In this document: one piece after another, positions 1-64,000 of the stretch
Layout: each line of letters begins with the position of its first letter
Numbering within the stretch: the first letter of the stretch is position 1
Assembly (NCBI RefSeq): GCF_029909975.1
Contig: NZ_CP094516.1
Location: forward strand, 2,790,001-2,854,000
Direction: 5' to 3'
DNA: 64,000 nucleotides
From: Bradyrhizobium sp. ISRA430
Lineage (GTDB): Bacteria > Pseudomonadota > Alphaproteobacteria > Rhizobiales > Xanthobacteraceae
The notes under the pieces: generated by a model
What the model was told of the DNA's origin: nothing
The model's database searches: none
Seen by the model: the letters and a program-made list of their open reading frames with translations, nothing else
Program-made: the position numbers and the translations under genes

Positions 1-220
1 CGGCAAGTGAGGCGCAAGGCCTGTGCTCTCTTCGAAAAAAGACCCGATGCCGCAAAGCTATATCCATGCGGGCGACCAATCTGGCCATTGCCCGCCAAAA
101 ATTTTCGTCAAAAGCGTTCAAACGAAATTGGTCAGGCGCCTCACGCGCAAATGACACGACAATGACACCCAAAAAGGCGGCGGCCTGCTATCTTGCAAGC
201 GCGACAAAGTGTTGGGGCAA

Positions 221-1243
221 ATGATAATGACCATCATTCCTTTGACTCGTTGCCAATTCCTCATGCCTTTCGCTGAAATCCATTCCGAGGTCGGGGGGTC
301 TACTTCCTCGCTTCTGGCCAAGTTTCGACTTCCCACGTCCCTGGAAGATAAGGCTGATCACTACATCCCGCTTTTGCCGGCGATTCGCTTCGCGACGGCA
401 GCCCAGCATGTCCAAGGGATATCAGACATCGCCTTTCGGGCAGCCCAGCGGTTGACCTTCAGCCATCTGAGCGAAGCACTGCGCGCTCAAATCCGCCATT
501 CACCGACCCTGTTGTTTGCGCTTCAGCAGGTGTGCAAATGGGCGCCGGTCGAAGACACAAACCTGCACATCTGGCTGGAACGCTCCAACGAGAAGCTGAA
601 CATTTGCAGCAGAATCGTTGGAACGGAAGGCATAGCTCATCTCGAGATATCTCAGTGGCTCCAGAATGTTTTCATCATGCACGTCGTCCGCCAGTTCGCT
701 GGAGCCGATTGGACCCCGGCAGTCATTGCATTTGAGGCAACCCACACGCCCAGCACTCACGTTCAGTCGCACTGGCCGAACACCCGTTTCGTATCAGGTC
801 AAAGAGCCTCATGGATCGAAGTGCCGCTCAAACTCCTGAGCCTGCCGAATCTCGCAAATGCCACGCCGTCGGATTTGCCTGAGAGCGATCTTCAACCATT
901 CGGCAAAGACACCGTCAGCGCGCTCAGGCTGAGCCTGCCGTCCTACCTCGATGAAGGAGGCCCCACGGTAACCGAAGCGGCGGAGATGATCGGCTTGAGT
1001 GTCAGGAGTCTGCAGCGACGACTTTCGCAAGCGGGTCTTACATACTCGGGATTGCTCGAGCAGGTCCGATTTGACAATGCCATGAAGCTCCTATGCGATA
1101 CCGAGAATAAGATCATCGACGTCGCGTTCTCGTCGGGCTACGCTGATCCCGCTCACTTCACCCGTGCGTTTCGCCGGATCTCCGGCTGCACGCCGCGAGA
1201 GTTTCGCGATAGATCGAAGAACGGAGCTGTTACGCCCGTCTGA
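221..1243 (+). CDS. AraC-family transcriptional regulator
   Basis: Regulator of about 340 residues. The C-terminal third carries the two helix-turn-helix units of the AraC/XylS family: VTEAAEMIGLSVRSLQRRLS is the first recognition region, and IIDVAFSSGYADPAHFTRAF followed by RISGCTPREFR is the family signature. The long N-terminal part resembles the arabinose-binding-like domain of OruR/ArgR-type AraC proteins rather than a short cupin, so the effector is unknown. The ATG at 221 follows a GGGG stretch; a GTG at 209 and an ATG at 227 are in frame and possible. It stands alone in a left-hand strip that looks less GC-rich than the rest and holds broken genes, so transfer is likely. Confidence 0.85.
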   Translation: MIMTIIPLTRCQFLMPFAEIHSEVGGSTSSLLAKFRLPTSLEDKADHYIPLLPAIRFATAAQHVQGISDIAFRAAQRLTFSHLSEALRAQIRHSPTLLFALQQVCKWAPVEDTNLHIWLERSNEKLNICSRIVGTEGIAHLEISQWLQNVFIMHVVRQFAGADWTPAVIAFEATHTPSTHVQSHWPNTRFVSGQRASWIEVPLKLLSLPNLANATPSDLPESDLQPFGKDTVSALRLSLPSYLDEGGPTVTEAAEMIGLSVRSLQRRLSQAGLTYSGLLEQVRFDNAMKLLCDTENKIIDVAFSSGYADPAHFTRAFRRISGCTPREFRDRSKNGAVTPV

Positions 1244-1292
1244 CTTGTCCGGCTCGCAGCGACCCGCCGATCGTTTTCGGTGATTGGAGTTC

Positions 1293-1340
1293 GACGTCGC
1301 CGTATTGGCCTTCTTCCGCCAGCATCTCGGCAGGAACTGA
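1293..1340 (+). pseudogene. Possible C-terminal tail of a lost hydrolase
   Basis: Sixteen codons ending in TGA read DVAVLAFFRQHLGRN, which resembles the last helix of dienelactone-hydrolase or alpha/beta-hydrolase proteins (typically ..LAFFRKHLG). No coding sequence in this frame leads into it, so it can only be debris. The evidence is a short resemblance, so this is weak, but it fits the other broken genes nearby. Confidence 0.25.
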
Positions 1341-1447
1341 TCAGCCCTGAAGGGGCACGGCGGATTCGACGTGCTGATGCCCCCTGAGGCGAGGCGGAGC
1401 TGTGTGGTTCCTTCGCCGCCGCGCCCGGCTCCTTCGGCGTCAGGCGC

Positions 1448-1840
1448 CTACGGATTCCAGCCGCCGCTGCCGTATGGACGCGTGATGATTTCGAGCAGAT
1501 GCCCGTTCAACTCTTCGAAATAGAGGCCGCGTCCGCCGTCGTGATCGTTGATCTTGCCCGGATTTCGCTGCGCGGGATCAGCCCAGTAGGTGAGCTTCCG
1601 CTTGCGAATCCGATCGAAGATCGCGTCGAACTCGGCATCGCCGACCAGGAAGGCGTAGTGCTGGCGCGCGAACTCTCCTTTGCTTTCCATATAGTCGAGA
1701 TTGGCGTCGTTGTCGGTCGTCACCATGTGGAATGGTCCCCAGCGCCGCGGCGCGGGGAGCCCTAGCACCTCGGCCAGGAAATCGGCCGACGCCTTGCTGT
1801 CGCGAGCTGCCAGAATCGTATGATTGAAGTCGATAGCCAT
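1448..1840 (-). CDS. VOC (glyoxalase/bleomycin-resistance fold) family protein
   Basis: 130-residue single VOC domain. The N-terminal half starts IDFNHTILAARDSKASADFL and continues through LGLPAPRRWGPFH; the C-terminal half contains HYAFLV and ends in GRGLYFEELNGHLLEIIT. The spaced His and Glu residues (NHTIL, HYAFL, FEELNGHLLEI) are positioned as in metal-binding VOC dioxygenases and lyases. The ATG at 1840 (MAIDFNH) fits the domain start better than an in-frame start seven codons upstream. It is transcribed away from the truncated hydrolase to its right. The substrate cannot be inferred. Confidence 0.85.
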   Translation of the reverse strand: MAIDFNHTILAARDSKASADFLAEVLGLPAPRRWGPFHMVTTDNDANLDYMESKGEFARQHYAFLVGDAEFDAIFDRIRKRKLTYWADPAQRNPGKINDHDGGRGLYFEELNGHLLEIITRPYGSGGWNP

Positions 1841-1867
1841 GTTTAGATCTCTGCAACGCAACGATGG

Positions 1868-2605
1868 ATGAGATCAAAACGAGTGAGATGCGGAGCTAGT
1901 TCCTGCTTGAAATGCGCTGGTGATTCTGAAAAGCCTCCTGGCGGCTACGACAAGGCGACCATGGCTGCAGATATTCGCGCGCTTGTCCATCAACTTGGCG
2001 CAAGCCAGCTACATCTGGTTGGCCGCGACATCGGCGTGATGGTTGCCTACGCGTACGCAGCACAATGGCCGGACGAGGTCCAGACGCTCACCATGCTCGA
2101 CGTGCCGATTCCAGCGACGACGGCATGGAACGAAGCAAAATCAAAGCCCGACCCGGAGCTTTGGCATTTTGGGCTTTTCCAGCAGCGCGACATTGCCGAG
2201 CTGCTCGTGAGGGGACACGAGTATCAGTTCATCCGCGATTTCTACAGGAAGAGGGCCTTTCGGCCGGTCTTGGATGAAGACATCGCCGTCTGCGCAACCG
2301 CTTACGCGGCGCCCGGTGGTTTGCGTGCCGGCTTCGAGCTTTATCGCGCCTTCCCCGAGGATGAGCGCCGCTTTGCGGAGCTCGAAAAACGAAAACTATC
2401 GATGCCTGTCCTGGCGCTCGCCGGCGATAAAAGCAACGGCATGGTCGAGGTCACGATGGCAAGAGAGATTGCCCAAGATGTTCGCGGCGGCGTTGCGCCC
2501 GAGACGGGCCATTGGTTGCCGGACGAAAATCCAGAGTTCCTGACTGCGCAACTTCTGGGCTTCCTGCAACAGCCAAACCGCACGCAGGGACAATCGAACC
2601 GCTGA
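1868..2605 (+). pseudogene. Alpha/beta hydrolase (epoxide hydrolase/dehalogenase type), 5' truncated
   Basis: Homology to the Asp-nucleophile alpha/beta hydrolases begins abruptly at residue 18 (GDSEKPPGGYDK, about position 1919). The nucleophile motif is VGRDIG, with Asp where serine hydrolases carry Ser, as in epoxide hydrolases and haloacid/haloalkane dehalogenases. The catalytic His lies in ETGHWLPDEN and GDKSNG is near the acid position. Intact relatives have roughly 60-70 more N-terminal residues, with the first strands and the oxyanion-hole HG motif; here they are replaced by 17 unrelated residues. The fold should not form, so this is probably a deletion remnant. The reading frame is otherwise open, so the loss looks recent or the sequence is a rearrangement joint. 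Confidence 0.75.
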
Positions 2606-3287
2606 CAGTCCAACCTGAATGTTCTTACTACGCGCCCGCTCTTGCTCCCCAGAGGGGTCCGACTGCTGTGGCGCGCGGTCTGGGCTGTATCGGAGCCGAT
2701 TGCCGCTGCTTATAGGTCTTGGATAATTCGGAGGCTTCGGCAGATGCGGGAACCAAGGCAAAGGACAACGATATTGCCGTTGCTACTGCAAGAACAAAAA
2801 TGATCTCTCCTCCTCCGTTCGACGGAGGCTAACGGCTCCTGCAAACTTCGGTTCGCAAAGACAAACTGGTCTCCGGAGGCCCACCAACCAAGCACAACTA
2901 AGTGCGACCATTTGGTTGGCTTACTGCGGTAGCACGGGCTCCCTGCACAGTTGCGGTGTTACCCCAACAGGCTTGCGTCAGCAGGGAAAGTTCACTAGCC
3001 TGCATTGCACGGGGTAAGCAGTCTCCCCGTCAGACAGCTCCTTGTCCAAGCACTGCGCAGCGCTTGATTTTTCGGGCAGATTGCGCACGGACAAATGGGC
3101 TACTTATTTTCCGACACCACTGTGTTGCAAGCGGTCAGGCATCACGTGCCGGCGCTGGCCGGTATCCGCCCGCCGCAAGGTTCTGCTCGGAAACTAGGGC
3201 GGTCGACGGAACAGCCAGCCACCCCAGAAAGAGCGGGACTTCGCGACCTGACGGGTTCGTCACGCTGGGTCGCACTCTCTTGCGTGC
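2606..3287. other. Non-coding or decayed accessory DNA
   Basis: A 680-base gap between the truncated hydrolase and the GCS2-like gene. Open frames inside it have no family resemblance and unlike codon use, so I do not call them. The only suggestive content is a minus-strand signal-peptide-like reading frame at 2628-2804, listed separately. I see no RNA gene, terminator or transposase. Confidence 0.5.
2628..2804 (-). pseudogene. Small secreted peptide frame lacking a normal start codon
   Basis: On the minus strand a textbook ribosome-binding run (GGAGGAGGAGAG) is followed by ATC, then a hydrophobic stretch FVLAVATAISLSFALVPASA ending in an Ala-x-Ala signal-peptidase-like site, then about 34 mostly polar residues to a TAG stop. 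The expected ATG is ATC, so either this is a decayed small-secretome gene or a very rare start is used. Small periplasmic proteins of this shape are common in Bradyrhizobium. Confidence 0.3.
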
Positions 3288-4370
3288 GTGAGCCTAGTCA
3301 TGATTGAGCGTCGTCATAGAGGGTTTCGCTTTGGTCTTGAGGCGGAATTCCTCTTGGTCGATGCCGTGTCATTCCGTCCCTTGTGGCACCCGGATTTAAT
3401 CTTTCAGACGTTGAACTCCACGCTTGAGGCCATTCCGGTAGACGACTTCCAATGCGATGGCTTCAAGGTCGAGCCGCCTCATCGTAAACCGAGCCCCTAC
3501 GTCGTCGAGGGTTATCACCTTCCCGATCCCGACATGAATCCCATCGACTTGCTGCCGAAGGGCGTGGAGATTCGCACACCGATCTGCGAATCCATCGACG
3601 AATGCCTTGCGTCGCTCAAGGTTCTGCACGCTCGTCTGCAGCAGGCTTTGCAGCACCTTGGCTTTCAAGCCGTCGTGCTGTCGTTCCATCCGACCGAAGT
3701 CGCCTTCCGAGGTCCACAAAACAAGCGGCGGTACGACTTTTGGCAGTGGGCGATGGAAGCCATGGTGACCTACGGCCCGGACGTCAATATCAGCCTTCCG
3801 GAGAGCCTCTCGGCACGCATCGATCTGAAAGATTTGAATGAGAAGGTGAATTACTACATACCCGCCCTTACCGCACTCACTCTCGCTTCACCGCTACGGC
3901 AAGGCGAGCTCTGGCGCATTCGGGGACGCATTGGCAAGTCCGTGCGGACCTATCATCGCAGCGTAACAGCTCCCGCAATCGAGATTCATCCTGACGAGGG
4001 TCTGCGTCTGGAGCTGAAACCTTTTGAAATGACAAATTCGCTCACGGATTATCGCAACTACTTTTTGCTCTGGCTCGCACTCCTCCTGGACGACGACTTG
4101 AAGGGCCGGGCTTCTGACCAGACGCGCGTTTACGATATGGGTCGGATTGCCTGTGACGGTATCAATATCGGCTTCGTGAGGGAGCGCGCCACCGAAGTGC
4201 TTACACGAATGCCGGACGTGCTCGCCCCATGGGGGTTCGATTGTGGATCTCTCGATGGCTTACGCCGGCGGTTGGAAACAGGTCGCGTGCCGGCCGATGA
4301 CATCATTGCGATATTCGAACGGGAGAGGTCCGTCCCGGCAACCTTGCGTCACCTTTGCGATATAAATTGA
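3288..4370 (+). CDS. Glutamate-cysteine ligase GCS2-family protein (carboxylate-amine ligase-like)
   Basis: About 360 residues with the outline of the GCS2/YbdK family of ATP-dependent ligases that join a carboxylate to an amine. Visible marks: FGLEAEFLLVD near the N-terminus (the E-x-E metal/ATP site), GVEIRTPI, an HP followed by AMVTYGPDVNIS (family: MTxGxHVHIG), NYYIPALTALTLASP and a late RLELKPFE strand. Several residues differ from YbdK, so this is a divergent member and gamma-glutamylcysteine synthesis is not implied. The start is uncertain: GTG at 3288 or ATG at 3300, neither with a clear ribosome site. No partner gene is adjacent, so the substrates are unknown. Confidence 0.65.
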   Translation: MSLVMIERRHRGFRFGLEAEFLLVDAVSFRPLWHPDLIFQTLNSTLEAIPVDDFQCDGFKVEPPHRKPSPYVVEGYHLPDPDMNPIDLLPKGVEIRTPICESIDECLASLKVLHARLQQALQHLGFQAVVLSFHPTEVAFRGPQNKRRYDFWQWAMEAMVTYGPDVNISLPESLSARIDLKDLNEKVNYYIPALTALTLASPLRQGELWRIRGRIGKSVRTYHRSVTAPAIEIHPDEGLRLELKPFEMTNSLTDYRNYFLLWLALLLDDDLKGRASDQTRVYDMGRIACDGINIGFVRERATEVLTRMPDVLAPWGFDCGSLDGLRRRLETGRVPADDIIAIFERERSVPATLRHLCDIN

Positions 4371-4769
4371 CTCGCTTTTTGCAGCATCCAATTGACCGGT
4401 GTTCATCTTTGACGCGGGCTTGGCGACATCATCGGCGTGGCTAATCCTTGGGCATTTTCGCGCCTGCCCAACGTATCATTCGTAATCGACAGATCCTGGT
4501 TAGCCGCGCGTCGTCAAAGGACAGTAGGTGACATGAGGCCCACGGACCCAAGGATGTCACCTCCAAGCATCCGGGCAGATCGAGGCGGAGATCGTCGCCG
4601 TGGAAACTCAGCGCGCAAGCTTCACGTAGGAGTCCGCAGCGCTATGCCGCTGTCGGTGGAGAAAAAAGATACGTAGCGCGAAGTAGCGACGTCTTTCTTC
4701 AACGGAGCAGCGAATTACGCAATTTCCAAATGAAGCAACGAAAGAGATGATTTGGCGAGCAATATCAAC
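4371..4769. other. Gap between the GCS2-like gene and tRNA-Gln
   Basis: About 400 bases of mixed composition without a convincing gene. A frame at 4437-4676 has no family resemblance. The stretch touches the 3' end of tRNA-Gln, where an attachment site would lie. I found no second copy of the tRNA 3' end within the window and no integrase, so any such element has its other end outside or has decayed. Confidence 0.5.
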
Positions 4770-4844
4770 TGGCTGGGGCGGGAGGGATCGAACCTCCGAA
4801 TGGCGGAATCAAAATCCGCTGCCTTACCGCTTGGCTACGCCCCA
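4770..4844 (-). tRNA. tRNA-Gln(TTG)
   Basis: Read on the minus strand the gene begins TGGGGCGTAGCCAAGC and ends CGCCCCAGCCA. The seven-base acceptor arms pair perfectly, the anticodon arm is GCGGA-TTTTGAT-TCCGC with anticodon TTG, and the T arm is GGAGG-TTCGATC-CCTCC. CCA is encoded. The 3' end faces the accessory strip on the left. It is 75 bases long including CCA. Confidence 0.98.
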
Positions 4845-5112
4845 ACAGACCTGAAGCAACGACGGAAGAACGGGCTACCGCAGATTCCCTCAAGCCGTGC
4901 CGGTCTATAGGGAGCGGCGCGGCATTTCAACCGCCTGGACGGGCAAAATACCATAGGTCCCGGGGTGGAGCGCCATACTCTATTATGATCGCGACGATTG
5001 GCCCGTTCCGGGCGGGACTTGCCCGTCCGATCACCGATCGGCCCGTCCCGGCAGTTGAGACCTCCCCCGTTTCATGGGAATACGGCGCCAATGATGCCTA
5101 CGGGAGTGAGCT

Positions 5113-6891
5113 ATGACCTACCGCGCGCCGATCTCTGACATGCTGCTGTCGCTCAACCATGGCGCCGGCCTGAAGGCCGCCGTGGAGGCCGGCCATTACG
5201 GCGATTTCGACGCCGAGATCGCGAGCGCCGTGCTGGAGGAAGCCGGCAAGTTCGCAACCGACGTGCTGGCGCCGCTCAACCGCGTCGGCGACGAGCACGG
5301 CATCAAGCTCGATGCCGGCAAGGTCACCACCGCGCCGGGCTGGCCCGACGCCTACAAGCGCTGGACCGACGGCGGCTGGAACGCGGTGTCCGGGCCGGAA
5401 GCCTTCGGCGGCCAAGGGCTGCCGCTCGCGATCAACGCCGCCTGCACCGAGATCTGGAGCGCCTCCAATGTCGCCTTCGGCCTCTGCCCGCTGCTCACGG
5501 CCTCCGCGATGGAGGCGCTTGAGGCGCATGGCAGCGAGGAGCTGAAGAGGATCTATCTCGAGAAGCTCGTCACCGGCGAATGGACCGGCACCATGCAGCT
5601 CACCGAACCGCAGGCCGGCTCCGACGTCGGCGCGCTGCGCACCCGCGCCGAGCGGCAGGCCGACGGCACCTACCGCATCAAGGGGACGAAGATCTTCATC
5701 ACCTATGGCGAGCACGACATGACCGACAATATCGTGCATTTCGTGCTGGCCCGCCTGCCGGACGCGCCCGCCGGCACCAAGGGCATTTCGCTCTTTCTTG
5801 TTCCCAAGTTCATGGTCAACGCCGACGGCTCGCTTGGCGCGCGCAACGACATCTATGCGAGCGGCGTCGAGCACAAGCTCGGCATGCATGCATCCCCAAC
5901 CTGTACCATGACCATGGGCGACCATGGCGGCGCGATCGGATTTTTGATCGGCGAAGAGAACCAGGGCATGCGCTGCATGTTCACCATGATGAACCAGGCC
6001 CGACTCGGTGTCGGCCTCGAAGGCGTCGGGGTTGCCGATCGCGCCTATCAGCAGGCTCTGGCCTACGCCCAGGAGCGCCGCCAAGGCCGCGCCGTCGGCA
6101 AGAGGGGCGACGGCTCGGATGCAATCTTCGTCCACCCGGACGTCAAGCGCACACTGATGCGGATGCGGGCGCAGACCGCGGCGGCGCGCACCATCTGCTA
6201 CGCCACGGCGGTGGCGATCGACGTCTCCACGCGCGCCAAGGACGCCAAGGTGCGGGCCGACGCCGCCGCGCGCGCGGCATTGCTGACGCCGATCGCAAAG
6301 GCCTATTCCACCGATGTCGGCAACGAGGTCGCCTATCTTGGCGTGCAGGTGCATGGCGGCATGGGTTTCATCGAGGAGACCGGCGCCGCCCAGCACTATC
6401 GCGACGCGCGCATCACCACGATCTATGAGGGCACCAACGGCATTCAGGCGATCGACCTCGTCACGCGCAAGCTCGCAGCGAACGGCGGCGCGTCGGTGTG
6501 GGCGCTGCTTGACGAGCTCGCCGCCATCGTCAAGCAGGTCGAAGCCTCCAACGATCCCGCCTTCGGCACCACGCCCGCAAAGCTGCGCGAGGCGCTTGCA
6601 GCCTTGATGCGCACCAGCAAGTGGCTGCTGGAGCGGGTCGCCTCCGCGCCGAACGATGCACTCGCCGGCGCCACGCCCTATTTACAGCAATTCGGCGCCA
6701 CGCTCGGCGGCTGCATGCTGGCGGCCGAGGCGCTCGCCGCCAAGGGCGACGGCAATACGGAGGCGCCGCGCTACGTCTCGCTCGCCCGCTTCTTCGCCGA
6801 GAACATTACCGTGCAGGCGGGAGCGCTCGAGCGCACGGTGACGGAAAGCGCGGAGTCGGTTGCGGCGGCGGATGCGGTGTTGTTGGGGTAA
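5113..6891 (+). CDS. Acyl-CoA dehydrogenase, large C-terminal-extended type (DmdC/FadE-like)
   Basis: 592-residue flavoprotein that oxidises an acyl-CoA to the 2-enoyl-CoA and passes electrons to ETF. The usual domains are in order: an N-terminal helical domain, the middle strand domain with MQLTEPQAGSDVGALRT and IKGTKIFITYGEHDM, the C-terminal helices with GGMGFIEETGAAQHYRD, and the catalytic Glu in TIYEGTNGIQAIDLV. About 120 residues follow the core, as in the 3-methylmercaptopropionyl-CoA dehydrogenase-like group, whose members differ in substrate. The ATG at 5113 is 11 bases after a GGGAG site. It has no operon partner; a palindromic repeat follows. Confidence 0.9.
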   Translation: MTYRAPISDMLLSLNHGAGLKAAVEAGHYGDFDAEIASAVLEEAGKFATDVLAPLNRVGDEHGIKLDAGKVTTAPGWPDAYKRWTDGGWNAVSGPEAFGGQGLPLAINAACTEIWSASNVAFGLCPLLTASAMEALEAHGSEELKRIYLEKLVTGEWTGTMQLTEPQAGSDVGALRTRAERQADGTYRIKGTKIFITYGEHDMTDNIVHFVLARLPDAPAGTKGISLFLVPKFMVNADGSLGARNDIYASGVEHKLGMHASPTCTMTMGDHGGAIGFLIGEENQGMRCMFTMMNQARLGVGLEGVGVADRAYQQALAYAQERRQGRAVGKRGDGSDAIFVHPDVKRTLMRMRAQTAAARTICYATAVAIDVSTRAKDAKVRADAAARAALLTPIAKAYSTDVGNEVAYLGVQVHGGMGFIEETGAAQHYRDARITTIYEGTNGIQAIDLVTRKLAANGGASVWALLDELAAIVKQVEASNDPAFGTTPAKLREALAALMRTSKWLLERVASAPNDALAGATPYLQQFGATLGGCMLAAEALAAKGDGNTEAPRYVSLARFFAENITVQAGALERTVTESAESVAAADAVLLG

Positions 6892-6952
6892 GGCGGGCGC
6901 GCTGCCGTCCCGTCGTCACCGCGACGCTAGGAAAGCCGCGAGCCCGTTCTCC

Positions 6953-7053
6953 GCTGTCATTCCCCGCGAAAGCGGGGAATGACAGTACGCCGCGGCTTCT
7001 CAAGGGACGACAGACGTCTCGGAGTACTGGATCGCCCGATCAAGTCGGGCGAT
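6953..7053. repeat. Dispersed palindromic element, family A, copy 1
   Basis: Begins with a perfect 14-base-pair hairpin (arms 6954-6967 and 6972-6985, loop GAAA) and ends with a second palindrome around CGCCCGATCAAGTCGGGCG near 7034-7052, preceded by GTACTGGATCG. The same order of parts, with the same CCCCGCGAAAGCGGGG core and TACTGGATCG box, occurs at 45900-46019, so this is a repeat family. It lies between two genes that converge on it. Confidence 0.8.
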
Positions 7054-7131
7054 GACGCCGAATGTGCGGAGCGCGCGTGCCGCACTCTCGTGCGGTCCCG
7101 GATTACGCTTCGCTCCACCCGGGCTACGGAC

Positions 7132-8361
7132 CTACGATCCCTGCATGCCCTGCCCAGGCCGCCATAGTACGATTCCCGCGGCGACCAGGTCGAGCACGAC
7201 GCAAAGTGTGAACGCCATCGTGTAATCGCCGGTGAAGCTGCGCGCGAGGCCGACGATGCCGGGGCCGAACGCGCTGACGATGCCACTGATCGAGGTTCCC
7301 AGTCCCATCGCGGCCGCGAACGCATCGCGCCCGATCTCGCGCTGGATGATCAGCGGCGGGAAGGTGATCATGTTGCCGATCGAGAAGCCGTAGACGGCGC
7401 AGCACACGAGCAGCACCGTCGGGCTCGTGCTTTGCAGGAGAACGAACAGCGCCGCCGCCTGGCTCGTCATCGACGCCGCGCTTGCGAGCCGCGGATCGAG
7501 CCGGTCGACGAACAGGCCGAGCGACAGGCGGCCGACGACGGCCATGGTCGCCATGATGGTCACCGCGAGCCCCGCAGCCGAGCGGCCGATGGCCGGCTCG
7601 AGGAACGTCACCTGATGGATGATGAAGCCCATCTGCGCCAGCAGCGCGATCGCGATCGGCAGCACCATGGTCCAGAACGCCGGGTTGCCGAGCAGCGCCT
7701 TGCGGGAATGCACCGCAGGCGCGCCGCCCGCGGGCCCACCTCCGCCGGCGGCCTGCGTCATGTCCGCCGGCCAGGCGACGAAGGCCACGATCACCGGCAA
7801 CAGCAGCACCACCATCGCGGTGGTGGCCGCCAGCATCGCGGAGCGGAAGCCGATGCTGCCGGTCAGCGTCAGCAGCACGGGCACGAGCACGATGCCGCCG
7901 CAGGTCGCGCCGTTGAAGGCGAGGCTGAGCGCGAGCCCGCGCCGCCGCTCGAACCAGGAATTGAGCACGGTCGCGATCACCACGGTACCCATCCCGGTCC
8001 AGCCGAGCGACATCAGCGCGTAGGCGAGATAGAGCTGCCAGGGCGCCGCCATCAGCGCCAGCAGGATCGTCGATGCGCCGAGCGCCGAAAGGCCGCACAG
8101 GATCAGCGAACGCAGCCCGAAGCGAGCCAACAGATCGTCGGTGAAGATGACGAGGACGGAGGTCAGCAGGAACGAGAAGGTGCTGGCCGCGGAGACGAGC
8201 GTGCCTGGCCAGCCATGTGCACGCTGAAGTTCCGAAAGATAGACGCCCTGCCCGTACAGACCGAAGCCGAACATGAAGAAGGCCATCAGAAAACAGGCAA
8301 GCACGACGCGCCAGCCGCGATAGTGTGGCGAGGACTCGTTGATGCTCTCTGCGGCAACCAT
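7132..8361 (-). CDS. MFS transporter
   Basis: 409 residues with about twelve hydrophobic segments in two blocks of six, separated by a polar loop around residues 190-215. The sequence between helices 2 and 3 (DDLLARFGLRSLILCG) and the repeat in the second half (VDRLDPRLASAAS) match the major facilitator pattern. It resembles the oxalate/formate-antiporter-like or monocarboxylate branch. The start is taken at MVAAESINESSPHYRGWR, just before the first helix; the longer in-frame extension is unlike a membrane protein N-terminus. The substrate is unknown. Confidence 0.85.
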   Translation of the reverse strand: MVAAESINESSPHYRGWRVVLACFLMAFFMFGFGLYGQGVYLSELQRAHGWPGTLVSAASTFSFLLTSVLVIFTDDLLARFGLRSLILCGLSALGASTILLALMAAPWQLYLAYALMSLGWTGMGTVVIATVLNSWFERRRGLALSLAFNGATCGGIVLVPVLLTLTGSIGFRSAMLAATTAMVVLLLPVIVAFVAWPADMTQAAGGGGPAGGAPAVHSRKALLGNPAFWTMVLPIAIALLAQMGFIIHQVTFLEPAIGRSAAGLAVTIMATMAVVGRLSLGLFVDRLDPRLASAASMTSQAAALFVLLQSTSPTVLLVCCAVYGFSIGNMITFPPLIIQREIGRDAFAAAMGLGTSISGIVSAFGPGIVGLARSFTGDYTMAFTLCVVLDLVAAGIVLWRPGQGMQGS

Positions 8362-8644
8362 CGATCGCGCAATCAGCCAGATGGAGCGGGACGGGTGATC
8401 GTGAGCCACAACCACCGGTTTTTCAAATGAAACATTGTAGCCGATTGTTGCAACGCGCAACAGGGCATGCGGAGTAGCCCGGTGCAGACCCGGCGCGGCT
8501 TTCGCGGCGAACACGCCCCGCGCCAACGTTATACGCCGAGGGCACGCGGCTCACCGTCGAAAAGGCTGAACCCGGGATTGGCACGCCCGTGAGATCATGT
8601 AGGCTGAGACGGCGAGACTCGGCAATGGCGCGCGGGGGATCCTT

Positions 8645-9403
8645 ATGGCGAACGGCAACATCATCGTGACCGGGGAACACGCAACGCGCGTGATCACCTT
8701 GCGCCGGCCGAACAAGAAGAACGCGATCACGCAGGACATGTATCGCGAGATGAGCCACGCGATCGACACCGCGCAGAACAATCCCGACATCCGCTGCATG
8801 ATCATCACCGGAGGCTCCGGCGTGTTTACCGCCGGCGACGACATCGATGATTTCCTAAGGGCCGACAAGTCGGGCGGAGAAACGCTGACGGAAGGAGCAA
8901 AATTCCTCTACTCGCTTGCTCTCAACACCAAGCCGATCATCGCCGCGGTGGACGGCGTCGCGATCGGCATGGGCACCGCGCTGCTGTTCCATTGCGACTA
9001 TGTGCTGGCCTCGACGGCCGCGACCTTTTCCGCGCCTTACATCCATCTCGGGCTCGTCCCGGTCGGCGCAGCCAGCCTGTTGATGCCGCAGACCATGGGC
9101 TATCAGCGCGCTTTTGCGATGCTGGTGATGGGACGCACCTTCACCGCCGCCGAGGCGCACGTCGCCGGCTTCGTCAACACCGTGGTCTCGCCGGGACACA
9201 CCGAAGTCGAGGCGCGCAAGGTGGCGCGCGAGATCTGCAGGCTGCCGGCCGAGGCGGTTGCGATCTCACGCAAATTGCTGCGCGTGCCGCCGGAAGAGCT
9301 CACCCGCCGCATCGACCAGGAAGGCCATCTGTTCGGCGAGCGGTTGAAGTCCGCCGAGGCCGTAGCCGCCTTCAACGCGTTTGCGAACAGGAAGCGGCGG
9401 TGA
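8645..9403 (+). CDS. Enoyl-CoA hydratase/isomerase (crotonase) family protein
   Basis: 252 residues with the crotonase fold: CoA-binding and oxyanion segments GGSGVFTAGDDIDDF and KPIIAAVDGVAIGMGTALLF. The segment that normally holds the first catalytic Glu reads APYIHLGLVPVGAASLLMP, with Tyr where hydratases have Glu. It is closer to the delta3,delta2-enoyl-CoA isomerase layout, but its usual Glu is Val. The second Glu region (FTAAEAHVAGFVN) is kept. Plain hydratase activity is therefore doubtful and isomerase or another CoA reaction is possible. The ATG follows a GGGGGA ribosome site. It is probably read on its own. Confidence 0.85.
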   Translation: MANGNIIVTGEHATRVITLRRPNKKNAITQDMYREMSHAIDTAQNNPDIRCMIITGGSGVFTAGDDIDDFLRADKSGGETLTEGAKFLYSLALNTKPIIAAVDGVAIGMGTALLFHCDYVLASTAATFSAPYIHLGLVPVGAASLLMPQTMGYQRAFAMLVMGRTFTAAEAHVAGFVNTVVSPGHTEVEARKVAREICRLPAEAVAISRKLLRVPPEELTRRIDQEGHLFGERLKSAEAVAAFNAFANRKRR

Positions 9404-9490
9404 AGACGAGCACGCTGTGACCCTCTCCCCTTTGTGGGAGAAGGAAGAAAGCTTCGTGAAATCTTCGCCTGGAGCGTCTAGTCTTGTTCC

Positions 9491-11158
9491 ATGCGACACA
9501 CGCTCCGACTCATACCGATCGCCCTCACACTGGCGCTCTCTACCACCCTGCCCGCCGCCGCGCAGAGCGCGGCGCCCGTGGAGCTGCGCATCCTGGCGAT
9601 CAACGATTTTCATGGCAATCTGATGCCGCCGCCCGGCGGCATCCGCATCGGCGATCCCGAGGACAAGGCCAAGAAGGTGCCGGTCGCGGCCGGCGGCGCC
9701 GAGTACATGGCGACGCTGGTCAAGCAACTGCGCGAGGGGCACAAGAACACGATCTTCGTCGCGGCCGGCGACCTGATCGGGGCAAGTCCGTTCCTGTCCG
9801 CCATGTTCCACGACGAGCCATCGATCGAGTCGCTGTCAATGATGGGGCTTGCGATCACCTCGGTCGGCAACCACGAATTCGACGAGAGCAAGGCCGAGCT
9901 CTTACGAATGCAGAATGGCGGCTGTCATCCGGAGGATGGATGCCAGGGGCCGCATCCCTTCCTGGGTGCGAAATTCCACTATCTCGCGGCCTCCACGATC
10001 GAGACCGCGACCGGCAAGAGCATCTTGCCGCCCTTTGAGATCAGGGAGTTCGACGGCATTCCCGTCGCCTTCATCGGACTGACCTTGAAAGATACCGCCG
10101 GCATCGTCTCGCCCAAAGGCATTGCCGGCCTCGAATTCCGCGACGAGGCCGAGACGGTGAACGCGCTCGTGCCGCAACTGAAGGCGGGTGGCGTCGAGGC
10201 GATCGTGGTGCTGATCCACCAGGGCGGCGAGCCCTCAGGCGACTACAATGAATGTCCGGGCATAACAGGGCCGATCGTCGAGATCGCAAGGAAATTCGAC
10301 CGCGCGGTCGACGTCGTCGTCAGCGGCCACACCCATCGTGCATACGTCTGCAACATCGACGGACGGCTCGTCACCAGCGGCGACAAATACGGCACACTGG
10401 TCACCGCGATCGACCTCACACTCGATCCGGCGAGCCGTGACGTCGTCAGCGCCAAGGCCGAGAACGTCATCGTCGCGACTGCCTCGCTGGCAAAGGATCC
10501 AGAGCAGACTGCGCTGATCGAGGCTTACGACAAGCTGTCGGCGCCGATCGCCAACCGCCCGGCGGGATCGGTGACGCAGACGCTGTCGCGGATGCCGAAC
10601 GAGGCCGGCGAAAGCGCGCTCGGCGACGTCATCGCGGATGCGCAGCTCGCCGCAACGCGCGACGCAAGGGACGGCGCCGCCGTCATTGCCGCCACCAATC
10701 CGGGCGGCATCCGCAGCGACATCGTGCCGAAGGAGAATGGCGCGGTGACGTTCGGCGACGTGTTTGCGAGCCAGCCGTTCCGCAACCGCCTCGTCACCAT
10801 GACGCTCACCGGCAGCCAGCTCAAGGACCTGCTCGAGCAGCAATGGCTCGATCCGAAGCGGCCGCGCATCCTCCAGGTCTCGAACGGATTCAGCTACACC
10901 TGGGATGCGTCAAAGCCGTTCGGCGAGCGCGTGGCCGCGGACAAGATGACGCTCGACGGCAAGCCGATCGAGCCGGCGCAAGGCTATCGCGTCACCGTCA
11001 ACGACTACCTCGCCGTCGGGGGCGACGGCTTCACCGTCGCCAAGCAGGGCGCATCGCCGCAATATGGCGGCTACGATGTCGACGCACTGTATGCGTTCTT
11101 CCGGGCACATGGTCCGATCGGTCCTCTGCCGCCCACCCGCATCCTGCGCGTGAATTGA
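9491..11158 (+). CDS. Secreted bifunctional metallophosphatase/5'-nucleotidase
   Basis: 555 residues. A signal peptide (about residues 1-24, hydrophobic core then PAAAQS) sends it to the periplasm. The N-terminal calcineurin-like domain shows ILAINDFHGNL, GDLIGASP, SVGNHEFDE and SGHTHRAY, the ordered metal ligands of UshA-type enzymes. The C-terminal 5'-nucleotidase domain shows NPGGIRSDI, FGDVFASQPF and NDYLAVGGDGF, which bind and position the nucleotide. The expected role is periplasmic salvage of phosphate and nucleosides from nucleotides. Full length for the family. No operon partner. Confidence 0.92.
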   Translation: MRHTLRLIPIALTLALSTTLPAAAQSAAPVELRILAINDFHGNLMPPPGGIRIGDPEDKAKKVPVAAGGAEYMATLVKQLREGHKNTIFVAAGDLIGASPFLSAMFHDEPSIESLSMMGLAITSVGNHEFDESKAELLRMQNGGCHPEDGCQGPHPFLGAKFHYLAASTIETATGKSILPPFEIREFDGIPVAFIGLTLKDTAGIVSPKGIAGLEFRDEAETVNALVPQLKAGGVEAIVVLIHQGGEPSGDYNECPGITGPIVEIARKFDRAVDVVVSGHTHRAYVCNIDGRLVTSGDKYGTLVTAIDLTLDPASRDVVSAKAENVIVATASLAKDPEQTALIEAYDKLSAPIANRPAGSVTQTLSRMPNEAGESALGDVIADAQLAATRDARDGAAVIAATNPGGIRSDIVPKENGAVTFGDVFASQPFRNRLVTMTLTGSQLKDLLEQQWLDPKRPRILQVSNGFSYTWDASKPFGERVAADKMTLDGKPIEPAQGYRVTVNDYLAVGGDGFTVAKQGASPQYGGYDVDALYAFFRAHGPIGPLPPTRILRVN

Positions 11159-11293
11159 TCCGGATCAAACGGGCCGAACCGGAACCACCGTTTGCCATTC
11201 CCGGCCAAACGCATAGATTGGGTTTTGCATTGCGTTTTGGCGCAGGATGCGCCAAGCGACATCGAGAGCCCGTATTGACGTGAGCACGATCTG

Positions 11294-12223
11294 ATGAGCA
11301 CGCTCCTCCTCTCCCACAAGGCCTGCCTCGACCACGTCACGCCGCCGGGACATCCCGAGCGGCCGGACCGCTTGCGCGCGGTGGAAGAAGCGCTGTCGCA
11401 TGAGCGATTCCAGTATCTGGTGCGCGACCAGGCGCCCGAGGGCGATCTCGATCTCGTCACACTCTGCCACAACGAGCATTACGTCACCGAGCTGCGCCAC
11501 ATCGCGCCAACCAGCGGCCAGGTCTATATCGACGGCGACACCTCGATGTCGCCGGGTACCTGGGAAGCGGTGATGCGCGGGGTCGGCGGCGCCGTCGCCG
11601 CGACCGAACGGGTGATGGCGGGCGAGCATCGCAACGCCTTCGTCGCGGTGCGCCCGCCCGGCCATCACGCCGAGATCGGCAAGCCGATGGGCTTCTGCTT
11701 CTTCGACAATGTCGCCATCGCCGCGCGCCATGCGCAGCGCAAATACGGCATCAAGCGTGTCGGCATCATCGATTTCGACGTGCATCACGGCAACGGTACG
11801 CAGGATATCTTCTGGTCGGATCCGACCGTGATGTACTGCTCGACCCACCAGATGCCGCTGTTCCCGGGCACCGGCGCCCGCTCCGAGCGCGGCGATCACG
11901 ACACCATCGTCAACGCGCCGCTCGCCTCAGAGGACGGCGGCGTGGAATTCCGTGCCGCATTCGAGAACCTGATCCTGCCGCAGCTCACCAAGTTCAGCCC
12001 TGAGCTCCTGATCGTCTCCGCGGGCTTCGATGCGCATTATCGCGATCCGCTGGCGTCGCTGAACCTGCGTGCAGAGGACTACGCCTGGGTGACGCGGAAG
12101 CTGATGGACCTTGCCGACAAGACCGCAGGTAGCCGAATTGTTTCGGTGCTCGAGGGTGGCTATGATCTGCAAGGACTGAAAGAATCTGTTACGGCGCATG
12201 TCGGCGCCCTGATGGGCGCTTGA
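11294..12223 (+). CDS. Histone deacetylase-family protein (acetoin-utilisation/HdaH type)
   Basis: 309-residue zinc amidohydrolase. The family motifs are complete: [20 protein letters not shown] (tandem His charge relay), [15 protein letters not shown] (metal Asp and His), [12 protein letters not shown], and [15 protein letters not shown] (second metal Asp). Bacterial relatives deacetylate small molecules such as acetylpolyamines or acetylated proteins; the substrate here is not evident. It is followed by xseB after a 75-base gap on the same strand, an order I recall from related genomes, with no functional link known. Confidence 0.92.
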
Positions 12224-12298
12224 AGACACCCGCCACATTACGCCCGCAAAACTCTGCTTTCTCGGTGAGGAACGCGAGTCGGGCAATCGGAAATGGAT

Positions 12299-12550
12299 AT
12301 GGCCGAAAATACCCAAGTCGACGTCTCCAGGCTCACCTTCGAGCGCGCGATCGAGGAACTCGAAACGATCGTGAAGCGGCTCGAGGACGGCAAGGTGCCG
12401 CTCGAGGAATCGGTGACGATCTATGAGCGCGGCGAGGCGCTGAAGCGCCGCTGCGAGGAACTTCTGCGCCAGGCCGAGGCGCGCGTCGACAAGATCACCA
12501 CGGACGCCAGTGGCCAGGCCGCCGGCACCGCGCCGCTCGACGTGCAGTAA
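12299..12550 (+). CDS. xseB: Exodeoxyribonuclease VII small subunit
   Basis: 83-residue helical-hairpin protein with the family pattern LTFERAIEELETIVKRLEDG, then PLEESVTIYERGEALKRRCEELL. It binds XseA to form exonuclease VII, which degrades single-stranded DNA in both directions. Normal length. Of two in-frame ATGs, the one at 12299 has GGAA at a six-base spacing; the one at 12293 overlaps that site. xseA is not in the window. Confidence 0.95.
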   Translation: MAENTQVDVSRLTFERAIEELETIVKRLEDGKVPLEESVTIYERGEALKRRCEELLRQAEARVDKITTDASGQAAGTAPLDVQ

Positions 12551-13070
12551 CCCTGTCCTCTTTTCCACCCTCCAAAAGCCATTTGAGAAGCCATTTGGAA
12601 CCTTGAGGCCCTTGCCGGAGCGGCGAAGGGCCAAAAATATCCTCAATTTCGCCCCCGAAAGCCTGCCAGGGAACCGGGCGAGAGGAACGTTCCGCCCGGG
12701 GCCGTGGTTAACCAAGCCGGCCTGCCGGGTGCGCCTGCATACCCCTAATCGGCCCAGCGGGTTGGCTTTGGTCCAAGGTTTGGTGTAAAGCTGCGCGGAC
12801 TGTGGCTTTTTGCAAGCCTTTCGTAAGCACCGATTGCTGGCGATAAGTGCTTCAAATCGCTAATGAAATTGGCTGGGACGGACGAAGCCGATCTTCGTGA
12901 CAGGGATCACAGAGACTGAACCGGAGCGCACTTAAGCTCACTTAAGCTTGAAGACGGGGCTGTGCCCCTCGCAGGTGGCTCCGACGGTTGAGGACTCGCG
13001 CTGCGCCTATATTGTGCAAACCCATCGCGCGCCGGAATGACCTTCCGGCGCTGAAAAATTGGAAATCGCC
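12551..13070. other. Intergenic region upstream of dxs
   Basis: About 520 bases without a gene. It contains a short direct repeat (AGCCATTTG twice around 12580), a CTTAAGCTCACTTAAGC duplication near 12930-12946 and a perfect hairpin at 13031-13049 immediately before dxs. It is presumably the dxs promoter region. I recognise no riboswitch. Confidence 0.5.
13031..13049 (+). promoter_or_regulatory. Hairpin in the dxs leader
   Basis: GCCGGAA and TTCCGGC form a perfect seven-base-pair stem with a five-base loop, ending 21 bases before the GTG start of dxs and just before its GGAA ribosome site. It could modulate translation; there is no U tract, so it is not an intrinsic terminator. Confidence 0.45.
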
Positions 13071-14999
13071 GTGAACGCATACAGTAAGACGCCGCTTCTC
13101 GACACCATCCGGACACCGGAAGACCTTCGCAAGCTCAAGATCGAGCAGGTCCGTCAGGTCGCCGACGAGCTGCGGCAGGAGACCATCGACGCCGTTTCCG
13201 TGACCGGCGGTCACTTCGGCGCGGGCCTCGGTGTCGTCGAGCTCACCACCGCGATCCACTACATCTTCGACACGCCGCGGGACCGGCTGATCTGGGACGT
13301 CGGCCACCAGGCCTATCCGCACAAGATCCTCACCGGCCGGCGTGACCGCATCCGCACGCTGCGCACCGGCGGCGGCCTGTCCGGTTTCACCAAGCGCAGC
13401 GAGAGCGATTACGATCCGTTTGGCGCCGCGCACTCCTCGACCTCGATCTCGGCCGGCCTCGGCATGGCGGTGGCGCGCGACCTCGCCGGCGGAACCAACA
13501 ACGTCATTGCCGTCATCGGTGACGGCGCGATGTCGGCAGGCATGGCCTATGAGGCCATGAACAATGCGGGCGCGATGAATTCGCGCCTGATCGTCATCCT
13601 CAACGACAACGACATGTCGATCGCGCCGCCGGTCGGCGCCATGAGCGCCTATCTGTCGCGGCTCTATTCCGGCAAGACCTACCGCACGCTGCGCGAGGCG
13701 GCCAAGCAGATCAACAAGCGCCTGCCGAAGATCATCGCCAACCGCGCCAACCGCGTCGAGGAATATTCCCGCGGCTTCATGATGGACGGCGGCACGCTGT
13801 TCGAGGAGCTCGGCTTCTACTATGTCGGCCCGATCGACGGTCACAACCTCGACCATCTGCTGCCCGTGCTGAAGAACGTCCGCGACATGGAGACCGGCCC
13901 GATCCTGGTCCACGTCGTAACGCAGAAGGGCAAGGGCTACGGCCCGGCGGAAGCCTCCGCCGACAAGTACCACGCCGTCGTCAAGTTCGACGTCGCGACC
14001 GGTACGCAGGTCAAGGCCAAGCCCAACGCGCCGGCCTATCAGAACGTGTTCGGCCAGAGCCTCGTCAAGGAAGCGCAGAAGGACGACAAGATCGTCGCCA
14101 TCACTGCGGCGATGCCGTCGGGCACCGGCGTCGACATCTTCAACAAGGCGTTCCCGGACCGCACTTTCGACGTCGGCATCGCCGAACAGCATGCAGTGAC
14201 CTTCGCCGCGGGTCTTGCGACCGAAGGCTACAAGCCGTTCTGCGCGATCTACTCGACCTTCCTGCAGCGCGGCTACGACCAGGTCGTGCATGACGTCGCG
14301 ATCCAGAACCTGCCCGTGCGCTTCGCCATCGACCGCGCCGGCCTCGTCGGCGCCGACGGTGCGACGCATGCCGGCTCGTTCGACAACGCTTATCTGGGCT
14401 GTCTGCCGAACATGGTGATCATGGCGGCTAGCGACGAAGCCGAAATGGTGCACATGGTCGCGACTCAGGTCGCGATCAACGACCGCCCCAGCGCGCTGCG
14501 CTATCCTCGCGGCGAAGGCCGTGGCGTCGAAATGCCCGACGTCGGCGTTCCCCTCGAGATCGGCAAGGGCCGCGTCATCCGCCAGGGCAACAAGATCGCC
14601 CTGCTCTCCTTCGGCACGCGCCTGGCCGAGTGCGAGAAGGCGGCCGACGAACTCGCCGCGCACGGCCTCTCCACCACCATCGCGGATGCCCGCTTCATGA
14701 AGCCGCTCGACACCGACCTGGTGCTCAAGCTCGCCCGCGACCACGAAATCCTGATCACGATCGAGGAAGGCTCGGTCGGCGGCTTCGGCTCGCATGTTGC
14801 GCAGTTCCTGACCGATCAGGGCGTGCTCGACAGCGGCATGGTGAAGTTCCGCACGATGGTGCTGCCCGACGTGTTCCTCGACCATGACACGCCGGCCGCG
14901 ATGTACGGCCGCGCCGGTCTCGACGCCAAGGGCATCGTCGCCAAGGTGTTCGAGGCGCTCGGCAAGGACGCCAAGACCGAGACGGTCAAGCTCGCCTGA
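13071..14999 (+). CDS. dxs: 1-deoxy-D-xylulose-5-phosphate synthase
   Basis: 642 residues. Makes DXP from pyruvate and glyceraldehyde 3-phosphate with thiamine diphosphate, the first step of the MEP isoprenoid pathway that feeds hopanoids, quinones and carotenoids. Visible: [14 protein letters not shown] (substrate/TPP His), [15 protein letters not shown], the TPP motif [18 protein letters not shown] with NDND, the catalytic Glu/His region [15 protein letters not shown] and the transketolase C-domain [12 protein letters not shown]. The start is the GTG at 13071 ([13 protein letters not shown]), which has GGAA at proper spacing; the TTG four codons upstream does not. Sequence closely matches remembered Bradyrhizobium Dxs. 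Confidence 0.98.
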
Positions 15000-15036
15000 C
15001 GGCGAGCTTCGACCTTCGCGAAGCAGCACCGCTTCC

Positions 15037-15591
15037 ATGAAAATCTATCTGGCAGGCCCCGACGTGTTCCTGCCGGATGCGGTGGAGATCGGCCGGCAGA
15101 AGGCTGCGATCTGCGCTCGCTTCGGGCTCACCGGCCTTTATCCCCTCGATAACGAGATCGACCTCACCGCGCCCGACGCCTCGCGGCAGATCTTCTGCGG
15201 CAACGAGGCGATGATGGACGCGGCCGACGCCATCATTGCCAATTTGACGCCGTTCCGCGGCGCCGGAGCAGATCCCGGTACCGTCTACGAGCTCGGCTAC
15301 ATGGCCGGCCGCGGCAAGTTTTGTCTGGCCTATTCCAACGATCCCGCTATCTACGTCGACCGCGTCGGCCGCTTCATCGATGTTGCGTCCGAGAACGGGC
15401 GGCTGGTCGATGCGCAGGGCCTGACCGTCGAGGATTTTGGTCTGGTCGACAATCTCATGATGATCCACGCGCTGGAGCTGCACGGCTGCCCGCTGGTGAC
15501 GCCGGCAGAGATGCCGGTCGACGTCTGGCACGATCTTACCGCGTTCGAGGCTTGCGTCCGGATGGCGGCCGCGCGACTTATCGCTACATAA
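15037..15591 (+). CDS. Nucleoside 2-deoxyribosyltransferase-family protein
   Basis: 184 residues beginning MKIYLAGPDVFLP, typical of the N-deoxyribosyltransferase/MazG-neighbour fold. NEAMMDAADAIIANLTPFRG and PGTVYELGYMAG supply the conserved Asp and the catalytic Glu of PTD-type enzymes (Glu in VYELG). The reaction is transfer of deoxyribose between bases or hydrolysis of a nucleoside 5'-phosphate; which one is unclear. It sits 37 bases after dxs and 26 bases before the TlyA gene on the same strand, so it is probably part of a dxs-led operon. The ATG at 15037 is chosen because the homology starts exactly there. Confidence 0.88.
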   Translation: MKIYLAGPDVFLPDAVEIGRQKAAICARFGLTGLYPLDNEIDLTAPDASRQIFCGNEAMMDAADAIIANLTPFRGAGADPGTVYELGYMAGRGKFCLAYSNDPAIYVDRVGRFIDVASENGRLVDAQGLTVEDFGLVDNLMMIHALELHGCPLVTPAEMPVDVWHDLTAFEACVRMAAARLIAT

Positions 15592-15617
15592 GCGCCAGTC
15601 GCTTCCCGGAGAGCGTG

Positions 15618-16352
15618 ATGTCCCTTGCCCGCAAGCGCGCGGATGTTCTTTTGGTCGAGCGCGGCCTGTTCGAGAGCCGGGCACGGGCGCGCGCGGCGAT
15701 CGAGGCCGGCCTCGTCACCGCCGACGACAAACTGGTGGCGAAGCCCTCCGAGACCATCGCCGAGGACGCGGTGATCCAGGCGGAGCCGGCGCATCCCTTC
15801 GTCTCGCGCGGCGGCGTCAAGCTTGCGGGTGCGCTGGAGCGCTATCCCATCGATATCGAGGACCATGTCTGCCTCGACGTCGGCGCCTCTACCGGCGGTT
15901 TCACCGAAGTGCTGCTGGCCAACGGCGCGAGCCTCGTTTTCGCCGTCGATGTCGGGCGCGAGCAGTTGCACCCCTCGCTGCGCGGCCACTCCAAGATCGT
16001 GTCGATGGAGGAGACCGACATCCGCAGCTACGAGGGCAAACGGCTGCCGGCGCGGCCCGATATCGTCGTCATCGATGTCAGCTTCATCTCGCTGAAGACG
16101 GTGCTGCCCGTGGCGCTGTCGCTCGCGGCCGCGCCGATGAGCCTGCTCGCATTGATCAAGCCGCAGTTCGAGGCGAAGCGGAAGCACAACAAGCGCGGCA
16201 TCATCCGCGACGCCGCCGTGCACAAGGAGATCTGCGACGACATCGCGGCGTTCGCCGCCTCGCTCGGCTGCACCGACATCGAGGTGTTTCCCTCACCGAT
16301 CAAGGGCGGCGACGGCAACATCGAATTCTTCCTGGGCGCGCGCCGTGGTTGA
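15618..16352 (+). CDS. tlyA: TlyA-family rRNA 2'-O-methyltransferase/hemolysin A-like
   Basis: 244 residues: an N-terminal S4 RNA-binding domain ([20 protein letters not shown]) followed by an FtsJ-like SAM methyltransferase domain with [16 protein letters not shown] (motif I), [10 protein letters not shown] and LIKPQFE. TlyA proteins methylate 2'-hydroxyls of cytidines in 16S and/or 23S rRNA, which affects capreomycin sensitivity. The C-terminus overlaps the next RNA methyltransferase gene by eight bases, indicating translational coupling of two rRNA-modifying enzymes. Confidence 0.93.
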
Positions 16353-17592
16353 GAGCTTGAGGATCGATCACGTCGGCCATCGCGGCGACGGCGTCTGTCT
16401 CGACGCACGCGAGGCGATTTATGTGCCTTTTGCGCTCGGCGGCGAGACCGTCGAGGTCGAGCATGTCGCGGGCAACCATCCCGACCGCCGCAAACTGCTT
16501 GCGGTCGACGTCGCGAGCCCCGAGCGCATCGAACCGTTCTGTCCGCATTTCGGCATCTGCGGCGGCTGCGCGATCCAGCATTGGGCGGCCGCGCCCTATC
16601 ACGCCTGGAAGCGCGGCCTCGTGGTCGAGACACTGGCGCAGGCTGGCATCGAATGCGAGGTGGCACCGCTGGTCGATGCTCATGGCGCCGGCCGTCGCCG
16701 CATCACGCTGCATGGCCGGTTCGGCACGCACGACATCCTCAAGGTTGGCTTTGCCGCCGCAAGCTCGCACGACGTCATCCCGATCCATCGCTGCCCGATC
16801 CTCGATCCCGCGCTCGAGGGCGCGCTCGATGCGGCCTGGGCGATCGCGGAACCCTTGACGTCCAAGATGCCGGTGACGAAGCCACTCGACATCCAGATCA
16901 CGGCCACCAAGAACGGCCTCGATGTCGATGTGCGCGGCTCCGGCCGGTTGCCGGCAGCGATGGTGGCGGTGCTGTCGCGCATCGCCGAGCAGCATCGCCT
17001 GGCGCGGCTGTCGCGGCACGGCGAACTGGTGCTGCAGCGGCTGCCGCCGACGCTGCAGATGGGCCGCGCCGAGGTGACGCTGCCCCCGGGGTCCTTCCTG
17101 CAAGCAACCGTGGCGGGCGAGGAGACGCTTGCCGCGCTCGTCGCGATGCGCGTCGTCAAGGCCAAGGAGATCGCCGATCTCTTCTGCGGTGTCGGCCCGT
17201 TCGCGCTCCGGCTTGCGGAAAAGGCGCGCATCGCCGCCTATGACAGCGATGCCGCCGCAATCGCAGCGCTATCGAAGGCCGCGCGCACCCCGGGCCTGAA
17301 GCCGATCAAGGCCGAGCCGCGCGACCTGTTCCGCCGACCGCTGATGCCGCAGGAGCTGCGCGACTTCGACGCCGTCGTGTTCGACCCGCCGCGCCAGGGC
17401 GCGCAAGCGCAGGCGCTGAAGCTCGCCGCAAGCAAAGTGCCGGTCGTGGTCGCGGTGTCCTGCAACGTCGCAACCTTCGCCCGCGACGCGCGGCTCCTGA
17501 TCGACGGCGGTTACAAGATCGAGGCTGTGGTGCCCGTCGACCAATTCCGGCACACGCCGCATGTGGAGCTTGTGGCGCGGTTTACGCGGTAA
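16345..17592 (+). CDS. 23S rRNA (uracil-C5)-methyltransferase, RlmD/TrmA family
   Basis: 415 residues. An N-terminal TRAM-like segment ([12 protein letters not shown]) and a 4Fe-4S cysteine cluster in [16 protein letters not shown] are followed by the SAM methyltransferase domain: [14 protein letters not shown] (motif I), [11 protein letters not shown], and the nucleophile Cys in [12 protein letters not shown]. It transfers methyl to C5 of uracil in rRNA; the exact base cannot be assigned. The start is GTG at 16345, inside the end of tlyA. The gene closes the dxs-led cluster and is followed four bases later by a convergent outer-membrane gene. Confidence 0.93.
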
Positions 17593-17596
17593 ACTC

Positions 17597-18199
17597 TTAG
17601 CGCCGAAGGCCGCCGAAAACCGGCGACTCGCCCGGCAGCATGGACGAATTGATGTCGCTGTCCATGCGCCCCGATTGCTGCTGGGTGTAACCGGCCCCGA
17701 ACGACAGGCTGAGGTTGGAGGTCGGCTTGAATTCGACACCCGCGAATGCGCCGTAGCCGGGTGTAGCGCTGGAGGTGAGCGGCGCAAGCGAACCACCGAG
17801 GCCGTTGCCGTATTTCAGCGTGTCAAATCCGGCAAAGAACGTGACGGGCATGCCGCCCGCAGTCTTGTAGTTGTAACCGAACTGCGTGCCCTCATAAGAG
17901 AGCGCACTGAAATTGCTGGATGTCTGGACCTGGCTGAGGCCGTTCCAGCCAACGTTGCCGCGTGCACTTCCGACAAAGAATCCATTCGCAAAATCGTAGC
18001 GCCCGCCTGTGTCGCCGGCCTTGAAGCTCGGAAAGTTGCCGTAGGTATCGCCGCTCTGGCTGACACTGTCACCGAAGCCGAACGGCCCGCCCGGTATCCA
18101 ATACCTCAGGGGCGCCACTTGCGCGTCAACCGGCGCTCCGCCGAGACAAAGCGCTGCGAATAGAACTGCGAGACCAGATGAATCTGCGAGCTTGGACAT
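17597..18199 (-). CDS. Outer-membrane beta-barrel protein
   Basis: 200 residues with an N-terminal signal peptide (hydrophobic AVLFAALCLGG, cleavage near VDAQ). The rest alternates Gly and aromatics, for example FANGFFVGSARGNVGW, GTQFGYNYK and the late strands SFGAGYTQQQSGRM, as in the small rhizobial Omp25/Omp31-like barrels, though shorter. Its product is probably a structural outer-membrane protein. It converges on the methyltransferase gene with only four bases between stops. Exact family not recognised. Confidence 0.7.
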   Translation of the reverse strand: MSKLADSSGLAVLFAALCLGGAPVDAQVAPLRYWIPGGPFGFGDSVSQSGDTYGNFPSFKAGDTGGRYDFANGFFVGSARGNVGWNGLSQVQTSSNFSALSYEGTQFGYNYKTAGGMPVTFFAGFDTLKYGNGLGGSLAPLTSSATPGYGAFAGVEFKPTSNLSLSFGAGYTQQQSGRMDSDINSSMLPGESPVFGGLRR

Positions 18200-18488
18200 T
18201 CAGCTACCGTCAAAAAGTGCGCAAATTATACTCTGGGGATGTCACGAATGCCAGCGATGGCGACCGGTCATCGCTTGATCCAGTTCCAGGAATACGTCTT
18301 CCGCGATTTCAAGAACACTCCAAGTCACAAGGTGCTGTCGTTGTCGTGAGGCGTTGAACCTGCCGCGCGCCGGCCTGACCCACATAGAGGAACCGCGGAG
18401 TTCTGGGACTCGTCCCCTCCTGCGGATAAGCGGCCGGTCCGGCAGCACGCAAGATTTGTAAATGCCCCGACATTGCATGGAGGCTCTC

Positions 18489-19544
18489 GTGGAGGTCAAT
18501 TCCGACAGGTTGAATGCCTTTATGGGCAAGATGGTCACTGAGCTCGGCGCGGCGATGAATGCATCGCTGGTCTTGCTGGGCGACAAGCTCGGTCTCTACC
18601 GCGCCCTCGCCAAGGGGCCGATGAACTCCGCTGAGCTCGCGAGCGCGACCGGAACGAAGGAGCGCTACGTCCGCGAGTGGCTGGCGAGCCAGGCGGCTTC
18701 CGGCTACATCGAATACGATTCCGCGACCGGCAAGTTCTCCATGCAGCCAGAGCAAGCGATGGCGCTTGCCGACGAGGACAGCCCGGTGTTCCTCGGCGCA
18801 TTCGGCAGTGTCGTTGCCTCGACGTTTCTCGACGAGCCGAAGGTTACGGACGCCTTCAAGAGCGGCAAGGGTGTCGGCTGGAACCGCCGCAGCGAATGCC
18901 TGTTCTGCGGCACGGCGCGCTTCTTCCGCACCGGCTACAAGCATCATCTGGTGCAGGAGTGGCTGCCGGCGCTCGAAGGCGTGGTGGACAAGCTCAAGCG
19001 CGGCGCCAAGGTCGCCGATGTCGGCTGCGGGCACGGCGTCTCGACACGGCTGATGGCAGAGGCCTTCCCGAATTCGCGCTTCTACGGCTTCGACTATCAC
19101 GAGGGCTCGATCGAGGCCGCGCGAAAGTCTACCGCCGAGGCGAAGATGGACGATCGGGTCTCCTTCGCCGTTCATTCGGCGAAGACCTATCCGGCCGAAG
19201 GCTATGATCTCGTCTGCTTCTTCGATTGCCTGCACGACATGGGCGATCCCGTCGGCGCCCTCAGTCACGTGCGCGAATCCATGGCCGAGGACGGCACCTG
19301 CATGCTGGTCGAGCCGTTCGCGGGCGACCGCCTCGAGGATAACCTCAATCCGGTCGGGCGGGTCTACTACGCAGCGTCGACCATGATCTGCACGCCGGCA
19401 TCGCTCGATCAGGAGGTCGGCCTGGCGCTGGGCGCGCAAGCCGGCGAGGCAAGGCTGCGCAAGGTCGCGCGCGAGGGTGGCCTGACGCGCTTCCGTCGCG
19501 CCGCAGAGACGCCCTTCAACCTGATCCTGGAGGCGCGGATCTGA
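18489..19544 (+). CDS. Class I SAM-dependent methyltransferase with N-terminal winged-helix domain
   Basis: 351 residues. The N-terminal segment (LGDKLGLYRALAKGPMNSAE, ..KERYVREWLASQAASGYIEY) is the dimerisation/winged-helix domain of O-methyltransferase-like proteins; the second half has motif I VADVGCGHGVSTRLMAEAFP and the acidic motif GFDYHEGSIEAA, then DLVCFFDCLHDMGDP. The substrate is unknown; relatives are often called Rv2258c-like. The GTG at 18489 is preceded by GGAGG at five bases, a much better start than the ATGs at 18462 and 18477. It is probably a single transcription unit. Confidence 0.85.
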   Translation: MEVNSDRLNAFMGKMVTELGAAMNASLVLLGDKLGLYRALAKGPMNSAELASATGTKERYVREWLASQAASGYIEYDSATGKFSMQPEQAMALADEDSPVFLGAFGSVVASTFLDEPKVTDAFKSGKGVGWNRRSECLFCGTARFFRTGYKHHLVQEWLPALEGVVDKLKRGAKVADVGCGHGVSTRLMAEAFPNSRFYGFDYHEGSIEAARKSTAEAKMDDRVSFAVHSAKTYPAEGYDLVCFFDCLHDMGDPVGALSHVRESMAEDGTCMLVEPFAGDRLEDNLNPVGRVYYAASTMICTPASLDQEVGLALGAQAGEARLRKVAREGGLTRFRRAAETPFNLILEARI

Positions 19545-19550
19545 TCTCAG

Positions 19551-20003
19551 TTACGCCGGGGGCGCGGGCCTGTGCGCGACATAGCCGACCCGCAAGCCCG
19601 GCACGAAGCCACAGGCCTCATAGAAGCGATGCACGCGCGGATCCTTGCGGCCGCTTTGCATCAGCACGTGGTAACAATCCCGGCGCCAGGCTTCCGCGAG
19701 CGCGCCTGCAACGACGGCGCGCCCGTGGCCGCGTCCCTGATAGACGGGATGGGTCACGACATTCTCGAGAAAGCCGTGGCGCCGGCCGCCGCGCAACAGA
19801 TTGGGCGCGGTGATGAGCATGCAGGTGGCGACGATTTGGCCGTCGGCTTCCGACACGAACACGGCGAGGTCGCCACGAGCCAGGGTCTGACACCAGATGT
19901 CTGCGGCCTCCTCAGGCGCAGCGCTCGCACTGACGTCGGAGGCGCGGAATAGCGCGAGCAGCCCCGCAAGGTCGGATGTTTCGGCAAGTCTGGCGTTCGC
20001 CAT
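19551..20003 (-). CDS. GNAT-family N-acetyltransferase
   Basis: 150 residues with the GNAT acetyl-CoA fold: strand 4 LRGGRRHGFLENVVTHPVYQ, then the pyrophosphate-binding loop QGRGHGRAVV, and a C-terminal KDPRVHRFYEACGFVPG, the common hydrophobic wedge. The acceptor is unknown. The ATG at 20003 has GGGTGA at five bases; a GTG three codons upstream is less likely. It is divergent from the nucleotidyltransferase gene. Confidence 0.85.
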   Translation of the reverse strand: MANARLAETSDLAGLLALFRASDVSASAAPEEAADIWCQTLARGDLAVFVSEADGQIVATCMLITAPNLLRGGRRHGFLENVVTHPVYQGRGHGRAVVAGALAEAWRRDCYHVLMQSGRKDPRVHRFYEACGFVPGLRVGYVAHRPAPPA

Positions 20004-20162
20004 CGATTTCACCCAGCTCGAACGATGTGCCAGTCTTGCCTGCCGCCGGCCGCGTTGGCAACGCGAACCATCAGTCAGTCACTCGTCCGGGAGTTGACCA
20101 TCCCCCACAAGAGGACCATACCCGCGGCCGGAAGCACACAGCACCGTGCGGGGCTTCGCCCG

Positions 20163-21026
20163 ATGGCAGCGCAGACGGACATCCAGCACGATCCGCTCAT
20201 CGAGCGGCTGACATCCACGCTCGGCGGCGTCGCAGGCGTCGAGGCCATCGTGCTCGGTGGCTCGCGGGCGCGAGGGACGTCGCACGAAAACTCCGACTAC
20301 GACATCGGGCTGTATTTCTCTGACAACCGCAAGCTCGACACTGATCGCCTGCAACAGGCGGCGCGGCAGCTCGCCGACGATCCGGAGGCGACGACGGTCA
20401 CCTCGGTTGGCGAATGGGGACCGTGGATCGTCGGTGGCGCCTGGCTGACCATCGAGGGACAGAAGGTCGATCTGCTCTACCGGAACATCGATGCGGTCCG
20501 GCGCACGATGGAGGCCTGCCGGGCGGGACAGATCAGCATGGACTATCAACCCGGACATCCGCACGGGTTCTGCTCGGCGATCTGGATGGGCGAGATCGCC
20601 TGCTGTCAGGCGCTGCGCGATGAGCGCGCGGTGATTGCGGAGCTGAAGTCGATCGCACTTCCCTATCCGCAGCCGCTGCGCGACGCGCTGATCCAGCGAT
20701 TTCGGTGGGAGATCCTGTTCAGCATCGAGAATGCCGAGCTTGCCGCGCTGCGTGAGGATCAGGTCCATGTCGCGGGCTGCGCCTACCGCGCGCTCGCCTG
20801 CATCGCCCAGGTCCTATTTGCGCTGAACGGGGAATATCTCATCAACGAGAAGGCGGCGTTGCAGCAGGCGGCGGAGTTTCCGCTGACGATTCCGGACCTG
20901 ATGGAGCAAACGTCGGCGATCTGGCGACGCATCGGAAACCACGCGTTCGGGACGGCGCTTTTGAACCTGCGCACGATCGACCGGCAATTGAAGACGCTGA
21001 CGCAATCCTGCGTGGCTCGGCTTTGA
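20163..21026 (+). CDS. Nucleotidyltransferase-domain protein
   Basis: 287 residues. GGSRARGTSHENSDYDIGLY is the pol-beta-type nucleotidyltransferase signature (GGS, then D-x-D), with a third acidic residue in GQKVDLLYR. The C-terminal half is helical (RFRWEILFSIENAELAALRE) like the kanamycin-nucleotidyltransferase or DUF4037 helper domain. Such proteins adenylylate small molecules or proteins; the target here is unknown. The upstream reading frame to 20025 lacks sensible content, so MAAQTDIQHDPL is taken as the start. Confidence 0.8.
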   Translation: MAAQTDIQHDPLIERLTSTLGGVAGVEAIVLGGSRARGTSHENSDYDIGLYFSDNRKLDTDRLQQAARQLADDPEATTVTSVGEWGPWIVGGAWLTIEGQKVDLLYRNIDAVRRTMEACRAGQISMDYQPGHPHGFCSAIWMGEIACCQALRDERAVIAELKSIALPYPQPLRDALIQRFRWEILFSIENAELAALREDQVHVAGCAYRALACIAQVLFALNGEYLINEKAALQQAAEFPLTIPDLMEQTSAIWRRIGNHAFGTALLNLRTIDRQLKTLTQSCVARL

Positions 21027-21030
21027 GCCG

Positions 21031-21663
21031 CTACGCCGTCTTGTCCACCGCTGATGACGAATCCGCTGGCGGATATTTCGTCACCGGTACCACGAAGGAC
21101 TTGGTGCCAAACTGATAGATGATCTTGCCGTTCTTGCCGTCATCCGTCGAAATCTGTGCCTGCCCGAACATGATGACGTTCTGGTACACGATACCGGTGC
21201 CCTGGCGGGTGATGCCGTCGGTGGTGACGCTGACCTGCGCTTCCTTGCCGTTGACGGAGAGCACGCGAAAGCTCGCGCTCTTGCCGTTGTCGGCTGAATA
21301 GCCGCCCCAGCTTCCGATGAGGCGGTTGTCGTCGGCCGGCGGCGCCTGCTTTTCCAGATACGCGCTCGCCTTGCCGCCGCCCGCGGAGAACACGAGCGCC
21401 GCGCCCTTGCCGTCCTTGGTTCCGATCGTGACGGAGCCGAAGCTGATGGTCGCGCCGTCGACCTGGCCGAAGCCGCGCTCGGTATGTCCGTTATGGGTGT
21501 ATTCGACCTGCGCCCGGGCGCCGCGGATGTTCACCACCTTGAAGGCGACGGCCTGGCTGTTTCCTGCCCACGTGCCTTTCCACTCACCGAGCAGATTGCT
21601 CTGGTGATAGACCCGCTCCATGGCGGGCGAAATCTGGCTGGTGCTTTGCGTGACGATGGCCAT
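21031..21663 (-). CDS. Conserved unknown protein with an internal duplication
   Basis: 210 residues, no signal peptide, no family recognised. Residues about 25-92 and 116-186 are two copies of one beta-rich unit: GEWKGTWAGNSQAVAFKVVN / GSWGGYSADNGKSASFRVLS, then RGARAQVEYTHNGHTERGFG / NGKEAQVSVTTDGITRQGTG, then FGSVTIGTKDGKGAALVF / FGQAQISTDDGKNGKIIY. The pattern of alternating hydrophobic and polar residues suggests a lipocalin-like or jelly-roll sandwich. It ends four bases from the convergent nucleotidyltransferase stop. Function unknown. Confidence 0.7.
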   Translation of the reverse strand: MAIVTQSTSQISPAMERVYHQSNLLGEWKGTWAGNSQAVAFKVVNIRGARAQVEYTHNGHTERGFGQVDGATISFGSVTIGTKDGKGAALVFSAGGGKASAYLEKQAPPADDNRLIGSWGGYSADNGKSASFRVLSVNGKEAQVSVTTDGITRQGTGIVYQNVIMFGQAQISTDDGKNGKIIYQFGTKSFVVPVTKYPPADSSSAVDKTA

Positions 21664-21842
21664 GGGACTGCGAGACGGATCAGTTCGACAAAACCGCTTT
21701 CGTTGGGACGGGCAATAGCAATATCAGGACACAGCCCGACACGACTGGAGACGGTCGGATTAGGGCCGTGCGGTGGTTAACGAGCCGTTAAATTCAACCG
21801 GCGGCTGAGATGGGGCAAATGGTCTCATCTTACGGTAACGCC

Positions 21843-22691
21843 TCAGCGTCCCCAGCGGTCCTGCCAGATTTTTTCGCCGATCAGGCAGTTCACCCGCGGC
21901 TCCTTGTCGGCGACCCTCGTCACCGGAGGCTCCGGCTTGCGGCCGGCGACCTCCATCAGCAGCTTGGTACGGATCGCCTCCTTGAACTTCTCGCGATCCT
22001 TGATCGCGATCACGAAGGAGCCGGGGCCGCCGACGACGCAGTCCTCGTAGTAGTAGTCGAGATTGTCGATATCCATGGTCGAGTAGGACGGCTCCTTGAC
22101 CATGATCGGCAGGCCATTGATGACGATGCCCTTCTCGAGCGCCGCGTCGCGCGCCACCGTGACCGGACCGCCATTGTTGTTGGGGCCGTCACCGGAAATG
22201 TCGATCACGCGGCGAAGCCCGTGATAGGGATTCTCGTCGAACAGCGGCATCGCAAAGCCGATCGCGCCTGAGATCGAGGTGCGCGAGGCGCGCCGGATTG
22301 GCGTCTTCAAGATCTCGGCGGCGACAGCATCGGCCGTTTCGGGTCCATCGATCAGTCGCCAGGGAATGATGATCTTCTGGTCGCTGGAGGCGGCCCATTC
22401 GAAATAGGTCACCGCGATCCGGCCGTTCGGACCCAACTTGAGCGCCTGCAAGAACTCCTTCGACTGGATTGCCTGCGCGTAGCCTTCGCGCTGGATCGCG
22501 AGCTCGTCCATGTCCATGGAGTAGGAGACGTCGACCGCGAGGATCAGCTCGACATCGACCGACTGGGCATCCTTGTCGGCCGCTTGCCGCTGCGGCTGAT
22601 ATTTCGGCCCCGGCGCCGCGACGCTCGCGACATCCCAACCGGCAAGCACGCCGGCAACCAGCACAGCCCCGATCGAGAATAGCAAGCGCAT
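21843..22691 (-). CDS. DUF1194 (von Willebrand factor A-like) secreted protein
   Basis: 282 residues. A signal peptide (LLFSIGAVLVAGVLAGW) precedes a VWA-like domain: VELILAVDVSYSMDMDE is the D-x-S-x-S metal-site (MIDAS) motif, with the third and fourth parts near TSISGAI and DISGDGPNNNGG. DUF1194 proteins are common in Bradyrhizobiaceae and of unknown function; a protein-binding role in the periplasm is the natural guess. It is divergent from the fluoride operon, with a palindromic repeat in between. Confidence 0.88.
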   Translation of the reverse strand: MRLLFSIGAVLVAGVLAGWDVASVAAPGPKYQPQRQAADKDAQSVDVELILAVDVSYSMDMDELAIQREGYAQAIQSKEFLQALKLGPNGRIAVTYFEWAASSDQKIIIPWRLIDGPETADAVAAEILKTPIRRASRTSISGAIGFAMPLFDENPYHGLRRVIDISGDGPNNNGGPVTVARDAALEKGIVINGLPIMVKEPSYSTMDIDNLDYYYEDCVVGGPGSFVIAIKDREKFKEAIRTKLLMEVAGRKPEPPVTRVADKEPRVNCLIGEKIWQDRWGR

Positions 22692-22858
22692 CGCGCCCTC
22701 CCGTCGTATGACGCGATGGTGACATGCAATTGCGCGGCCGAAAAGCGCGAAGATCGCCTGGGCTTCACATTCGAGTTAAGGATGTGCGCCGTTGCGCAAA
22801 GCTGCCGCAGCTCTGCCATGGTCGTGCCGCGAGACCGCGCACGCGATCGTACATACAG

Positions 22859-22941
22859 CGTCATTCCGGGGCTCGCGAAGCGAGAACCCGGAATCTCGAG
22901 ATTCCGGGTCTGGCGCTGACGCGCCATCCCGGAATGACGGG
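22859..22941. repeat. Dispersed palindromic element, family B, copy 1
   Basis: GTCATTCCGGG at the left and CCCGGAATGAC at the right form the outer stem, with inner palindromes GCTCGCGAAGCGAG, CCCGGAATCTCGAGATTCCGGG and TGGCGCTGACGCGCCA. A degenerate copy lies at 47360-47453, and a mini version with the same outer arms at 30242-30288. Confidence 0.75.
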
Positions 22942-22971
22942 GCGTGATTGATGCGCGCGCGGCGCCAACTC

Positions 22972-22999
22972 TTGTCCGCCGCAATTTCCATGCTAGGCT
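22972..22999 (+). promoter_or_regulatory. Probable promoter of the fluoride operon
   Basis: TTGTCC (22972-22977) and TAGGCT (22994-22999) are spaced by 16 bases and resemble a sigma-70-type promoter. The predicted start, near 23006, falls directly before the riboswitch aptamer, which is where it must lie. Confidence 0.5.
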
Positions 23000-23008
23000 T
23001 GCGCTCGC

Positions 23009-23079
23009 AGATGGGGATGGAGTCCCCCGATAACCGCCCGGCGGCAGACGACCGTAATGGGCTGATGACTCCTGCTCGA
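23009..23079 (+). promoter_or_regulatory. Fluoride riboswitch (crcB motif) aptamer
   Basis: The segment contains the hallmark pieces of the crcB RNA motif in order: GGGGATGGAGTCCCCC, then GATAACCGCCC, and after a variable loop GGGCTGATGACTCCTGC. GGAGTC pairs with GACTCC (P1), CCGCCC/GGGC contributes the second helix, and GGGG/CCCC the pseudoknot-side pairing. The class binds fluoride through magnesium ions and turns on downstream fluoride-resistance genes. It precedes two CrcB fluoride-channel genes, which supports the call strongly. An intrinsic terminator follows at 23125, giving a transcription-control switch. Confidence 0.93.
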
Positions 23080-23124
23080 GGTGGGGCAATGCGAAGCCCT
23101 GCCTTCGGCGGGAGCATGGACGAG

Positions 23125-23146
23125 CCCGCCGATGGCGGGTTTTTTG
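23125..23146 (+). terminator. Intrinsic terminator of the fluoride riboswitch
   Basis: CCCGCC-GAT-GGCGGG followed by six T residues: a compact GC-rich hairpin with U tract, 46 bases after the aptamer and 25 bases before the first GTG of the operon. This is the expected expression platform; fluoride binding should prevent its formation. The intervening segment contains an alternative GC-rich pairing around CTGCCTTCGGCGGGAGC. Confidence 0.9.
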
Positions 23147-23170
23147 TTGTCTGGTAACGAAAGGCACGAC

Positions 23171-24394
23171 GTGACGACGACGCCACATGCCGCGCTCGAC
23201 CGGGTCCCGAAGGGGGTCTGGATACTCGGCTTCGTTTCGATGCTGATGGATATCTCCTCCGAGATGATCCACGCGCTTTTGCCGGTCTATCTCGTCACGG
23301 TGCTCGGCACTTCGACGCTCACGGTCGGTTTCATCGAGGGCATTGCGGAGGCGACCGCCTCGATCACGAAGATCTTCTCGGGCGCGCTGTCGGACTGGCT
23401 CGGCCGGCGCAAGCTGCTCGCGGCCCTCGGCTATGGGCTGGCCGCCTTCACCAAGCCGCTGTTCCCGCTGGCGCCAAGCGCCGGATGGCTGGTCGCGGCA
23501 CGCTTCATCGACCGGGTCGGCAAGGGCATTCGCGGCGCGCCGCGGGACGCCCTGATCGCCGATCTCGCCCCGCCCGGCCTGCGCGGCGCGAGCTTCGGCC
23601 TGCGCCAGTCGCTCGATACCATCGGCGCCTTCGTCGGGCCGCTGGCGGCGATCGGGCTGATGTGGTGGACCGCGGACAATTTTGCTGCGGTATTCTGGGT
23701 GGCGGTGGTGCCGGGCTTCCTGTCCTTCGGACTGATCGCGCTCGCGGTGAACGAGCCTGAGCCGGACGCAAAGGGGGAGCCCGCGAAAAATCCGCTCAAC
23801 CTCGCCGCAATGCGGCAGCTTGGCGCGGTCTATTGGCGCGTGGTGGCGGTCGGCGTCGTCTTCACGCTCGCACGCTTCAGCGAGGCCTTCCTGATCCTGC
23901 GGGCGCAGAGCATCGGGATCAACGCGATGTGGGTCCCGGCCGTGCTGGTGCTGATGAACATCGTCTATGCGCTCTCTGCCTATCCGGCCGGCGTGCTGTC
24001 GGACCGGATCAACCGCACCAGCCTGCTCGCACTTGGCCTCGTGGTTCTCGCCGCGGCCGATCTCGCGCTCGCATTGCTGCCGAGCATGGCCGGCCTCGCG
24101 CTCGGCATCGTGCTGTGGGGCCTGCATATGGGGCTGACGCAGGGCCTGTTCGCGGCGCTCGTGGCCGATGCCGCACCGCCAAGCTTGCGCGGCACCGCGT
24201 TCGGCTATTTCAACCTGTTCACGGGGCTTGCGATGCTGGCGGCGAGCATCATCGCCGGCGCGCTGTGGGACGCTTACGGCCCGGCCGGTACGTTCCTCGC
24301 CGGGCTCGGCTTCGCGCTGGTCTCGCTGGCGGGCCTGCTCGCGATCGGCGACGGCATCACGACACCAACGACGACGTCAAAGGGGCAACGATGA
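23171..24394 (+). CDS. MFS transporter in fluoride-riboswitch operon
   Basis: 407 residues with twelve predicted membrane segments. The first helix begins GVWILGFVSMLMDISSEMIH, and the loop between helices 2 and 3 is SDWLGRRKLLAALGYGL, with the MFS A-motif RIDRVGKGIRGAPRDAL-like segment after helix 4 (written ARFIDRVGKGIRGAPRD). It belongs to a group of MFS proteins of unassigned substrate. The GTG at 23171 has an AAAGG site and lies just after the riboswitch terminator; longer frames would overlap the RNA switch. Being first in the operon, it is expected to be induced by fluoride, so transport of fluoride or of a fluoride-related metabolite is a reasonable inference, not shown. Confidence 0.88.
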   Translation: MTTTPHAALDRVPKGVWILGFVSMLMDISSEMIHALLPVYLVTVLGTSTLTVGFIEGIAEATASITKIFSGALSDWLGRRKLLAALGYGLAAFTKPLFPLAPSAGWLVAARFIDRVGKGIRGAPRDALIADLAPPGLRGASFGLRQSLDTIGAFVGPLAAIGLMWWTADNFAAVFWVAVVPGFLSFGLIALAVNEPEPDAKGEPAKNPLNLAAMRQLGAVYWRVVAVGVVFTLARFSEAFLILRAQSIGINAMWVPAVLVLMNIVYALSAYPAGVLSDRINRTSLLALGLVVLAAADLALALLPSMAGLALGIVLWGLHMGLTQGLFAALVADAAPPSLRGTAFGYFNLFTGLAMLAASIIAGALWDAYGPAGTFLAGLGFALVSLAGLLAIGDGITTPTTTSKGQR

Positions 24395-24419
24395 ACACAA
24401 CGACGCATGAGGATCGGAC

Positions 24420-24809
24420 GTGCTGAGCGGATTGGTCGCAATCGTGATCGGCTGCGCGCTCGGCGGATGCGCGCGCTATTTCATCTCCGGTGCGATCGCG
24501 CGGCGGCTGGGCGAGACATTTCCCTGGGGCACCATGACCATCAACGTCACCGGCGCGTTCCTGATCGGCATCCTCGGCGCGCTGGCGACGCATCCGGGCT
24601 CGGTCTTCGCCTCGCCCACCCCATGGCTGTTCGCGGTTACCGGCTTCCTCGGCTGCTACACCACCGTGTCCTCCTTCAGCCTGCAAACGCTGACGCTGGC
24701 ACGCAGCGGCGAGCAGCTCCATGCGCTCGGCAACGTGGTGTTCTCGGTCGGCCTGTGCCTCGTGGCCGTCAGTTGCGGCTTCCTCCTTGCGGATCGGTTT
24801 GGAGGTTAG
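24420..24809 (+). CDS. crcB: CrcB/Fluc fluoride channel subunit 1
   Basis: 129 residues with four membrane segments. Family marks: GCALGGCARYF near the start and TMTINVTGAFLIG (conserved Asn). The third segment reads GFLGCYTTVSSFSLQT. In Fluc channels the TTFSTF motif here supplies the two pore Phe residues; in this subunit the first is Val83 and only Phe86 remains. The start is GTG at 24420. A tiny frame (24391-24426) begins at the ATGA overlap with the MFS stop and runs into it, which may couple translation. It is followed six bases later by the second crcB. Confidence 0.92.
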   Translation: MLSGLVAIVIGCALGGCARYFISGAIARRLGETFPWGTMTINVTGAFLIGILGALATHPGSVFASPTPWLFAVTGFLGCYTTVSSFSLQTLTLARSGEQLHALGNVVFSVGLCLVAVSCGFLLADRFGG

Positions 24810-24815
24810 CTGCGC

Positions 24816-25244
24816 ATGAGCGTCCCCACCTCCGCCGACCGCTGGCGCAGCGCGGTGCTCTATGCCTGGGTCGCCGCCGGCAGCATTGTCGGCGGGCTGA
24901 CGCGCTATCTGGTCGGGCTCGCGCTCGATACCGGCCCCGGATTTCCCTTCGCGACGCTGTTCATCAACGCCACGGGCTCGCTGATCATCGGCTTCTATGC
25001 GACGCTGACCGGCCCTGACGGCCGCCTCCTGGCGCGGCCTGAGCACCGGCAATTCGTCATGACCGGGTTCTGCGGCGGCTACACCACCTTTTCGACTTTC
25101 AGCCTGGAAACCTTCCGCCTGTTGCACGGCAGCATGAAAGCGACGGCACTGGCCTATATTGCGGCGTCCCTGATCTGCTGGCTGGCCTCGGTGTGGCTCG
25201 GCCATATGATGGCGAGCCGCTATAATCGCTTGAAAAGGAGCTGA
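24816..25244 (+). CDS. crcB: CrcB/Fluc fluoride channel subunit 2
   Basis: 142 residues with four membrane segments and a longer polar N-terminus. Motifs are canonical: GSIVGGLTRYL, TLFINATGSLIIGF and GFCGGYTTFSTFSLETF with both pore phenylalanines (Phe92, Phe95). Fluc channels are antiparallel dimers; where two genes occur side by side the products typically form heterodimers of opposite orientation. The six-base gap to subunit 1 fits joint production. It lies three bases before the DUF190 gene. Confidence 0.95.
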   Translation: MSVPTSADRWRSAVLYAWVAAGSIVGGLTRYLVGLALDTGPGFPFATLFINATGSLIIGFYATLTGPDGRLLARPEHRQFVMTGFCGGYTTFSTFSLETFRLLHGSMKATALAYIAASLICWLASVWLGHMMASRYNRLKRS

Positions 25245-25246
25245 TC

Positions 25247-25588
25247 ATGCAAATTCCCAATCAGGCAGTGTTGCTCCGGATCTTTATCGGCGAGAGCGAC
25301 CATTTCGACGGCAAGCCGCTCTATGAAGCGATCGTGATGACGGCGCGCGAGCGGCACCTTGCCGGCGCCACCGTGCTGCGCGGACCGATGGGCTTCGGCA
25401 AGTCGAGCCGGCTGCACACCTCGAAGATCCTGCGGCTGTCGGAGGACCTGCCGCTGCTGATCGAGATCGTCGACAGTGAGGACAACATCAACGCATTCCT
25501 GCCCATCCTGGACGGCATGATGTCGAGCGGCCTGATCACCTTGGAGAAGGTCCAGGTCCTACAATATGGTGAGAAGGCCGCGACCTGA
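25247..25588 (+). CDS. DUF190 family protein
   Basis: 113 residues matching DUF190: LLRIFIGESDHFDGKPLYEA, ATVLRGPMGFGKSSRLHTSK and PLLIEIVDSEDNINAFLP. The fold is PII-like (ferredoxin-like trimer) according to what is known of the family, and the gene is often found beside crcB, so a regulatory or accessory role in fluoride export is a fair inference. The ATG at 25247 follows AAAAGGAG two bases after the crcB2 stop, so it is in the same transcript. Confidence 0.92.
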   Translation: MQIPNQAVLLRIFIGESDHFDGKPLYEAIVMTARERHLAGATVLRGPMGFGKSSRLHTSKILRLSEDLPLLIEIVDSEDNINAFLPILDGMMSSGLITLEKVQVLQYGEKAAT

Positions 25589-25631
25589 CCGTCGCGGCTG
25601 GAACCCGAAGCCCGCCGTTTCAGGAGGCGGA

Positions 25632-25937
25632 ATGAGCGACACCGTCACCGCGCCGAAGACGCGGACCAAAACCAAAGTCGAGCGGCCGCGGCTGCACAAG
25701 GTCATCCTGATCAACGATGACTACACGCCGCGCGAATTCGTCACACTGGTGCTCAAGGCCGAATTCCGCATGACCGAGGATGAGGCCTACAAGGTCATGA
25801 TCACCGCGCACAAGCTTGGCGCCTGCGTCGTCGCCGTGTTCACCAGGGACGTCGCCGAGACCAAGGCGACGCGCGCCACCGACGCCGGCCGCGCCAAGGG
25901 CTATCCGCTGCTGTTCACGACCGAGCCTGAGGAATAG
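25632..25937 (+). CDS. clpS: ATP-dependent Clp protease adaptor ClpS
   Basis: 101 residues. The core reads PRLHKVILINDDYTPREFVT followed by MTEDEAYKVMITAHKLGACVV, and ends in FTRDVAETKATRAT; NDD and the MITAH helix form the pocket for N-terminal destabilising residues. ClpS hands N-degron substrates to ClpAP. No clpA is adjacent, so this may be the second ClpS that many alphaproteobacteria carry. The start is set by AGGAGGCGG just before the ATG at 25632. It follows DUF190 by 43 bases without a terminator, which places it at the end of the fluoride operon. Confidence 0.93.
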   Translation: MSDTVTAPKTRTKTKVERPRLHKVILINDDYTPREFVTLVLKAEFRMTEDEAYKVMITAHKLGACVVAVFTRDVAETKATRATDAGRAKGYPLLFTTEPEE

Positions 25938-26032
25938 ACCTCAAGGCGGCTTTCCGGCTTTGCATTCCCGCCACAGAGCATCAGCAATAGTGCAGAACCG
26001 GCGCACGCTGGACAGCGAAGCAGCCGTGCACT

Positions 26033-26071
26033 AAAGCGCGATGAGATTAGGATAAATCGTCATCGCGCTTT
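26033..26071. terminator. Palindrome between convergent clpS and radical SAM genes
   Basis: AAAGCGCGATGA (26033-26044) and TCATCGCGCTTT (26060-26071) form a perfect twelve-base-pair stem with a fifteen-base loop. The A/T ends on both sides make it a plausible bidirectional terminator. The next repeat (26084-26132) follows at once. Confidence 0.6.
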
Positions 26072-26083
26072 AGGTTATTGTTT

Positions 26084-26132
26084 GAGCATGATCTTTTCGG
26101 AAAACCGCTGCACACTTTTCCGGATCATGCTC
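26084..26132. repeat. GAGCATGATC palindromic repeat, copy 1
   Basis: GAGCATGATC-N29-GATCATGCTC, with inner arms CGGAAAA and TTTTCCG. A near-identical copy occurs at 30923-30971 and a degenerate one at 42317-42352. The right end touches the stop codon of the radical SAM gene. Confidence 0.85.
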
Positions 26133-27313
26133 TAGGCGCCCGCCAACGTGTCACGCACGCTGACGCGATCGCCGTCCGGCTTGCTGACGTAGAGATGGCT
26201 CTCCAGTACGGATTGCATGTTCTCGAACATCGAATAGAGATCGTCGCAATAGACCGAAGGATTGTCGTAGCCGTTCGTCCTGGAGAAGCGGTGCGGAAGA
26301 TAGCCTCCCCCGCAGGCGTTCATGAATTTGCACTGGCGACACTTCGCGCAAAGATTGATCGAAGCATCGCGGGCGGCCTTCCAGCGCGGCTCATTCCGGA
26401 CCTCGTCGATCGCATGATCGAAGATGTTGAAGCTGGTGTTGGTGAAGCCGTCGCCCGCAATCCGCAGCACGTCATGGGCCTCCACAGTGCCGTCGGTCAT
26501 CACGGTGCAAAGCTCGACGGGTTTGTGGCCCACGCCCTCGGTCGGCGCATTGTTGCCAAGCAGGGCGGTGATCATGTCGGATATGATGCGGATATCGGTC
26601 GCCGCAGTCGTGCGATTTGCCTCCAGCCAGATCTCGAACAGCCCCTTGTAGAAGGCGGCAATGGATGGCGGCTTCTCATCCACCGTCGCGTCGGGGATCA
26701 TGATGTCGTAGTTGGAGATTCCACACGCGGCGAAAAAATCGGCGTATTCCTGCGGCGCGTAAGCGGGATTGCAGACGGCAAGGGCAATGACGCCAATGTT
26801 GCGCGCCACCAGCATGCGGGCGGCACGCTCTACGGCGGCATGAGTGCCCGTACCCTGAAACGTCTTGCGATGGAGGTCGTGAATATGGGCCGGCCCGTCT
26901 ACGCTGATCGCAACCGAAATGTTGCGAGCCTCGAAGCAAGCCAGCCACTCGTCGTCGATCAACACGCCGTTGGTCGTGACCGCGATGGGTATCTCGCAGC
27001 CCGTGCGCGATGAAATGCCCTCGCAGGCCTCGGCAAAGCGGTGGAAGTTCTCGACGCCCCACAGCAGCGGCTCGCCGCCGTGCAGAATAATGGGAAAATC
27101 GGCGAGGGAATATCTGACGACGTGCTCCTCGATCCGCAGCAGCAATCGATGCTGCACCTCAGGGCCCATCAGCTTCGGCTTGCTATAAACGGACGCGTCG
27201 CGGAACCAGTAACAATAGGAGCAGTCGATGTTGCATCTCGCCGCGACCTTGACCAGCAATTGCGTGATCGGCTGATCGTGGAAGGCGGCACAATCTGAAC
27301 CGTCAGCCGACAT
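26132..27313 (-). CDS. Radical SAM/SPASM peptide maturase (cyclophane-forming type)
   Basis: 393 residues. The radical SAM cluster motif is CNIDCSYC (Cys27, 31, 34), followed by IILHGGEPLLW and SVDGPAHIHD. The C-terminal SPASM domain has Cys269, then CAKCRQC (322, 325, 328), Cys334 and Cys356, with GGGYLPHRFS and GYDNPSVYC, the wording of maturases of the GrrM/OscB and FxsB kind, which join an aromatic ring to a nearby side-chain carbon to make three-residue cyclophanes. The gene follows a 92-residue peptide with aromatic-Arg-Arg repeats by 33 bases, so that peptide is the likely substrate. The exact subfamily is not settled. No clear ribosome site, so translation may depend on the upstream gene. 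Confidence 0.92.
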   Translation of the reverse strand: MSADGSDCAAFHDQPITQLLVKVAARCNIDCSYCYWFRDASVYSKPKLMGPEVQHRLLLRIEEHVVRYSLADFPIILHGGEPLLWGVENFHRFAEACEGISSRTGCEIPIAVTTNGVLIDDEWLACFEARNISVAISVDGPAHIHDLHRKTFQGTGTHAAVERAARMLVARNIGVIALAVCNPAYAPQEYADFFAACGISNYDIMIPDATVDEKPPSIAAFYKGLFEIWLEANRTTAATDIRIISDMITALLGNNAPTEGVGHKPVELCTVMTDGTVEAHDVLRIAGDGFTNTSFNIFDHAIDEVRNEPRWKAARDASINLCAKCRQCKFMNACGGGYLPHRFSRTNGYDNPSVYCDDLYSMFENMQSVLESHLYVSKPDGDRVSVRDTLAGA

Positions 27314-27346
27314 ACCGATTACCGAGACGGGCTGGAGGACACTCAG

Positions 27347-27625
27347 CTAGTAGCCTCGAACAAATCCCCCTCGGCGGAATGCGCCGACGCCCGGAGCATA
27401 TGCCCCCCTGCGAAAGGCACCTGCATTGGCACCTTTGGCAAAACCGCCTCGTCTGAACGCGGCCTCGGTCGCCACGGGCTTGTCGGAGACAACGCCTTGC
27501 TCCGTACCTTGTCCGCGCAGATCGTTCAGCAATGCGTCGATCCCCTGATGGTCGCTCTGAATGGTTGCGCCCGGCCCATGCAATTGAATGAGGCTTGCCA
27601 AAACCTTCAGCGTCGTAATCGGCAT
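27347..27625 (-). CDS. RiPP precursor peptide with repeated AFRRG core
   Basis: 92 residues. A leader of about 50 residues (MPITTLKVLASLIQLHGPGA.., then ..GIDALLNDLRGQ) has no signal peptide. The tail is Gly/Ala/Arg-rich with repeated units: Phe-Arg-Arg at 57-59, 71-73 and 83-85, Phe-Ala-Lys at 62-64, Tyr-Ala-Pro at 76-78 and Phe-Val-Arg at 88-90, ending in GY. These aromatic-X-X triplets are the kind of site three-residue cyclophane synthases modify, and the neighbouring maturase is of that class. AGGAGC seven bases before the ATG fixes the start at 27625; longer in-frame starts add unrelated sequence. No protease or exporter gene is adjacent. Confidence 0.85.
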   Translation of the reverse strand: MPITTLKVLASLIQLHGPGATIQSDHQGIDALLNDLRGQGTEQGVVSDKPVATEAAFRRGGFAKGANAGAFRRGAYAPGVGAFRRGGFVRGY

Positions 27626-27809
27626 GATCGTGCTCCTGTTTTTCGCGACGCAATGCAGGATCGAACGAAAGACCGGCATGTGGAGCCGGCCGAGCAACGC
27701 CGAATATTATACCGTTTTGATTGCAGCGGCAATGTGTCGGGGCCGGTCGGACGTCTGCCTGGTCTGCTTCACTCAAAGAGCCAATATCGGTCTTTGACCG
27801 AAACACGCC

Positions 27810-29000
27810 TTACGCCATCACCACCGGTGCCTCCTCGGCGAGCCCGTACACGCGCTGCGCCTTGGAAAACCCCGCGATCGGAAACTCGCCGAGTTCGCGC
27901 CAGCCATGGTGGCAGACGTTGGCGAAGCCTTCCGAGGCCACAACGGTCCGCCCCATGCGGCCGGCGATCTTCTCCAGCCGTGCCGCAAGATTGACCGCGG
28001 GTCCGATGCAGGTGAAGTCGAGCCGGTTGCCCCCGCCGATATTGCCGTAGAGGATGTTGCCGACATGCAGCGCAACGCCGAAGCGGAAGCGCTCGATGAT
28101 GTCGCCGACCGGGAAGGCGAGCGCTTCGACACTGGCGCGGGATTTGCGCGCGGCTTCCAGCACCCGCGAACAGACATGCGCGGCATCGCCGACATATTCG
28201 TCGATCGGAAACACCGCGAGCAGGCCGTCGCCCATGAATTTCAGGACCTCGCCGCCGTGGCCGCGGATCGCGGTCACCTGACAGTCGAAGTATTGGTTGA
28301 GGATCTCGACCACGGTCTCGGCAGGCAGCCGGTCGGACAGCGCGGTGAAGCCGCGCAAGTCCGACAGCCAGATCACCGCCTGCATGGTGTCGGTGTGGCC
28401 GCGGCGGATCTGGCCGCCGAGGATGCGCGCGCCGGCGCGATTGCCGACATAGGTATCGAGCAGCATCGCGGCGGTGCGGCGCAGGCTGACGATCTCGCTG
28501 ACGCGCGCGAGCGGCGCCATGACGGCCCGGATCGTCGCAATGTGGTCATCGCTGAAGCCGCCGGGATGCCGTGTCATCCAGCTCGTCGCGTGGATCGATC
28601 CGTCGAGAAACGGCATCGGCACCGCGACGTAGTCGGTCGCGCCTTCGGCGCGCATGTCGTTGATGATCGGAAACCGCTTGCTGTCGGGGTCGTCGACGCG
28701 TCCTCTGACCTCCAAGCCTTGCTCGAACACGATCCGAAGCGGGCTCTGAGCGAATTCGGGCGTATCCAGGATGTCGAAGTCGACGGTGCCGACCTCGACC
28801 TCCTCGCCCTGCCGCCAGATAAAGTTGCGGCCGAAGATTTCGGGATGCAGCGTGCGAATGAAGATGCCGAACCGCCACACCGGCAGGCCGGCTGCGACCA
28901 GGCGTTCGCAGACATCGGCGATCATCCTGGCGGGTTCGCCCGATGACCTCGCGCCATCGATCAGCCAGTTGGTGATCCGCTGCAGCTCGGGGCTTTCCAT
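27810..29000 (-). CDS. Class III adenylate/guanylate cyclase
   Basis: 396 residues. The C-terminal catalytic domain has VIWLSDLRGFTALSDRLP (first metal Asp), GGEVLKFMGDGLLAVFP (second Asp) and GGGNRLDFTCIGPAVNLAAR (transition-state Asn and Arg), so it should be active. The N-terminal 190 residues have no membrane segment and look like a sensory domain of the type common in Rhizobiales soluble cyclases (PVWRFGIFIRTLHPEIFGR). The product is presumably cAMP. It lies upstream of the RiPP cassette on the same strand, 184 bases away, and is probably separate. Confidence 0.93.
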   Translation of the reverse strand: MESPELQRITNWLIDGARSSGEPARMIADVCERLVAAGLPVWRFGIFIRTLHPEIFGRNFIWRQGEEVEVGTVDFDILDTPEFAQSPLRIVFEQGLEVRGRVDDPDSKRFPIINDMRAEGATDYVAVPMPFLDGSIHATSWMTRHPGGFSDDHIATIRAVMAPLARVSEIVSLRRTAAMLLDTYVGNRAGARILGGQIRRGHTDTMQAVIWLSDLRGFTALSDRLPAETVVEILNQYFDCQVTAIRGHGGEVLKFMGDGLLAVFPIDEYVGDAAHVCSRVLEAARKSRASVEALAFPVGDIIERFRFGVALHVGNILYGNIGGGNRLDFTCIGPAVNLAARLEKIAGRMGRTVVASEGFANVCHHGWRELGEFPIAGFSKAQRVYGLAEEAPVVMA

Positions 29001-29078
29001 GGCCGCATTTGCGGACGAAGTTGTGGGGCCGTCAAGCCGCGCGTAGGGCTAGTGGCGCGACCTCAAGGCGCGATGGCT

Positions 29079-30167
<1,089 letters not shown>

Positions 30168-30241
30168 TCGTCTCTGGCTCGTAAGTCAGTTCTGACTTGT
30201 GTTGTGGTAACGCCCAGGGGCACAGCGTTCAACCCTGTTGC

Positions 30242-30288
30242 CGTCATTCCGGGCGATGCAGAAGGGCGACGACCCCGGAATGATGGCG
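30242..30288. repeat. Short palindrome related to family B
   Basis: CGTCATTCCGGG at the left and CCCCGGAATGATGGCG at the right share the outer arms of the family B element at 22859, without its inner palindromes. It lies in the gap between aroC and the phosphatase. Confidence 0.6.
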
Positions 30289-30295
30289 TGCGGGG

Positions 30296-30895
30296 TTAAC
30301 TATACTTCTCCAGCCGCCCGTCACGGAACACGTAGACCGCGCCCTGCTCGATATAGAGCTCGGCGGCGCTGGCCGGGGTCTCGATGCCGAGGGCGACCAT
30401 CAGGGCCCGGGCGGTGCCGCCATGGGCGACCGCGACGGTGTCGACGAGCAGCGACTCGTACCAGTCGAGCATGCGGAGCTGCACGGCAGCGTAGGTCTCC
30501 CCGCCCTGTGGAGCCACCGACCATTTATCGGCGAGGCGGCGGGCATAGACTTCGGGATCGGAGGCTTCGCTCTCGGCCAGCGTCAGGCCTTCCCACGTGC
30601 CATAGCCGATCTCACGCAGGCGATCATCAAGTGAGTAGTGCGTGGCCGGCAATGCGAGCTTGGCGCGCACGAGCTCCATGGTCGAGCGCGCACGACCGAG
30701 CGGGCTCGACACAAAGGGCAGCGCGGTCTTGTCGCGACCATCGCGCTTGAACAGATCGGCCAAAATGCCGGCGGCCTGCACCGCCTGAACGCGGCCGCGC
30801 GCGTTCAATGGAACGTCCTTGGTGCCCTGCAGCCGCCCGAGCGCATTCCATTCGGTCTCGCCGTGGCGAAGAAAGTAGATCGTGGGCACGAGCAT
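30296..30895 (-). CDS. Histidine phosphatase (phosphoglycerate-mutase-like) family protein
   Basis: 199 residues with the catalytic LRHGETEWN (phospho-His) and a second His in VAVAHGGTARALM; a conserved Arg lies in SSPLGRARSTME and Glu in REIGYGTWEGLT. These cofactor-independent phosphatases act on sugar phosphates or similar small molecules; the substrate is undefined. It is in the same direction as fabI and aroC but separated by repeats, so it is probably an independent unit. Confidence 0.92.
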   Translation of the reverse strand: MLVPTIYFLRHGETEWNALGRLQGTKDVPLNARGRVQAVQAAGILADLFKRDGRDKTALPFVSSPLGRARSTMELVRAKLALPATHYSLDDRLREIGYGTWEGLTLAESEASDPEVYARRLADKWSVAPQGGETYAAVQLRMLDWYESLLVDTVAVAHGGTARALMVALGIETPASAAELYIEQGAVYVFRDGRLEKYS

Positions 30896-30922
30896 TGCAG
30901 TCGGCGGCTAGCTCTTTTCTTC

Positions 30923-30969
30923 GAGCATGATCTTGTCGGAAAACCGGTTCCCACTTTTCCGGATCATGC

Positions 30970-30971
<2 letters not shown>
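30923..30971. repeat. GAGCATGATC palindromic repeat, copy 2
   Basis: GAGCATGATC and GATCATGCTC arms around TTGTCGGAAAACCGGTTCCC and ACTTTTCCG; nearly identical to the copy at 26084-26132. Its right end overlaps the fabI stop codon by two bases, the same placement as copy 1 against the radical SAM stop. Confidence 0.85.
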
Positions 30972-31827
<856 letters not shown>

Positions 31828-31954
31828 CAGCCCTCCTTCGCGGTACAGTCCTAATACGCGGCGTTAACGCTGTTTCGAAGGCCGGAATAGCCGTTCCGCT
31901 CGGGTGTTATGATGATCGAGGCGCTCGCGCCGAACGGCAGGACTTCAAGACGGC

Positions 31955-32443
31955 ATGAGTGCATTTCGCCAGAGCGTGGAAGCGATGATCCCGGCGCTGC
32001 GCCGCTACGCCCGCGCGCTGACGCGCGATGCGGATGCGGCCGACGATCTGGTGCAGGATACCCTGGTACGGGCGCTGCGCTCGGAACGGCTGTTCCTCGG
32101 AGGCGACGTCAGGAGCTGGCTCTACACCATCCTGACCAACCTCAACAAGAATCGCAGACGCTCGCTGGCGCGACGGCCGCAGTTCATGCAGCTCACGGAG
32201 AACAATCCGGATGCCAGCGGGACGGAGGCCGAAGGGCGCGACATCGAGAAGGCGCTGTCAACGCTCGTCGAGGAGCAGCGCTCGGTGCTGCTGCTGGTGA
32301 TGCTGGAGGGCCTGAGCTACCGCGAGGTCGCCGATATCCAGGGCGTGCCGATCGGCACCGTAATGTCACGCCTGGCGCGAGCCCGGGCTCACGTTAAAGC
32401 TTCGCTGGAAGGTGAGCGTCCGGCGCTCAGGCGGGTGAAATGA
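31955..32443 (+). CDS. ECF-type RNA polymerase sigma factor
   Basis: 162 residues with sigma region 2 (YARALTRDADAADDLVQDTLVRAL, ending in DVRSWLYTILTN) and region 4 (EEQRSVLLLVMLEGLSYREVA, ..GVPIGTVMSRLARARAHVK). Small sigma factors of this group direct transcription of envelope or oxidative-stress genes. The gene is 106 bases before a membrane protein with an anti-sigma layout, which is presumably its inhibitor. It is divergent from fabI. Confidence 0.95.
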   Translation: MSAFRQSVEAMIPALRRYARALTRDADAADDLVQDTLVRALRSERLFLGGDVRSWLYTILTNLNKNRRRSLARRPQFMQLTENNPDASGTEAEGRDIEKALSTLVEEQRSVLLLVMLEGLSYREVADIQGVPIGTVMSRLARARAHVKASLEGERPALRRVK

Positions 32444-32549
32444 TGGCAGGATTAATGCATCGCGCATGTCGCGTGCCCCGCATGCAGCGGGACAAAGCGC
32501 AGGCAAGTCGCGAACTATATTTTGGGCCGCGGAGCCAGAGACGACCGAT

Positions 32550-33320
32550 ATGAACGACCGCAAGATTGCAGTGACCGAGGACGAATTGCACGCCTATATC
32601 GACGGCGAGTTGCCGGTGGAGCGCCGCGCCGACGTCGAGGCCTGGCTGGCCGCCAACCCCGAGGATGCCGAGCGGGTGCAATCCTGGCGCGCCATGGCCG
32701 AGATGCTGCACGCCCGCTACGACTCCGTCGCCCAGGAGCCGGTGCCGGCGCGGCTGGAGCTCGAGCGGCTCGAGCGCCGTCCGCGGCAATGGCTCTACGG
32801 CGCCGCCGCGGCGGTGCTGGTGGCTTTCGTCGCCGGCGGTACGGCCGGCTGGTTCGCGCATGGAGCTGCGGCCGTGCCGTCGACCTTCCAGAGCTTCACC
32901 GAGGATGCGGTCGATGCCCACCGCCTCTACGTCGTCGAGGTCCGCCATCCCGTCGAGGTCCCCGGCAACGAGCGCGACCATCTCCAGGCCTGGCTGACCA
33001 AGCGCTGCGGCTGGACCGTGTTTGCGCCGAACCTGGAAGCGAGCGGCCTCAAGCTCGTCGGCGGCAGGCTGCTGCCGGGGCCGAACGGACCGGCGTCATT
33101 CCTGATGTATGAGGGCACGTCGGGCGAGCGGTTCACGATCTACACCGCCAAGACAGAGAGCGGCGCGACACAGATGCGCTATGCCAAGACGGACAAGGAT
33201 GGATCGCTGTTCTGGGCCGACCGCGGCGTCGGCTATGTCGTCACCGGCGGCAGCGACCGTGACCGGCTGACCAAGGTGGCGCAGGCCGTTTACGACCAAG
33301 CCGAGAAACACGGCACGTAA
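32550..33320 (+). CDS. Anti-sigma factor (transmembrane)
   Basis: 256 residues. The N-terminal cytoplasmic part (VTEDELHAYIDGELPVERRA, then VEAWLAANPEDAERV) has the helical layout of zinc-type anti-sigma domains but lacks the His-x3-Cys-x2-Cys zinc ligands, so the zinc-free version is implied. One membrane helix at about residues 85-105 (AAAVLVAFVAGGTAGWF) leads to a periplasmic domain that could sense envelope stress. It is in an operon with the ECF sigma factor; the ATG at 32550 begins where the domain starts. Confidence 0.9.
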   Translation: MNDRKIAVTEDELHAYIDGELPVERRADVEAWLAANPEDAERVQSWRAMAEMLHARYDSVAQEPVPARLELERLERRPRQWLYGAAAAVLVAFVAGGTAGWFAHGAAAVPSTFQSFTEDAVDAHRLYVVEVRHPVEVPGNERDHLQAWLTKRCGWTVFAPNLEASGLKLVGGRLLPGPNGPASFLMYEGTSGERFTIYTAKTESGATQMRYAKTDKDGSLFWADRGVGYVVTGGSDRDRLTKVAQAVYDQAEKHGT

Positions 33321-33643
33321 ACAACTGCACAAGCGCCGTGCCTCGATTCCGACATTGAAAATTTGGAATCAGGACATGCGTGCGTCTCATTATCGCACCG
33401 GATGATCACGCGAAAATGAGTGGCGTTCGATCCGCCGATCGACGCGGGCGGCCTCGATTGGGGTTTTTGGTACCGCGCTGGTCCCCCTCTCGAGGCCGCA
33501 CCTTATCGGCGGCTGCCCCGCCGGGCAGCCGACACGCCGAGCACGCTTAGCGTCGAAGCGCTCACAGCGCTTCAGGCGCATATTCGGGCATCATCTGTCG
33601 GGAAGAGAATGCTCCGATGGTCTCATCGGTCTCGGCCAGCGCC
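33321..33643. other. Intergenic region without recognised gene
   Basis: 323 bases between the anti-sigma gene and the dnaJ-like gene, which converge here. Frames on both strands (33390-33581, 33420-33647) have no family resemblance. I see no terminator with a U tract and no RNA gene. Confidence 0.5.
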
Positions 33644-34603
33644 CTAGCCGAGCCCGCTACGCGGATTATAGGGATGTTGGTCCCGCCACTTCTCCATCAA
33701 TGCCTCAAGCTCGGCGTCGTTCCCGTCCGGTAGCATAATCCTGATGGTGACGAAGAGGTCGCCGGTTCCGCCCGCCTTCGGCAGGCCCTTGCCCTTGAGG
33801 CGGAAGGTTCGGCCACTGGAGGTGTTCTTGGGGACCGAGAGCTCCACGGCATTGCCGAGAGTGGGCACGCGGACCTTGCCGCCGAGCACGGCCTCGTAGA
33901 GCGCGACTGGCAGATCGATTCGCAGGTCGGCGCCCTCGACCTTGAAGAACGGATGCGGGGCGATGTTGATGGTGATCAGGAGGTCGCCGGGCGGATGACC
34001 CTGTGCTGTCTCGCCCTGTCCCCTCAGCCGGATCTGCTGGCCTTCGGTGACGCCGACCGGGATCTTGACGTTGAGTTCCTTGCCGTTCGGCAGCCGGACC
34101 CGCTTGTCCCCGCCCTTCACCGATTCTTCCAGCGAGACGGTCATGGCGACCTTCAGGTCGAGATCGAGCCCGATCCCGCCGGTGTCGAATTCGAACTGGG
34201 CACCGCCGCCGGCCCCGGGCCGCGCGCCGCGCATTCCGCCGCCGAACATGCTGTTGAGGATGTCCTCGAACGCGCCCGCCCCGGCTCCGCCGCCACCGCT
34301 GCGGAACGTATAGCTCTCGAAGCCACCCGGACCTGACCGCCCGCGCGGGCCGCCGCCGCCCGGAAAACCCTGGAAGCGCGGCTTGCCCTCGGCGTCGATC
34401 TCGCCGCGATCGAACTGCTTGCGCTTGTCCTCGTCACCAAGGATCTCGTTGGCCGTGTTGATCTCGGCGAAGCGCTCGGCAGCCTTCGGGTCGTTCTTGT
34501 TGCTGTCGGGATGATGCTTCTTGGCAAGCTTGCGATAGGCGCTCTTGATCGCGGCAGCGTTGGCGCTCCGCGGCACCCCCAAGACCTCATAGGGGTCGCG
34601 CAT
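33644..34603 (-). CDS. DnaJ-family chaperone, class B (CbpA/DjlA-like without zinc finger)
   Basis: 319 residues. An N-terminal J domain MRDPYEVLGVPRSANAAAIK includes the HPD motif in KKHHPDSNK, followed by a Gly/Phe-rich linker (about residues 78-130) and the C-terminal substrate-binding domains (GGDKRVRLPNGKELNVKIPV and GDLLITINIAPHPFF). No CxxCxGxG zinc repeats, so class B. It stimulates DnaK ATPase and helps fold or disaggregate proteins. It is followed by no chaperone partner in the window. Confidence 0.93.
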   Translation of the reverse strand: MRDPYEVLGVPRSANAAAIKSAYRKLAKKHHPDSNKNDPKAAERFAEINTANEILGDEDKRKQFDRGEIDAEGKPRFQGFPGGGGPRGRSGPGGFESYTFRSGGGGAGAGAFEDILNSMFGGGMRGARPGAGGGAQFEFDTGGIGLDLDLKVAMTVSLEESVKGGDKRVRLPNGKELNVKIPVGVTEGQQIRLRGQGETAQGHPPGDLLITINIAPHPFFKVEGADLRIDLPVALYEAVLGGKVRVPTLGNAVELSVPKNTSSGRTFRLKGKGLPKAGGTGDLFVTIRIMLPDGNDAELEALMEKWRDQHPYNPRSGLG

Positions 34604-34713
34604 CCGTCACGTCTCCTCTTGGGAAATCGATGTGTTCAAAGGGCTCCCCGCCCCACCTGCACTTCATGTGGTGGGCGCGTGGCATTTTTGCAACTAGGGT
34701 CGCGACGCGATTC

Positions 34714-35124
34714 CTAGCTCCGCCACGGCTTTAGCGTATGAATCTCCCAGCGGCCATGGCTGCTTTCGCAGCCGGCCCCTTGGAGCCAGCTTTCGGTATT
34801 GCCGTTGACATAGCTTGCCAGGAAATCGCGGCACTTGCGGCCGTCCTCCGCCGCGTAGGACTGCGCGATCGGCGTCACCGAGCCGCGGGCCCCCGTTTCC
34901 GGATTCTCCCAATGCTGGCTGGAATCCTTGTCGCCCTTGCTCAGGACGTCGGAGGCGGCGTTGCGGGCAAAGGCGAGATCGGTCTCGGTCGGTGCGGCGT
35001 CCTTCGCAGAGCGCGTAATCGAGCCGGTGAGATCGCCCTCGTCGGCCTTGGCGAAGGGGCCGCCAGTGTCATTGCGGGAGAAGCTGCAGCCACCCGTGCC
35101 CAGGCCGATTAGAATCATTGTCAT
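34714..35124 (-). CDS. Secreted lipoprotein-like protein (RT0821/Lpp0805 surface-antigen family)
   Basis: About 136 residues from the ATG at 35124. The start reads MTMILIGLGTGGCSFSR: a short hydrophobic run with a Gly-Gly-Cys lipobox. The C-terminal part (SYAAEDGRKCRDFLASYVNG, ..WLQGAGCESSHGRWEIHTLK) resembles the 17-kDa rickettsial surface-antigen/RT0821 family, a periplasm-facing lipoprotein of unknown role. The start is uncertain: no positively charged n-region precedes the ATG, and an in-frame TTG upstream or a longer leader is possible. It is divergent from pdxH with overlapping promoters. Confidence 0.65.
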   Translation of the reverse strand: MTMILIGLGTGGCSFSRNDTGGPFAKADEGDLTGSITRSAKDAAPTETDLAFARNAASDVLSKGDKDSSQHWENPETGARGSVTPIAQSYAAEDGRKCRDFLASYVNGNTESWLQGAGCESSHGRWEIHTLKPWRS

Positions 35125-35237
35125 GAGAAGGCCGGACGGGCGGATCGCCGATAGGCCAACGCGTCCCCATGCCCTATATAGGGCGGAAGCGGACAACAAC
35201 GCGCTTTGGGCCGCGGGACGCAACTCGGACTCCGGAC

Positions 35238-35879
35238 ATGACCGACACGACCTCGATGAAACACCAGACACCCTTAACATCCGGTGATTTCACCGCCGCC
35301 GACGAGCCGTTCGCGCTGTTCGAGACCTGGCTGAACGAGGCGATCAAAGGCGAACCCAACGATCCGAACGCGATGGCGCTCGCAACCGTCGATCCCGACG
35401 GCCTGCCTGACGTGCGCATGGTGCTGATGAAGGGCTTCGATTCCGACGGTTTCGTCTTCTACAGCCATATTGCGAGCCAGAAAGGCCGCGAACTCGCCGC
35501 AAATCCTAAGGCCGCGTTGCTTTTCCACTGGAAGTCGCTGCGCCGCCAGGTTCGCATCCGCGGCAACGTGACGCCGGTGACCGATGCCGAAGCCGACGCC
35601 TATTTCGCCACCCGTCCCAAGCAGGCCCAGATCGGGGCCTGGGCCAGCAAGCAGTCGCAGCCGCTCGAAAGCCGCTTCGCCTTCGAGCAGGCGATCGCCA
35701 AAGTCGCCGCCAAATACGTCATCGGCGAGGTGCCGCGGCCGCCGGGCTGGAGCGGCTGGCGCATCACGCCGATGCGCATCGAGTTCTGGCACGATCGCCC
35801 ATTCCGTCTGCACGACCGCATCGAATTTCGTCGTGACGCCGTCGGCCAGCCGTGGTCCAAGACGCGGATGTATCCTTGA
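35238..35879 (+). CDS. pdxH: Pyridoxamine 5'-phosphate oxidase
   Basis: 213 residues. It oxidises pyridoxine/pyridoxamine 5'-phosphate to PLP with FMN, the last step of vitamin B6 synthesis and salvage. Family marks: [20 protein letters not shown] (FMN site), [42 protein letters not shown] and a C-terminal [19 protein letters not shown]. Start at [13 protein letters not shown] (35238), as in related proteins. Fifteen bases before the SDR gene on the same strand, so the two are probably co-transcribed. Confidence 0.97.
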
Positions 35880-35893
35880 AGTGAAAGATCTCC

Positions 35894-36646
35894 ATGCCGC
35901 ATCCAACCAACGTGCCGCGACGTACGCTGCTCCTCACTGGCGCGAGCCGCGGCATCGGCCACGCCACCGTGATCCGCTTCTCCTCGGCAGGCTGGCGCGT
36001 CATCACCTGCTCGCGGCATCCATTTCCGGAGGACTGCCCCTGGGACGCCGGCCCTGAGGATCACATCCAGGTCGACCTCGGCGACCCCGAGGACACCACG
36101 CGCGCGATCTCCGAGATCCGCCGCCGTCTCGAGGGCGGCACGCTGCATGCGCTCGTCAACAACGCCGCGATCTCGCCGAAGGGTCCCGGCGGGACGCGGC
36201 TCGGCTCGGTCGATACCGACCTCGACACCTGGACGCACGTCTTCCACGTCAATTTCTTCGCACCGATCATGATGGCGCGCGGGCTGATCGAGGAGCTGAA
36301 GGCAGCCAAGGGATCGGTCGTGAACGTCACCTCGATCGCGGGCTCGCGCGTGCATCCTTTCGCGGGCGCGGCTTACGCCACCTCGAAGGCCGCGCTCGCG
36401 TCGCTGACGCGGGAGATGGCTTCCGACTTCGGCCGCGTCGGCGTGCGCGTCAACGCGATCGCGCCGGGCGAGATCGACACCTCGATCCTGTCGCCCGGCA
36501 CCGAGAAGATCGTCGACCAGCAGATCCCGATGCACCGGCTCGGCACCCCGGACGAGGTCGCCAAGATCATCTACGTGCTGTGCACGGACACCTCGTCCTA
36601 CGTCAACGGCGCCGAGATCCACATCAACGGCGGCCAGCACGTTTAG
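35894..36646 (+). CDS. SDR-family oxidoreductase
   Basis: 250 residues. The classical short-chain dehydrogenase motifs are present: TGASRGIGHATVIRF (cofactor), NNAAIS, the catalytic Ser in VTSIAG, YATSK and a late IAPGEIDTSIL; Arg after the first beta strand (TCSRHP) suggests NADP. The C-terminus YVNGAEIHINGGQHV is typical of the 3-oxoacyl-ACP-reductase-like group. Substrate unknown. It follows pdxH, with a palindromic repeat just downstream. Confidence 0.9.
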   Translation: MPHPTNVPRRTLLLTGASRGIGHATVIRFSSAGWRVITCSRHPFPEDCPWDAGPEDHIQVDLGDPEDTTRAISEIRRRLEGGTLHALVNNAAISPKGPGGTRLGSVDTDLDTWTHVFHVNFFAPIMMARGLIEELKAAKGSVVNVTSIAGSRVHPFAGAAYATSKAALASLTREMASDFGRVGVRVNAIAPGEIDTSILSPGTEKIVDQQIPMHRLGTPDEVAKIIYVLCTDTSSYVNGAEIHINGGQHV

Positions 36647-36654
36647 ACGCCCAT

Positions 36655-36740
36655 CGTCATTGCGAGCGGAGCGAAGCAATCCAGGTTGCCTTCGCGGCGG
36701 CAATCTGGATTGCTTCGTCGCTTCGCTCCTCGCAATGACG
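36655..36740. repeat. Dispersed palindromic element, family C
   Basis: CGTCATTGCGAGCGGAGCGA at the left and TCGCTTCGCTCCTCGCAATG at the right form a long stem with a GCAATCC/GGATTGC inner stem. Located 9 bases after the SDR stop. This type is common in Bradyrhizobium intergenic DNA; only one copy in the window. Confidence 0.75.
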
Positions 36741-36837
36741 GAATTGGAAATGGCGATCGCGTGCAACCAACGCTAGGGAAGCAAGGCGATCCAGACAACG
36801 CCGCCGCAAGACCTGGATCGCCCTTACCTTCCGTTCC

Positions 36838-37050
36838 TCAATCGACTCGAATCCGACGCGACGTCTCGCGCAGCCGCGGAGCGGCCCTGCTGAACGCAGT
36901 CGAGCAGTCGTCGTCATTCTCGCCATCGAGCAGCGGAGCACCACAGTGCCGGCACAGACGTGCCGACATCGCCTTGCCGCTCGCCAGGACCTGACGATAG
37001 CTCGCCAGATCGATGACGTTGCGGGGCGACGTTATGCGTTTTTCAACCAT
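36838..37050 (-). CDS. Small protein with a zinc-ribbon-like Cys motif
   Basis: 70 residues: MVEKRITSPRNVIDLASYRQ, then SARLCRHCGAPLLDGENDDD and CSTAF. The Cys-x2-Cys followed by a Cys 14 residues later suggests a single half-ribbon metal site or a partial one; the C-terminal part is basic. No signal peptide. No family recognised. It is separated from corA by 185 bases and reads in the same direction. Confidence 0.55.
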   Translation of the reverse strand: MVEKRITSPRNVIDLASYRQVLASGKAMSARLCRHCGAPLLDGENDDDCSTAFSRAAPRLRETSRRIRVD

Positions 37051-37235
37051 GGCTGTTCCTCGCGGCTACCCCTGTCTTATCGCAGACAAGTTTCGCCCAA
37101 ACGTTCAGCCCACCGCTCAAATTTTACCGGAGGAATTGGGGCAGAGCGCACGCACCACGTCGCGGCCAGAATCCCGATCTATTCTGCGACACCAACCGGC
37201 GTGTCTTTGCGCACAGCGTAAGGTCTCGGTAGGTA

Positions 37236-38213
37236 TCACAGCCACTTCTTGAACTTGAAGATCCAGTACGGGACGATCGCCGCGACCAGCATCATCACCA
37301 GCGCCATCGGATAGCCGTGCACCCATTCGAGTTCCGGCATCACCTTGAAGTTCATGCCGTAGATCGAGGCGATCAGCGTCGGCGGCATCAGGACAACGGC
37401 CATGACCGAAAACAGCTTGATGATGTTGTTCTGCTCGAGATTGACGACGCCGAGCATGGCATCGAGCACGAACGTGATCTTGTTCGAAAGATAGGAGGCG
37501 TGGTCGGTCAGTGACGCGACGTCACGCTGCATGGTCTTGAGCTGCTCACGCATGTCCTTGGACCATTTCACGCCTTCGACCACCGCCGACAGGAAGGTGA
37601 CGACGCGGCCGATCGACACCAGACTCTCGCGAACCTTCGAGGTCAGGTCGCCCTTACGGCCGATCGAGATCAGGATCTGGGAATATTGCTTGGCGTGACC
37701 GTGACGTTCGCTCTCGGGCTCGAAGATGTCGTGCGAGACCTGGTCAATCTCGGCGCCGCAGCGCTCCAGGATGTCGGCGCAGCGGTCGATCACCGCGTCC
37801 AGCAGTTCCATCAGCACCATCTCGCCGGTGATGGCCGGGGTGCAGGAACGGGCGAGCTTGGCCTCCACCAGCGAGAACGGCTTGGGCAGGTCGTAGCGGA
37901 CCGTCACCAGCCGATGGTCGCCGAGGATGAAGGTCACCGCCGTGGTCCGGGGCATGTCGGTATCGGAGTTGCACATCAGCGTCGCGGTCATGTAGCGCGC
38001 GCCGTTCTCGATATAGAGGCGGCTGGAGATCTCGATCTCCTGCATATCTTCCCGGGTCGGGATCGCGATCCCCGCCAGCCGCTCCACCGCCTTGTCCTCA
38101 ACGGCGGTCGGGTTGACCAGATCGATCCAGACGGCGCTCTCCGGCAGCACCGAGAGATCGTCGATGACGGCCTTCCTCAGGGAGGACTCGAACGGAACAA
38201 ACACGGAAAACAT
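37236..38213 (-). CDS. corA: Magnesium/cobalt transporter CorA
   Basis: 325 residues. A large N-terminal cytoplasmic domain with long helices (ISIGRKGDLTSKVRESLVSI, ..MREQLKTMQRDVASLTDHAS) leads to two C-terminal membrane helices; the signature YGMNF lies between them after VMAVVLMPPTLIASI, and the protein ends KFKKWL. CorA pentamers import magnesium along the membrane potential. Full length for the family. It is divergent from the L,D-transpeptidase gene. Confidence 0.95.
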   Translation of the reverse strand: MFSVFVPFESSLRKAVIDDLSVLPESAVWIDLVNPTAVEDKAVERLAGIAIPTREDMQEIEISSRLYIENGARYMTATLMCNSDTDMPRTTAVTFILGDHRLVTVRYDLPKPFSLVEAKLARSCTPAITGEMVLMELLDAVIDRCADILERCGAEIDQVSHDIFEPESERHGHAKQYSQILISIGRKGDLTSKVRESLVSIGRVVTFLSAVVEGVKWSKDMREQLKTMQRDVASLTDHASYLSNKITFVLDAMLGVVNLEQNNIIKLFSVMAVVLMPPTLIASIYGMNFKVMPELEWVHGYPMALVMMLVAAIVPYWIFKFKKWL

Positions 38214-38550
38214 AAACTACTCCAGTAGAGGCCTCTGACCCGACCAAGAGTCCTTAGCGCGATTCTGACAAGTTCATGATGACACGCAGATTAACGGAGT
38301 CTTCGTATTTGCAGCCGTCCTGTGGCTCAACCGCCGCACGGAATCGACGGTTGGGCAGCTCTTGCCCAAAAATCAGCCCAAGGCCGCAAAACTTGCGGCA
38401 AAAAAGCCACAGCTTCGGTCTTGCAGCGCGGGAAAAGGCCCTAAACGCTGGAATTGTGGCAGATTTCAACGATAATGGGACCAACGGAGTCGAGGAACTG
38501 CGGCGATAAGCTCAGGACCTGCGCGGTATAGTTTTGATTGGAACCAAACC
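38214..38550. other. Divergent intergenic region corA/L,D-transpeptidase
   Basis: 337 bases without a convincing gene. Two perfect seven-base-pair palindromes lie close together at 38351-38369 and 38383-38399 (listed separately). Frames of about 75 codons occur on both strands with no resemblance to a family. Confidence 0.5.
38351..38399 (+). promoter_or_regulatory. Tandem hairpins between corA and the L,D-transpeptidase gene
   Basis: TTGGGCA-GCTCT-TGCCCAA (38351-38369) and GCCGCAA-AAC-TTGCGGC (38383-38399) are separate perfect palindromes 13 bases apart. The second is followed by A, not T, so neither is a terminator on the plus strand. They may be protein-binding sites or leader structures. 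Confidence 0.35.
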
Positions 38551-39240
38551 ATGTCGTCGCTGAAAGTTAAGCTGGGAATTTTGGCCGCCGGCCTGATGCT
38601 GTCGGGTTGCATGCAGGCAACACATTACGAGGCGACCGACACCAAGGCCTTCAAGCCGAAGGACAAGGAACTCCTTGCCAAAGTTCGGTACGAGAACACC
38701 CCCGTTGCGGAACCGTTCCGCCGCGCCATCGTCGACTATCACCGCAAGGAGTCGCCCGGCTCGATCGTGGTCGATTCCGACAATCACTACCTCTACTACG
38801 TGCTGGATGGTGGCAAGGCGATTCGTTACGGCATCACCGTCGGCGAAGAGGCCATGGCTTGGTCCGGCATCGCCAAGGTCGGCAGCATGACCGAGTGGCC
38901 GGCCTGGCATCCGACCCCCGGCGAGATTTCGCGCCTGGGCGTGCCGACTTACGTTGCCCCGGGCCCGGACAATCCGATGGGCTCGCGCGCGATGTATCTC
39001 TACTCGGGCGGCAAGGACACGCTGTTCCGCATCCACGGCACCAACCAGCCGGAATATATCGGCGCCTCGATCTCCTCGGGCTGCATCCGCCTGACCAACG
39101 AGGACGCGATCGACCTCTACAACCGCGTCAAGGTCGGCACCATCGTGGTCGTGCTCGAACCGAAGCACGGCGACTCCCCGTACAACTCGCGGCTCGCGCT
39201 GCAGGGCGGCGGTTCGAACGGCCAGGCGGGCAGCTACTGA
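38551..39240 (+). CDS. L,D-transpeptidase (ErfK/YbiS/YcfS/YnhG family) lipoprotein
   Basis: 229 residues. A lipoprotein signal peptide (GILAAGLMLSGC, lipobox LSGC with the lipidated Cys at residue 20) anchors it to a membrane. The catalytic domain shows HGTNQPEYIGASISSGCIRL: the His and Cys of the YkuD active site. It makes 3-3 cross-links in peptidoglycan or attaches lipoproteins to it; in Bradyrhizobium and relatives there are many copies. The gene is alone, ending at a bidirectional terminator. Confidence 0.95.
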   Translation: MSSLKVKLGILAAGLMLSGCMQATHYEATDTKAFKPKDKELLAKVRYENTPVAEPFRRAIVDYHRKESPGSIVVDSDNHYLYYVLDGGKAIRYGITVGEEAMAWSGIAKVGSMTEWPAWHPTPGEISRLGVPTYVAPGPDNPMGSRAMYLYSGGKDTLFRIHGTNQPEYIGASISSGCIRLTNEDAIDLYNRVKVGTIVVVLEPKHGDSPYNSRLALQGGGSNGQAGSY

Positions 39241-39264
39241 TCTGCTCTCGATCTGAAGACCACC

Positions 39265-39293
39265 AAAAGCGCCGGTTTCACTGGCGCTTTTTT
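39265..39293. terminator. Bidirectional intrinsic terminator
   Basis: AAAAGCGCC-GGTTTCACT-GGCGCTTTTTT: a stem of eight pairs with a six-T tract on the plus strand and A residues giving a U tract on the minus strand. It lies 25 bases after the L,D-transpeptidase stop and overlaps the last codons of the convergent extensin-like gene. Confidence 0.85.
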
Positions 39294-40414
39294 GTTGCGC
39301 GCTTGTTTGCTGAGCCCTTGCGCGGCGGCGGGCTGGCGTCGGCATGAGGCGGCGACTTGTCCGCCGGTGCGGCCGTCTTCTCCGTCTCGGCCTCGTCAGC
39401 CTGATCCTTCGCCGTCTCGGACTTGGCCGCGACCTCGCGCGGCGGCGCCTCCTCGGGACGCTCCGCAGGCAATAGCGGCGCGACCTGTGGCAGGGGATCC
39501 CAGACGTTCCACTGGCAGATGCGGTAATCATTGCGCCGCTGTGCGAGATCAAGATGGATGTGATCCTCGTGGTACCAGTCCGAACCCGGCCCGAGCACCG
39601 TGGTAAAGCGCGAGCAGACCGAATGCAGGATCCGCTCGCGCACGTCACGTGAGACGGTGCGCTCGGTCAGGCCGATCGACTGGCCATTGGCGAGCTTGAG
39701 CGACCGCACGTCGAGCGCATTCGCCTTGCCATGCTCGGACAGCATCGCGCCGGCAATGCGATTGCGGCCACGGCACTCGAAGGAATCGAAATTATCGAGA
39801 TCGCTGATGGTCGAGCCGAGGCTCGCGGCGAGCGGCACCATGTCCGAGCGCACCCAGGCGGCGATCGCGGACGCCATGGGGCAGCGGAGGATCGCCGCCG
39901 GCTTCACCGCCACCTTGCGCTTGTCCGGCAGCACGATCGCTTCCAGCCGCACCAAATCCTCGCCGCCGCAGCCGCCCGGACCGCGGATCGCGGGAATGGA
40001 CGGCGCAATCGCGATCTCCTCGGTTAGCGCGAGCCGACAGGCCGAGGGTTGGGGCTCCGCCGGCGGGCGCTCGGCCGCTGACGGTTCGCTCGGCTTGCCG
40101 GCGGGGGTCTCCGGCTCGGTCTTGTCCGATGCCTTGTCTGATTCCTTTTCTTTGTCTGATCCTTTGGGGGCCTCGTCCGGACGTGGTCGCGGCAAGGGGA
40201 TTTGCAAGGGGATTTTCTTGGCCGCATGAACCGTTCCGCGCGGCCGTGGTGTACCAATGCCAAAGATATCCAGCGGCGTAGCAAATTTTCGCGCCTCCGC
40301 CGTGCCGGTGAGCACGAGCGAGACCCCGAGCGCGACGGTAACCATTGCCGCGCCAGCGGACATATAGCCGCGACAAGACCATTTGCGGCGAAAGTCCGGC
40401 AGGCTAAAACTCAT
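39278..40414 (-). CDS. Extensin-like family protein
   Basis: 378 residues. An N-terminal membrane/signal segment (MVTVALGVSLVLTGTAEA) is followed by a long proline/acid-rich linker (about residues 55-125, many DK, SD and PP) and a C-terminal extensin-like domain with conserved cysteines, including CRLALTEEIAIAPSIPA, GPGGCGGEDLV, CPMASAIAAWV and DSFECRGRNR, ending with histidines in WYHEDHIHLDLAQRR. Related proteins are secreted and may be D,D-peptidase-fold cell-wall enzymes (His/Asp metal site), which is inference. The start is taken at MSFSLPDF. Confidence 0.85.
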   Translation of the reverse strand: MSFSLPDFRRKWSCRGYMSAGAAMVTVALGVSLVLTGTAEARKFATPLDIFGIGTPRPRGTVHAAKKIPLQIPLPRPRPDEAPKGSDKEKESDKASDKTEPETPAGKPSEPSAAERPPAEPQPSACRLALTEEIAIAPSIPAIRGPGGCGGEDLVRLEAIVLPDKRKVAVKPAAILRCPMASAIAAWVRSDMVPLAASLGSTISDLDNFDSFECRGRNRIAGAMLSEHGKANALDVRSLKLANGQSIGLTERTVSRDVRERILHSVCSRFTTVLGPGSDWYHEDHIHLDLAQRRNDYRICQWNVWDPLPQVAPLLPAERPEEAPPREVAAKSETAKDQADEAETEKTAAPADKSPPHADASPPPRKGSANKRATKKRQ

Positions 40415-40479
40415 GACAATTCTTTGGCCCAGCGCTGAGAGCGACAACCCGCCCAGCAAATTCTCGGAGGAACGTCGGA

Positions 40480-42108
40480 ATGCTTGGTTTGATGCAAGAT
40501 TGGCCCCTGCTCTGCCACCGGATCATCGAACACGCCGCCAGGATTCATGGCAAGCAGGAGGTCGTCACGCGATCGGTCGAGGGACCGATCCATCGCACCA
40601 ACTATGCCGAAATCCACAAGCGTGCGCTCAAGGTCTCGCAGATGCTGGAGCGCGACGGCATCAAGCTCGGCGACCGTATTGCCACCATCGCCTGGAACAC
40701 CTGGCGCCATCTCGAAGTCTGGTACGGCATCATGGGCATCGGCGCCATCTGCCATACCGTCAATCCCCGTCTTTTCCCCGAGCAGATCGCCTGGATCATC
40801 AACCATGCGCAGGACCGCATCGTGATGACCGACATCACCTTCGTGCCGGTCCTGGAGAAGATCGCCGACAAGCTCCCGAGCGTGGAGCGCTATGTCGTTC
40901 TCACCGACAAAGCGCATATGCCGGAGACCACGCTGAAGGATGCCGTCGCCTACGAGGACTGGATCGCAGAGGCCGACGGCAAGTTCAAATGGAAGGACTT
41001 TGACGAGAACACGGCAGCCGCGATGTGCTACACCTCCGGCACGACGGGCGATCCCAAGGGTGTGTTGTATTCGCATCGCTCCAACGTGCTGCACGCGCTG
41101 ATGGCCAACAATGTCGACGCGCTCGGCACCAGCGCCTCCGAGACAATGCTGCCGGTGGTTCCGCTGTTCCATGCCAATAGCTGGGGCATCGCTTTCTCCG
41201 CACCCTCGCAGGGCACCAAGCTGGTGATGCCCGGCGCCAAGCTCGACGGCGCTTCGGTCTACGAGCTGCTCTCGACCGAGAAGGTGACGCACACCGCCGG
41301 CGTGCCGACGGTGTGGCTGATGCTGCTCCAGCACATGGCCGCCAACAATCTGAAGCTGCCGCATCTGAAGATGGTGATCTGCGGCGGCTCGGCGATGCCG
41401 CGCTCGATGATCAAGGCGTTCCTCGACATGGGCTCGAACGTGCGCCACGCCTGGGGCATGACCGAGATGAGCCCGATCGGCAGTGTTTCGGCGCTGAAGC
41501 CGCCGTTTAATGATGCGACCGGCGAGCAGCGGCTCGACGTGCTCCAGATGCAGGGCTATGCGCCCTTCGGCGTGCAGATGAAGATTACCGACGACGCCGG
41601 CAAGGAGCTGCCCTGGGACGGCAAGACGTTCGGCCGCCTGAAGGTCTCCGGCCCCGCCGTCGCCAAGGCCTACTACCGCGTCGACGCCGACATTCTCGAC
41701 GAGGAGGGCTTCTTCGACACCGGCGACGTCTCGACCATCGACGAGGGCGGATACATGCGGATCACCGACCGCTCCAAGGACGTGATCAAGTCGGGTGGCG
41801 AGTGGATCTCCTCCATCGACCTGGAGAACCTCGCGGTCGGTCATCCGGCCGTGGCGGAGGCCGCCGTGATCGGCGTCTATCATCCCAAATGGGACGAGCG
41901 TCCGCTCTTGATCGTGCAGCTCAAGCAGGGCCAGCAGGCCACGCGCGAGGACATCCTGAAGTTCATGGACGGCAAGATCGCCAAATGGTGGATGCCCGAT
42001 GACGTCGCCTTCGTCGACGGCATTCCGCATACGGCGACGGGCAAGATCCTGAAGACCGCGCTGCGCGACCAGTTTAAGGACTACCGCTTCCCGAACGCGG
42101 CGGCGTGA
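40480..42108 (+). CDS. Long-chain fatty acid-CoA ligase (acyl-CoA synthetase)
   Basis: 542 residues, adenylate-forming enzyme. Motifs: [18 protein letters not shown] (P-loop), [12 protein letters not shown] (AMP binding), [19 protein letters not shown], then [17 protein letters not shown] and the catalytic Lys in [14 protein letters not shown]. It activates a fatty acid with ATP and CoA. The shape fits medium/long-chain ligases of the rhizobial FadD-like group (about 540 residues). The ATG follows GGAGGAAC at a good distance. It is divergent from the extensin-like gene and stands alone. Confidence 0.93.
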
Positions 42109-42201
42109 GCCGGATAGCTTGCCCTAAAACCTGTTCGGTCCTGCGGTTGCTCCCCCGCGCGGACAGGGCAATCGCATACGCATATAAGCCGTCACCAGAC
42201 G

Positions 42202-42232
42202 CGTCATGCCCGCGACAAGCCCGGGCATGACG
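42202..42232. repeat. CGTCATGCCCG palindrome
   Basis: CGTCATGCCCG and CGGGCATGACG arms with a short loop form a stem of eleven pairs. The placement after a stop codon and before the next gene is the same as for other repeats here. Confidence 0.65.
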
Positions 42233-42316
42233 ACGTCATCACGAACGCATTCGATCCTATGTCGTGAGGGCCTCTGGCGCTCCGGGAAGTATCGAGATCA
42301 GGCAGGCAGAATGGTC

Positions 42317-42352
42317 ATGATCTGATCCGACCTTCTGCGGATCATGCTCTAA
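42317..42352. repeat. GAGCATGATC palindromic repeat, degenerate copy 3
   Basis: GTCATGATCTGATCCGACCT then TCTGCGGATCATGCTC: the right arm GGATCATGCTC matches copies at 26084 and 30923, while the left arm and centre are shortened. It lies 64 bases from the stop of the minus-strand gene ending at 42416. Confidence 0.6.
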
Positions 42353-42415
42353 CGCTTTGCCTCCGCCTGACCCGTGGTCGAGATTGACAGGCACGCGCGA
42401 CGCGCGGTGCTGGGA

Positions 42416-43549
42416 TCAGCGGGTGGGCGTGAGCGCATCAAGCTGTCGCTGAGCCTCGGGGTCGCCCCGTTCTTTTGCCCTCTGGTACCAGTTGCGGGCC
42501 TGCGCGAGGTCCGCGAGCGGGCCACTGGCGCCCAACTGCTTGAGCACGGTCGGATCGTATGTCCTGGCCACCAGCAGCGCGGCGCGCGCGTCTCCTCCTT
42601 CGGCCGCGCGCAGCAGCAGTAGCCTCGCCGCCGAGACGTCGCCGCTTGTGAGCAAATCCTGTCCACGTTTGACGAGGCCAGAAATTTCCTTCGGATCCAG
42701 GTTGCGCACGGCGTCCGTCTGCGGCGGTGGGGCGGTCACCAAGGAGCGCGCCGGCGGTACGGCCGTAACGGCTGTCGACGGCTGCGGAGCGACTCTGGCG
42801 GCGGGCTTCCAGGAAAGTCGGCTCGAGCCAACCGCGAGCACGGCGCCGTTGCTGTCACGCAATTCTGCCATCGCGACCATTTGGCCTACGAAACCGTCTG
42901 GCGGAACGACTGACAAGGCGGAAATTTCCGACGCGGGCACGCGCCACTCGTTGGCGACGCGCTTGCCAGAGGTCAACCGTGCGTCGGTTGGCAGTCCGTT
43001 GATGGCAACGATGGCGCCGGAAGGGGGCGCACCCACGCGCATCCTGAGCGGCAAGGGGACGTCGGCAAGCCCGCTGCTGTCCTCCACCGCAAGCGTCGCG
43101 GCCTGCTTGCGTTGCGGTGCCGGCCCGATCGCGGCTTTCACCGATTGCCAAAGCGACGAGATCGATGTGGCGTCGTTCGATTGAACGCCGGGCCTTTGCG
43201 ACGCTGGAATGATCATGACGAGAATCAGCGCGATGCCTGCTGCAACTGATGTCGCGATCGCGAACCTGACCCCTACGCTGAGCAGCGCGCGCCTTCCCGA
43301 GTTACGGAGGGCGACCGGCACCTCGATGGGCCCCATCGCCTCGTACATGGCTTGGGCGACGGCTTTGGAGAATACGTCCGAATGGTCACTGCGCCGCGGG
43401 TTGCCGGGGCCATCGGCAGCCAACGGTGGATGCTCCGCGGACCGTTTCGGCGCCGCCGTCGGCCGCATAGTCCGCTCGCGCAAGTCGCGCGGCGCGTAGT
43501 ACATCGGATCGTGCGGATCGATATAGCCTTCGTGCCGTCCACCACTCAT
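42416..43549 (-). CDS. Membrane-anchored protein with C-terminal Sel1/TPR-like repeat
   Basis: 377 residues. The N-terminal 90 residues are polar (YIDPHDPMYYAPRDLRERT), then one membrane helix at about residues 92-115 (VGVRFAIATSVAAGIALILV), a periplasmic Pro/Ala-rich part, and a C-terminal helical repeat region (GQDLLTSGDVSAARLLLLRA, ..ARNWYQRAKERGDPEAQRQL) like Sel1 repeats. It is a type II single-span protein of unknown function, perhaps an envelope scaffold. The ATG at 43549 (MSGGRHEGYIDP) is preferred to one 17 codons upstream. Confidence 0.75.
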   Translation of the reverse strand: MSGGRHEGYIDPHDPMYYAPRDLRERTMRPTAAPKRSAEHPPLAADGPGNPRRSDHSDVFSKAVAQAMYEAMGPIEVPVALRNSGRRALLSVGVRFAIATSVAAGIALILVMIIPASQRPGVQSNDATSISSLWQSVKAAIGPAPQRKQAATLAVEDSSGLADVPLPLRMRVGAPPSGAIVAINGLPTDARLTSGKRVANEWRVPASEISALSVVPPDGFVGQMVAMAELRDSNGAVLAVGSSRLSWKPAARVAPQPSTAVTAVPPARSLVTAPPPQTDAVRNLDPKEISGLVKRGQDLLTSGDVSAARLLLLRAAEGGDARAALLVARTYDPTVLKQLGASGPLADLAQARNWYQRAKERGDPEAQRQLDALTPTR

Positions 43550-44023
43550 ACTGAACACTCGCCCTGATGGGGGCTGCCCACCAGCCGCGCTGGTCGGCAC
43601 CGGCTACGCTGTCAGCGATCCATGCAGCTCATGAGCGCAACCGCGCACGTCCGGTCAGCCTTTGCTGCGACAACCGGGAGCTGTGGTCACTCTTGCAACG
43701 TTTCCGGCTGACGCCCGCCGTTGTTCCTGCCGTTGCTCTTTTTTGATTGCGGTTCGCCGACGTCCCTTTCGCCGGATAGTCCCTCGCTTCGGCGGTTCCA
43801 ACAACCTGCAGTAGAGCCTTGAGGTGAAATTGCGACCAAGTCAATCTACAACTAAAGATCATTTAGATTGAATGGTTAATCAATCAAGTTGCCGAATCCG
43901 CCGGTTCTCGGTGCCATATCGCCCGCAAACCTTGAAATTGTCGGGCCGCCGTGATCTCAAGCAGCCAGTTTTCAACCAAGCCCCCCTGGCGGCGGGGCAA
44001 GCCCCAACCCGGCAGTTTCATCG
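43550..44023. other. Intergenic region between divergent genes
   Basis: 474 bases with an AT-richer centre around 43830-43890 (for example GATCATTTAGATTGAATGGT), probably holding divergent promoters. Frames on the minus strand (43629-43862) have no family resemblance. No RNA gene or repeat recognised. Confidence 0.5.
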
Positions 44024-44878
44024 ATGGCCCGCAGGTTTTCCGCTCCCTATCAGTCGGAGCCCGTATCCAGCCTCGCGAACTGGGCGCGCAATCTGGCCGT
44101 GTTCGCGGTGGTGGCGGTCGTGGTGTCGATCATCATCGTCCGCTTCGACTTTCTGGAGATGAAGCCCGCGCTCGTCACCTTCTTCGGCGGACTTGCAATC
44201 GCCGGGCTTTCGATCCTGTTCGGGCTCGCTGGCTTTGCCGCGATCTGGCAGAACGGCTCGCGCGGCATGGCGCGCATCCTGTTCGCCTTCCTGATCGACG
44301 CGCTGATCCTCGCCTATCCCGCCTATCTCGCCCTGCAATATCGCAGGCTGCCGGCGATCCACGACGTCACCACCGATCCGATCGATCCGCCGCGTTTCGA
44401 CGCATTGGCGCGCTTGCGCACCGGCGACGGCACCAACACTGCGGTCTATGCCGGCCTCTATTCGGCCGAGCAGCAGCGCCACTTCTATCCCGACATCGAG
44501 CCGATCGAGCTCGAGATCCCCGCCGAGCGCGCCTATGCGATCACGCTTCAGCTCGTCCACAAGCGCAAATGGCTGGTCATCGACGAGCGCGCGCCGCAGC
44601 CGCCGCGCCGCATTGGCCGCATCGAGGCGGTGGCGCGCACGCCGATCATGGGGTTCCGCGAGGACATCTCGATCCGGGTCGTGCCTGACAGCGACGATTC
44701 CCGCGTCGATATCCGTTCCGCCTCGCGCTATTTCGACAGCGACCTCGGCAGCAACGCCGCACGCGTCACCAAGTTCATCGATGATCTCAATACCGCCGCC
44801 GATGCGGATGCACTGAAGCCGGTCAAGAAGGCGCCGGTCATTCCGCCGAAGACCCCGGCGAAGACGGTGAAGAAGTGA
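44024..44878 (+). CDS. DUF1499 domain membrane protein
   Basis: 284 residues. Three hydrophobic segments lie in the first 100 residues (LAVFAVVAVVVSIIIVRFDF, VTFFGGLAIAGLSILFGLAG, ILFAFLIDALILAYPAYLAL) and the C-terminal domain matches DUF1499: PAIHDVTTDPIDPP at its start and GRIEAVARTPIMGFREDISI with VDIRSASRYFDSDLGSNAAR. The family is widespread and of unknown role. It ends in a Lys/Pro-rich tail. It converges on the MBL-fold gene across a palindrome. Confidence 0.9.
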   Translation: MARRFSAPYQSEPVSSLANWARNLAVFAVVAVVVSIIIVRFDFLEMKPALVTFFGGLAIAGLSILFGLAGFAAIWQNGSRGMARILFAFLIDALILAYPAYLALQYRRLPAIHDVTTDPIDPPRFDALARLRTGDGTNTAVYAGLYSAEQQRHFYPDIEPIELEIPAERAYAITLQLVHKRKWLVIDERAPQPPRRIGRIEAVARTPIMGFREDISIRVVPDSDDSRVDIRSASRYFDSDLGSNAARVTKFIDDLNTAADADALKPVKKAPVIPPKTPAKTVKK

Positions 44879-44882
44879 GATT

Positions 44883-44946
44883 GGCGAATAGGGAGTAGCG
44901 AATGGAAAAAGGCGCCTATTGGCTACTCGCCATTTCGCTATTCGCC
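44883..44946. repeat. Palindrome between convergent genes
   Basis: GGCGAATAG (44883-44891) pairs with CTATTCGCC (44938-44946), and nested arms AGTAGCGAATGG and CCATTTCGCTA or CTACT allow alternative pairings. It fills the gap between the DUF1499 stop (44878) and MBL stop (44948), so it probably serves as a bidirectional terminator. Confidence 0.6.
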
Positions 44947-44947
44947 C

Positions 44948-45865
44948 TCAAGCCATCCTGTAGGTCCCCGTAATCACGGGATCGCCGTCAGTCGCCACCA
45001 CGCCGCGCGCAACCAGGTCTTCCAGATGCGCCAGCACGGAATAGCCGGCGGCCGTTGTCAGCCGCGGATCGATGCCAATATAGATCGCCCGCACCATGGT
45101 CGGGATATCGGCCTCGCCCTTGGCGAGGCGATGCAGGATCGACGCCTCGCGCGCCTTGCGGTGACGGATCAGGAACCGCACGAAACGCGGCCCGTCCGGA
45201 ATCTCGGGCCCATGGCCGGAGAAATAGAGATCCTCCTCGCGGCCGGCGAGCCGTTCGAGTGACTCCATGTAGTCGATCATCGAACCGTCGGGCGGCGCCA
45301 CGATCGAGGTCGACCAGCCCATCACGTGATCGCCGACGAAGTTGAACTTTCGCTCGGGCCAGGCGAACGCAAGATGGTTGGCGGTATGGCCGGGCGTCGC
45401 CACCGCCTCGAGCTGCCAGCCGGCGCCCTCGATGACGTCGCCATGGGCGATCCTGACGTCGGGCGCGAAGTCGCGATCGGCGCCTGACTCCGGATTGTGC
45501 TTCTCGCTCTCGAAGCGCGGCCGCGCGGCGCGGTGCGGCCCCTCGGCATAGACGGTAGCGCCGGTCGCCTGCTTGATCCGCGCCGTGTTCGGCGAGTGAT
45601 CGCGGTGGGTGTGGGTGACGAGGATATGGCTCACGGTCTCGCCGCGCACGGCATCGAGCAGCGCGGCGGCATGGGCCTCATTGTCCGGACCGGGGTCGAT
45701 GATCGCAACATTGCCCTTGCCGACGATGTAGCTGACCGTCCCGGTGAAGGTGAAGGGGCTCGGATTGTCACACAGCACGCGCCGTACGCCGGGGCGGACT
45801 TCCTCGACGATTCCGGGCTTCAGCGGAAAGTTGCGGTTGAACGGGACGTCGTCGTTGTCGGACAT
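44948..45865 (-). CDS. MBL-fold metallo-hydrolase (beta-lactamase-like, LACTB2 type)
   Basis: 305 residues. The metal motif VTHTHRDHSPNT (T-H-x-H-x-D-H) is complete, with further ligands in ATPGHTAN and GDHVMG. C-terminal helices (RKAREASILHRLAKGEADIP) match the winged-helix tail of LACTB2-like MBL proteins. Hydrolysis of a thioester or phosphodiester is likely; the substrate is unknown. The start MSDNDDVPFNRNFPLKPG is more family-like than the upstream extension. Confidence 0.92.
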   Translation of the reverse strand: MSDNDDVPFNRNFPLKPGIVEEVRPGVRRVLCDNPSPFTFTGTVSYIVGKGNVAIIDPGPDNEAHAAALLDAVRGETVSHILVTHTHRDHSPNTARIKQATGATVYAEGPHRAARPRFESEKHNPESGADRDFAPDVRIAHGDVIEGAGWQLEAVATPGHTANHLAFAWPERKFNFVGDHVMGWSTSIVAPPDGSMIDYMESLERLAGREEDLYFSGHGPEIPDGPRFVRFLIRHRKAREASILHRLAKGEADIPTMVRAIYIGIDPRLTTAAGYSVLAHLEDLVARGVVATDGDPVITGTYRMA

Positions 45866-45899
45866 TGGACTTCCTGTACGCTGCTGCCCCAACCCTCTC

Positions 45900-46019
45900 C
45901 GTCATACCCCGCGAAAGCGGGGTATCCAGTACTCGGCGGCGTCTGAGGCGAAGGCAAGGTCTCTGGAATACTGGATCGTCCGCTCCAGTGCGCTATTGCG
46001 CACAAGGCGGACGACGACA
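45900..46019. repeat. Dispersed palindromic element, family A, copy 2
   Basis: GTCATACCCCGCGAAAGCGG followed by GGTATCCAGTACTCGGCGGC.. and later TACTGGATCGTCCGCTCCAG..GGCGGACGACGACA. It is organised like the element at 6953-7053: a CCCCGCGAAAGCGGGG hairpin, an AGTAC box, a TACTGGATCG box, and a terminal palindrome. It lies between the MBL-fold and glutaryl-CoA dehydrogenase genes. Confidence 0.8.
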
Positions 46020-46055
46020 GCGGAGCACATCAACCACGTCCGAATTCCGTGGCGC

Positions 46056-47270
<1,215 letters not shown>

Positions 47271-47359
47271 GAAACGTCCTTTCGCGTCTGGTTCCGTCTA
47301 AAAATTGCCCGACAAATTAAAGCGCCGGGACAACAAGTGCAAATGCATCCTGGTTTCGG

Positions 47360-47453
47360 TCGTTCCGGGACGCGCGATGCGAACCCGAAATCTTGCGACA
47401 TCAACCAACATCGACGTTCCGGATCTGGCGCTATCGCGCCATCCCGGGATGAC
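47360..47453. repeat. Dispersed palindromic element, family B, copy 2 (degenerate)
   Basis: TCGTTCCGGGACGCGCGATG near the left and TGGCGCTATCGCGCCATCCC with GGGATGAC at the right match the outline of the element at 22859-22941, including the inner TGGCGCT..GCGCCA palindrome. Several arms carry mismatches. It lies between gcdH and the RibB gene. Confidence 0.65.
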
Positions 47454-47459
47454 AACGCC

Positions 47460-48536
47460 TCAGGTCTCGAGCTGTTCGTTCGCAACGATCTCGATCCCGA
47501 AGCCGGACAGGCCCTTGTAGTCATGCACCGAGGAGGTGAGATGCCGGATCGAGGTGACGCCGAGATCGCGCAGGATCTGTGCGCCGACGCCGACCTCGCG
47601 CCACTGCCGGTTGCGGTCCGCCTCCGCCGAGGTCTCGTCCGGCAGCGGCTCGACAGGGACACCGGCCGCGCCATCGCGCAAGTACACCAGCACGCCGCGA
47701 CCCGACTTCTTGAAATGCTCGAGCACGGCCGCCATGCGCTTGTGGCCGGTGAAAATGTCCTTGACGATGTTCGGCTTGTGGAAGCGCGTCAGCACGTTCC
47801 TGCCGTCGCCGACCCCATTATAGACGAAGGCGACGTGAGCGATGGAATCGAAGGGCGAACGGTAGGCATAGCCCTGCAAGGGGCCGATCGGGCTTTCGGT
47901 GACGAAGGTCGCGACCCGCTCGATCAGTTTTTCGCGCGCCTGACGGTATGCGATCAGATCCGCGATGGTGACGTGCTTGAGCTTGTTCCGGGCGGCGAAG
48001 CGCGCAACCTGCTCGCCCTTCATCACGCTGCCGTCGTCGTTCATCAGCTCGCTGATCACGCCGACCGGCGGAAGCCCCGAGAGCTTGCAGAGATCGACCG
48101 CGGCCTCGGTATGGCCGGAGCGCAAGAGCACGCCGCCGTCCTTGGCGATCAGCGGGAAGATGTGGCCCGGACGGGCAAAGTCGTTGGCGCCAACGTTGGG
48201 ATTGGCGAGCGCGCGGCAGCACGAGGCGCGTTCCTCCGCCGAGATACCGGTGCCGCCGTCGGGCTTGTAGTCGATCGAGACCGTGAACGCGGTGGTGTGG
48301 GCGGAGTCGTTGTGGGCGACCATCGGGTCGAGCCGCAGGCGGCGCGCGTCCTCGGTGGTAACAGGCGCGCAGACGATGCCGGAGGTGTGGCGGATGATGA
48401 ACGCCATCTTCTCAGCGGTGCATAGCGAGGCAGCGACGATCAGATCGCCCTCGCCCTCACGGTCCTCATCGTCGGTGACGACGACGAGCTCGCCCCGGGC
48501 AAAGGCCTGCAAAACTTCCTGAACGGTATCGGGCAT
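47460..48536 (-). CDS. ribB: 3,4-Dihydroxy-2-butanone-4-phosphate synthase with degenerate GTP cyclohydrolase II-like domain (RibBX-type)
   Basis: 358 residues. The N-terminal RibB domain is complete: DDEDREGEGDLIVAA (metal Glu), RASCCRALANPNVGANDFAR, RPGHIFPLIAKDGGVLLRSG and HTEAAVDLCKLSGLPPVGVI. It makes 3,4-dihydroxy-2-butanone 4-phosphate for riboflavin. The C-terminal domain has the length of RibA, but the zinc segment that should contain GxxRCDC reads VKDIFTGHKRMAAVLEHFKK with no cysteine, so GTP cyclohydrolase activity is not expected. Such RibB-X fusions are known. No FMN riboswitch precedes it. Confidence 0.93.
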   Translation of the reverse strand: MPDTVQEVLQAFARGELVVVTDDEDREGEGDLIVAASLCTAEKMAFIIRHTSGIVCAPVTTEDARRLRLDPMVAHNDSAHTTAFTVSIDYKPDGGTGISAEERASCCRALANPNVGANDFARPGHIFPLIAKDGGVLLRSGHTEAAVDLCKLSGLPPVGVISELMNDDGSVMKGEQVARFAARNKLKHVTIADLIAYRQAREKLIERVATFVTESPIGPLQGYAYRSPFDSIAHVAFVYNGVGDGRNVLTRFHKPNIVKDIFTGHKRMAAVLEHFKKSGRGVLVYLRDGAAGVPVEPLPDETSAEADRNRQWREVGVGAQILRDLGVTSIRHLTSSVHDYKGLSGFGIEIVANEQLET

Positions 48537-48711
48537 TTCCCAATCTCTATCGGTTATGGGCCGGAGGCTTAGCCGGACTTGCGCCGGCGCGCTAGTGTCC
48601 TGGACGCAACCACATATGCCGGGGGGCAGGCCTGCTTACGGGTTTCAGGCTTGCACCGAAGATACCAGCGATATAGGCGCGGCCCGATCGGGCGGAAGAT
48701 GGCCGGTCGCC

Positions 48712-50442
48712 TCAGGGCAGCACTTCGCGCCGCTCGCTGAGCCTTACCTCGAGCTCCGCGCGCTTGTCGGTCAACAGGCCGGCCTGGGCGGCCTCGATCA
48801 CCGTGAACAGCTCATGGGCGTCGCTAAGCCGGGTTACCGTGACGTAGCTGGCGCCGGCCTTGTAGAGCTCGCCGACATCGGCCAGCAGATCGGCGGTCGC
48901 CACGACCAGGGCGTTCGGGTTGAGCGCGCGGACGTGGCGGACCAGCTTCTCGTTGGTTGCACCTTTCAGGAGCGAATCCGGCACGCTGAGGATGATCATC
49001 TCGGATTTGGCGACGCCGGCATGGACCAGCGTATCGACGTTGCTGATGTCGCCATAGATCACGTGCAGGCCGCGCGAAAGCAGCGTCTGGTACACATTGG
49101 GGTTGAAATCCACGACCGTGATCTGCTCCAGCAGCACGGGCGCCTGTCGCTCGATCTCCGCCAGCAGCGCGCTCGCCGCGCGGAAAAAGCCGAGGATGAC
49201 GATACGGCGGGCCTCGCCGTGTCCGCCCCCATGCCCCTCTTCGGCGTGCGCGTGGCCGTCATCGAGGTCGCGCAGGCCGATCCGCTTCAACGGGCCGATC
49301 GCCCAGCGGGTGATCTCGTCGCTGCGCACCATCACGAAGGTCGAGAGCACGGCCAGCACCACGAAGGCGAACGAGGCCGCGTTCGCCGTCTCCGGCGCGA
49401 TATGGTGGTCGGCGACGCCAGTCTGGATCACCACGAGCGAGAACTCGGAGATCTGCGCCAGGTTGATCGCCGGCAGCAGGCTCGCGCGCAGCCCCTGCTT
49501 CATCAGATAGAGCGGCGCGAAGGTGGTGATGATGCGGCTCACCACCGTGAAGGCCGCGATCATCACAGCGAGCCCGATGACGGAGAGCCCCGGCACCGGA
49601 ATGGTCATGCCGAGCGCAACGAAGAACAGGGTGATGAAGAAGTCGCGGAGCGTCGTGACCTTGGCCGTGACGTCGAGCGCATAGGGGAAGGTCGAGAGCG
49701 AGACGCCGGCGATCAGGGCGCCCATCTCGCGCGACAGCGACAGCCGCTCCGCGGTCTCGGCGACCAGGAAGCACCAGGCGAGCGCGCCGAGCAGGATCAG
49801 CTCGGGCCGGCGGGCGATCTGGTGGAATAGCCGCGGCAGCACATAGCGGCTGATCAGGAGCGCGGCCGCGACCAGCACGGCGACGCGGCCGATCGAGAGC
49901 AGGATGACGCTGACCTGCAGATTGGCGAGGCTCGGCTGCACCGCCAGGAACAGGATGGCGAAGATGTCCTGGAGCACCAGGACGCCGAGCGTGATGCGGC
50001 CGGGCAGCGTGTCGAGCTCGCGCTTCTCGTAGAGCACCTTGACGATGATGACTGTGCTGGAGAGCGCGCAGGCGACGCAGAGATAGAGCGCATCGAAATG
50101 CCCGCCCCCGAGCGACAGGCCGATGCCGACGAAGAATAGGATGCCGAGCAGGCAGCCGCCGAGGAGCTGGCCCCCGGCCGCGAACAGGATCACCCGCCCT
50201 GCCCGCACGATCTTCTTAAGGTCGATCTCCAGCCCGATCATGAACAGCATGAAGATCAGGCCAAGCTCGGAGATGACGGCGATCGATTCCTGCGACTTGA
50301 CCCAGCCGGCGCCGAATGGACCAATGCAGAAGCCGGCGATAAGGTAGGCCAGGATCAACGGTTGCCGTGAAAAATGGGCCAAAAGGCCCAGCATCCAGGC
50401 AAACAGAATACAGAGAGTGATGTCGCGAATGAGCTCGTGCAT
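48712..50442 (-). CDS. Cation:proton antiporter, KefB/YbaL type with RCK domain
   Basis: 576 residues. Twelve or so membrane helices in the CPA2 pattern (LILAYLIAGFCIGPFG, GLIFMLFMIGLEIDLKKIVR), including the conserved Asp region LGVLVLQDIFAILFLAV and QISEFSLVVIQTGV. A His-rich cytoplasmic stretch (DDGHAHAEEGHGGGHGE, residues 394-410) separates the channel from a C-terminal RCK/TrkA-N domain. The nucleotide-binding Gly motif is ILGFFRAAS instead of the usual GYGRVG, so NAD control may be lost or altered. Start at MHELIRDITLC; the upstream frame is not membrane-like. Confidence 0.92.
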   Translation of the reverse strand: MHELIRDITLCILFAWMLGLLAHFSRQPLILAYLIAGFCIGPFGAGWVKSQESIAVISELGLIFMLFMIGLEIDLKKIVRAGRVILFAAGGQLLGGCLLGILFFVGIGLSLGGGHFDALYLCVACALSSTVIIVKVLYEKRELDTLPGRITLGVLVLQDIFAILFLAVQPSLANLQVSVILLSIGRVAVLVAAALLISRYVLPRLFHQIARRPELILLGALAWCFLVAETAERLSLSREMGALIAGVSLSTFPYALDVTAKVTTLRDFFITLFFVALGMTIPVPGLSVIGLAVMIAAFTVVSRIITTFAPLYLMKQGLRASLLPAINLAQISEFSLVVIQTGVADHHIAPETANAASFAFVVLAVLSTFVMVRSDEITRWAIGPLKRIGLRDLDDGHAHAEEGHGGGHGEARRIVILGFFRAASALLAEIERQAPVLLEQITVVDFNPNVYQTLLSRGLHVIYGDISNVDTLVHAGVAKSEMIILSVPDSLLKGATNEKLVRHVRALNPNALVVATADLLADVGELYKAGASYVTVTRLSDAHELFTVIEAAQAGLLTDKRAELEVRLSERREVLP

Positions 50443-50509
50443 GCCAAATTGGTCCGTTTTGCCGCACCGTAGAGACGGGTTGCGGCGCGGCAAGCGAGCA
50501 ATTCGTCAC

Positions 50510-51052
50510 ATGCGAATGGCGTTAGCCGCTGCAATCCTGCTATGTCCAATCGTCTCCGCGCCCCTGGCAACCGCTCAGCCCAAGATCAATCTCGACAAGG
50601 TGAATCTCGAGCAGAGCTTTGCCGATTCGCTCACCGCGCTGCCGAAGGAGGAACTCAGTGTCTCCGGCGGCTTCTACGTGCCGGCCTATTCCAGCGTCGC
50701 GATGAGCCAGGGCAAGCTGCGCGTCGACTTCTCGGTGACGTTGAGCGTCCACAACGCCTCAGAAACCCAGCCGCTGGTCGTCAAACGCATCGCCTATTTC
50801 GACACCGCAGGCAAGCAGGTCGAGAGCTATCTGAAGGCGCCGGTCGCACTGAAGCCGCTCGCCACAGTCTCGATCTTCATTCCCACCGACGACGTACGTG
50901 GCGGGACCGGGGCCAATTTCATCGTCGACTGGGCCGCCACCAGCGAGATCGCCGAGCCGGTCGTCGAAGCCTTGATGGTTGGCGGCGTCGCCAACGCGCA
51001 TTACGCTTTCGTCAGCCAAGGACGTCCGACCCGGACGGCCAGCAAGAAGTAA
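50510..51052 (+). CDS. DUF3124 secreted protein
   Basis: 180 residues with a signal peptide (MALAAAILLCPIVSAPLATA, cleavage near TAQ). The rest matches DUF3124: GGFYVPAYSSVAMSQGKLRV, VTLSVHNASETQPLVVKRIA, YFDTAGKQVESYLKAPVALK, DDVRGGTGANFIVDWAATSE and PVVEALMVGGVANAHYAFVS. A small beta-sandwich of unknown role in the periplasm. It is divergent from the antiporter and 55 bases before the aminotransferase on the same strand. Confidence 0.88.
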   Translation: MRMALAAAILLCPIVSAPLATAQPKINLDKVNLEQSFADSLTALPKEELSVSGGFYVPAYSSVAMSQGKLRVDFSVTLSVHNASETQPLVVKRIAYFDTAGKQVESYLKAPVALKPLATVSIFIPTDDVRGGTGANFIVDWAATSEIAEPVVEALMVGGVANAHYAFVSQGRPTRTASKK

Positions 51053-51107
51053 CCAGCCAGCCGGTGCAACGCCGGCCGGCTCAACAAGAACAGAACGAGG
51101 AACATCC

Positions 51108-52343
51108 ATGACGTCCAGCTTCGATTTCGCGCCCCTGTTTCCGCCGGGGCTGCCGGCCCCCACTGCGCGCTGGACGGGCCTTGCCAAATACAGCTTTGTC
51201 GGCGGCAACAATGATCCCGAGCAGGTGCCCGTCGATCGACTGGTCGAGGCGGTCGACGCGGTGTTGCGGCGCGAGGGCCGGACGCTTGCGACCTACGGCC
51301 TGGCGCACGGGCCCCAGGGCTATCTGCCCTTGCGCGAATTCCTGGTGACAAAGCTCAAGCGCGATGCCGGCATCGCCTGCACCGTCGACGATCTCCTGAT
51401 CGTCTCGGGGTCCCTGCAGGCGCTCGACCTCGTCAACCACACGCTGCTCGCGCGCGGCGACACCGTGATCGTGGAGCAGGAGACCTATCAGGGCTCGCTC
51501 AACCGCCTGACGCGGCTCGGGGTCAATACGATCGGCATCCCGCTCGACGAAGACGGCATGCGCATGGACGTGCTGGCCACGACATTGGCCGACCTCAAGA
51601 GCCGCGGCATCCGACCGAAATACATCTACACCATTCCGACCGTGCAGAACCCGACCGGCAGCATCATGCCCGAAAGCCGACGTGCCGAACTGCTGCGGTT
51701 GTCGGCCGAGTACGGCGTGCCGGTCTTCGAGGACGATTGCTACGCCGACCTCGTATGGTCGGGGCAGCGCCCCCCCGCGATCCACGCGATGAGCCCCAGG
51801 GGCGGCGTGATCCATATCGGTTCGTTCTCGAAATCGATCGCGCCGGCGCTGCGCGTCGGCTTCATCGTCGCCCCCTGGGAGGTGATGTCGCGGATGCTGT
51901 CGCTGAAGACGGATGCCGGCTCCGGCGCGCTGGAGCAGATGGTGCTCGCCGAATATTGCAAGCCGCATTTCGCAACCCACGTGCCGGCACTGACGAAAGC
52001 ACTGCGCACCAAGCTTGATACGTTGATGGAGGCCCTGAACGAGCAGTTCGGGACGGCCGCGGAATTCGAGGAGCCGAAGGGCGGCATCTTCCTGTGGGTG
52101 AAGCTGCCGGACCAGGTCGATACGCTAAAACTGTATCAGGCCGCGCTTGCCGCCGGAGTCTCGATCAATCCAGGGCCGGAATGGTCGACCGACAAGGGCC
52201 ATTCGCGCCCGCGCCTGCGGCTATGCTTTGCCAGCCCGACGCATCAACAGATCCGCGAAGGCGTCGCCGTTTTGGCCGAGGTCTGCCGCAAGGAGTTCGG
52301 CGTGCCCTCGCGCAGCGCCAATGTGGAGAAGGCGCGCGCCTAA
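51108..52343 (+). CDS. PLP-dependent aminotransferase, class I/II (2-aminoadipate aminotransferase/LysN-like)
   Basis: 411 residues. The PLP Lys is in GSFSKSIAPALRVGFIVAP; other marks are YGLAHGPQGYLPLREFL (MocR-type aminotransferase fold), IPTVQNPTGSIMP, VFEDDCYADLVWSG and a C-terminal PRLRLCFASPTHQQI with the substrate-carboxylate Arg. No N-terminal HTH, so it is not a MocR regulator. The substrate is not evident. The ATG follows GAGGAAC. Confidence 0.93.
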   Translation: MTSSFDFAPLFPPGLPAPTARWTGLAKYSFVGGNNDPEQVPVDRLVEAVDAVLRREGRTLATYGLAHGPQGYLPLREFLVTKLKRDAGIACTVDDLLIVSGSLQALDLVNHTLLARGDTVIVEQETYQGSLNRLTRLGVNTIGIPLDEDGMRMDVLATTLADLKSRGIRPKYIYTIPTVQNPTGSIMPESRRAELLRLSAEYGVPVFEDDCYADLVWSGQRPPAIHAMSPRGGVIHIGSFSKSIAPALRVGFIVAPWEVMSRMLSLKTDAGSGALEQMVLAEYCKPHFATHVPALTKALRTKLDTLMEALNEQFGTAAEFEEPKGGIFLWVKLPDQVDTLKLYQAALAAGVSINPGPEWSTDKGHSRPRLRLCFASPTHQQIREGVAVLAEVCRKEFGVPSRSANVEKARA

Positions 52344-52353
52344 CGGTTAGACG

Positions 52354-52626
52354 TCAGGCCGCCTGGGGCTGGCTGCCGTGAATCGCGGAGGCCAGCCGCA
52401 GCAACAGCACGATCGAAACGTTGCCCTTGCCGGCCTCGATCTGAGCGATGTAGCGCTCGGAAATCCCCGATCTGCGGGCAAGCTCGCGGCGCGACAGCTC
52501 GCAGCGCAGGCGCGATGACCGGAGCCGGTCGCCCAACTCGGCCAGGAACGCGGTCTCGGAATAAGGCGGCGCGGCGCGGCCGCCCGGCAGCACCTCGCCC
52601 GCGAACTCGACGACTTCATCCAGCAT
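52354..52626 (-). CDS. XRE-family HTH protein, HTH-only version of BzdR/BoxR-type regulators
   Basis: 90 residues. One HTH domain: ELGDRLRSSRLRCELSRREL, ARRSGISERYIAQIEAGKGN, VSIVLLLRLASAIHG. That wording is characteristic of the N-terminal half of BzdR/BoxR regulators, in which it is followed by a shikimate-kinase-like effector domain of about 170 residues. Here the protein ends a few residues after the HTH and its stop is ten bases from the convergent aminotransferase stop, leaving no room for the second domain. Either a truncated gene or a genuine stand-alone regulator. Start at MLDEVVEFAGEV (52626). Confidence 0.7.
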   Translation of the reverse strand: MLDEVVEFAGEVLPGGRAAPPYSETAFLAELGDRLRSSRLRCELSRRELARRSGISERYIAQIEAGKGNVSIVLLLRLASAIHGSQPQAA

Positions 52627-52777
52627 TGATCTATCCACGATCGCCCTCCGGAAATTCCATCCTATCCGAGAACCGGGCGGCCTCATTGATGCGGATCAAA
52701 TTGGGGGAGCGTTGGTAGACTGGCGGGCCGGAGATGCTAGACTTCGGCCTCGATCGAGGGCGGGGCTTTCTCCGGAT

Positions 52778-53229
52778 ATGATATGTTGCTTGAGCCGCTG
52801 GACCGCAGCCGCGCTGCTTTGCGCTGCGCTGACGTCTACAGCACAGCCGAAACGCTGGCGACGACGGTCGAGCAATGGGGTCTGCTCGGCTCATGGTCGG
52901 TCGACTGCTCGTTGCAGCCCGACCGCGACAAGGGCGCCGTGCTGAGCTACGAAATCAGGCCAGACGGCCGGGTGATGTACCGGCGCAATTTCGGCGAGGC
53001 CAGGGACGAGAACGAAGTCGTGGCGGCCGCGATCGATGCGGAGGGCCTGCTCGATCTGATGGTGTTCTTCCCGTCGCTGCATCAGACGCGTGAATTCGGC
53101 CTGCTGCTGTCGAAGGACGGCAGCCTGCGCGCGATCTACAATCGCAGCGAGCGCGGCCACTACACCATCAAGGACGGCAAATACGTCAAGACCGGCACAC
53201 CGACTCCTGCGCAGTATCGCTGCGACTAG
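52778..53229 (+). pseudogene. Secreted unknown protein split by a frameshift
   Basis: The frame starting at ATG 52778 encodes a good signal peptide (ICCLSRWTAAALLCAALTST, then AQ), but it then runs into arginine-rich nonsense. The next frame, from about 52845, continues without a break as ETLATTVEQWGLLGSWSVDC and on to 53229, with FGEARDENEVVAAAIDAEGL and YNRSERGHYTIKDGKYVKTG. One added base near 52838-52860 would join them to a protein of about 150 residues. The downstream frame could in principle start at ATG 52783, but that start has no signal peptide. Sequencing error, recent mutation or, much less likely, recoding. Function unknown. Confidence 0.7.
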
Positions 53230-53301
53230 CGCACGAGCAGATTTGAGAGCGGTTGCGGACTGCTCACCTGAACAGCCATTCAGAATTCTCCCAGTTCCTC
53301 C

Positions 53302-53326
53302 GGAACGTTCATGTATACGCGCGGTT
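53302..53326 (+). promoter_or_regulatory. Candidate EcfG-type promoter
   Basis: GGAAC (53302-53306), sixteen bases, then GGTT (53323-53326). The spacing and the -35/-10-like words fit the general-stress sigma factor consensus of Alphaproteobacteria (GGAAC-N16/17-CGTT). It is 31 bases before the ATG of the small secreted protein. Confidence 0.6.
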
Positions 53327-53356
53327 TAAATTTGCATTCGATTGGAGGAGGACATC

Positions 53357-53581
53357 ATGAGGAAGATTGGCTACGTCGTTGCGGCTCTCGGTGCGCTTGC
53401 GATCGTGGCGCCGACGCTGGCGAATGCCGACACGGTGGTGGTCAAGCGCCACCATTACGGCCCTTACGGCGCCCGCGCCGAATTCCGCGAGCATCGCGAC
53501 TATGGCTGGCATCGCGGCTGGCGCCATCACGGCGACAAGGTCGTGGTGATCAAGCGCAGTCATCGCCATTATGACTACTAA
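53357..53581 (+). CDS. Small secreted His/Arg-rich protein
   Basis: 74 residues: a signal peptide (MRKIGYVVAALGALAIVAPT, cleavage near ANAD) followed by a short mature part rich in His, Arg and Tyr (VVVKRHHYGPYGARAEFREH, ..DYGWHRGWRHHGDK). Repeated HHYG/HRGW patterns suggest metal or acid binding. Not a recognised family, but such proteins are common in Bradyrhizobium. The ATG at 53357 follows GGAGGAGG. It is preceded by a candidate EcfG promoter and followed by a terminator. Confidence 0.75.
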   Translation: MRKIGYVVAALGALAIVAPTLANADTVVVKRHHYGPYGARAEFREHRDYGWHRGWRHHGDKVVVIKRSHRHYDY

Positions 53582-53598
53582 TGCATGACTACTAATGC
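53571..53598. repeat. Tandem 14-base duplication at the gene end
   Basis: ATGACTACTAATGC occurs twice in direct succession (53571-53584, 53585-53598). The first copy contains the last codons and TAA stop of the small secreted protein, so the second is likely a slippage duplication that leaves the protein unchanged. Confidence 0.8.
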
Positions 53599-53607
53599 GC
53601 AACACGG

Positions 53608-53634
53608 AAATGGCCCCTTGCGGGGCCATTTCTT
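53608..53634 (+). terminator. Intrinsic terminator
   Basis: AAATGGCCCC-TTGC-GGGGCCATTT followed by CTTT: a stem of ten pairs 26 bases after the small gene stop. The flanking A and T runs make it work for the convergent aldo/keto reductase as well. Confidence 0.85.
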
Positions 53635-53656
53635 TGCGCATCTGGAACCGACGAAC

Positions 53657-54475
53657 CTAGTCCCAGGCCGGTGCGAAGCCCGGATCGACGCAGCGCCTGT
53701 CCTTCGGCAGCGCGGCGATCTTTCGGCGGTCGGCATCGTCGAGCGTGATTTTCAACGCGTCGAGATTGGCCTTTTGGCTCTCGCGCCGGGATGCCTTGGG
53801 GATCGCAGCGACACCGTCCTGGTCGACCAGCCATTTCAGCGCCACCTGCGCGGCGGTCGCATTGTGCTTGGCGCCGATCTCGCTCAGCACCGGATCCGAC
53901 GCGAAGCGCCCCTGCGCCAGCGGGCAATAAGCAACCAGCGGAATCGACTTGGCTGCGAGATAGGCCAACACCTTCGATTGATCGAGCATCGCGTGATATT
54001 CGACCTGGTTGCAGGCGATCGGGGCCCTGATGTCCTCGACGGCGGCCTTCAGCAGCGCAGTGGTGAAATTGGCGACGCCAATGGCTCGCGTACGACCTTC
54101 CTCCTTCAGCTTCATCAGCGTTTCGAACACCGCGCCCCAGTTCGCGGCGCTGGACGGCCAATGCACGAGGTAGAGGTCGACATGGTCGAGCCGGAGTTTT
54201 TTCAGGCTGGCGTCGAAGGCCCGGCGGATCGCGTCGGGGGTCAGATTTTCATGCCAGACTTTGGTTGTGACATGCAGCTCATCGCGCGGCACGCGGGCGC
54301 CGGCGATCGCGGCGCCGATCGGCTCCTCATTTGCATACATCTCCGCGGTGTCGATATGGCGATAGCCGAGCGACAGCGCGCTCTCAACCGCGGCGCGGCA
54401 GGCATCGCCCTGCATGCGGAAGGTGCCGAGGCCGAGCTTGGGCATGCTGATGCCCTGGGTCTTCAGATTGTCCAT
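53657..54475 (-). CDS. Aldo/keto reductase
   Basis: 272 residues with the AKR barrel: LGLGTFRMQGDACRAAVESA, GYRHIDTAEMYANEEPIGAA (catalytic Asp and Tyr), VTTKVWHENLTPD (catalytic Lys) and LVHWPSSAANWG (catalytic His). The late IPKASRRESQKANLDAL is the NADPH-binding region. It resembles 2,5-diketo-D-gluconate reductase-type proteins. The start is MDNLKTQGISMPKLG; the upstream 41 codons are not protein-like. Confidence 0.93.
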   Translation of the reverse strand: MDNLKTQGISMPKLGLGTFRMQGDACRAAVESALSLGYRHIDTAEMYANEEPIGAAIAGARVPRDELHVTTKVWHENLTPDAIRRAFDASLKKLRLDHVDLYLVHWPSSAANWGAVFETLMKLKEEGRTRAIGVANFTTALLKAAVEDIRAPIACNQVEYHAMLDQSKVLAYLAAKSIPLVAYCPLAQGRFASDPVLSEIGAKHNATAAQVALKWLVDQDGVAAIPKASRRESQKANLDALKITLDDADRRKIAALPKDRRCVDPGFAPAWD

Positions 54476-54621
54476 GAACAGGCTCCTGACGTACTCAGCC
54501 CGCCAGACGCGCGCCGGCGCCGCGTGAGCAGACTCTTCGGTGATGGAAAGGAGATGGCGGGAGACGACACCATAGCGCCGCAGCCGCGAGGCGGCCAATC
54601 AAGATCAGGTTAGGTGCTTCC

Positions 54622-54715
54622 CGTCGTCATGGCCGGGCTCGTCCCGGGCATCCACGTTCTTCGCGCCTTGGCGATAAGGCGTGGATGGCCGGGCCATAGG
54701 CGAGCGGAAGCGACG
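54622..54715. repeat. Palindromic intergenic element
   Basis: CGTCGTCATGGCCGGGCTCG..CCCGGGCATCCACG at the left and CGTGGATGGCCGGGCCATAG at the right form imperfect stems around GCGCCTTGGCGATAAGGC. It lies between the aldo/keto reductase and PhoD genes. Wording differs from the other families here, though GTCATGGCCGGGCT..CCCGGGCAT is a frequent Bradyrhizobium motif. Confidence 0.55.
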
Positions 54716-54771
54716 CTCTCCTTCGGACGGCTATGCCCGACCGTGACGCTTGGGCGATCGATTCGTGTCCC

Positions 54772-56346
54772 TCACGAATGCTGCGCCAGCACGGCTGGAC
54801 GCGCTTGCGGCTGCGGCACGATGTCGACCGACCAGAGGTCGCGGTTGTCGACGTCCTTCAGCGTCACGGTCATCACTGCGGTATCGCCATCGATGTCGAC
54901 GCGGCCGAAGAATTGGAGTCCGAAGCAGGGCGCCAGGTTCTCGCCCTGCGCTACGCTGCATCCGTTCTGGTACATCGCGACCGGGCCAAACGTGTTGTCG
55001 AGCTCGCCCGGCGCCCAGGTACCGGCATGCAGCGGGCCGGAGACGAACTCCCAGAACGGCTCGAATTCGCTGAATTGCGCCTTGCCCGGATCGTAGTAGT
55101 GCGCCGCGGTGTAGTGCATATCGGCCGTGAGCCAGACGACGTTGCGAACGCCGGCGCGTTTGATGGACGCAAGCAGATCGGCGATCTCGTGCTCGCGCCG
55201 GTCAGGTGGCCCATCGCCGAGAGCGACCGCATCGAGGCTGATCAGGCCGATCGGCAGGTCAGCCGCGATCACCTTCCAGGTCGCACGCGAAGAAGCCAAC
55301 TCGTGCTTCAGCCACGCGAGCTGCTCGGCGCCAAGAATCCAGCCGCGATGGTCGTCGCCTCTGTTCCAGGTGTCGTCGCGAAAACTGCGCATGTCGATCA
55401 TGAAGATGTCGAGCAGCGGCCCGTAACCGATGCGGCGATAGATCCGGCCCTGCCGCGCGCCGATGCCGCGGATCGGCATGAAATCGAAGAAGGCGCGGCG
55501 GGCGCGCGCGACCAGGCGCGGCGTGCCGTCGGCATCAAAGCCGGCGTCATCGTAGCTGCCGGTCGGCGACCAGTCGTTGGTGACCTCGTGATCGTCCCAT
55601 TGCGCGAACATCGGCACCTGCGCGTGGAAGGCGCGAAAATGCTCGTCGAGGTGATTGTATTTGTAGTTGCCGCGAAACTGCGCCAGCGTGTGCGCGACCT
55701 CGGATTTTTCCTCGGTGACGACGTTGCGCCAGGTCTCACCATTCGGCAGCTTCAATTCGGACGGAATGGTGCAGTCGGCGTAGATGTGATCGCCCGAGTG
55801 GATGAAGAAGTCCGGGTGATTGTCGAGCATGGTGCGATAGCTGCGATAGCCGCCGCGCGAAATATCGATGCCCCAGCCCTGCCCCGCCGTGTCGCCCGAC
55901 CACACGAACGAGATCGACCGGCCCGCGGCCGGCGCGGTGCGGAAATGGCCGATGCGGGCTTCGCCGGCAACGCCGGTCGCGATGTCGTCGAAGCGCACGC
56001 GATAGAAGATGTCCTGCCCTGGCGGCAGGTCGCTCAGCAGAAGCCTCGAGGTGAAATCGGTATCCGGCAACGCGTCGCCTGACGCGGTCGCCATGATTGT
56101 CCTGAAGCTTTCCACGGTCGAATACTCGACCTGCATGCGCGCGGGGCGGTCGGCGCGCGCCCAGACCACGGCAGAGCCATCCGACACGTCACCGGACTGG
56201 ATGCCACCCGCAATCTGCGGGCGGTCGGCAGCGCGGCTGATATAGGGCTTCGCGAGCGTGCCGAGCGAGGTGATGGCGAGGCTGGAGGTGGAGCGGACCA
56301 GGAACTGCCGCCGGGTCCATGCGCGCGAGGCGCGGAGCGTTGCCAT
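54772..56346 (-). CDS. phoD: Alkaline phosphatase D (PhoD), Tat-exported
   Basis: 524 residues. A twin-arginine signal (WTRRQFLVRSTSSLAITSLG) sends the folded metalloenzyme to the periplasm. The N-terminal beta domain (GGIQSGDVSDGSAVVWARAD) is followed by the metallophosphatase domain with FVWSGDTAGQGWG, IHSGDHIYADC, AQWDDHEVTNDW and WLTADMHYTAAHYYDPGK. It hydrolyses phosphodiesters and phospholipid head groups, using calcium and iron in known members. No Pho box identified upstream. It is followed in direction by the intergenic element. Confidence 0.95.
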   Translation of the reverse strand: MATLRASRAWTRRQFLVRSTSSLAITSLGTLAKPYISRAADRPQIAGGIQSGDVSDGSAVVWARADRPARMQVEYSTVESFRTIMATASGDALPDTDFTSRLLLSDLPPGQDIFYRVRFDDIATGVAGEARIGHFRTAPAAGRSISFVWSGDTAGQGWGIDISRGGYRSYRTMLDNHPDFFIHSGDHIYADCTIPSELKLPNGETWRNVVTEEKSEVAHTLAQFRGNYKYNHLDEHFRAFHAQVPMFAQWDDHEVTNDWSPTGSYDDAGFDADGTPRLVARARRAFFDFMPIRGIGARQGRIYRRIGYGPLLDIFMIDMRSFRDDTWNRGDDHRGWILGAEQLAWLKHELASSRATWKVIAADLPIGLISLDAVALGDGPPDRREHEIADLLASIKRAGVRNVVWLTADMHYTAAHYYDPGKAQFSEFEPFWEFVSGPLHAGTWAPGELDNTFGPVAMYQNGCSVAQGENLAPCFGLQFFGRVDIDGDTAVMTVTLKDVDNRDLWSVDIVPQPQARPAVLAQHS

Positions 56347-56464
56347 TCAGGAGACCTTCGTCGAATCGCGACGGAAGGTGCCTGCGCTCCTTGACTCCTA
56401 TCCTTACGGTTTTTTGACTCCGCGCCTACGGTTTTGCGACGCGCGGATGACGCTCCAGGACCAA

Positions 56465-56893
56465 CTAGCGCTTCCAATTGCAGATGCCGCCGGAGCGGCA
56501 CGGCCAGGTCTGGATGCGGGTATCCATCGCCTGCGCGTCGAGCGGATTGCCGTGACGATGCGCGAGCTTGGCACGCGCGGCGCCGCGCGGCGCTGCGCTC
56601 CTCGTGTGAGCAAGCTTCGGCTGAGCGAGCTTCGGCGCCGGCACGTGCACGCGCTCGGCCGCAACCTTCTTCGGCACGTCCATCGGCCGGGCGCGCGCCT
56701 GCGCGTCGTTGCCGCCGCGCGCTTCGAGCGCGACCGGCGCGAACTGCGTCTCCGGTCCGAGCCGCTTCGGCGACAGCACGGCCTTGGACAGATCGAGGCT
56801 CAGATAGTCGTCGGGTTTGTATTCGTCGGCGCGCGAGATGTTGCTCCACGCGAGCGCGGCAACAACTGCAAAACGAACGCCTTTCAGGACCAA
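56465..56893 (-). CDS. Secreted unknown protein
   Basis: 142 residues with a signal peptide (GVRFAVVAALAWSNISRADE). The mature part is basic and Ala/Pro-rich (KKVAAERVHVPAPKLAQPKL, ..SAAPRGAARAKLAHRHGNP) and ends with two Cys (WPCRSGGICNWKR). No family recognised. It is 118 bases upstream of phoD in the same direction, possibly co-transcribed. A perfect palindrome overlapping a TATAAT lies just upstream. Confidence 0.6.
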   Translation of the reverse strand: MVLKGVRFAVVAALAWSNISRADEYKPDDYLSLDLSKAVLSPKRLGPETQFAPVALEARGGNDAQARARPMDVPKKVAAERVHVPAPKLAQPKLAHTRSAAPRGAARAKLAHRHGNPLDAQAMDTRIQTWPCRSGGICNWKR

Positions 56894-56915
56894 GGACGCC
56901 TCCTGAAACCTGATT

Positions 56916-56936
56916 ATAGGGGCAATTTACCCCTAT
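56916..56936 (-). promoter_or_regulatory. Palindromic operator-like site overlapping a -10
   Basis: ATAGGGG (56916-56922), seven bases, CCCCTAT (56930-56936). Read on the minus strand, CCCCTATAAT runs from the second arm into TATAAT, so the palindrome covers a candidate -10 element 23 bases before the ATG of the secreted protein at 56893. Suggestive of a repressor site. Confidence 0.45.
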
Positions 56937-57000
56937 TTAGGAGGCGCCGCGGGCAATTCCAGCGACCGATTGCCGCCAAGGTTAAGACTGTACGGACGGA

Positions 57001-58002
57001 TCAGGCGACCTTTCGCGCGGTAGCCGCCCCGTCCAGGAACCCCATCAGGCGGTTGCGGATGATGGTTTCCGCCTCGTCCATGATGCGATCGACGAGTTCC
57101 TTGCAGGAGGGAACGTCACGGATGAGCCCTGCGACCATGCCGCAGCTCCAGGCGCCGGCATCCATCGCGCCCTCGATCATGATCTTTGGATAGACGCCCG
57201 CGACTTGATCGTGGATGTCGTGGATCTTGAGTTTATCGCCTTTCTCGCGCTCGATCTCGAGCAGGCGATCGACATTGGCGTTCTTCAGCACACGCTCGGT
57301 GTTGCGCAGCGCGCGCATGATCAGGCGGGTGTCGAGCTCGGTGGCCGCGACCAGTGCGTTCTTCACGTTCTGGTGCACCGGTGCTTCCTTGGTGGCGATG
57401 AAGCGCGTGCCCATGTTCATGCCGGCCGCGCCCAGCGACAATGCGGCGACGAGGCTGCGCCCGTCGGCCATGCCGCCGGAGGCGACGAACGGGATCTTCA
57501 ACTCTTCTGCTGCGCGCGGCAGCAGAATCATGTTCGGGATGTCGTCTTCACCGGGATGACCACCGCACTCGAAACCATCGACGCTGACGGCATCACAGCC
57601 GATCCGCTCGGCCTTGAGCGAGTGGCGCACCGAGGTGCATTTGTGGATGACCTTGATGCCGGCCGCCTTCATCGCCGGCATGTATTGTTCGGGACTGCGG
57701 CCCGCGGTCTCCACGATCTTGACCCCGCCCTCGACGACGGCGGCGATATATTCCGGATAGGGCGGCGCCGCGAAGGTCGGCAGGAAGGTGAGGTTCACGC
57801 CGAACGGCTTGTCGGTCATGTCGCGGCAGCGCGCGATCTCCTTGGCGAGCAATTCCGGCGTCTTCTGCGTGAGTCCGGTGATGATGCCGAGCCCGCCGGC
57901 GTTGGAGACAGCGGAGGCAAGCTCCGCAAAGCCGACGAAATGCATGCCGCCCTGGATGATGGGGTGCTCGATGCCGAACAGTTCGGTGATCGCAGTCTTC
58001 AC
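57001..58002 (-). CDS. Nitronate monooxygenase (2-nitropropane dioxygenase-like)
   Basis: 333 residues, FMN-dependent TIM barrel. Segments: PIIQGGMHFVGFAELASAVS, GGLGIITGLT, FGVNLTFLPTF, IGCDAVSVDGFECGGHPGED (catalytic His), PFVASGGMADGRSLVAALSL and MGTRFIATKEAPVH. It oxidises alkyl nitronates in known members; some relatives have other substrates. It follows an SDR gene in the same direction after 62 bases, and both are probably under the HxlR regulator on the other strand. Confidence 0.93.
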   Translation of the reverse strand: MKTAITELFGIEHPIIQGGMHFVGFAELASAVSNAGGLGIITGLTQKTPELLAKEIARCRDMTDKPFGVNLTFLPTFAAPPYPEYIAAVVEGGVKIVETAGRSPEQYMPAMKAAGIKVIHKCTSVRHSLKAERIGCDAVSVDGFECGGHPGEDDIPNMILLPRAAEELKIPFVASGGMADGRSLVAALSLGAAGMNMGTRFIATKEAPVHQNVKNALVAATELDTRLIMRALRNTERVLKNANVDRLLEIEREKGDKLKIHDIHDQVAGVYPKIMIEGAMDAGAWSCGMVAGLIRDVPSCKELVDRIMDEAETIIRNRLMGFLDGAATARKVA

Positions 58003-58064
58003 GTATTGGCCTCCCGGAGTTCTGGTCGCGTTTGTGACAGTCTAGTCGGACTTTTGCGCCGCGG

Positions 58065-58802
58065 TCACCATTTCTCTCCGAAGGGGCGGATCTCCATCTC
58101 GAAGGTCCAGGCGCTTTTCGGCTGCTGATAGAGCTGCCAATAGGCGTTCGCGACCGACGACGGCGGCATCAGGAGGTCGGGATTGTCGAGTGCGTTGGGG
58201 CCGAGCGCCTCGAGCCTGCGCTGCCGCACCCATTCGGTGTCGACCCCGGAATCGATGATGAGATGGGCGACGTGAATGTTCTTCGGTCCCAATTCGCGCG
58301 CCATCGCCTGCGCCACTGCACGAAGGCCGAACTTGGCGCTGGCGAAAGCGGCAAAGCCGCTACCACCGCGCAAGGAGGCGGTGGCTCCGGTGAAGAAGAT
58401 GTTGCCGCCGCCGCGCGGCAGCATCAACCGCGTTGCCTCGCGGCCGGCGAGAAAGCCGGAATAGCAGGCCATCTCCCACACTTTCCGGAATACGCGTTCG
58501 GTGGTGTCGAGGATCGGGAAATTGACGTTGGCGCCGACGTTGAAGATGCAGACCTCGAGGGGCGCATGCTTGTCGGCATCGTTGAGAAAGGAGATGATCT
58601 CCTCTTCCTTCCGCGCGTCCAGCGAGCGAGCGTGGATCTCGCCGCCGGCGGCCTCGACATCCCTCACCAGCGGCGCGAGCTTGTCGCCGTTGCGGCGGCC
58701 GGCGAAGATCGAAAAGCCCTCTGCGGCGAACTTCTTGGCAATCTCGGCACCGATGTAGTCGCCGGCGCCGATGACGGCGGCTGTGGCGTTTCGCTTGGGC
58801 AA
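58065..58802 (-). CDS. SDR-family oxidoreductase with Phe in place of catalytic Tyr
   Basis: 245 residues. The cofactor motif is VIGAGDYIGAEIAKKFA and the N-terminal IFAGRRNGDKL suggests NADP(H). At the catalytic site the sequence is FAAFASAKFGLRAVAQAMAR: Phe occupies the Tyr position of Tyr-x3-Lys, while Lys and the Ser/Thr (GATASLRG) are kept. The late HLIIDSGVDTEWVRQRRLEA is unusual. Such a subgroup of SDRs exists and its reaction is unclear. First gene after the palindromic HxlR-type operator. Confidence 0.88.
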   Translation of the reverse strand: MPKRNATAAVIGAGDYIGAEIAKKFAAEGFSIFAGRRNGDKLAPLVRDVEAAGGEIHARSLDARKEEEIISFLNDADKHAPLEVCIFNVGANVNFPILDTTERVFRKVWEMACYSGFLAGREATRLMLPRGGGNIFFTGATASLRGGSGFAAFASAKFGLRAVAQAMARELGPKNIHVAHLIIDSGVDTEWVRQRRLEALGPNALDNPDLLMPPSSVANAYWQLYQQPKSAWTFEMEIRPFGEKW

Positions 58803-58866
58803 GGTCGCTCCTCCGGTGAATGCCGCCGCTTCGTCTAGGAGCTGCGGCTGATGCGATTGATCGAAG

Positions 58867-58893
58867 ACTATAGTTCTAAAATAGAACTGTCAA
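58867..58893 (-). promoter_or_regulatory. SDR promoter with perfect palindromic operator
   Basis: On the minus strand TTGACA (58893-58888) and TATAGT (58872-58867) form a promoter with a short 15-base spacer. The spacer is occupied by a perfect inverted repeat AGTTCTA-AAA-TAGAACT (58872-58888). A regulator bound there would block transcription of the SDR-nitronate monooxygenase pair. The divergent HxlR gene is the obvious candidate. Confidence 0.7.
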
Positions 58894-58987
58894 ATTTCGA
58901 ACATGGATGTTAGAGTTCGCCAGAAATCCTCTTTATCCTTCAGATAAGTTCCTTTTTCAGACTAACACGCACCGGAGATATCCGATC

Positions 58988-59452
58988 ATGAAATGGGACA
59001 CGCTCGAGGAAGAGCCCTGCTCGCTGGCCCGCACCGTCGCTGTGGTCGGTGACCGCTGGACGCTTCTGATCCTGCGCGAGTGCTTCCTGCGGGTGCGCCG
59101 TTTCGAGGGTTTCCAGTCCGCGCTCCAGATCACGCGGCATTTGCTCTCGGAGCGGCTGAAGAAGCTGGTCCGCTTCGGTATCCTGCGTCGCATCCCCTAT
59201 TCGGAGGCGCCCAAGCGCTACGAGTACATCCTCACGCAAAAGGGACTCGACCTCTATCCGATCATCATGGCGATGGTGCATTGGGGCGACATCCACATGG
59301 GTGACGAGCGCGGCCGCCCGCTGCTGCACGAGCACAAGGGCTGCGGCAAGCTGTTCGATCCCGTGATGGTGTGCTCCGAATGCGGCGAGGTGCTGCACGC
59401 CAAGCAGGTGCATGTGCATGCGGGGCCGGGACGAAGGGGGGCGGCGGGTTGA
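58988..59452 (+). CDS. HxlR-family transcriptional regulator
   Basis: 154 residues. The winged helix shows CSLARTVAVVGDRWTLLILR (Cys in the position used for redox or aldehyde sensing), LQITRHLLSERLKKLVRFGI, and YEYILTQKGLDLYPIIMAMV. The C-terminal extension has a Cys set GCGKLFDPVMVCSECGEVL that may bind zinc. Relatives respond to formaldehyde, quinones or oxidants. The ATG at 58988 is used; longer frames add unrelated residues. Divergent from the SDR gene. Confidence 0.93.
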   Translation: MKWDTLEEEPCSLARTVAVVGDRWTLLILRECFLRVRRFEGFQSALQITRHLLSERLKKLVRFGILRRIPYSEAPKRYEYILTQKGLDLYPIIMAMVHWGDIHMGDERGRPLLHEHKGCGKLFDPVMVCSECGEVLHAKQVHVHAGPGRRGAAG

Positions 59453-59493
59453 GCAATGTTGGGGCTTCGCCGAACGTTGGAATTTTAAGATCT

Positions 59494-59533
59494 TCTGGTG
59501 TCGTCCTGGCTTTCGCCAGGATGACGTTGTTGA
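59494..59533. repeat. Short palindromic element
   Basis: GTCCTGGC-TTTC-GCCAGGATGAC is a compact stem just downstream of the HxlR gene, preceded by the AT-rich GGAATTTTAAGATCTTC. The arrangement resembles other Bradyrhizobium intergenic repeats; single copy in this window. Confidence 0.5.
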
Positions 59534-59581
59534 TGCACGAGTACGCAACGGCATCAGCATCGGGCGTTGCAGCCCGCTTCC

Positions 59582-61201
59582 TCAATGCCCCCGCGCCGGC
59601 GCGTGCAGGTCGATCGGGCGCAGCACCGCGGCGGTCGGGATCATCAGCGCAGCGATGATGGCGAGTGTCCAGAACACGTCGATATAGGCGAGGAGGTCGA
59701 CCTGCTGCTGCAAGGTCTTGCCGACCCAGGCGATCGCTTGCGACGCGGCGTCCGTCGCGCTGGAGCCTTGCGCCTGGAAGAAGCGCGTCATCGCGTCGAT
59801 GGTCTGCTGGTAGCCGATATCGGACGGCGCGACGTGCTCGATCAGCCGGCTTTGATGGAATTGCTGGCGTTGGGCCAAGAGCGTCTGCGCCAGCGCAACC
59901 CCCATCGAGCCGCCAATATTGCGCGCGACATTGATCAGGGCGGAGGCCTGGTTGGTCTTCTCGGGTGGCAAGCCGTCATAGGACGCCGTCGTCACCGGAA
60001 GGAACAGGAAGGGAAGAGCGACCGCGAGATAGATCCGCGCCATCGCGGCATAGCCGTAGGTGATGTCCCCGGTTAGCCCGGTCAAATGCCACATGGAAAC
60101 TGCGGCAACCGCAGCGCCGAACATGATCAGATATTTCGGCTGCACTATCGTGACCAGTCGTCCCGCCACCGGCATCAACATCATCGTCACGACGCCGCTC
60201 GGTGACAGCACCAATCCCGCGAGCATGGCGGTATAGCCGAGCTCAGTCTGCAAAAGCTGCGGCAATAGCTGCGTCGTTGAGATCAGCACCGCAAACGTAG
60301 CGAGCATAACCAGGAAACAGGCTCCGAACTGCCGCCTGCCGAGCAGGCGGATGTCAATTATCGGATCATCCCGCATCAACTCCCATGGGATCAACGCGAG
60401 CAGGCAGAAAGCGGCAAGCAGTGCAAAGGACAGGATCATGTTCGATCCAAACCAATCATTGCGTTGGCCTTCGTCGAGGACGAATTCGAGCGCACCGAGG
60501 CCGATGGCAACCAGAATGAACCCGACATAGTCGACCCGAAGCCCCCTGCTCAACAGCTCCGCTCTCTCCTCTTCCGCGCCTGACGGCTCCTTGACCAGCG
60601 CGCCGACCAGGAACAGCGAGACGAGGCCCATCGGCACGTTAATCAAAAACACCCAGTGCCAGGAGTAGGTATCGGTGATCCAGCCGCCGAGCGTCGGACC
60701 GATCACCGGCGCGACCACGACTGCGACGCCATAGATCGCAAACGCCTGACCGCGTTTTTGCGGCGGAAACGAATCAGCGAGGATCGCCTGCTCGCTGGTC
60801 GCCATTCCGCCGCCGCCCAGCCCCTGCAGAATGCGGAACAACACCAGCGCCTGCAAATTCCAGGCAAGGCCGCAGAACAACGAAGCAACCGAGAAGGTCG
60901 CAACGCAGATCATGTAGAAGCGTTTGCGCCCCAGCACGGTCGAAAGCCACCCCGAGATCGACAGCACGATGGCGTTGGCGACGAGATAGCTGGTGATGAC
61001 ATAGGTGCTCTCGTCTAGACCGACGGCGAGCCCGCCCGCGATGTGGCGCAGCGCGACGTTGGCGATCGTGGTGTCGAGCACCTCCATGAAGGTCGCGATC
61101 GAGACGACGAAGGCGATCAGATAGGGATTGTGCCCGCCGGCCGCCGAGCGCTCCGGCGACCAGCCGCCGGCGGACGCGCCGCCTTGCGAGATATCCGTCA
61201 T
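59582..61201 (-). CDS. emrB: EmrB/QacA-type (DHA2) multidrug efflux MFS permease
   Basis: 539 residues with 14 predicted membrane helices, as in DHA2 drug exporters. Marks: LDTTIANVALRHIAGGLAVG (helix 1 motif), SGWLSTVLGRKRFYMICVAT, RILQGLGGGGMATSEQAILA (motif C neighbour), PTLGGWITDTYSWHWVFLIN. The start overlaps the emrA stop by ATGA, so the two are translated together. Works with EmrA and an outer-membrane TolC to push drugs or toxic organics out of the cell. Confidence 0.93.
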   Translation of the reverse strand: MTDISQGGASAGGWSPERSAAGGHNPYLIAFVVSIATFMEVLDTTIANVALRHIAGGLAVGLDESTYVITSYLVANAIVLSISGWLSTVLGRKRFYMICVATFSVASLFCGLAWNLQALVLFRILQGLGGGGMATSEQAILADSFPPQKRGQAFAIYGVAVVVAPVIGPTLGGWITDTYSWHWVFLINVPMGLVSLFLVGALVKEPSGAEEERAELLSRGLRVDYVGFILVAIGLGALEFVLDEGQRNDWFGSNMILSFALLAAFCLLALIPWELMRDDPIIDIRLLGRRQFGACFLVMLATFAVLISTTQLLPQLLQTELGYTAMLAGLVLSPSGVVTMMLMPVAGRLVTIVQPKYLIMFGAAVAAVSMWHLTGLTGDITYGYAAMARIYLAVALPFLFLPVTTASYDGLPPEKTNQASALINVARNIGGSMGVALAQTLLAQRQQFHQSRLIEHVAPSDIGYQQTIDAMTRFFQAQGSSATDAASQAIAWVGKTLQQQVDLLAYIDVFWTLAIIAALMIPTAAVLRPIDLHAPARGH

Positions 61202-62358
61202 CGCACCTTCGTCCAGGGCACGACCGACATGCCGGGACCGACCGGCAGGTCGGCCGGCCAGTTGTCGACCACAATCTTCACGGGCACGCGCTGTACGACC
61301 TTGACGAAATTGCCTGTGGCATTCTCCGCCGGCAGCAGGCTGAACGCAGTGCCCGAGCCGGGCTGCACCGATTCCACGTGGCCCGTCAGCTTGTGCCCGG
61401 GATAGGCATCGATGCGGATCTCGACCGGCTGGCCCGGCCGCATGTCGTCGAGCTGGGTTTCCTTGTAGTTGGCGACGATCCAGACCTCGTCGGGCACGAA
61501 CATCATCAGGCTCTGCCCCGCCGCGACGAACGTACCCTTGGCGCCGCTGAGCTTGACGACGCGGCCGGACTGCGCCGCGACGATACTGGTATATTCCAGG
61601 TTCAGCTTGGCCTGATCGAGCTGCGCCTGCGATTGCTGGAGCTGCGCTCTTACGCCCTCGAGCTGGGCCTGAAGAGTCTTGATGCCGACTTCCGCCGCGG
61701 TCACCGCTGTCTTCGCGCGCTCGGTATTGGCCTGCTGCGCCAAAAGATCGGAGCGGGTCTGTTGCTGGCGCTGTACGGTGCCGGCGCCCTTCTCGACGAG
61801 GTCTTCAGCGCGCGAAAACTCTTCCTGGGAGAACTGGAGCTGGGCCTGCGCCTGTTCGAGCTGGGCCTTGGCCTGCTTGATCTGCTCCTGTTGTGAATCG
61901 ATCTGCGCCTCGACATTGGCGATGTTCGCTTTCGAGACCTCCACCTGCGCCGCAGCCTGATCGACGGCGATCCGGTAGTCGCGCTCATCGATCTTGGCCA
62001 GAAGATCACCGGCATTGACATGCTGGTTGTCCGTGACCGGGATATCGGTCACATAGCCGCCCACCTTCGAGGCCACGGAAAAGCTGCGCGCCGCGACGAA
62101 GGCGTCATCGGTGGATTCATAGTGGCGGATCTGGAGCCAGTAGACCAAACCGCCCGCCAGCGCGGCAAGCAGAACGATCGCGCCGACCGTGGCGAGCAGC
62201 CAATTCTCGCGAAGCCGGTAGCGCAGCGATGGCGTCTTCGCCTGCTCTTGCGACCGGTCTGCGCCCTCGCGGGATCTATCGGATACAGTCCTTGGAGCTT
62301 CCTTCGTCCTCTGCGGCTGCTCCGCGGACGGCCCATGCTCCCGGGTTTGAGCATCCAC
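61198..62358 (-). CDS. emrA: EmrA/HlyD-type membrane fusion protein
   Basis: 386 residues. One N-terminal membrane helix (LLATVGAIVLLAALAGGLVY) after a polar cytoplasmic part, then the biotinyl-like half (YVTDIPVTDNQHVNAGDLLA), a long coiled coil (about residues 130-245, AQIDSQQEQIKQAKAQLEQA), and the second half (TSIVAAQSGRVVKLSGAKGT and VEIRIDAYPGHKLTGHVESV). The GTG at 62358 has GAGGTG nine bases before and is preferred to a longer frame from 62475. An EcfG-type promoter candidate precedes it at 62428. Confidence 0.93.
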   Translation of the reverse strand: MDAQTREHGPSAEQPQRTKEAPRTVSDRSREGADRSQEQAKTPSLRYRLRENWLLATVGAIVLLAALAGGLVYWLQIRHYESTDDAFVAARSFSVASKVGGYVTDIPVTDNQHVNAGDLLAKIDERDYRIAVDQAAAQVEVSKANIANVEAQIDSQQEQIKQAKAQLEQAQAQLQFSQEEFSRAEDLVEKGAGTVQRQQQTRSDLLAQQANTERAKTAVTAAEVGIKTLQAQLEGVRAQLQQSQAQLDQAKLNLEYTSIVAAQSGRVVKLSGAKGTFVAAGQSLMMFVPDEVWIVANYKETQLDDMRPGQPVEIRIDAYPGHKLTGHVESVQPGSGTAFSLLPAENATGNFVKVVQRVPVKIVVDNWPADLPVGPGMSVVPWTKVR

Positions 62359-62427
62359 GGTGAACACCTCTATCGGGGATTGAACCGGCGCCAACCGGGC
62401 TGAACCAAGCTCGCGCCCCCGGGGCGT

Positions 62428-62452
62428 AACCGCAACGCCAAAACATCGTTCC
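62428..62452 (-). promoter_or_regulatory. Candidate EcfG-type promoter of emrAB
   Basis: On the minus strand GGAAC (62452-62448), sixteen bases, GGTT (62431-62428), 69 bases before the emrA GTG. The same words and spacing occur at 53302, 63138 and 63187. Confidence 0.55.
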
Positions 62453-62492
62453 GACGTCTGGAGCACCGCAGGCATTCGTGAATGCGCTGCTC

Positions 62493-62523
62493 AAAAAAAG
62501 CGCGACACTCTGAGTGCCGCGCT
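62493..62523 (-). terminator. Intrinsic terminator of the small stress operon
   Basis: On the minus strand AGCGCGGCACTCAGAGTGTC then GCGCTTTTTTTG: a long stem with AGCGCG/CGCGCT and CACTC/GAGTG arms and a seven-T tract, 25 bases beyond the 51-residue gene. Confidence 0.9.
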
Positions 62524-62548
62524 GTTCATGCCATGAAGACGCCTTGCG

Positions 62549-62704
62549 TCAATGCGTCTTGCTCTCATGCCACTTTTCGAGGTCCGGTTTTGCTTTCGAC
62601 CTCTGCTCCTTCTCCGGCTTCTCCTCCCAGGGCTTATTCGTCTGGGAGTGCGATCCCCAGTCGTTCTGCTGCCGGGGATCGTCGTTGGGCCGTTCCTTGC
62701 TCAT
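62549..62704 (-). CDS. Small hydrophilic protein (51 residues)
   Basis: MSKERPNDDPRQQNDWGSHS is the start and PDLEKWHESKTH the end. The whole chain is charged and hydrophilic (Lys, Glu, Asp, Gln, Trp), with no hydrophobic core, like desiccation- or stress-type small disordered proteins. GAGGA lies five bases before the ATG, it is 27 bases after the PRC-barrel gene in the same direction, and a strong terminator follows. These three signs make it a real gene despite its size. Confidence 0.75.
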   Translation of the reverse strand: MSKERPNDDPRQQNDWGSHSQTNKPWEEKPEKEQRSKAKPDLEKWHESKTH

Positions 62705-62731
62705 CAGATCCTCGCACTTAGCCCTCAAGCG

Positions 62732-63106
62732 CTATGCGACCGGAACACCATAATAGGCGTTGATGCCGCGCAGCGCAGCGTCATCGCCCCAGTTCCAGTC
62801 GCTCCGCTCTCCGTATTTCGGCGCGCCTTCCAGCGCTTTGGCGGTGATTCCGGTGACGTAGCCGCCGAGCTCGGGATCGTATTTCAATGATTGCCAGGGC
62901 AACGGATAGTGATCATTGCCGAGCCCCAGAAACCCGCCGAAGCCAAGTACGGCGTAGGACACCTTGCCGCTGATCTTGTCGATCATCACGCGTTCGATCG
63001 AACCGATCTTGTTGCGATCGGCGCCATAGACCGATGTTCCCTCGACCTTGTCGCTGCCGATCAAGCGGCCTGTCTCGCTTCGGTCCAGTTCGCCTTGGTC
63101 CATCAT
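62732..63106 (-). CDS. PRC-barrel domain protein
   Basis: 124 residues. A PRC-barrel: GRLIGSDKVEGTSVYGADRN, KIGSIERVMIDKISGKVSYA, then VLGFGGFLGLGNDHYPLPWQ. Small PRC proteins of this kind are stress-induced in Rhizobiales. Two adjacent ATGs (63106, 63103) follow a GGAGA site. The gene is co-directional with the 51-residue gene and has a candidate EcfG promoter 32 bases upstream. Confidence 0.9.
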   Translation of the reverse strand: MMDQGELDRSETGRLIGSDKVEGTSVYGADRNKIGSIERVMIDKISGKVSYAVLGFGGFLGLGNDHYPLPWQSLKYDPELGGYVTGITAKALEGAPKYGERSDWNWGDDAALRGINAYYGVPVA

Positions 63107-63137
63107 CTCGATTCTCCACTCAGCCTTGGTGTGAACC

Positions 63138-63162
63138 AACCGGGTACACGCGCGATCGTTCC
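63138..63162 (-). promoter_or_regulatory. Candidate EcfG-type promoter of the PRC-barrel gene
   Basis: On the minus strand GGAAC (63162-63158), sixteen bases, GGTT (63141-63138), followed after 31 bases by the ATG of the PRC-barrel gene. It is divergent from the site at 63187. Confidence 0.65.
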
Positions 63163-63186
63163 GAAAGCCGGTTCCATGCGCGATCG

Positions 63187-63211
63187 GGAACATCGCCGGG
63201 AAAGCGCGGTT
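63187..63211 (+). promoter_or_regulatory. Candidate EcfG-type promoter, plus-strand side
   Basis: GGAAC (63187-63191), sixteen bases, GGTT (63208-63211). Points to the thiamine-enzyme remnant and the 75-residue gene. Together with 63138 it makes a divergent stress-promoter pair. Confidence 0.65.
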
Positions 63212-63249
63212 CTCTGATTTCAATGGCGGAAAATCGGGAGCCGCCCGCG

Positions 63250-63306
63250 ATGTCACAGGCGGTCTCCGACTTCATCGTTCAGCGTCTGCATCCGAGAAAG
63301 AAGTGA
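63250..63306 (+). pseudogene. N-terminal remnant of a thiamine-pyrophosphate-requiring enzyme
   Basis: An ATG opens an 18-residue frame, MSQAVSDFIVQRLHPRKK. The first 14 residues match the start of pyruvate-oxidase/acetolactate-synthase-like TPP enzymes of Bradyrhizobium (typically VSDFIVQRLHEWGVRRIFGYP), then it ends in HPRKK and a stop. No downstream part of that protein exists. It is a deletion scar, or its promoter and start have been reused for the gene nine bases further on. Confidence 0.6.
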
Positions 63307-63314
63307 GGTGAACC

Positions 63315-63542
63315 ATGAGCGATTTCCGCGACATCCAGCATGGCGTCAACGACCCCGTCGACGGTGTCGACGTGAAGCGGCAATTCAACGACAACAAGAC
63401 GCCGCATGAGCGGGCACAGCGCCATGCCGACGTGCGTGCCGAGCCGACGGCCTCGCCGAGCGAGCCGTTTCTCCCCGAGGGACTTCGGCGCAAGCCGACC
63501 GATCCGATCAACCCGCGCACCGGTCGCAACCCGACGGACTAG
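63315..63542 (+). CDS. Small unknown protein (75 residues)
   Basis: MSDFRDIQHGVNDPVDGVDV at the start, RKPTDPINPRTGRNPTD at the end. It is polar, Pro/Asp/Arg-rich, with no hydrophobic segment, so it is probably disordered. AGGTG lies six bases before the ATG. It lies behind the plus-strand EcfG-type promoter, among stress genes. No family recognised. Confidence 0.75.
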   Translation: MSDFRDIQHGVNDPVDGVDVKRQFNDNKTPHERAQRHADVRAEPTASPSEPFLPEGLRRKPTDPINPRTGRNPTD

Positions 63543-63548
63543 GCGTTT

Positions 63549-63573
63549 GGAACATCGACCTCCGGTGCGTGTT
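63549..63573 (+). promoter_or_regulatory. Candidate EcfG-type promoter of the DUF4142 gene
   Basis: GGAAC (63549-63553), sixteen bases, TGTT (63570-63573), 63 bases before the ATG at 63637. One base differs from the GGTT of the other sites, as NGTT. Confidence 0.5.
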
Positions 63574-63636
63574 GGTCGCCGCAAACATCGCGCGGCGCAG
63601 AGCGGCCGCGCCGCCGACCCGTGGAAGGATCGAGCC

Positions 63637-64000
63637 ATGAAACGAACCATCATTGCCTTGAGCTGCGTGCTTCTCGCCAGCCCGGTGCTCGCCCAGTCGC
63701 TCGGCGAAAAGACTGGCGTCAATTCGGCGCTCGGCGTCGCGCCGACCACCACCGACTTCGTCAACGAGGTCGCGATCAGCGACGTCTTCGAGATCGAGTC
63801 GAGCAAGCTCGCCGAGCAGAAGGGCAATGCGCAGGAGAAATCCTTCGCACAGCAGATGGTGACCGACCACACCAAGACCAGCAGCGAACTAAAGGGCCTG
63901 ATCGGCAACGGTAAGATCCAGGCAACGCTGCCGACGACGCTCGACAGCTCGCACCAGAGCAAGCTCGACAAGCTCAAGAGCGCGACGGGTAAGGATTTCA
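63637..64000 (+). CDS. DUF4142 secreted protein (partial, runs off the window)
   Basis: At least 121 residues, continuing past the window end. Signal peptide MKRTIIALSCVLLASPVLAQ, then TTDFVNEVAISDVFEIESSK, LAEQKGNAQEKSFAQQMVTD and HTKTSSELKGLI, which match the DUF4142 ferritin-like four-helix protein family, commonly stress-induced in Bradyrhizobium. GGAAGGA precedes the ATG. A candidate EcfG promoter lies upstream. Confidence 0.92.
   Translation, partial: MKRTIIALSCVLLASPVLAQSLGEKTGVNSALGVAPTTTDFVNEVAISDVFEIESSKLAEQKGNAQEKSFAQQMVTDHTKTSSELKGLIGNGKIQATLPTTLDSSHQSKLDKLKSATGKDF

Follow-up and report, generated by a model that had tools for sequence, protein, structure and literature searches.

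The window, a 64,000-nucleotide stretch of the Bradyrhizobium sp. ISRA430 genome (8.56 Mb, a single contig), very probably encodes a triceptide (three-residue cyclophane RiPP) in a self-contained cassette of two genes, a product that would carry up to five Phe-x-Arg/Lys rings. Assignment to the RiPP gene pairs of the three-residue cyclophane kind is well supported by the structure and gene logic described below. The branch has no name among the curated models listed, and on the best reading it is an apparently undescribed triceptide branch.

The original prediction had placed a 92-residue peptide 33 bases before a radical SAM/SPASM enzyme, and both the coordinates and the gap were correct (Table 1): 33 bases separate the precursor stop codon from the maturase start, with both genes on the minus strand. 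The precursor begins with ATG, and by eye an AGGAG lies 7 bases upstream. A search for a sigma-70-like promoter for the cassette found none, the single terminator-like site does not exceed what shuffles yield, and no Rfam family scored above its gathering threshold at the cassette locus. A second precursor match elsewhere in the host genome is weak (E 0.06). On the 3' side of the maturase, a 24-base repeat piece (26084-26107) occurs in 20 genome copies with at most 2 mismatches (5 of them exact), and its reversed control in 0 copies. The cassette is flanked by clpS on one side and a nucleotide cyclase-domain gene on the other, and clpS also adjoins the cyclase gene in genomes without the cassette. 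In nine of ten single-contig cassette-free genomes the two genes are at most ~1.2 kb apart, with a distance of ~120 bases in five; in the tenth (L127), no cyclase match was found inside the 1.5 kb searched. Because clpS and the cyclase gene lie so close together in cassette-free genomes, the cassette looks inserted between them, with loss elsewhere also a possible history.

Table 1. Coordinates of the cassette, its neighbors in the window, and the tandem repeats of two distant relatives (coordinates with an L prefix refer to that locus).
Feature	Position	Strand	Remarks
Precursor gene	27347-27625	minus	92 aa plus stop; leader aa 1-37, linker 38-55, core 56-92
Leader-coding part	27515..27625	minus	aa 1-37; dN/dS conservation
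Core-coding part	27350..27460	minus	aa 56-92; F-x-[RK] motifs
Maturase gene	26132-27313	minus	radical SAM/SPASM; 393 aa plus stop
clpS	25632-25937	plus	Pfam ClpS, 84.9 bits
Nucleotide cyclase-domain gene	27810-29000	minus	Pfam Guanylate_cyc, 34.3 bits
FDRCFNK tandem repeats (F-D-R, F-N-K)	L050:7634-7973		just before maturase; Cys in repeat
FDRCFNK tandem repeats (F-D-R, F-N-K)	L058:3428-3674		just before maturase; Cys in repeat

The precursor core contains the motifs FRR57, FAK62, FRR71, YAP76, FRR83, and FVR88. With 8 R/K and no D/E, Cys, or Ser, it is the basic, multi-motif core that had been predicted. Each core Phe (F57, F62, F71, F83, and F88) is followed by R/K at i+2 (5/5), an outcome reached by 0 of 20,000 composition-preserving shuffles; when Phe and Tyr are counted together, the figure is 5/6, which 37 of 20,000 shuffles match. 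We extended the count to 121 unique precursors, namely, that of the window and the 120 listed of 776 homologues found at an E value of ≤0.01. In this set, 600 of 604 post-leader Phe residues have R/K at i+2 (534 Arg and 66 Lys), counts that come from related sequences and are not independent events, and the conservation of the core repeats in relatives was thereby confirmed. The four exceptions occur in three precursors with divergent, frameshifted-looking C-terminal tails. Residue i+1 after Phe varies (R 365, V 116, A 75, I 37, L 7, E 3, and H 1), and there are five motifs in 111 of the 121 precursors, six in 4, four in 3, and three in 3. The five F-x-[RK] motifs of the original list therefore stood, and Tyr-Ala-Pro as a conserved sixth motif was rejected. 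Tyr is mostly followed at i+2 by P or G (P 90, G 58, R 52, and A 9 in the 121 precursors), which makes Y76-A-P unlikely as a standard site; Gly lacks a beta carbon. Y.P is present in 86 of the 121, and 52 Tyr have R at i+2, the same number as have F at i+1, i.e., overlapping Y-F-R. Four Bradyrhizobium precursors (L032 to L035) have an additional AFRRGG..YPG-like unit, and the linker of L032 is repeated and EQS-rich; the core thus looks modular.

The leader (aa 1-37, MPITTLKVLASLIQLHGPGATIQSDHQGIDALLNDLR) is conserved, and the linker (aa 38-55) is variable. When the window was compared with four syntenic relatives by the Nei-Gojobori method, leader, linker, core, and maturase had dN/dS values of 0.007, 0.298, 0.059, and 0.139, respectively, making the leader the best-conserved part of the precursor among these relatives. 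Over all pairs of 22 precursors, the values were 0.148, 0.313, and 0.147, respectively, with 0.127 for the maturase. The leader is probably the part that the enzyme recognizes. In line with the earlier remark that the precursor was not recognized as a described product, it reaches no NCBIfam or Pfam cut-off.

Next, we considered the distribution of the pair. The precursor was present in 44 of 265 Bradyrhizobium genomes (E ≤ 1e-8). A maturase search (E ≤ 1e-60) returned 45 of 265, comprising the 44 precursor carriers (at least 76% identity) and G003, which has a 42%-identity enzyme and a precursor of the sister-group type described below. Precursor and close maturase were thus both present or both absent across the 265 genomes, none of which had an intact precursor without a maturase; among the 44 maturases, that of G072 has an internal TGA and that of G184 is split across two contigs. 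A scan of named genomes gave at least 374 relatives among the stretches examined, of which the best 80 were kept; 21 of these are Bradyrhizobium loci (L026 to L046), and the organism-named relatives among the protein matches listed are likewise Bradyrhizobium. The precursor lies upstream of the maturase in all 21 loci, with 26 to 151 bases between the precursor and the start of the maturase match. The prediction of a two-gene cassette is borne out by this co-occurrence in the same 44 genomes and by the adjacency in 21/21 named loci.

In the fetched flanks (up to 8 kb, shorter at contig ends), any given third gene (ORF of ≥80 aa) was shared by at most 5 of the 21 loci, a count that excludes the pair itself and antisense or out-of-frame ORFs within it. 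No exporter, protease, or immunity gene of that size was found traveling with the pair in these flanks, which agrees with the earlier observation that no protease or exporter lies alongside; the neighboring ClpS is a protease adaptor. The window's site is common to 4 of the 21 loci. Clustering of flanks (up to 5 kb) by blastn gave ~14 genomic contexts among 22 loci, the window included, a number that is approximate because contig ends cut several flanks short (upstream, <500 bases for L026 and L038; downstream, absent for L046). Such patchiness (44/265) and variety of contexts would be in keeping with an accessory, mobile trait.

The maturase carries CxxxCxxC at C27, C31, and C34 and later cysteines at C325, C328, C334, and C356; none of the seven varies across an alignment of 28 rows, that of the window among them. 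The sole Pfam domain above its cut-off (29.5) was Radical_SAM, at 50.2 bits. The enzyme therefore has the radical SAM CxxxCxxC and C-terminal SPASM-type cysteines of the triceptide class, which also has an adjacent precursor with repeated aromatic-x-x motifs, as found here (21/21 loci; 600/604 F-x-[RK] in the listed precursors). Matches to 64 NCBIfam models were obtained, and all of the 25 listed fell short of their cut-offs. The two best models among the matches listed are those of cyclophane formers. The scores were 298.2 bits for YhhB (NF041707; cut-off, 445), 270.1 for FxsB (TIGR04269; cut-off, 370), 177.1 for XyeB (cut-off, 450), 117.2 for GrrM/OscB (TIGR04261; cut-off, 310), 111.3 for DynA (cut-off, 450), 107.7 for AmcB (cut-off, 425), and 64.4 for DarE (cut-off, 650). 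Since its scores are under both cut-offs, the earlier assignment of the enzyme to GrrM/OscB or FxsB was rejected; it is nearer YhhB/FxsB than GrrM/OscB.

An AlphaFold2 model built from the 28-row alignment had a mean pLDDT of 89.6 and a pTM of 0.86. In a Foldseek search, the nearest solved folds were four chains of ChlB (TM score of 0.85 to 0.86 by query and 0.89 to 0.91 by target; rmsd, 1.7 to 2.0; 31 to 32% identity), which was solved together with its substrate leader, and the next matches were anaerobic sulfatase maturases. ChlB is a cyclophane synthase according to the accessible part of PMC12636437 and PDB titles. This fold and the seven invariant cysteines upheld the prediction of a cyclophane-type radical SAM/SPASM maturase.

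To place the enzyme, we built a 49-row tree. Annotated plasmid copies of YhhB and FxsB were used because 0 of 398 Pseudomonadota genomes contained either reference enzyme above its cut-off; the three YhhB copies entered the tree as residues 1 to 400. The long-branch sequences L067 and L068, present in a first tree, were omitted, and L046 was too short for either. The 21 Bradyrhizobium enzymes formed one clade (100/100) adjoining a 17-row group, the joint 38 rows being supported at 99/97, with FxsB-type, YhhB, and ChlB rows outside. ChlB grouped with YhhB (100/100), apart from the window clade. The window clade thus falls outside both the FxsB rows and the YhhB/ChlB rows. Constraining the 21 rows, YhhB, and ChlB to form a clade was rejected (p-AU 5.4e-4), a value to be read with the caution that the constrained group was named after the tree had been seen and that long branches are in play. 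Membership in YhhB was rejected on the score, the missing HExxH fusion, and the tree placement.

Among the 17 rows are ten enzymes from Hyphomicrobiales (L012, L047, L048, L051 to L056, and L066), here called the sister group. This group resembles the window cassette in its maturases (40 to 43% identical to that of the window) and its Y/F/W-x-R cores. It differs in precursors with an N-terminal SRRxFLxRL-type signal and C-terminal runs of YRR/FYRR or Y-x-R and in spacing, the maturase match beginning ~160 to 270 bases past the precursor. In nine of the ten precursors aligned (L053 left out), the signal SRRxFLDRLKxLGxGFGAA...AxA begins with SRR in eight and SRH in one (L055), followed by a Gly/Ala-rich stretch, often with A-x-A. 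This N-terminus reads like a twin-arginine signal, suggesting that the sister group may export its RiPP by Tat. In 7 sister-group precursors, the Pfam Tat model gave no match at an E value of ≤1. With NCBIfam models, two of the 7 were just under the cut-off of the Tat signal model (14.6 and 16.3 of 16.7), two were far under that of the Tat-target model (16.7 and 16.2 of 48.45), and three had no NCBIfam Tat match. We found no report in the open-licence literature of a twin-arginine signal with a RiPP precursor and radical SAM enzyme. The window, the sister group, and YhhA may have a leader piece in common (QSDHQGIDALL, KSTNPALDGII, and QSGNPAIQRLR, respectively); an hhalign comparison of the window and sister leader profiles gave P 7e-4 at a probability of 26%, and of 20,000 shuffles each, 1,454 equaled the leader motif score of the window and 64 that of L044.

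Aromatic-x-R/K motifs also occur in the cores of other relatives, where core borders were chosen by hand for the shuffle tests (20,000 shuffles each). The counts were 18/22, of the Y-x-R type, in L047 (equaled by 0 shuffles), 13/14 in L054 (0), 11/14 in L048 (66), 3/3 in L057 (87), and 3/4 in YhhA (270). The FDRCFNK repeats of Filimonas (L050) and Gemmatimonadetes (L058) scored 7/7 each (0). In a Mesorhizobium relative (L059:7449-7962), the tandem repeats read NFANYAM and so lack the basic third residue, and in L049, L060, and L061 no clear aromatic-x-basic precursor was recognized; both observations speak against the triceptide reading. The Aliikangiella relative has EHREQPDQ-type repeats (H-R-E) 5' of its maturase (L060:7527-7817), a possible His-x-Glu substrate. 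In a Rhodococcus plasmid locus (L118:1559-4270), which also has a small ORF, radical SAM and HEXXH are encoded by separate genes, like a split YhhB fusion.

The triceptide reading is favored by the strict F-x-[RK] register, which is kept as i+1 varies, and by the co-inheritance of the pair, adjacent in 21/21 loci over ~14 contexts with no third shared gene. It is further favored by the nearest solved fold, ChlB, and by YhhB, which links Tyr/His to Cbeta of Arg, as well as by the excess of aromatic-x-R/K over shuffles in Filimonas, Gemmatimonadetes, and L047. Other facts weigh against it: the maturase scores under all listed cyclophane-maturase cut-offs, a Phe-Arg or Phe-Lys link is unnamed in the accessible part of PMC11002830, and the kinship of window and sister leaders is weak. 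The first of these would equally suit a RiPP cassette with another radical modification of Arg/Lys (hydroxylation, epimerization, desaturation, or a different Arg-Phe link), and peptide-acting radical SAM enzymes form several kinds of bond, as the accessible part of the literature describes. We consider this unlikely, given an aromatic-x-basic register that stays constant around a variable middle residue, a cyclophane synthase as the nearest solved fold, and two cyclophane formers as the best NCBIfam models among the matches listed.

The GAFRRGG-like repeats, which we take to resemble RGG-type tails, could instead mark the small ORF as a basic, Gly-rich protein with a structural or nucleic-acid-binding role and no relation to the adjacent enzyme. 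Co-occurrence of the precursor with a close maturase across 265 genomes, together in ~14 contexts, and a leader conserved more strongly among syntenic relatives than any other part make this highly improbable. Thioether (sactipeptide or ranthipeptide) or formylglycine chemistry shares the superfamily, the anaerobic sulfatase maturase model matches the enzyme (133 of 349 bits), and such a maturase is the second fold match. The substrate sequence contradicts it, because the window core has neither Cys, as sactipeptides and ranthipeptides would have, nor Ser. Cys follows the leader in just 4 of the 121 unique precursors, and the window precursor has none, so that we regard this chemistry as close to excluded.

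On the triceptide reading, the maturase would bind the precursor leader, and its CxxxCxxC cluster would yield a 5'-deoxyadenosyl radical that takes a beta hydrogen from the third residue, Arg or Lys, of each F-x-[RK] motif. The beta-carbon radical would then add to the Phe ring two residues earlier, giving the C(sp2)-Cbeta bond between i and i+2 that marks the triceptide class, with the electron leaving via an auxiliary cluster. With up to five such rings (-10 Da), the peptide would be stiff and strongly basic. Since no exporter, protease, or immunity gene was found traveling with the pair in the fetched flanks, genes located elsewhere would serve to remove the leader and export the product, or the peptide would act within the cell. 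A role in competition or signaling among soil or root bacteria may be considered.

A more specific proposal, to which we give about even chances, is a separate triceptide branch in which one stand-alone enzyme would form five consecutive Phe-x-Arg/Lys cyclophanes, the minimal unit being spread over ~14 Bradyrhizobium sites and the sister group exporting its ringed peptide by Tat. If the triceptide reading is right, one small enzyme and a two-gene cassette would suffice for a highly charged multi-ring peptide, of use in the production of stiff cationic macrocycles, and the restriction of the third position to Arg/Lys would amount to a substrate rule. With the sister group it may be asked whether cytoplasmic maturation of a RiPP can be followed by export through Tat.

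In the open-licence literature, we found no report of a Bradyrhizobium cyclophane, although a published triceptide landscape may list such precursors, or of rhizobia with RiPP and SPASM; the accessible part of that literature on Bradyrhizobium RiPPs and radical SAM concerns thioamidated RiPPs only. The accessible part of PMC11002830 names links of Trp to Arg or Asn (XncB), Trp to Asn or Asp (OscB), Phe to Asn (XncB or OscB), Phe to Ser (MscB), Tyr to Asp (YxdB), His to Ala (HaaB and ScaB), and Tyr or His to Arg (YhhB), all at Cbeta from residue i to i+2. Phe-x-Arg and Phe-x-Lys are absent from the ring pairs named there. Arg as the third residue is nonetheless not new, since YhhB links Tyr/His, and XncB Trp, to Arg.

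GrrA/OscA of the GrrM/OscB systems resembles the window precursor in its Gly-rich core with repeated aromatic motifs. P0117, a longer relative, gave a weak GrrA/OscA1 match (21.9 of 31 bits), whereas the window precursor itself, searched against this family as the original prediction had proposed, had no TIGR04260 match at an E value of ≤1 (cut-off, 31 bits). The FxsB family, Haa included, likewise has a stand-alone maturase of similar length and an adjacent precursor, but it occupies another branch of the tree, with the window maturase at 270 of 370 bits, and the one Haa locus examined contains a TPR protein and an N-acetyltransferase, for which no counterpart was found with the window pair. 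YhhB differs in that its three annotated copies have 711 to 716 aa with HExxH near residue 600, in contrast to the 393-aa window maturase without HExxH. As in the window cassette, the precursor lies directly before the maturase in YhhA/YhhB and ChlA/ChlB; the three YhhA genes end in SYDRMHHRHNRS, i.e., the aromatic-x-Arg motifs YDR, HHR, and HNR, and ChlB provides the solved fold nearest to that of the window maturase.
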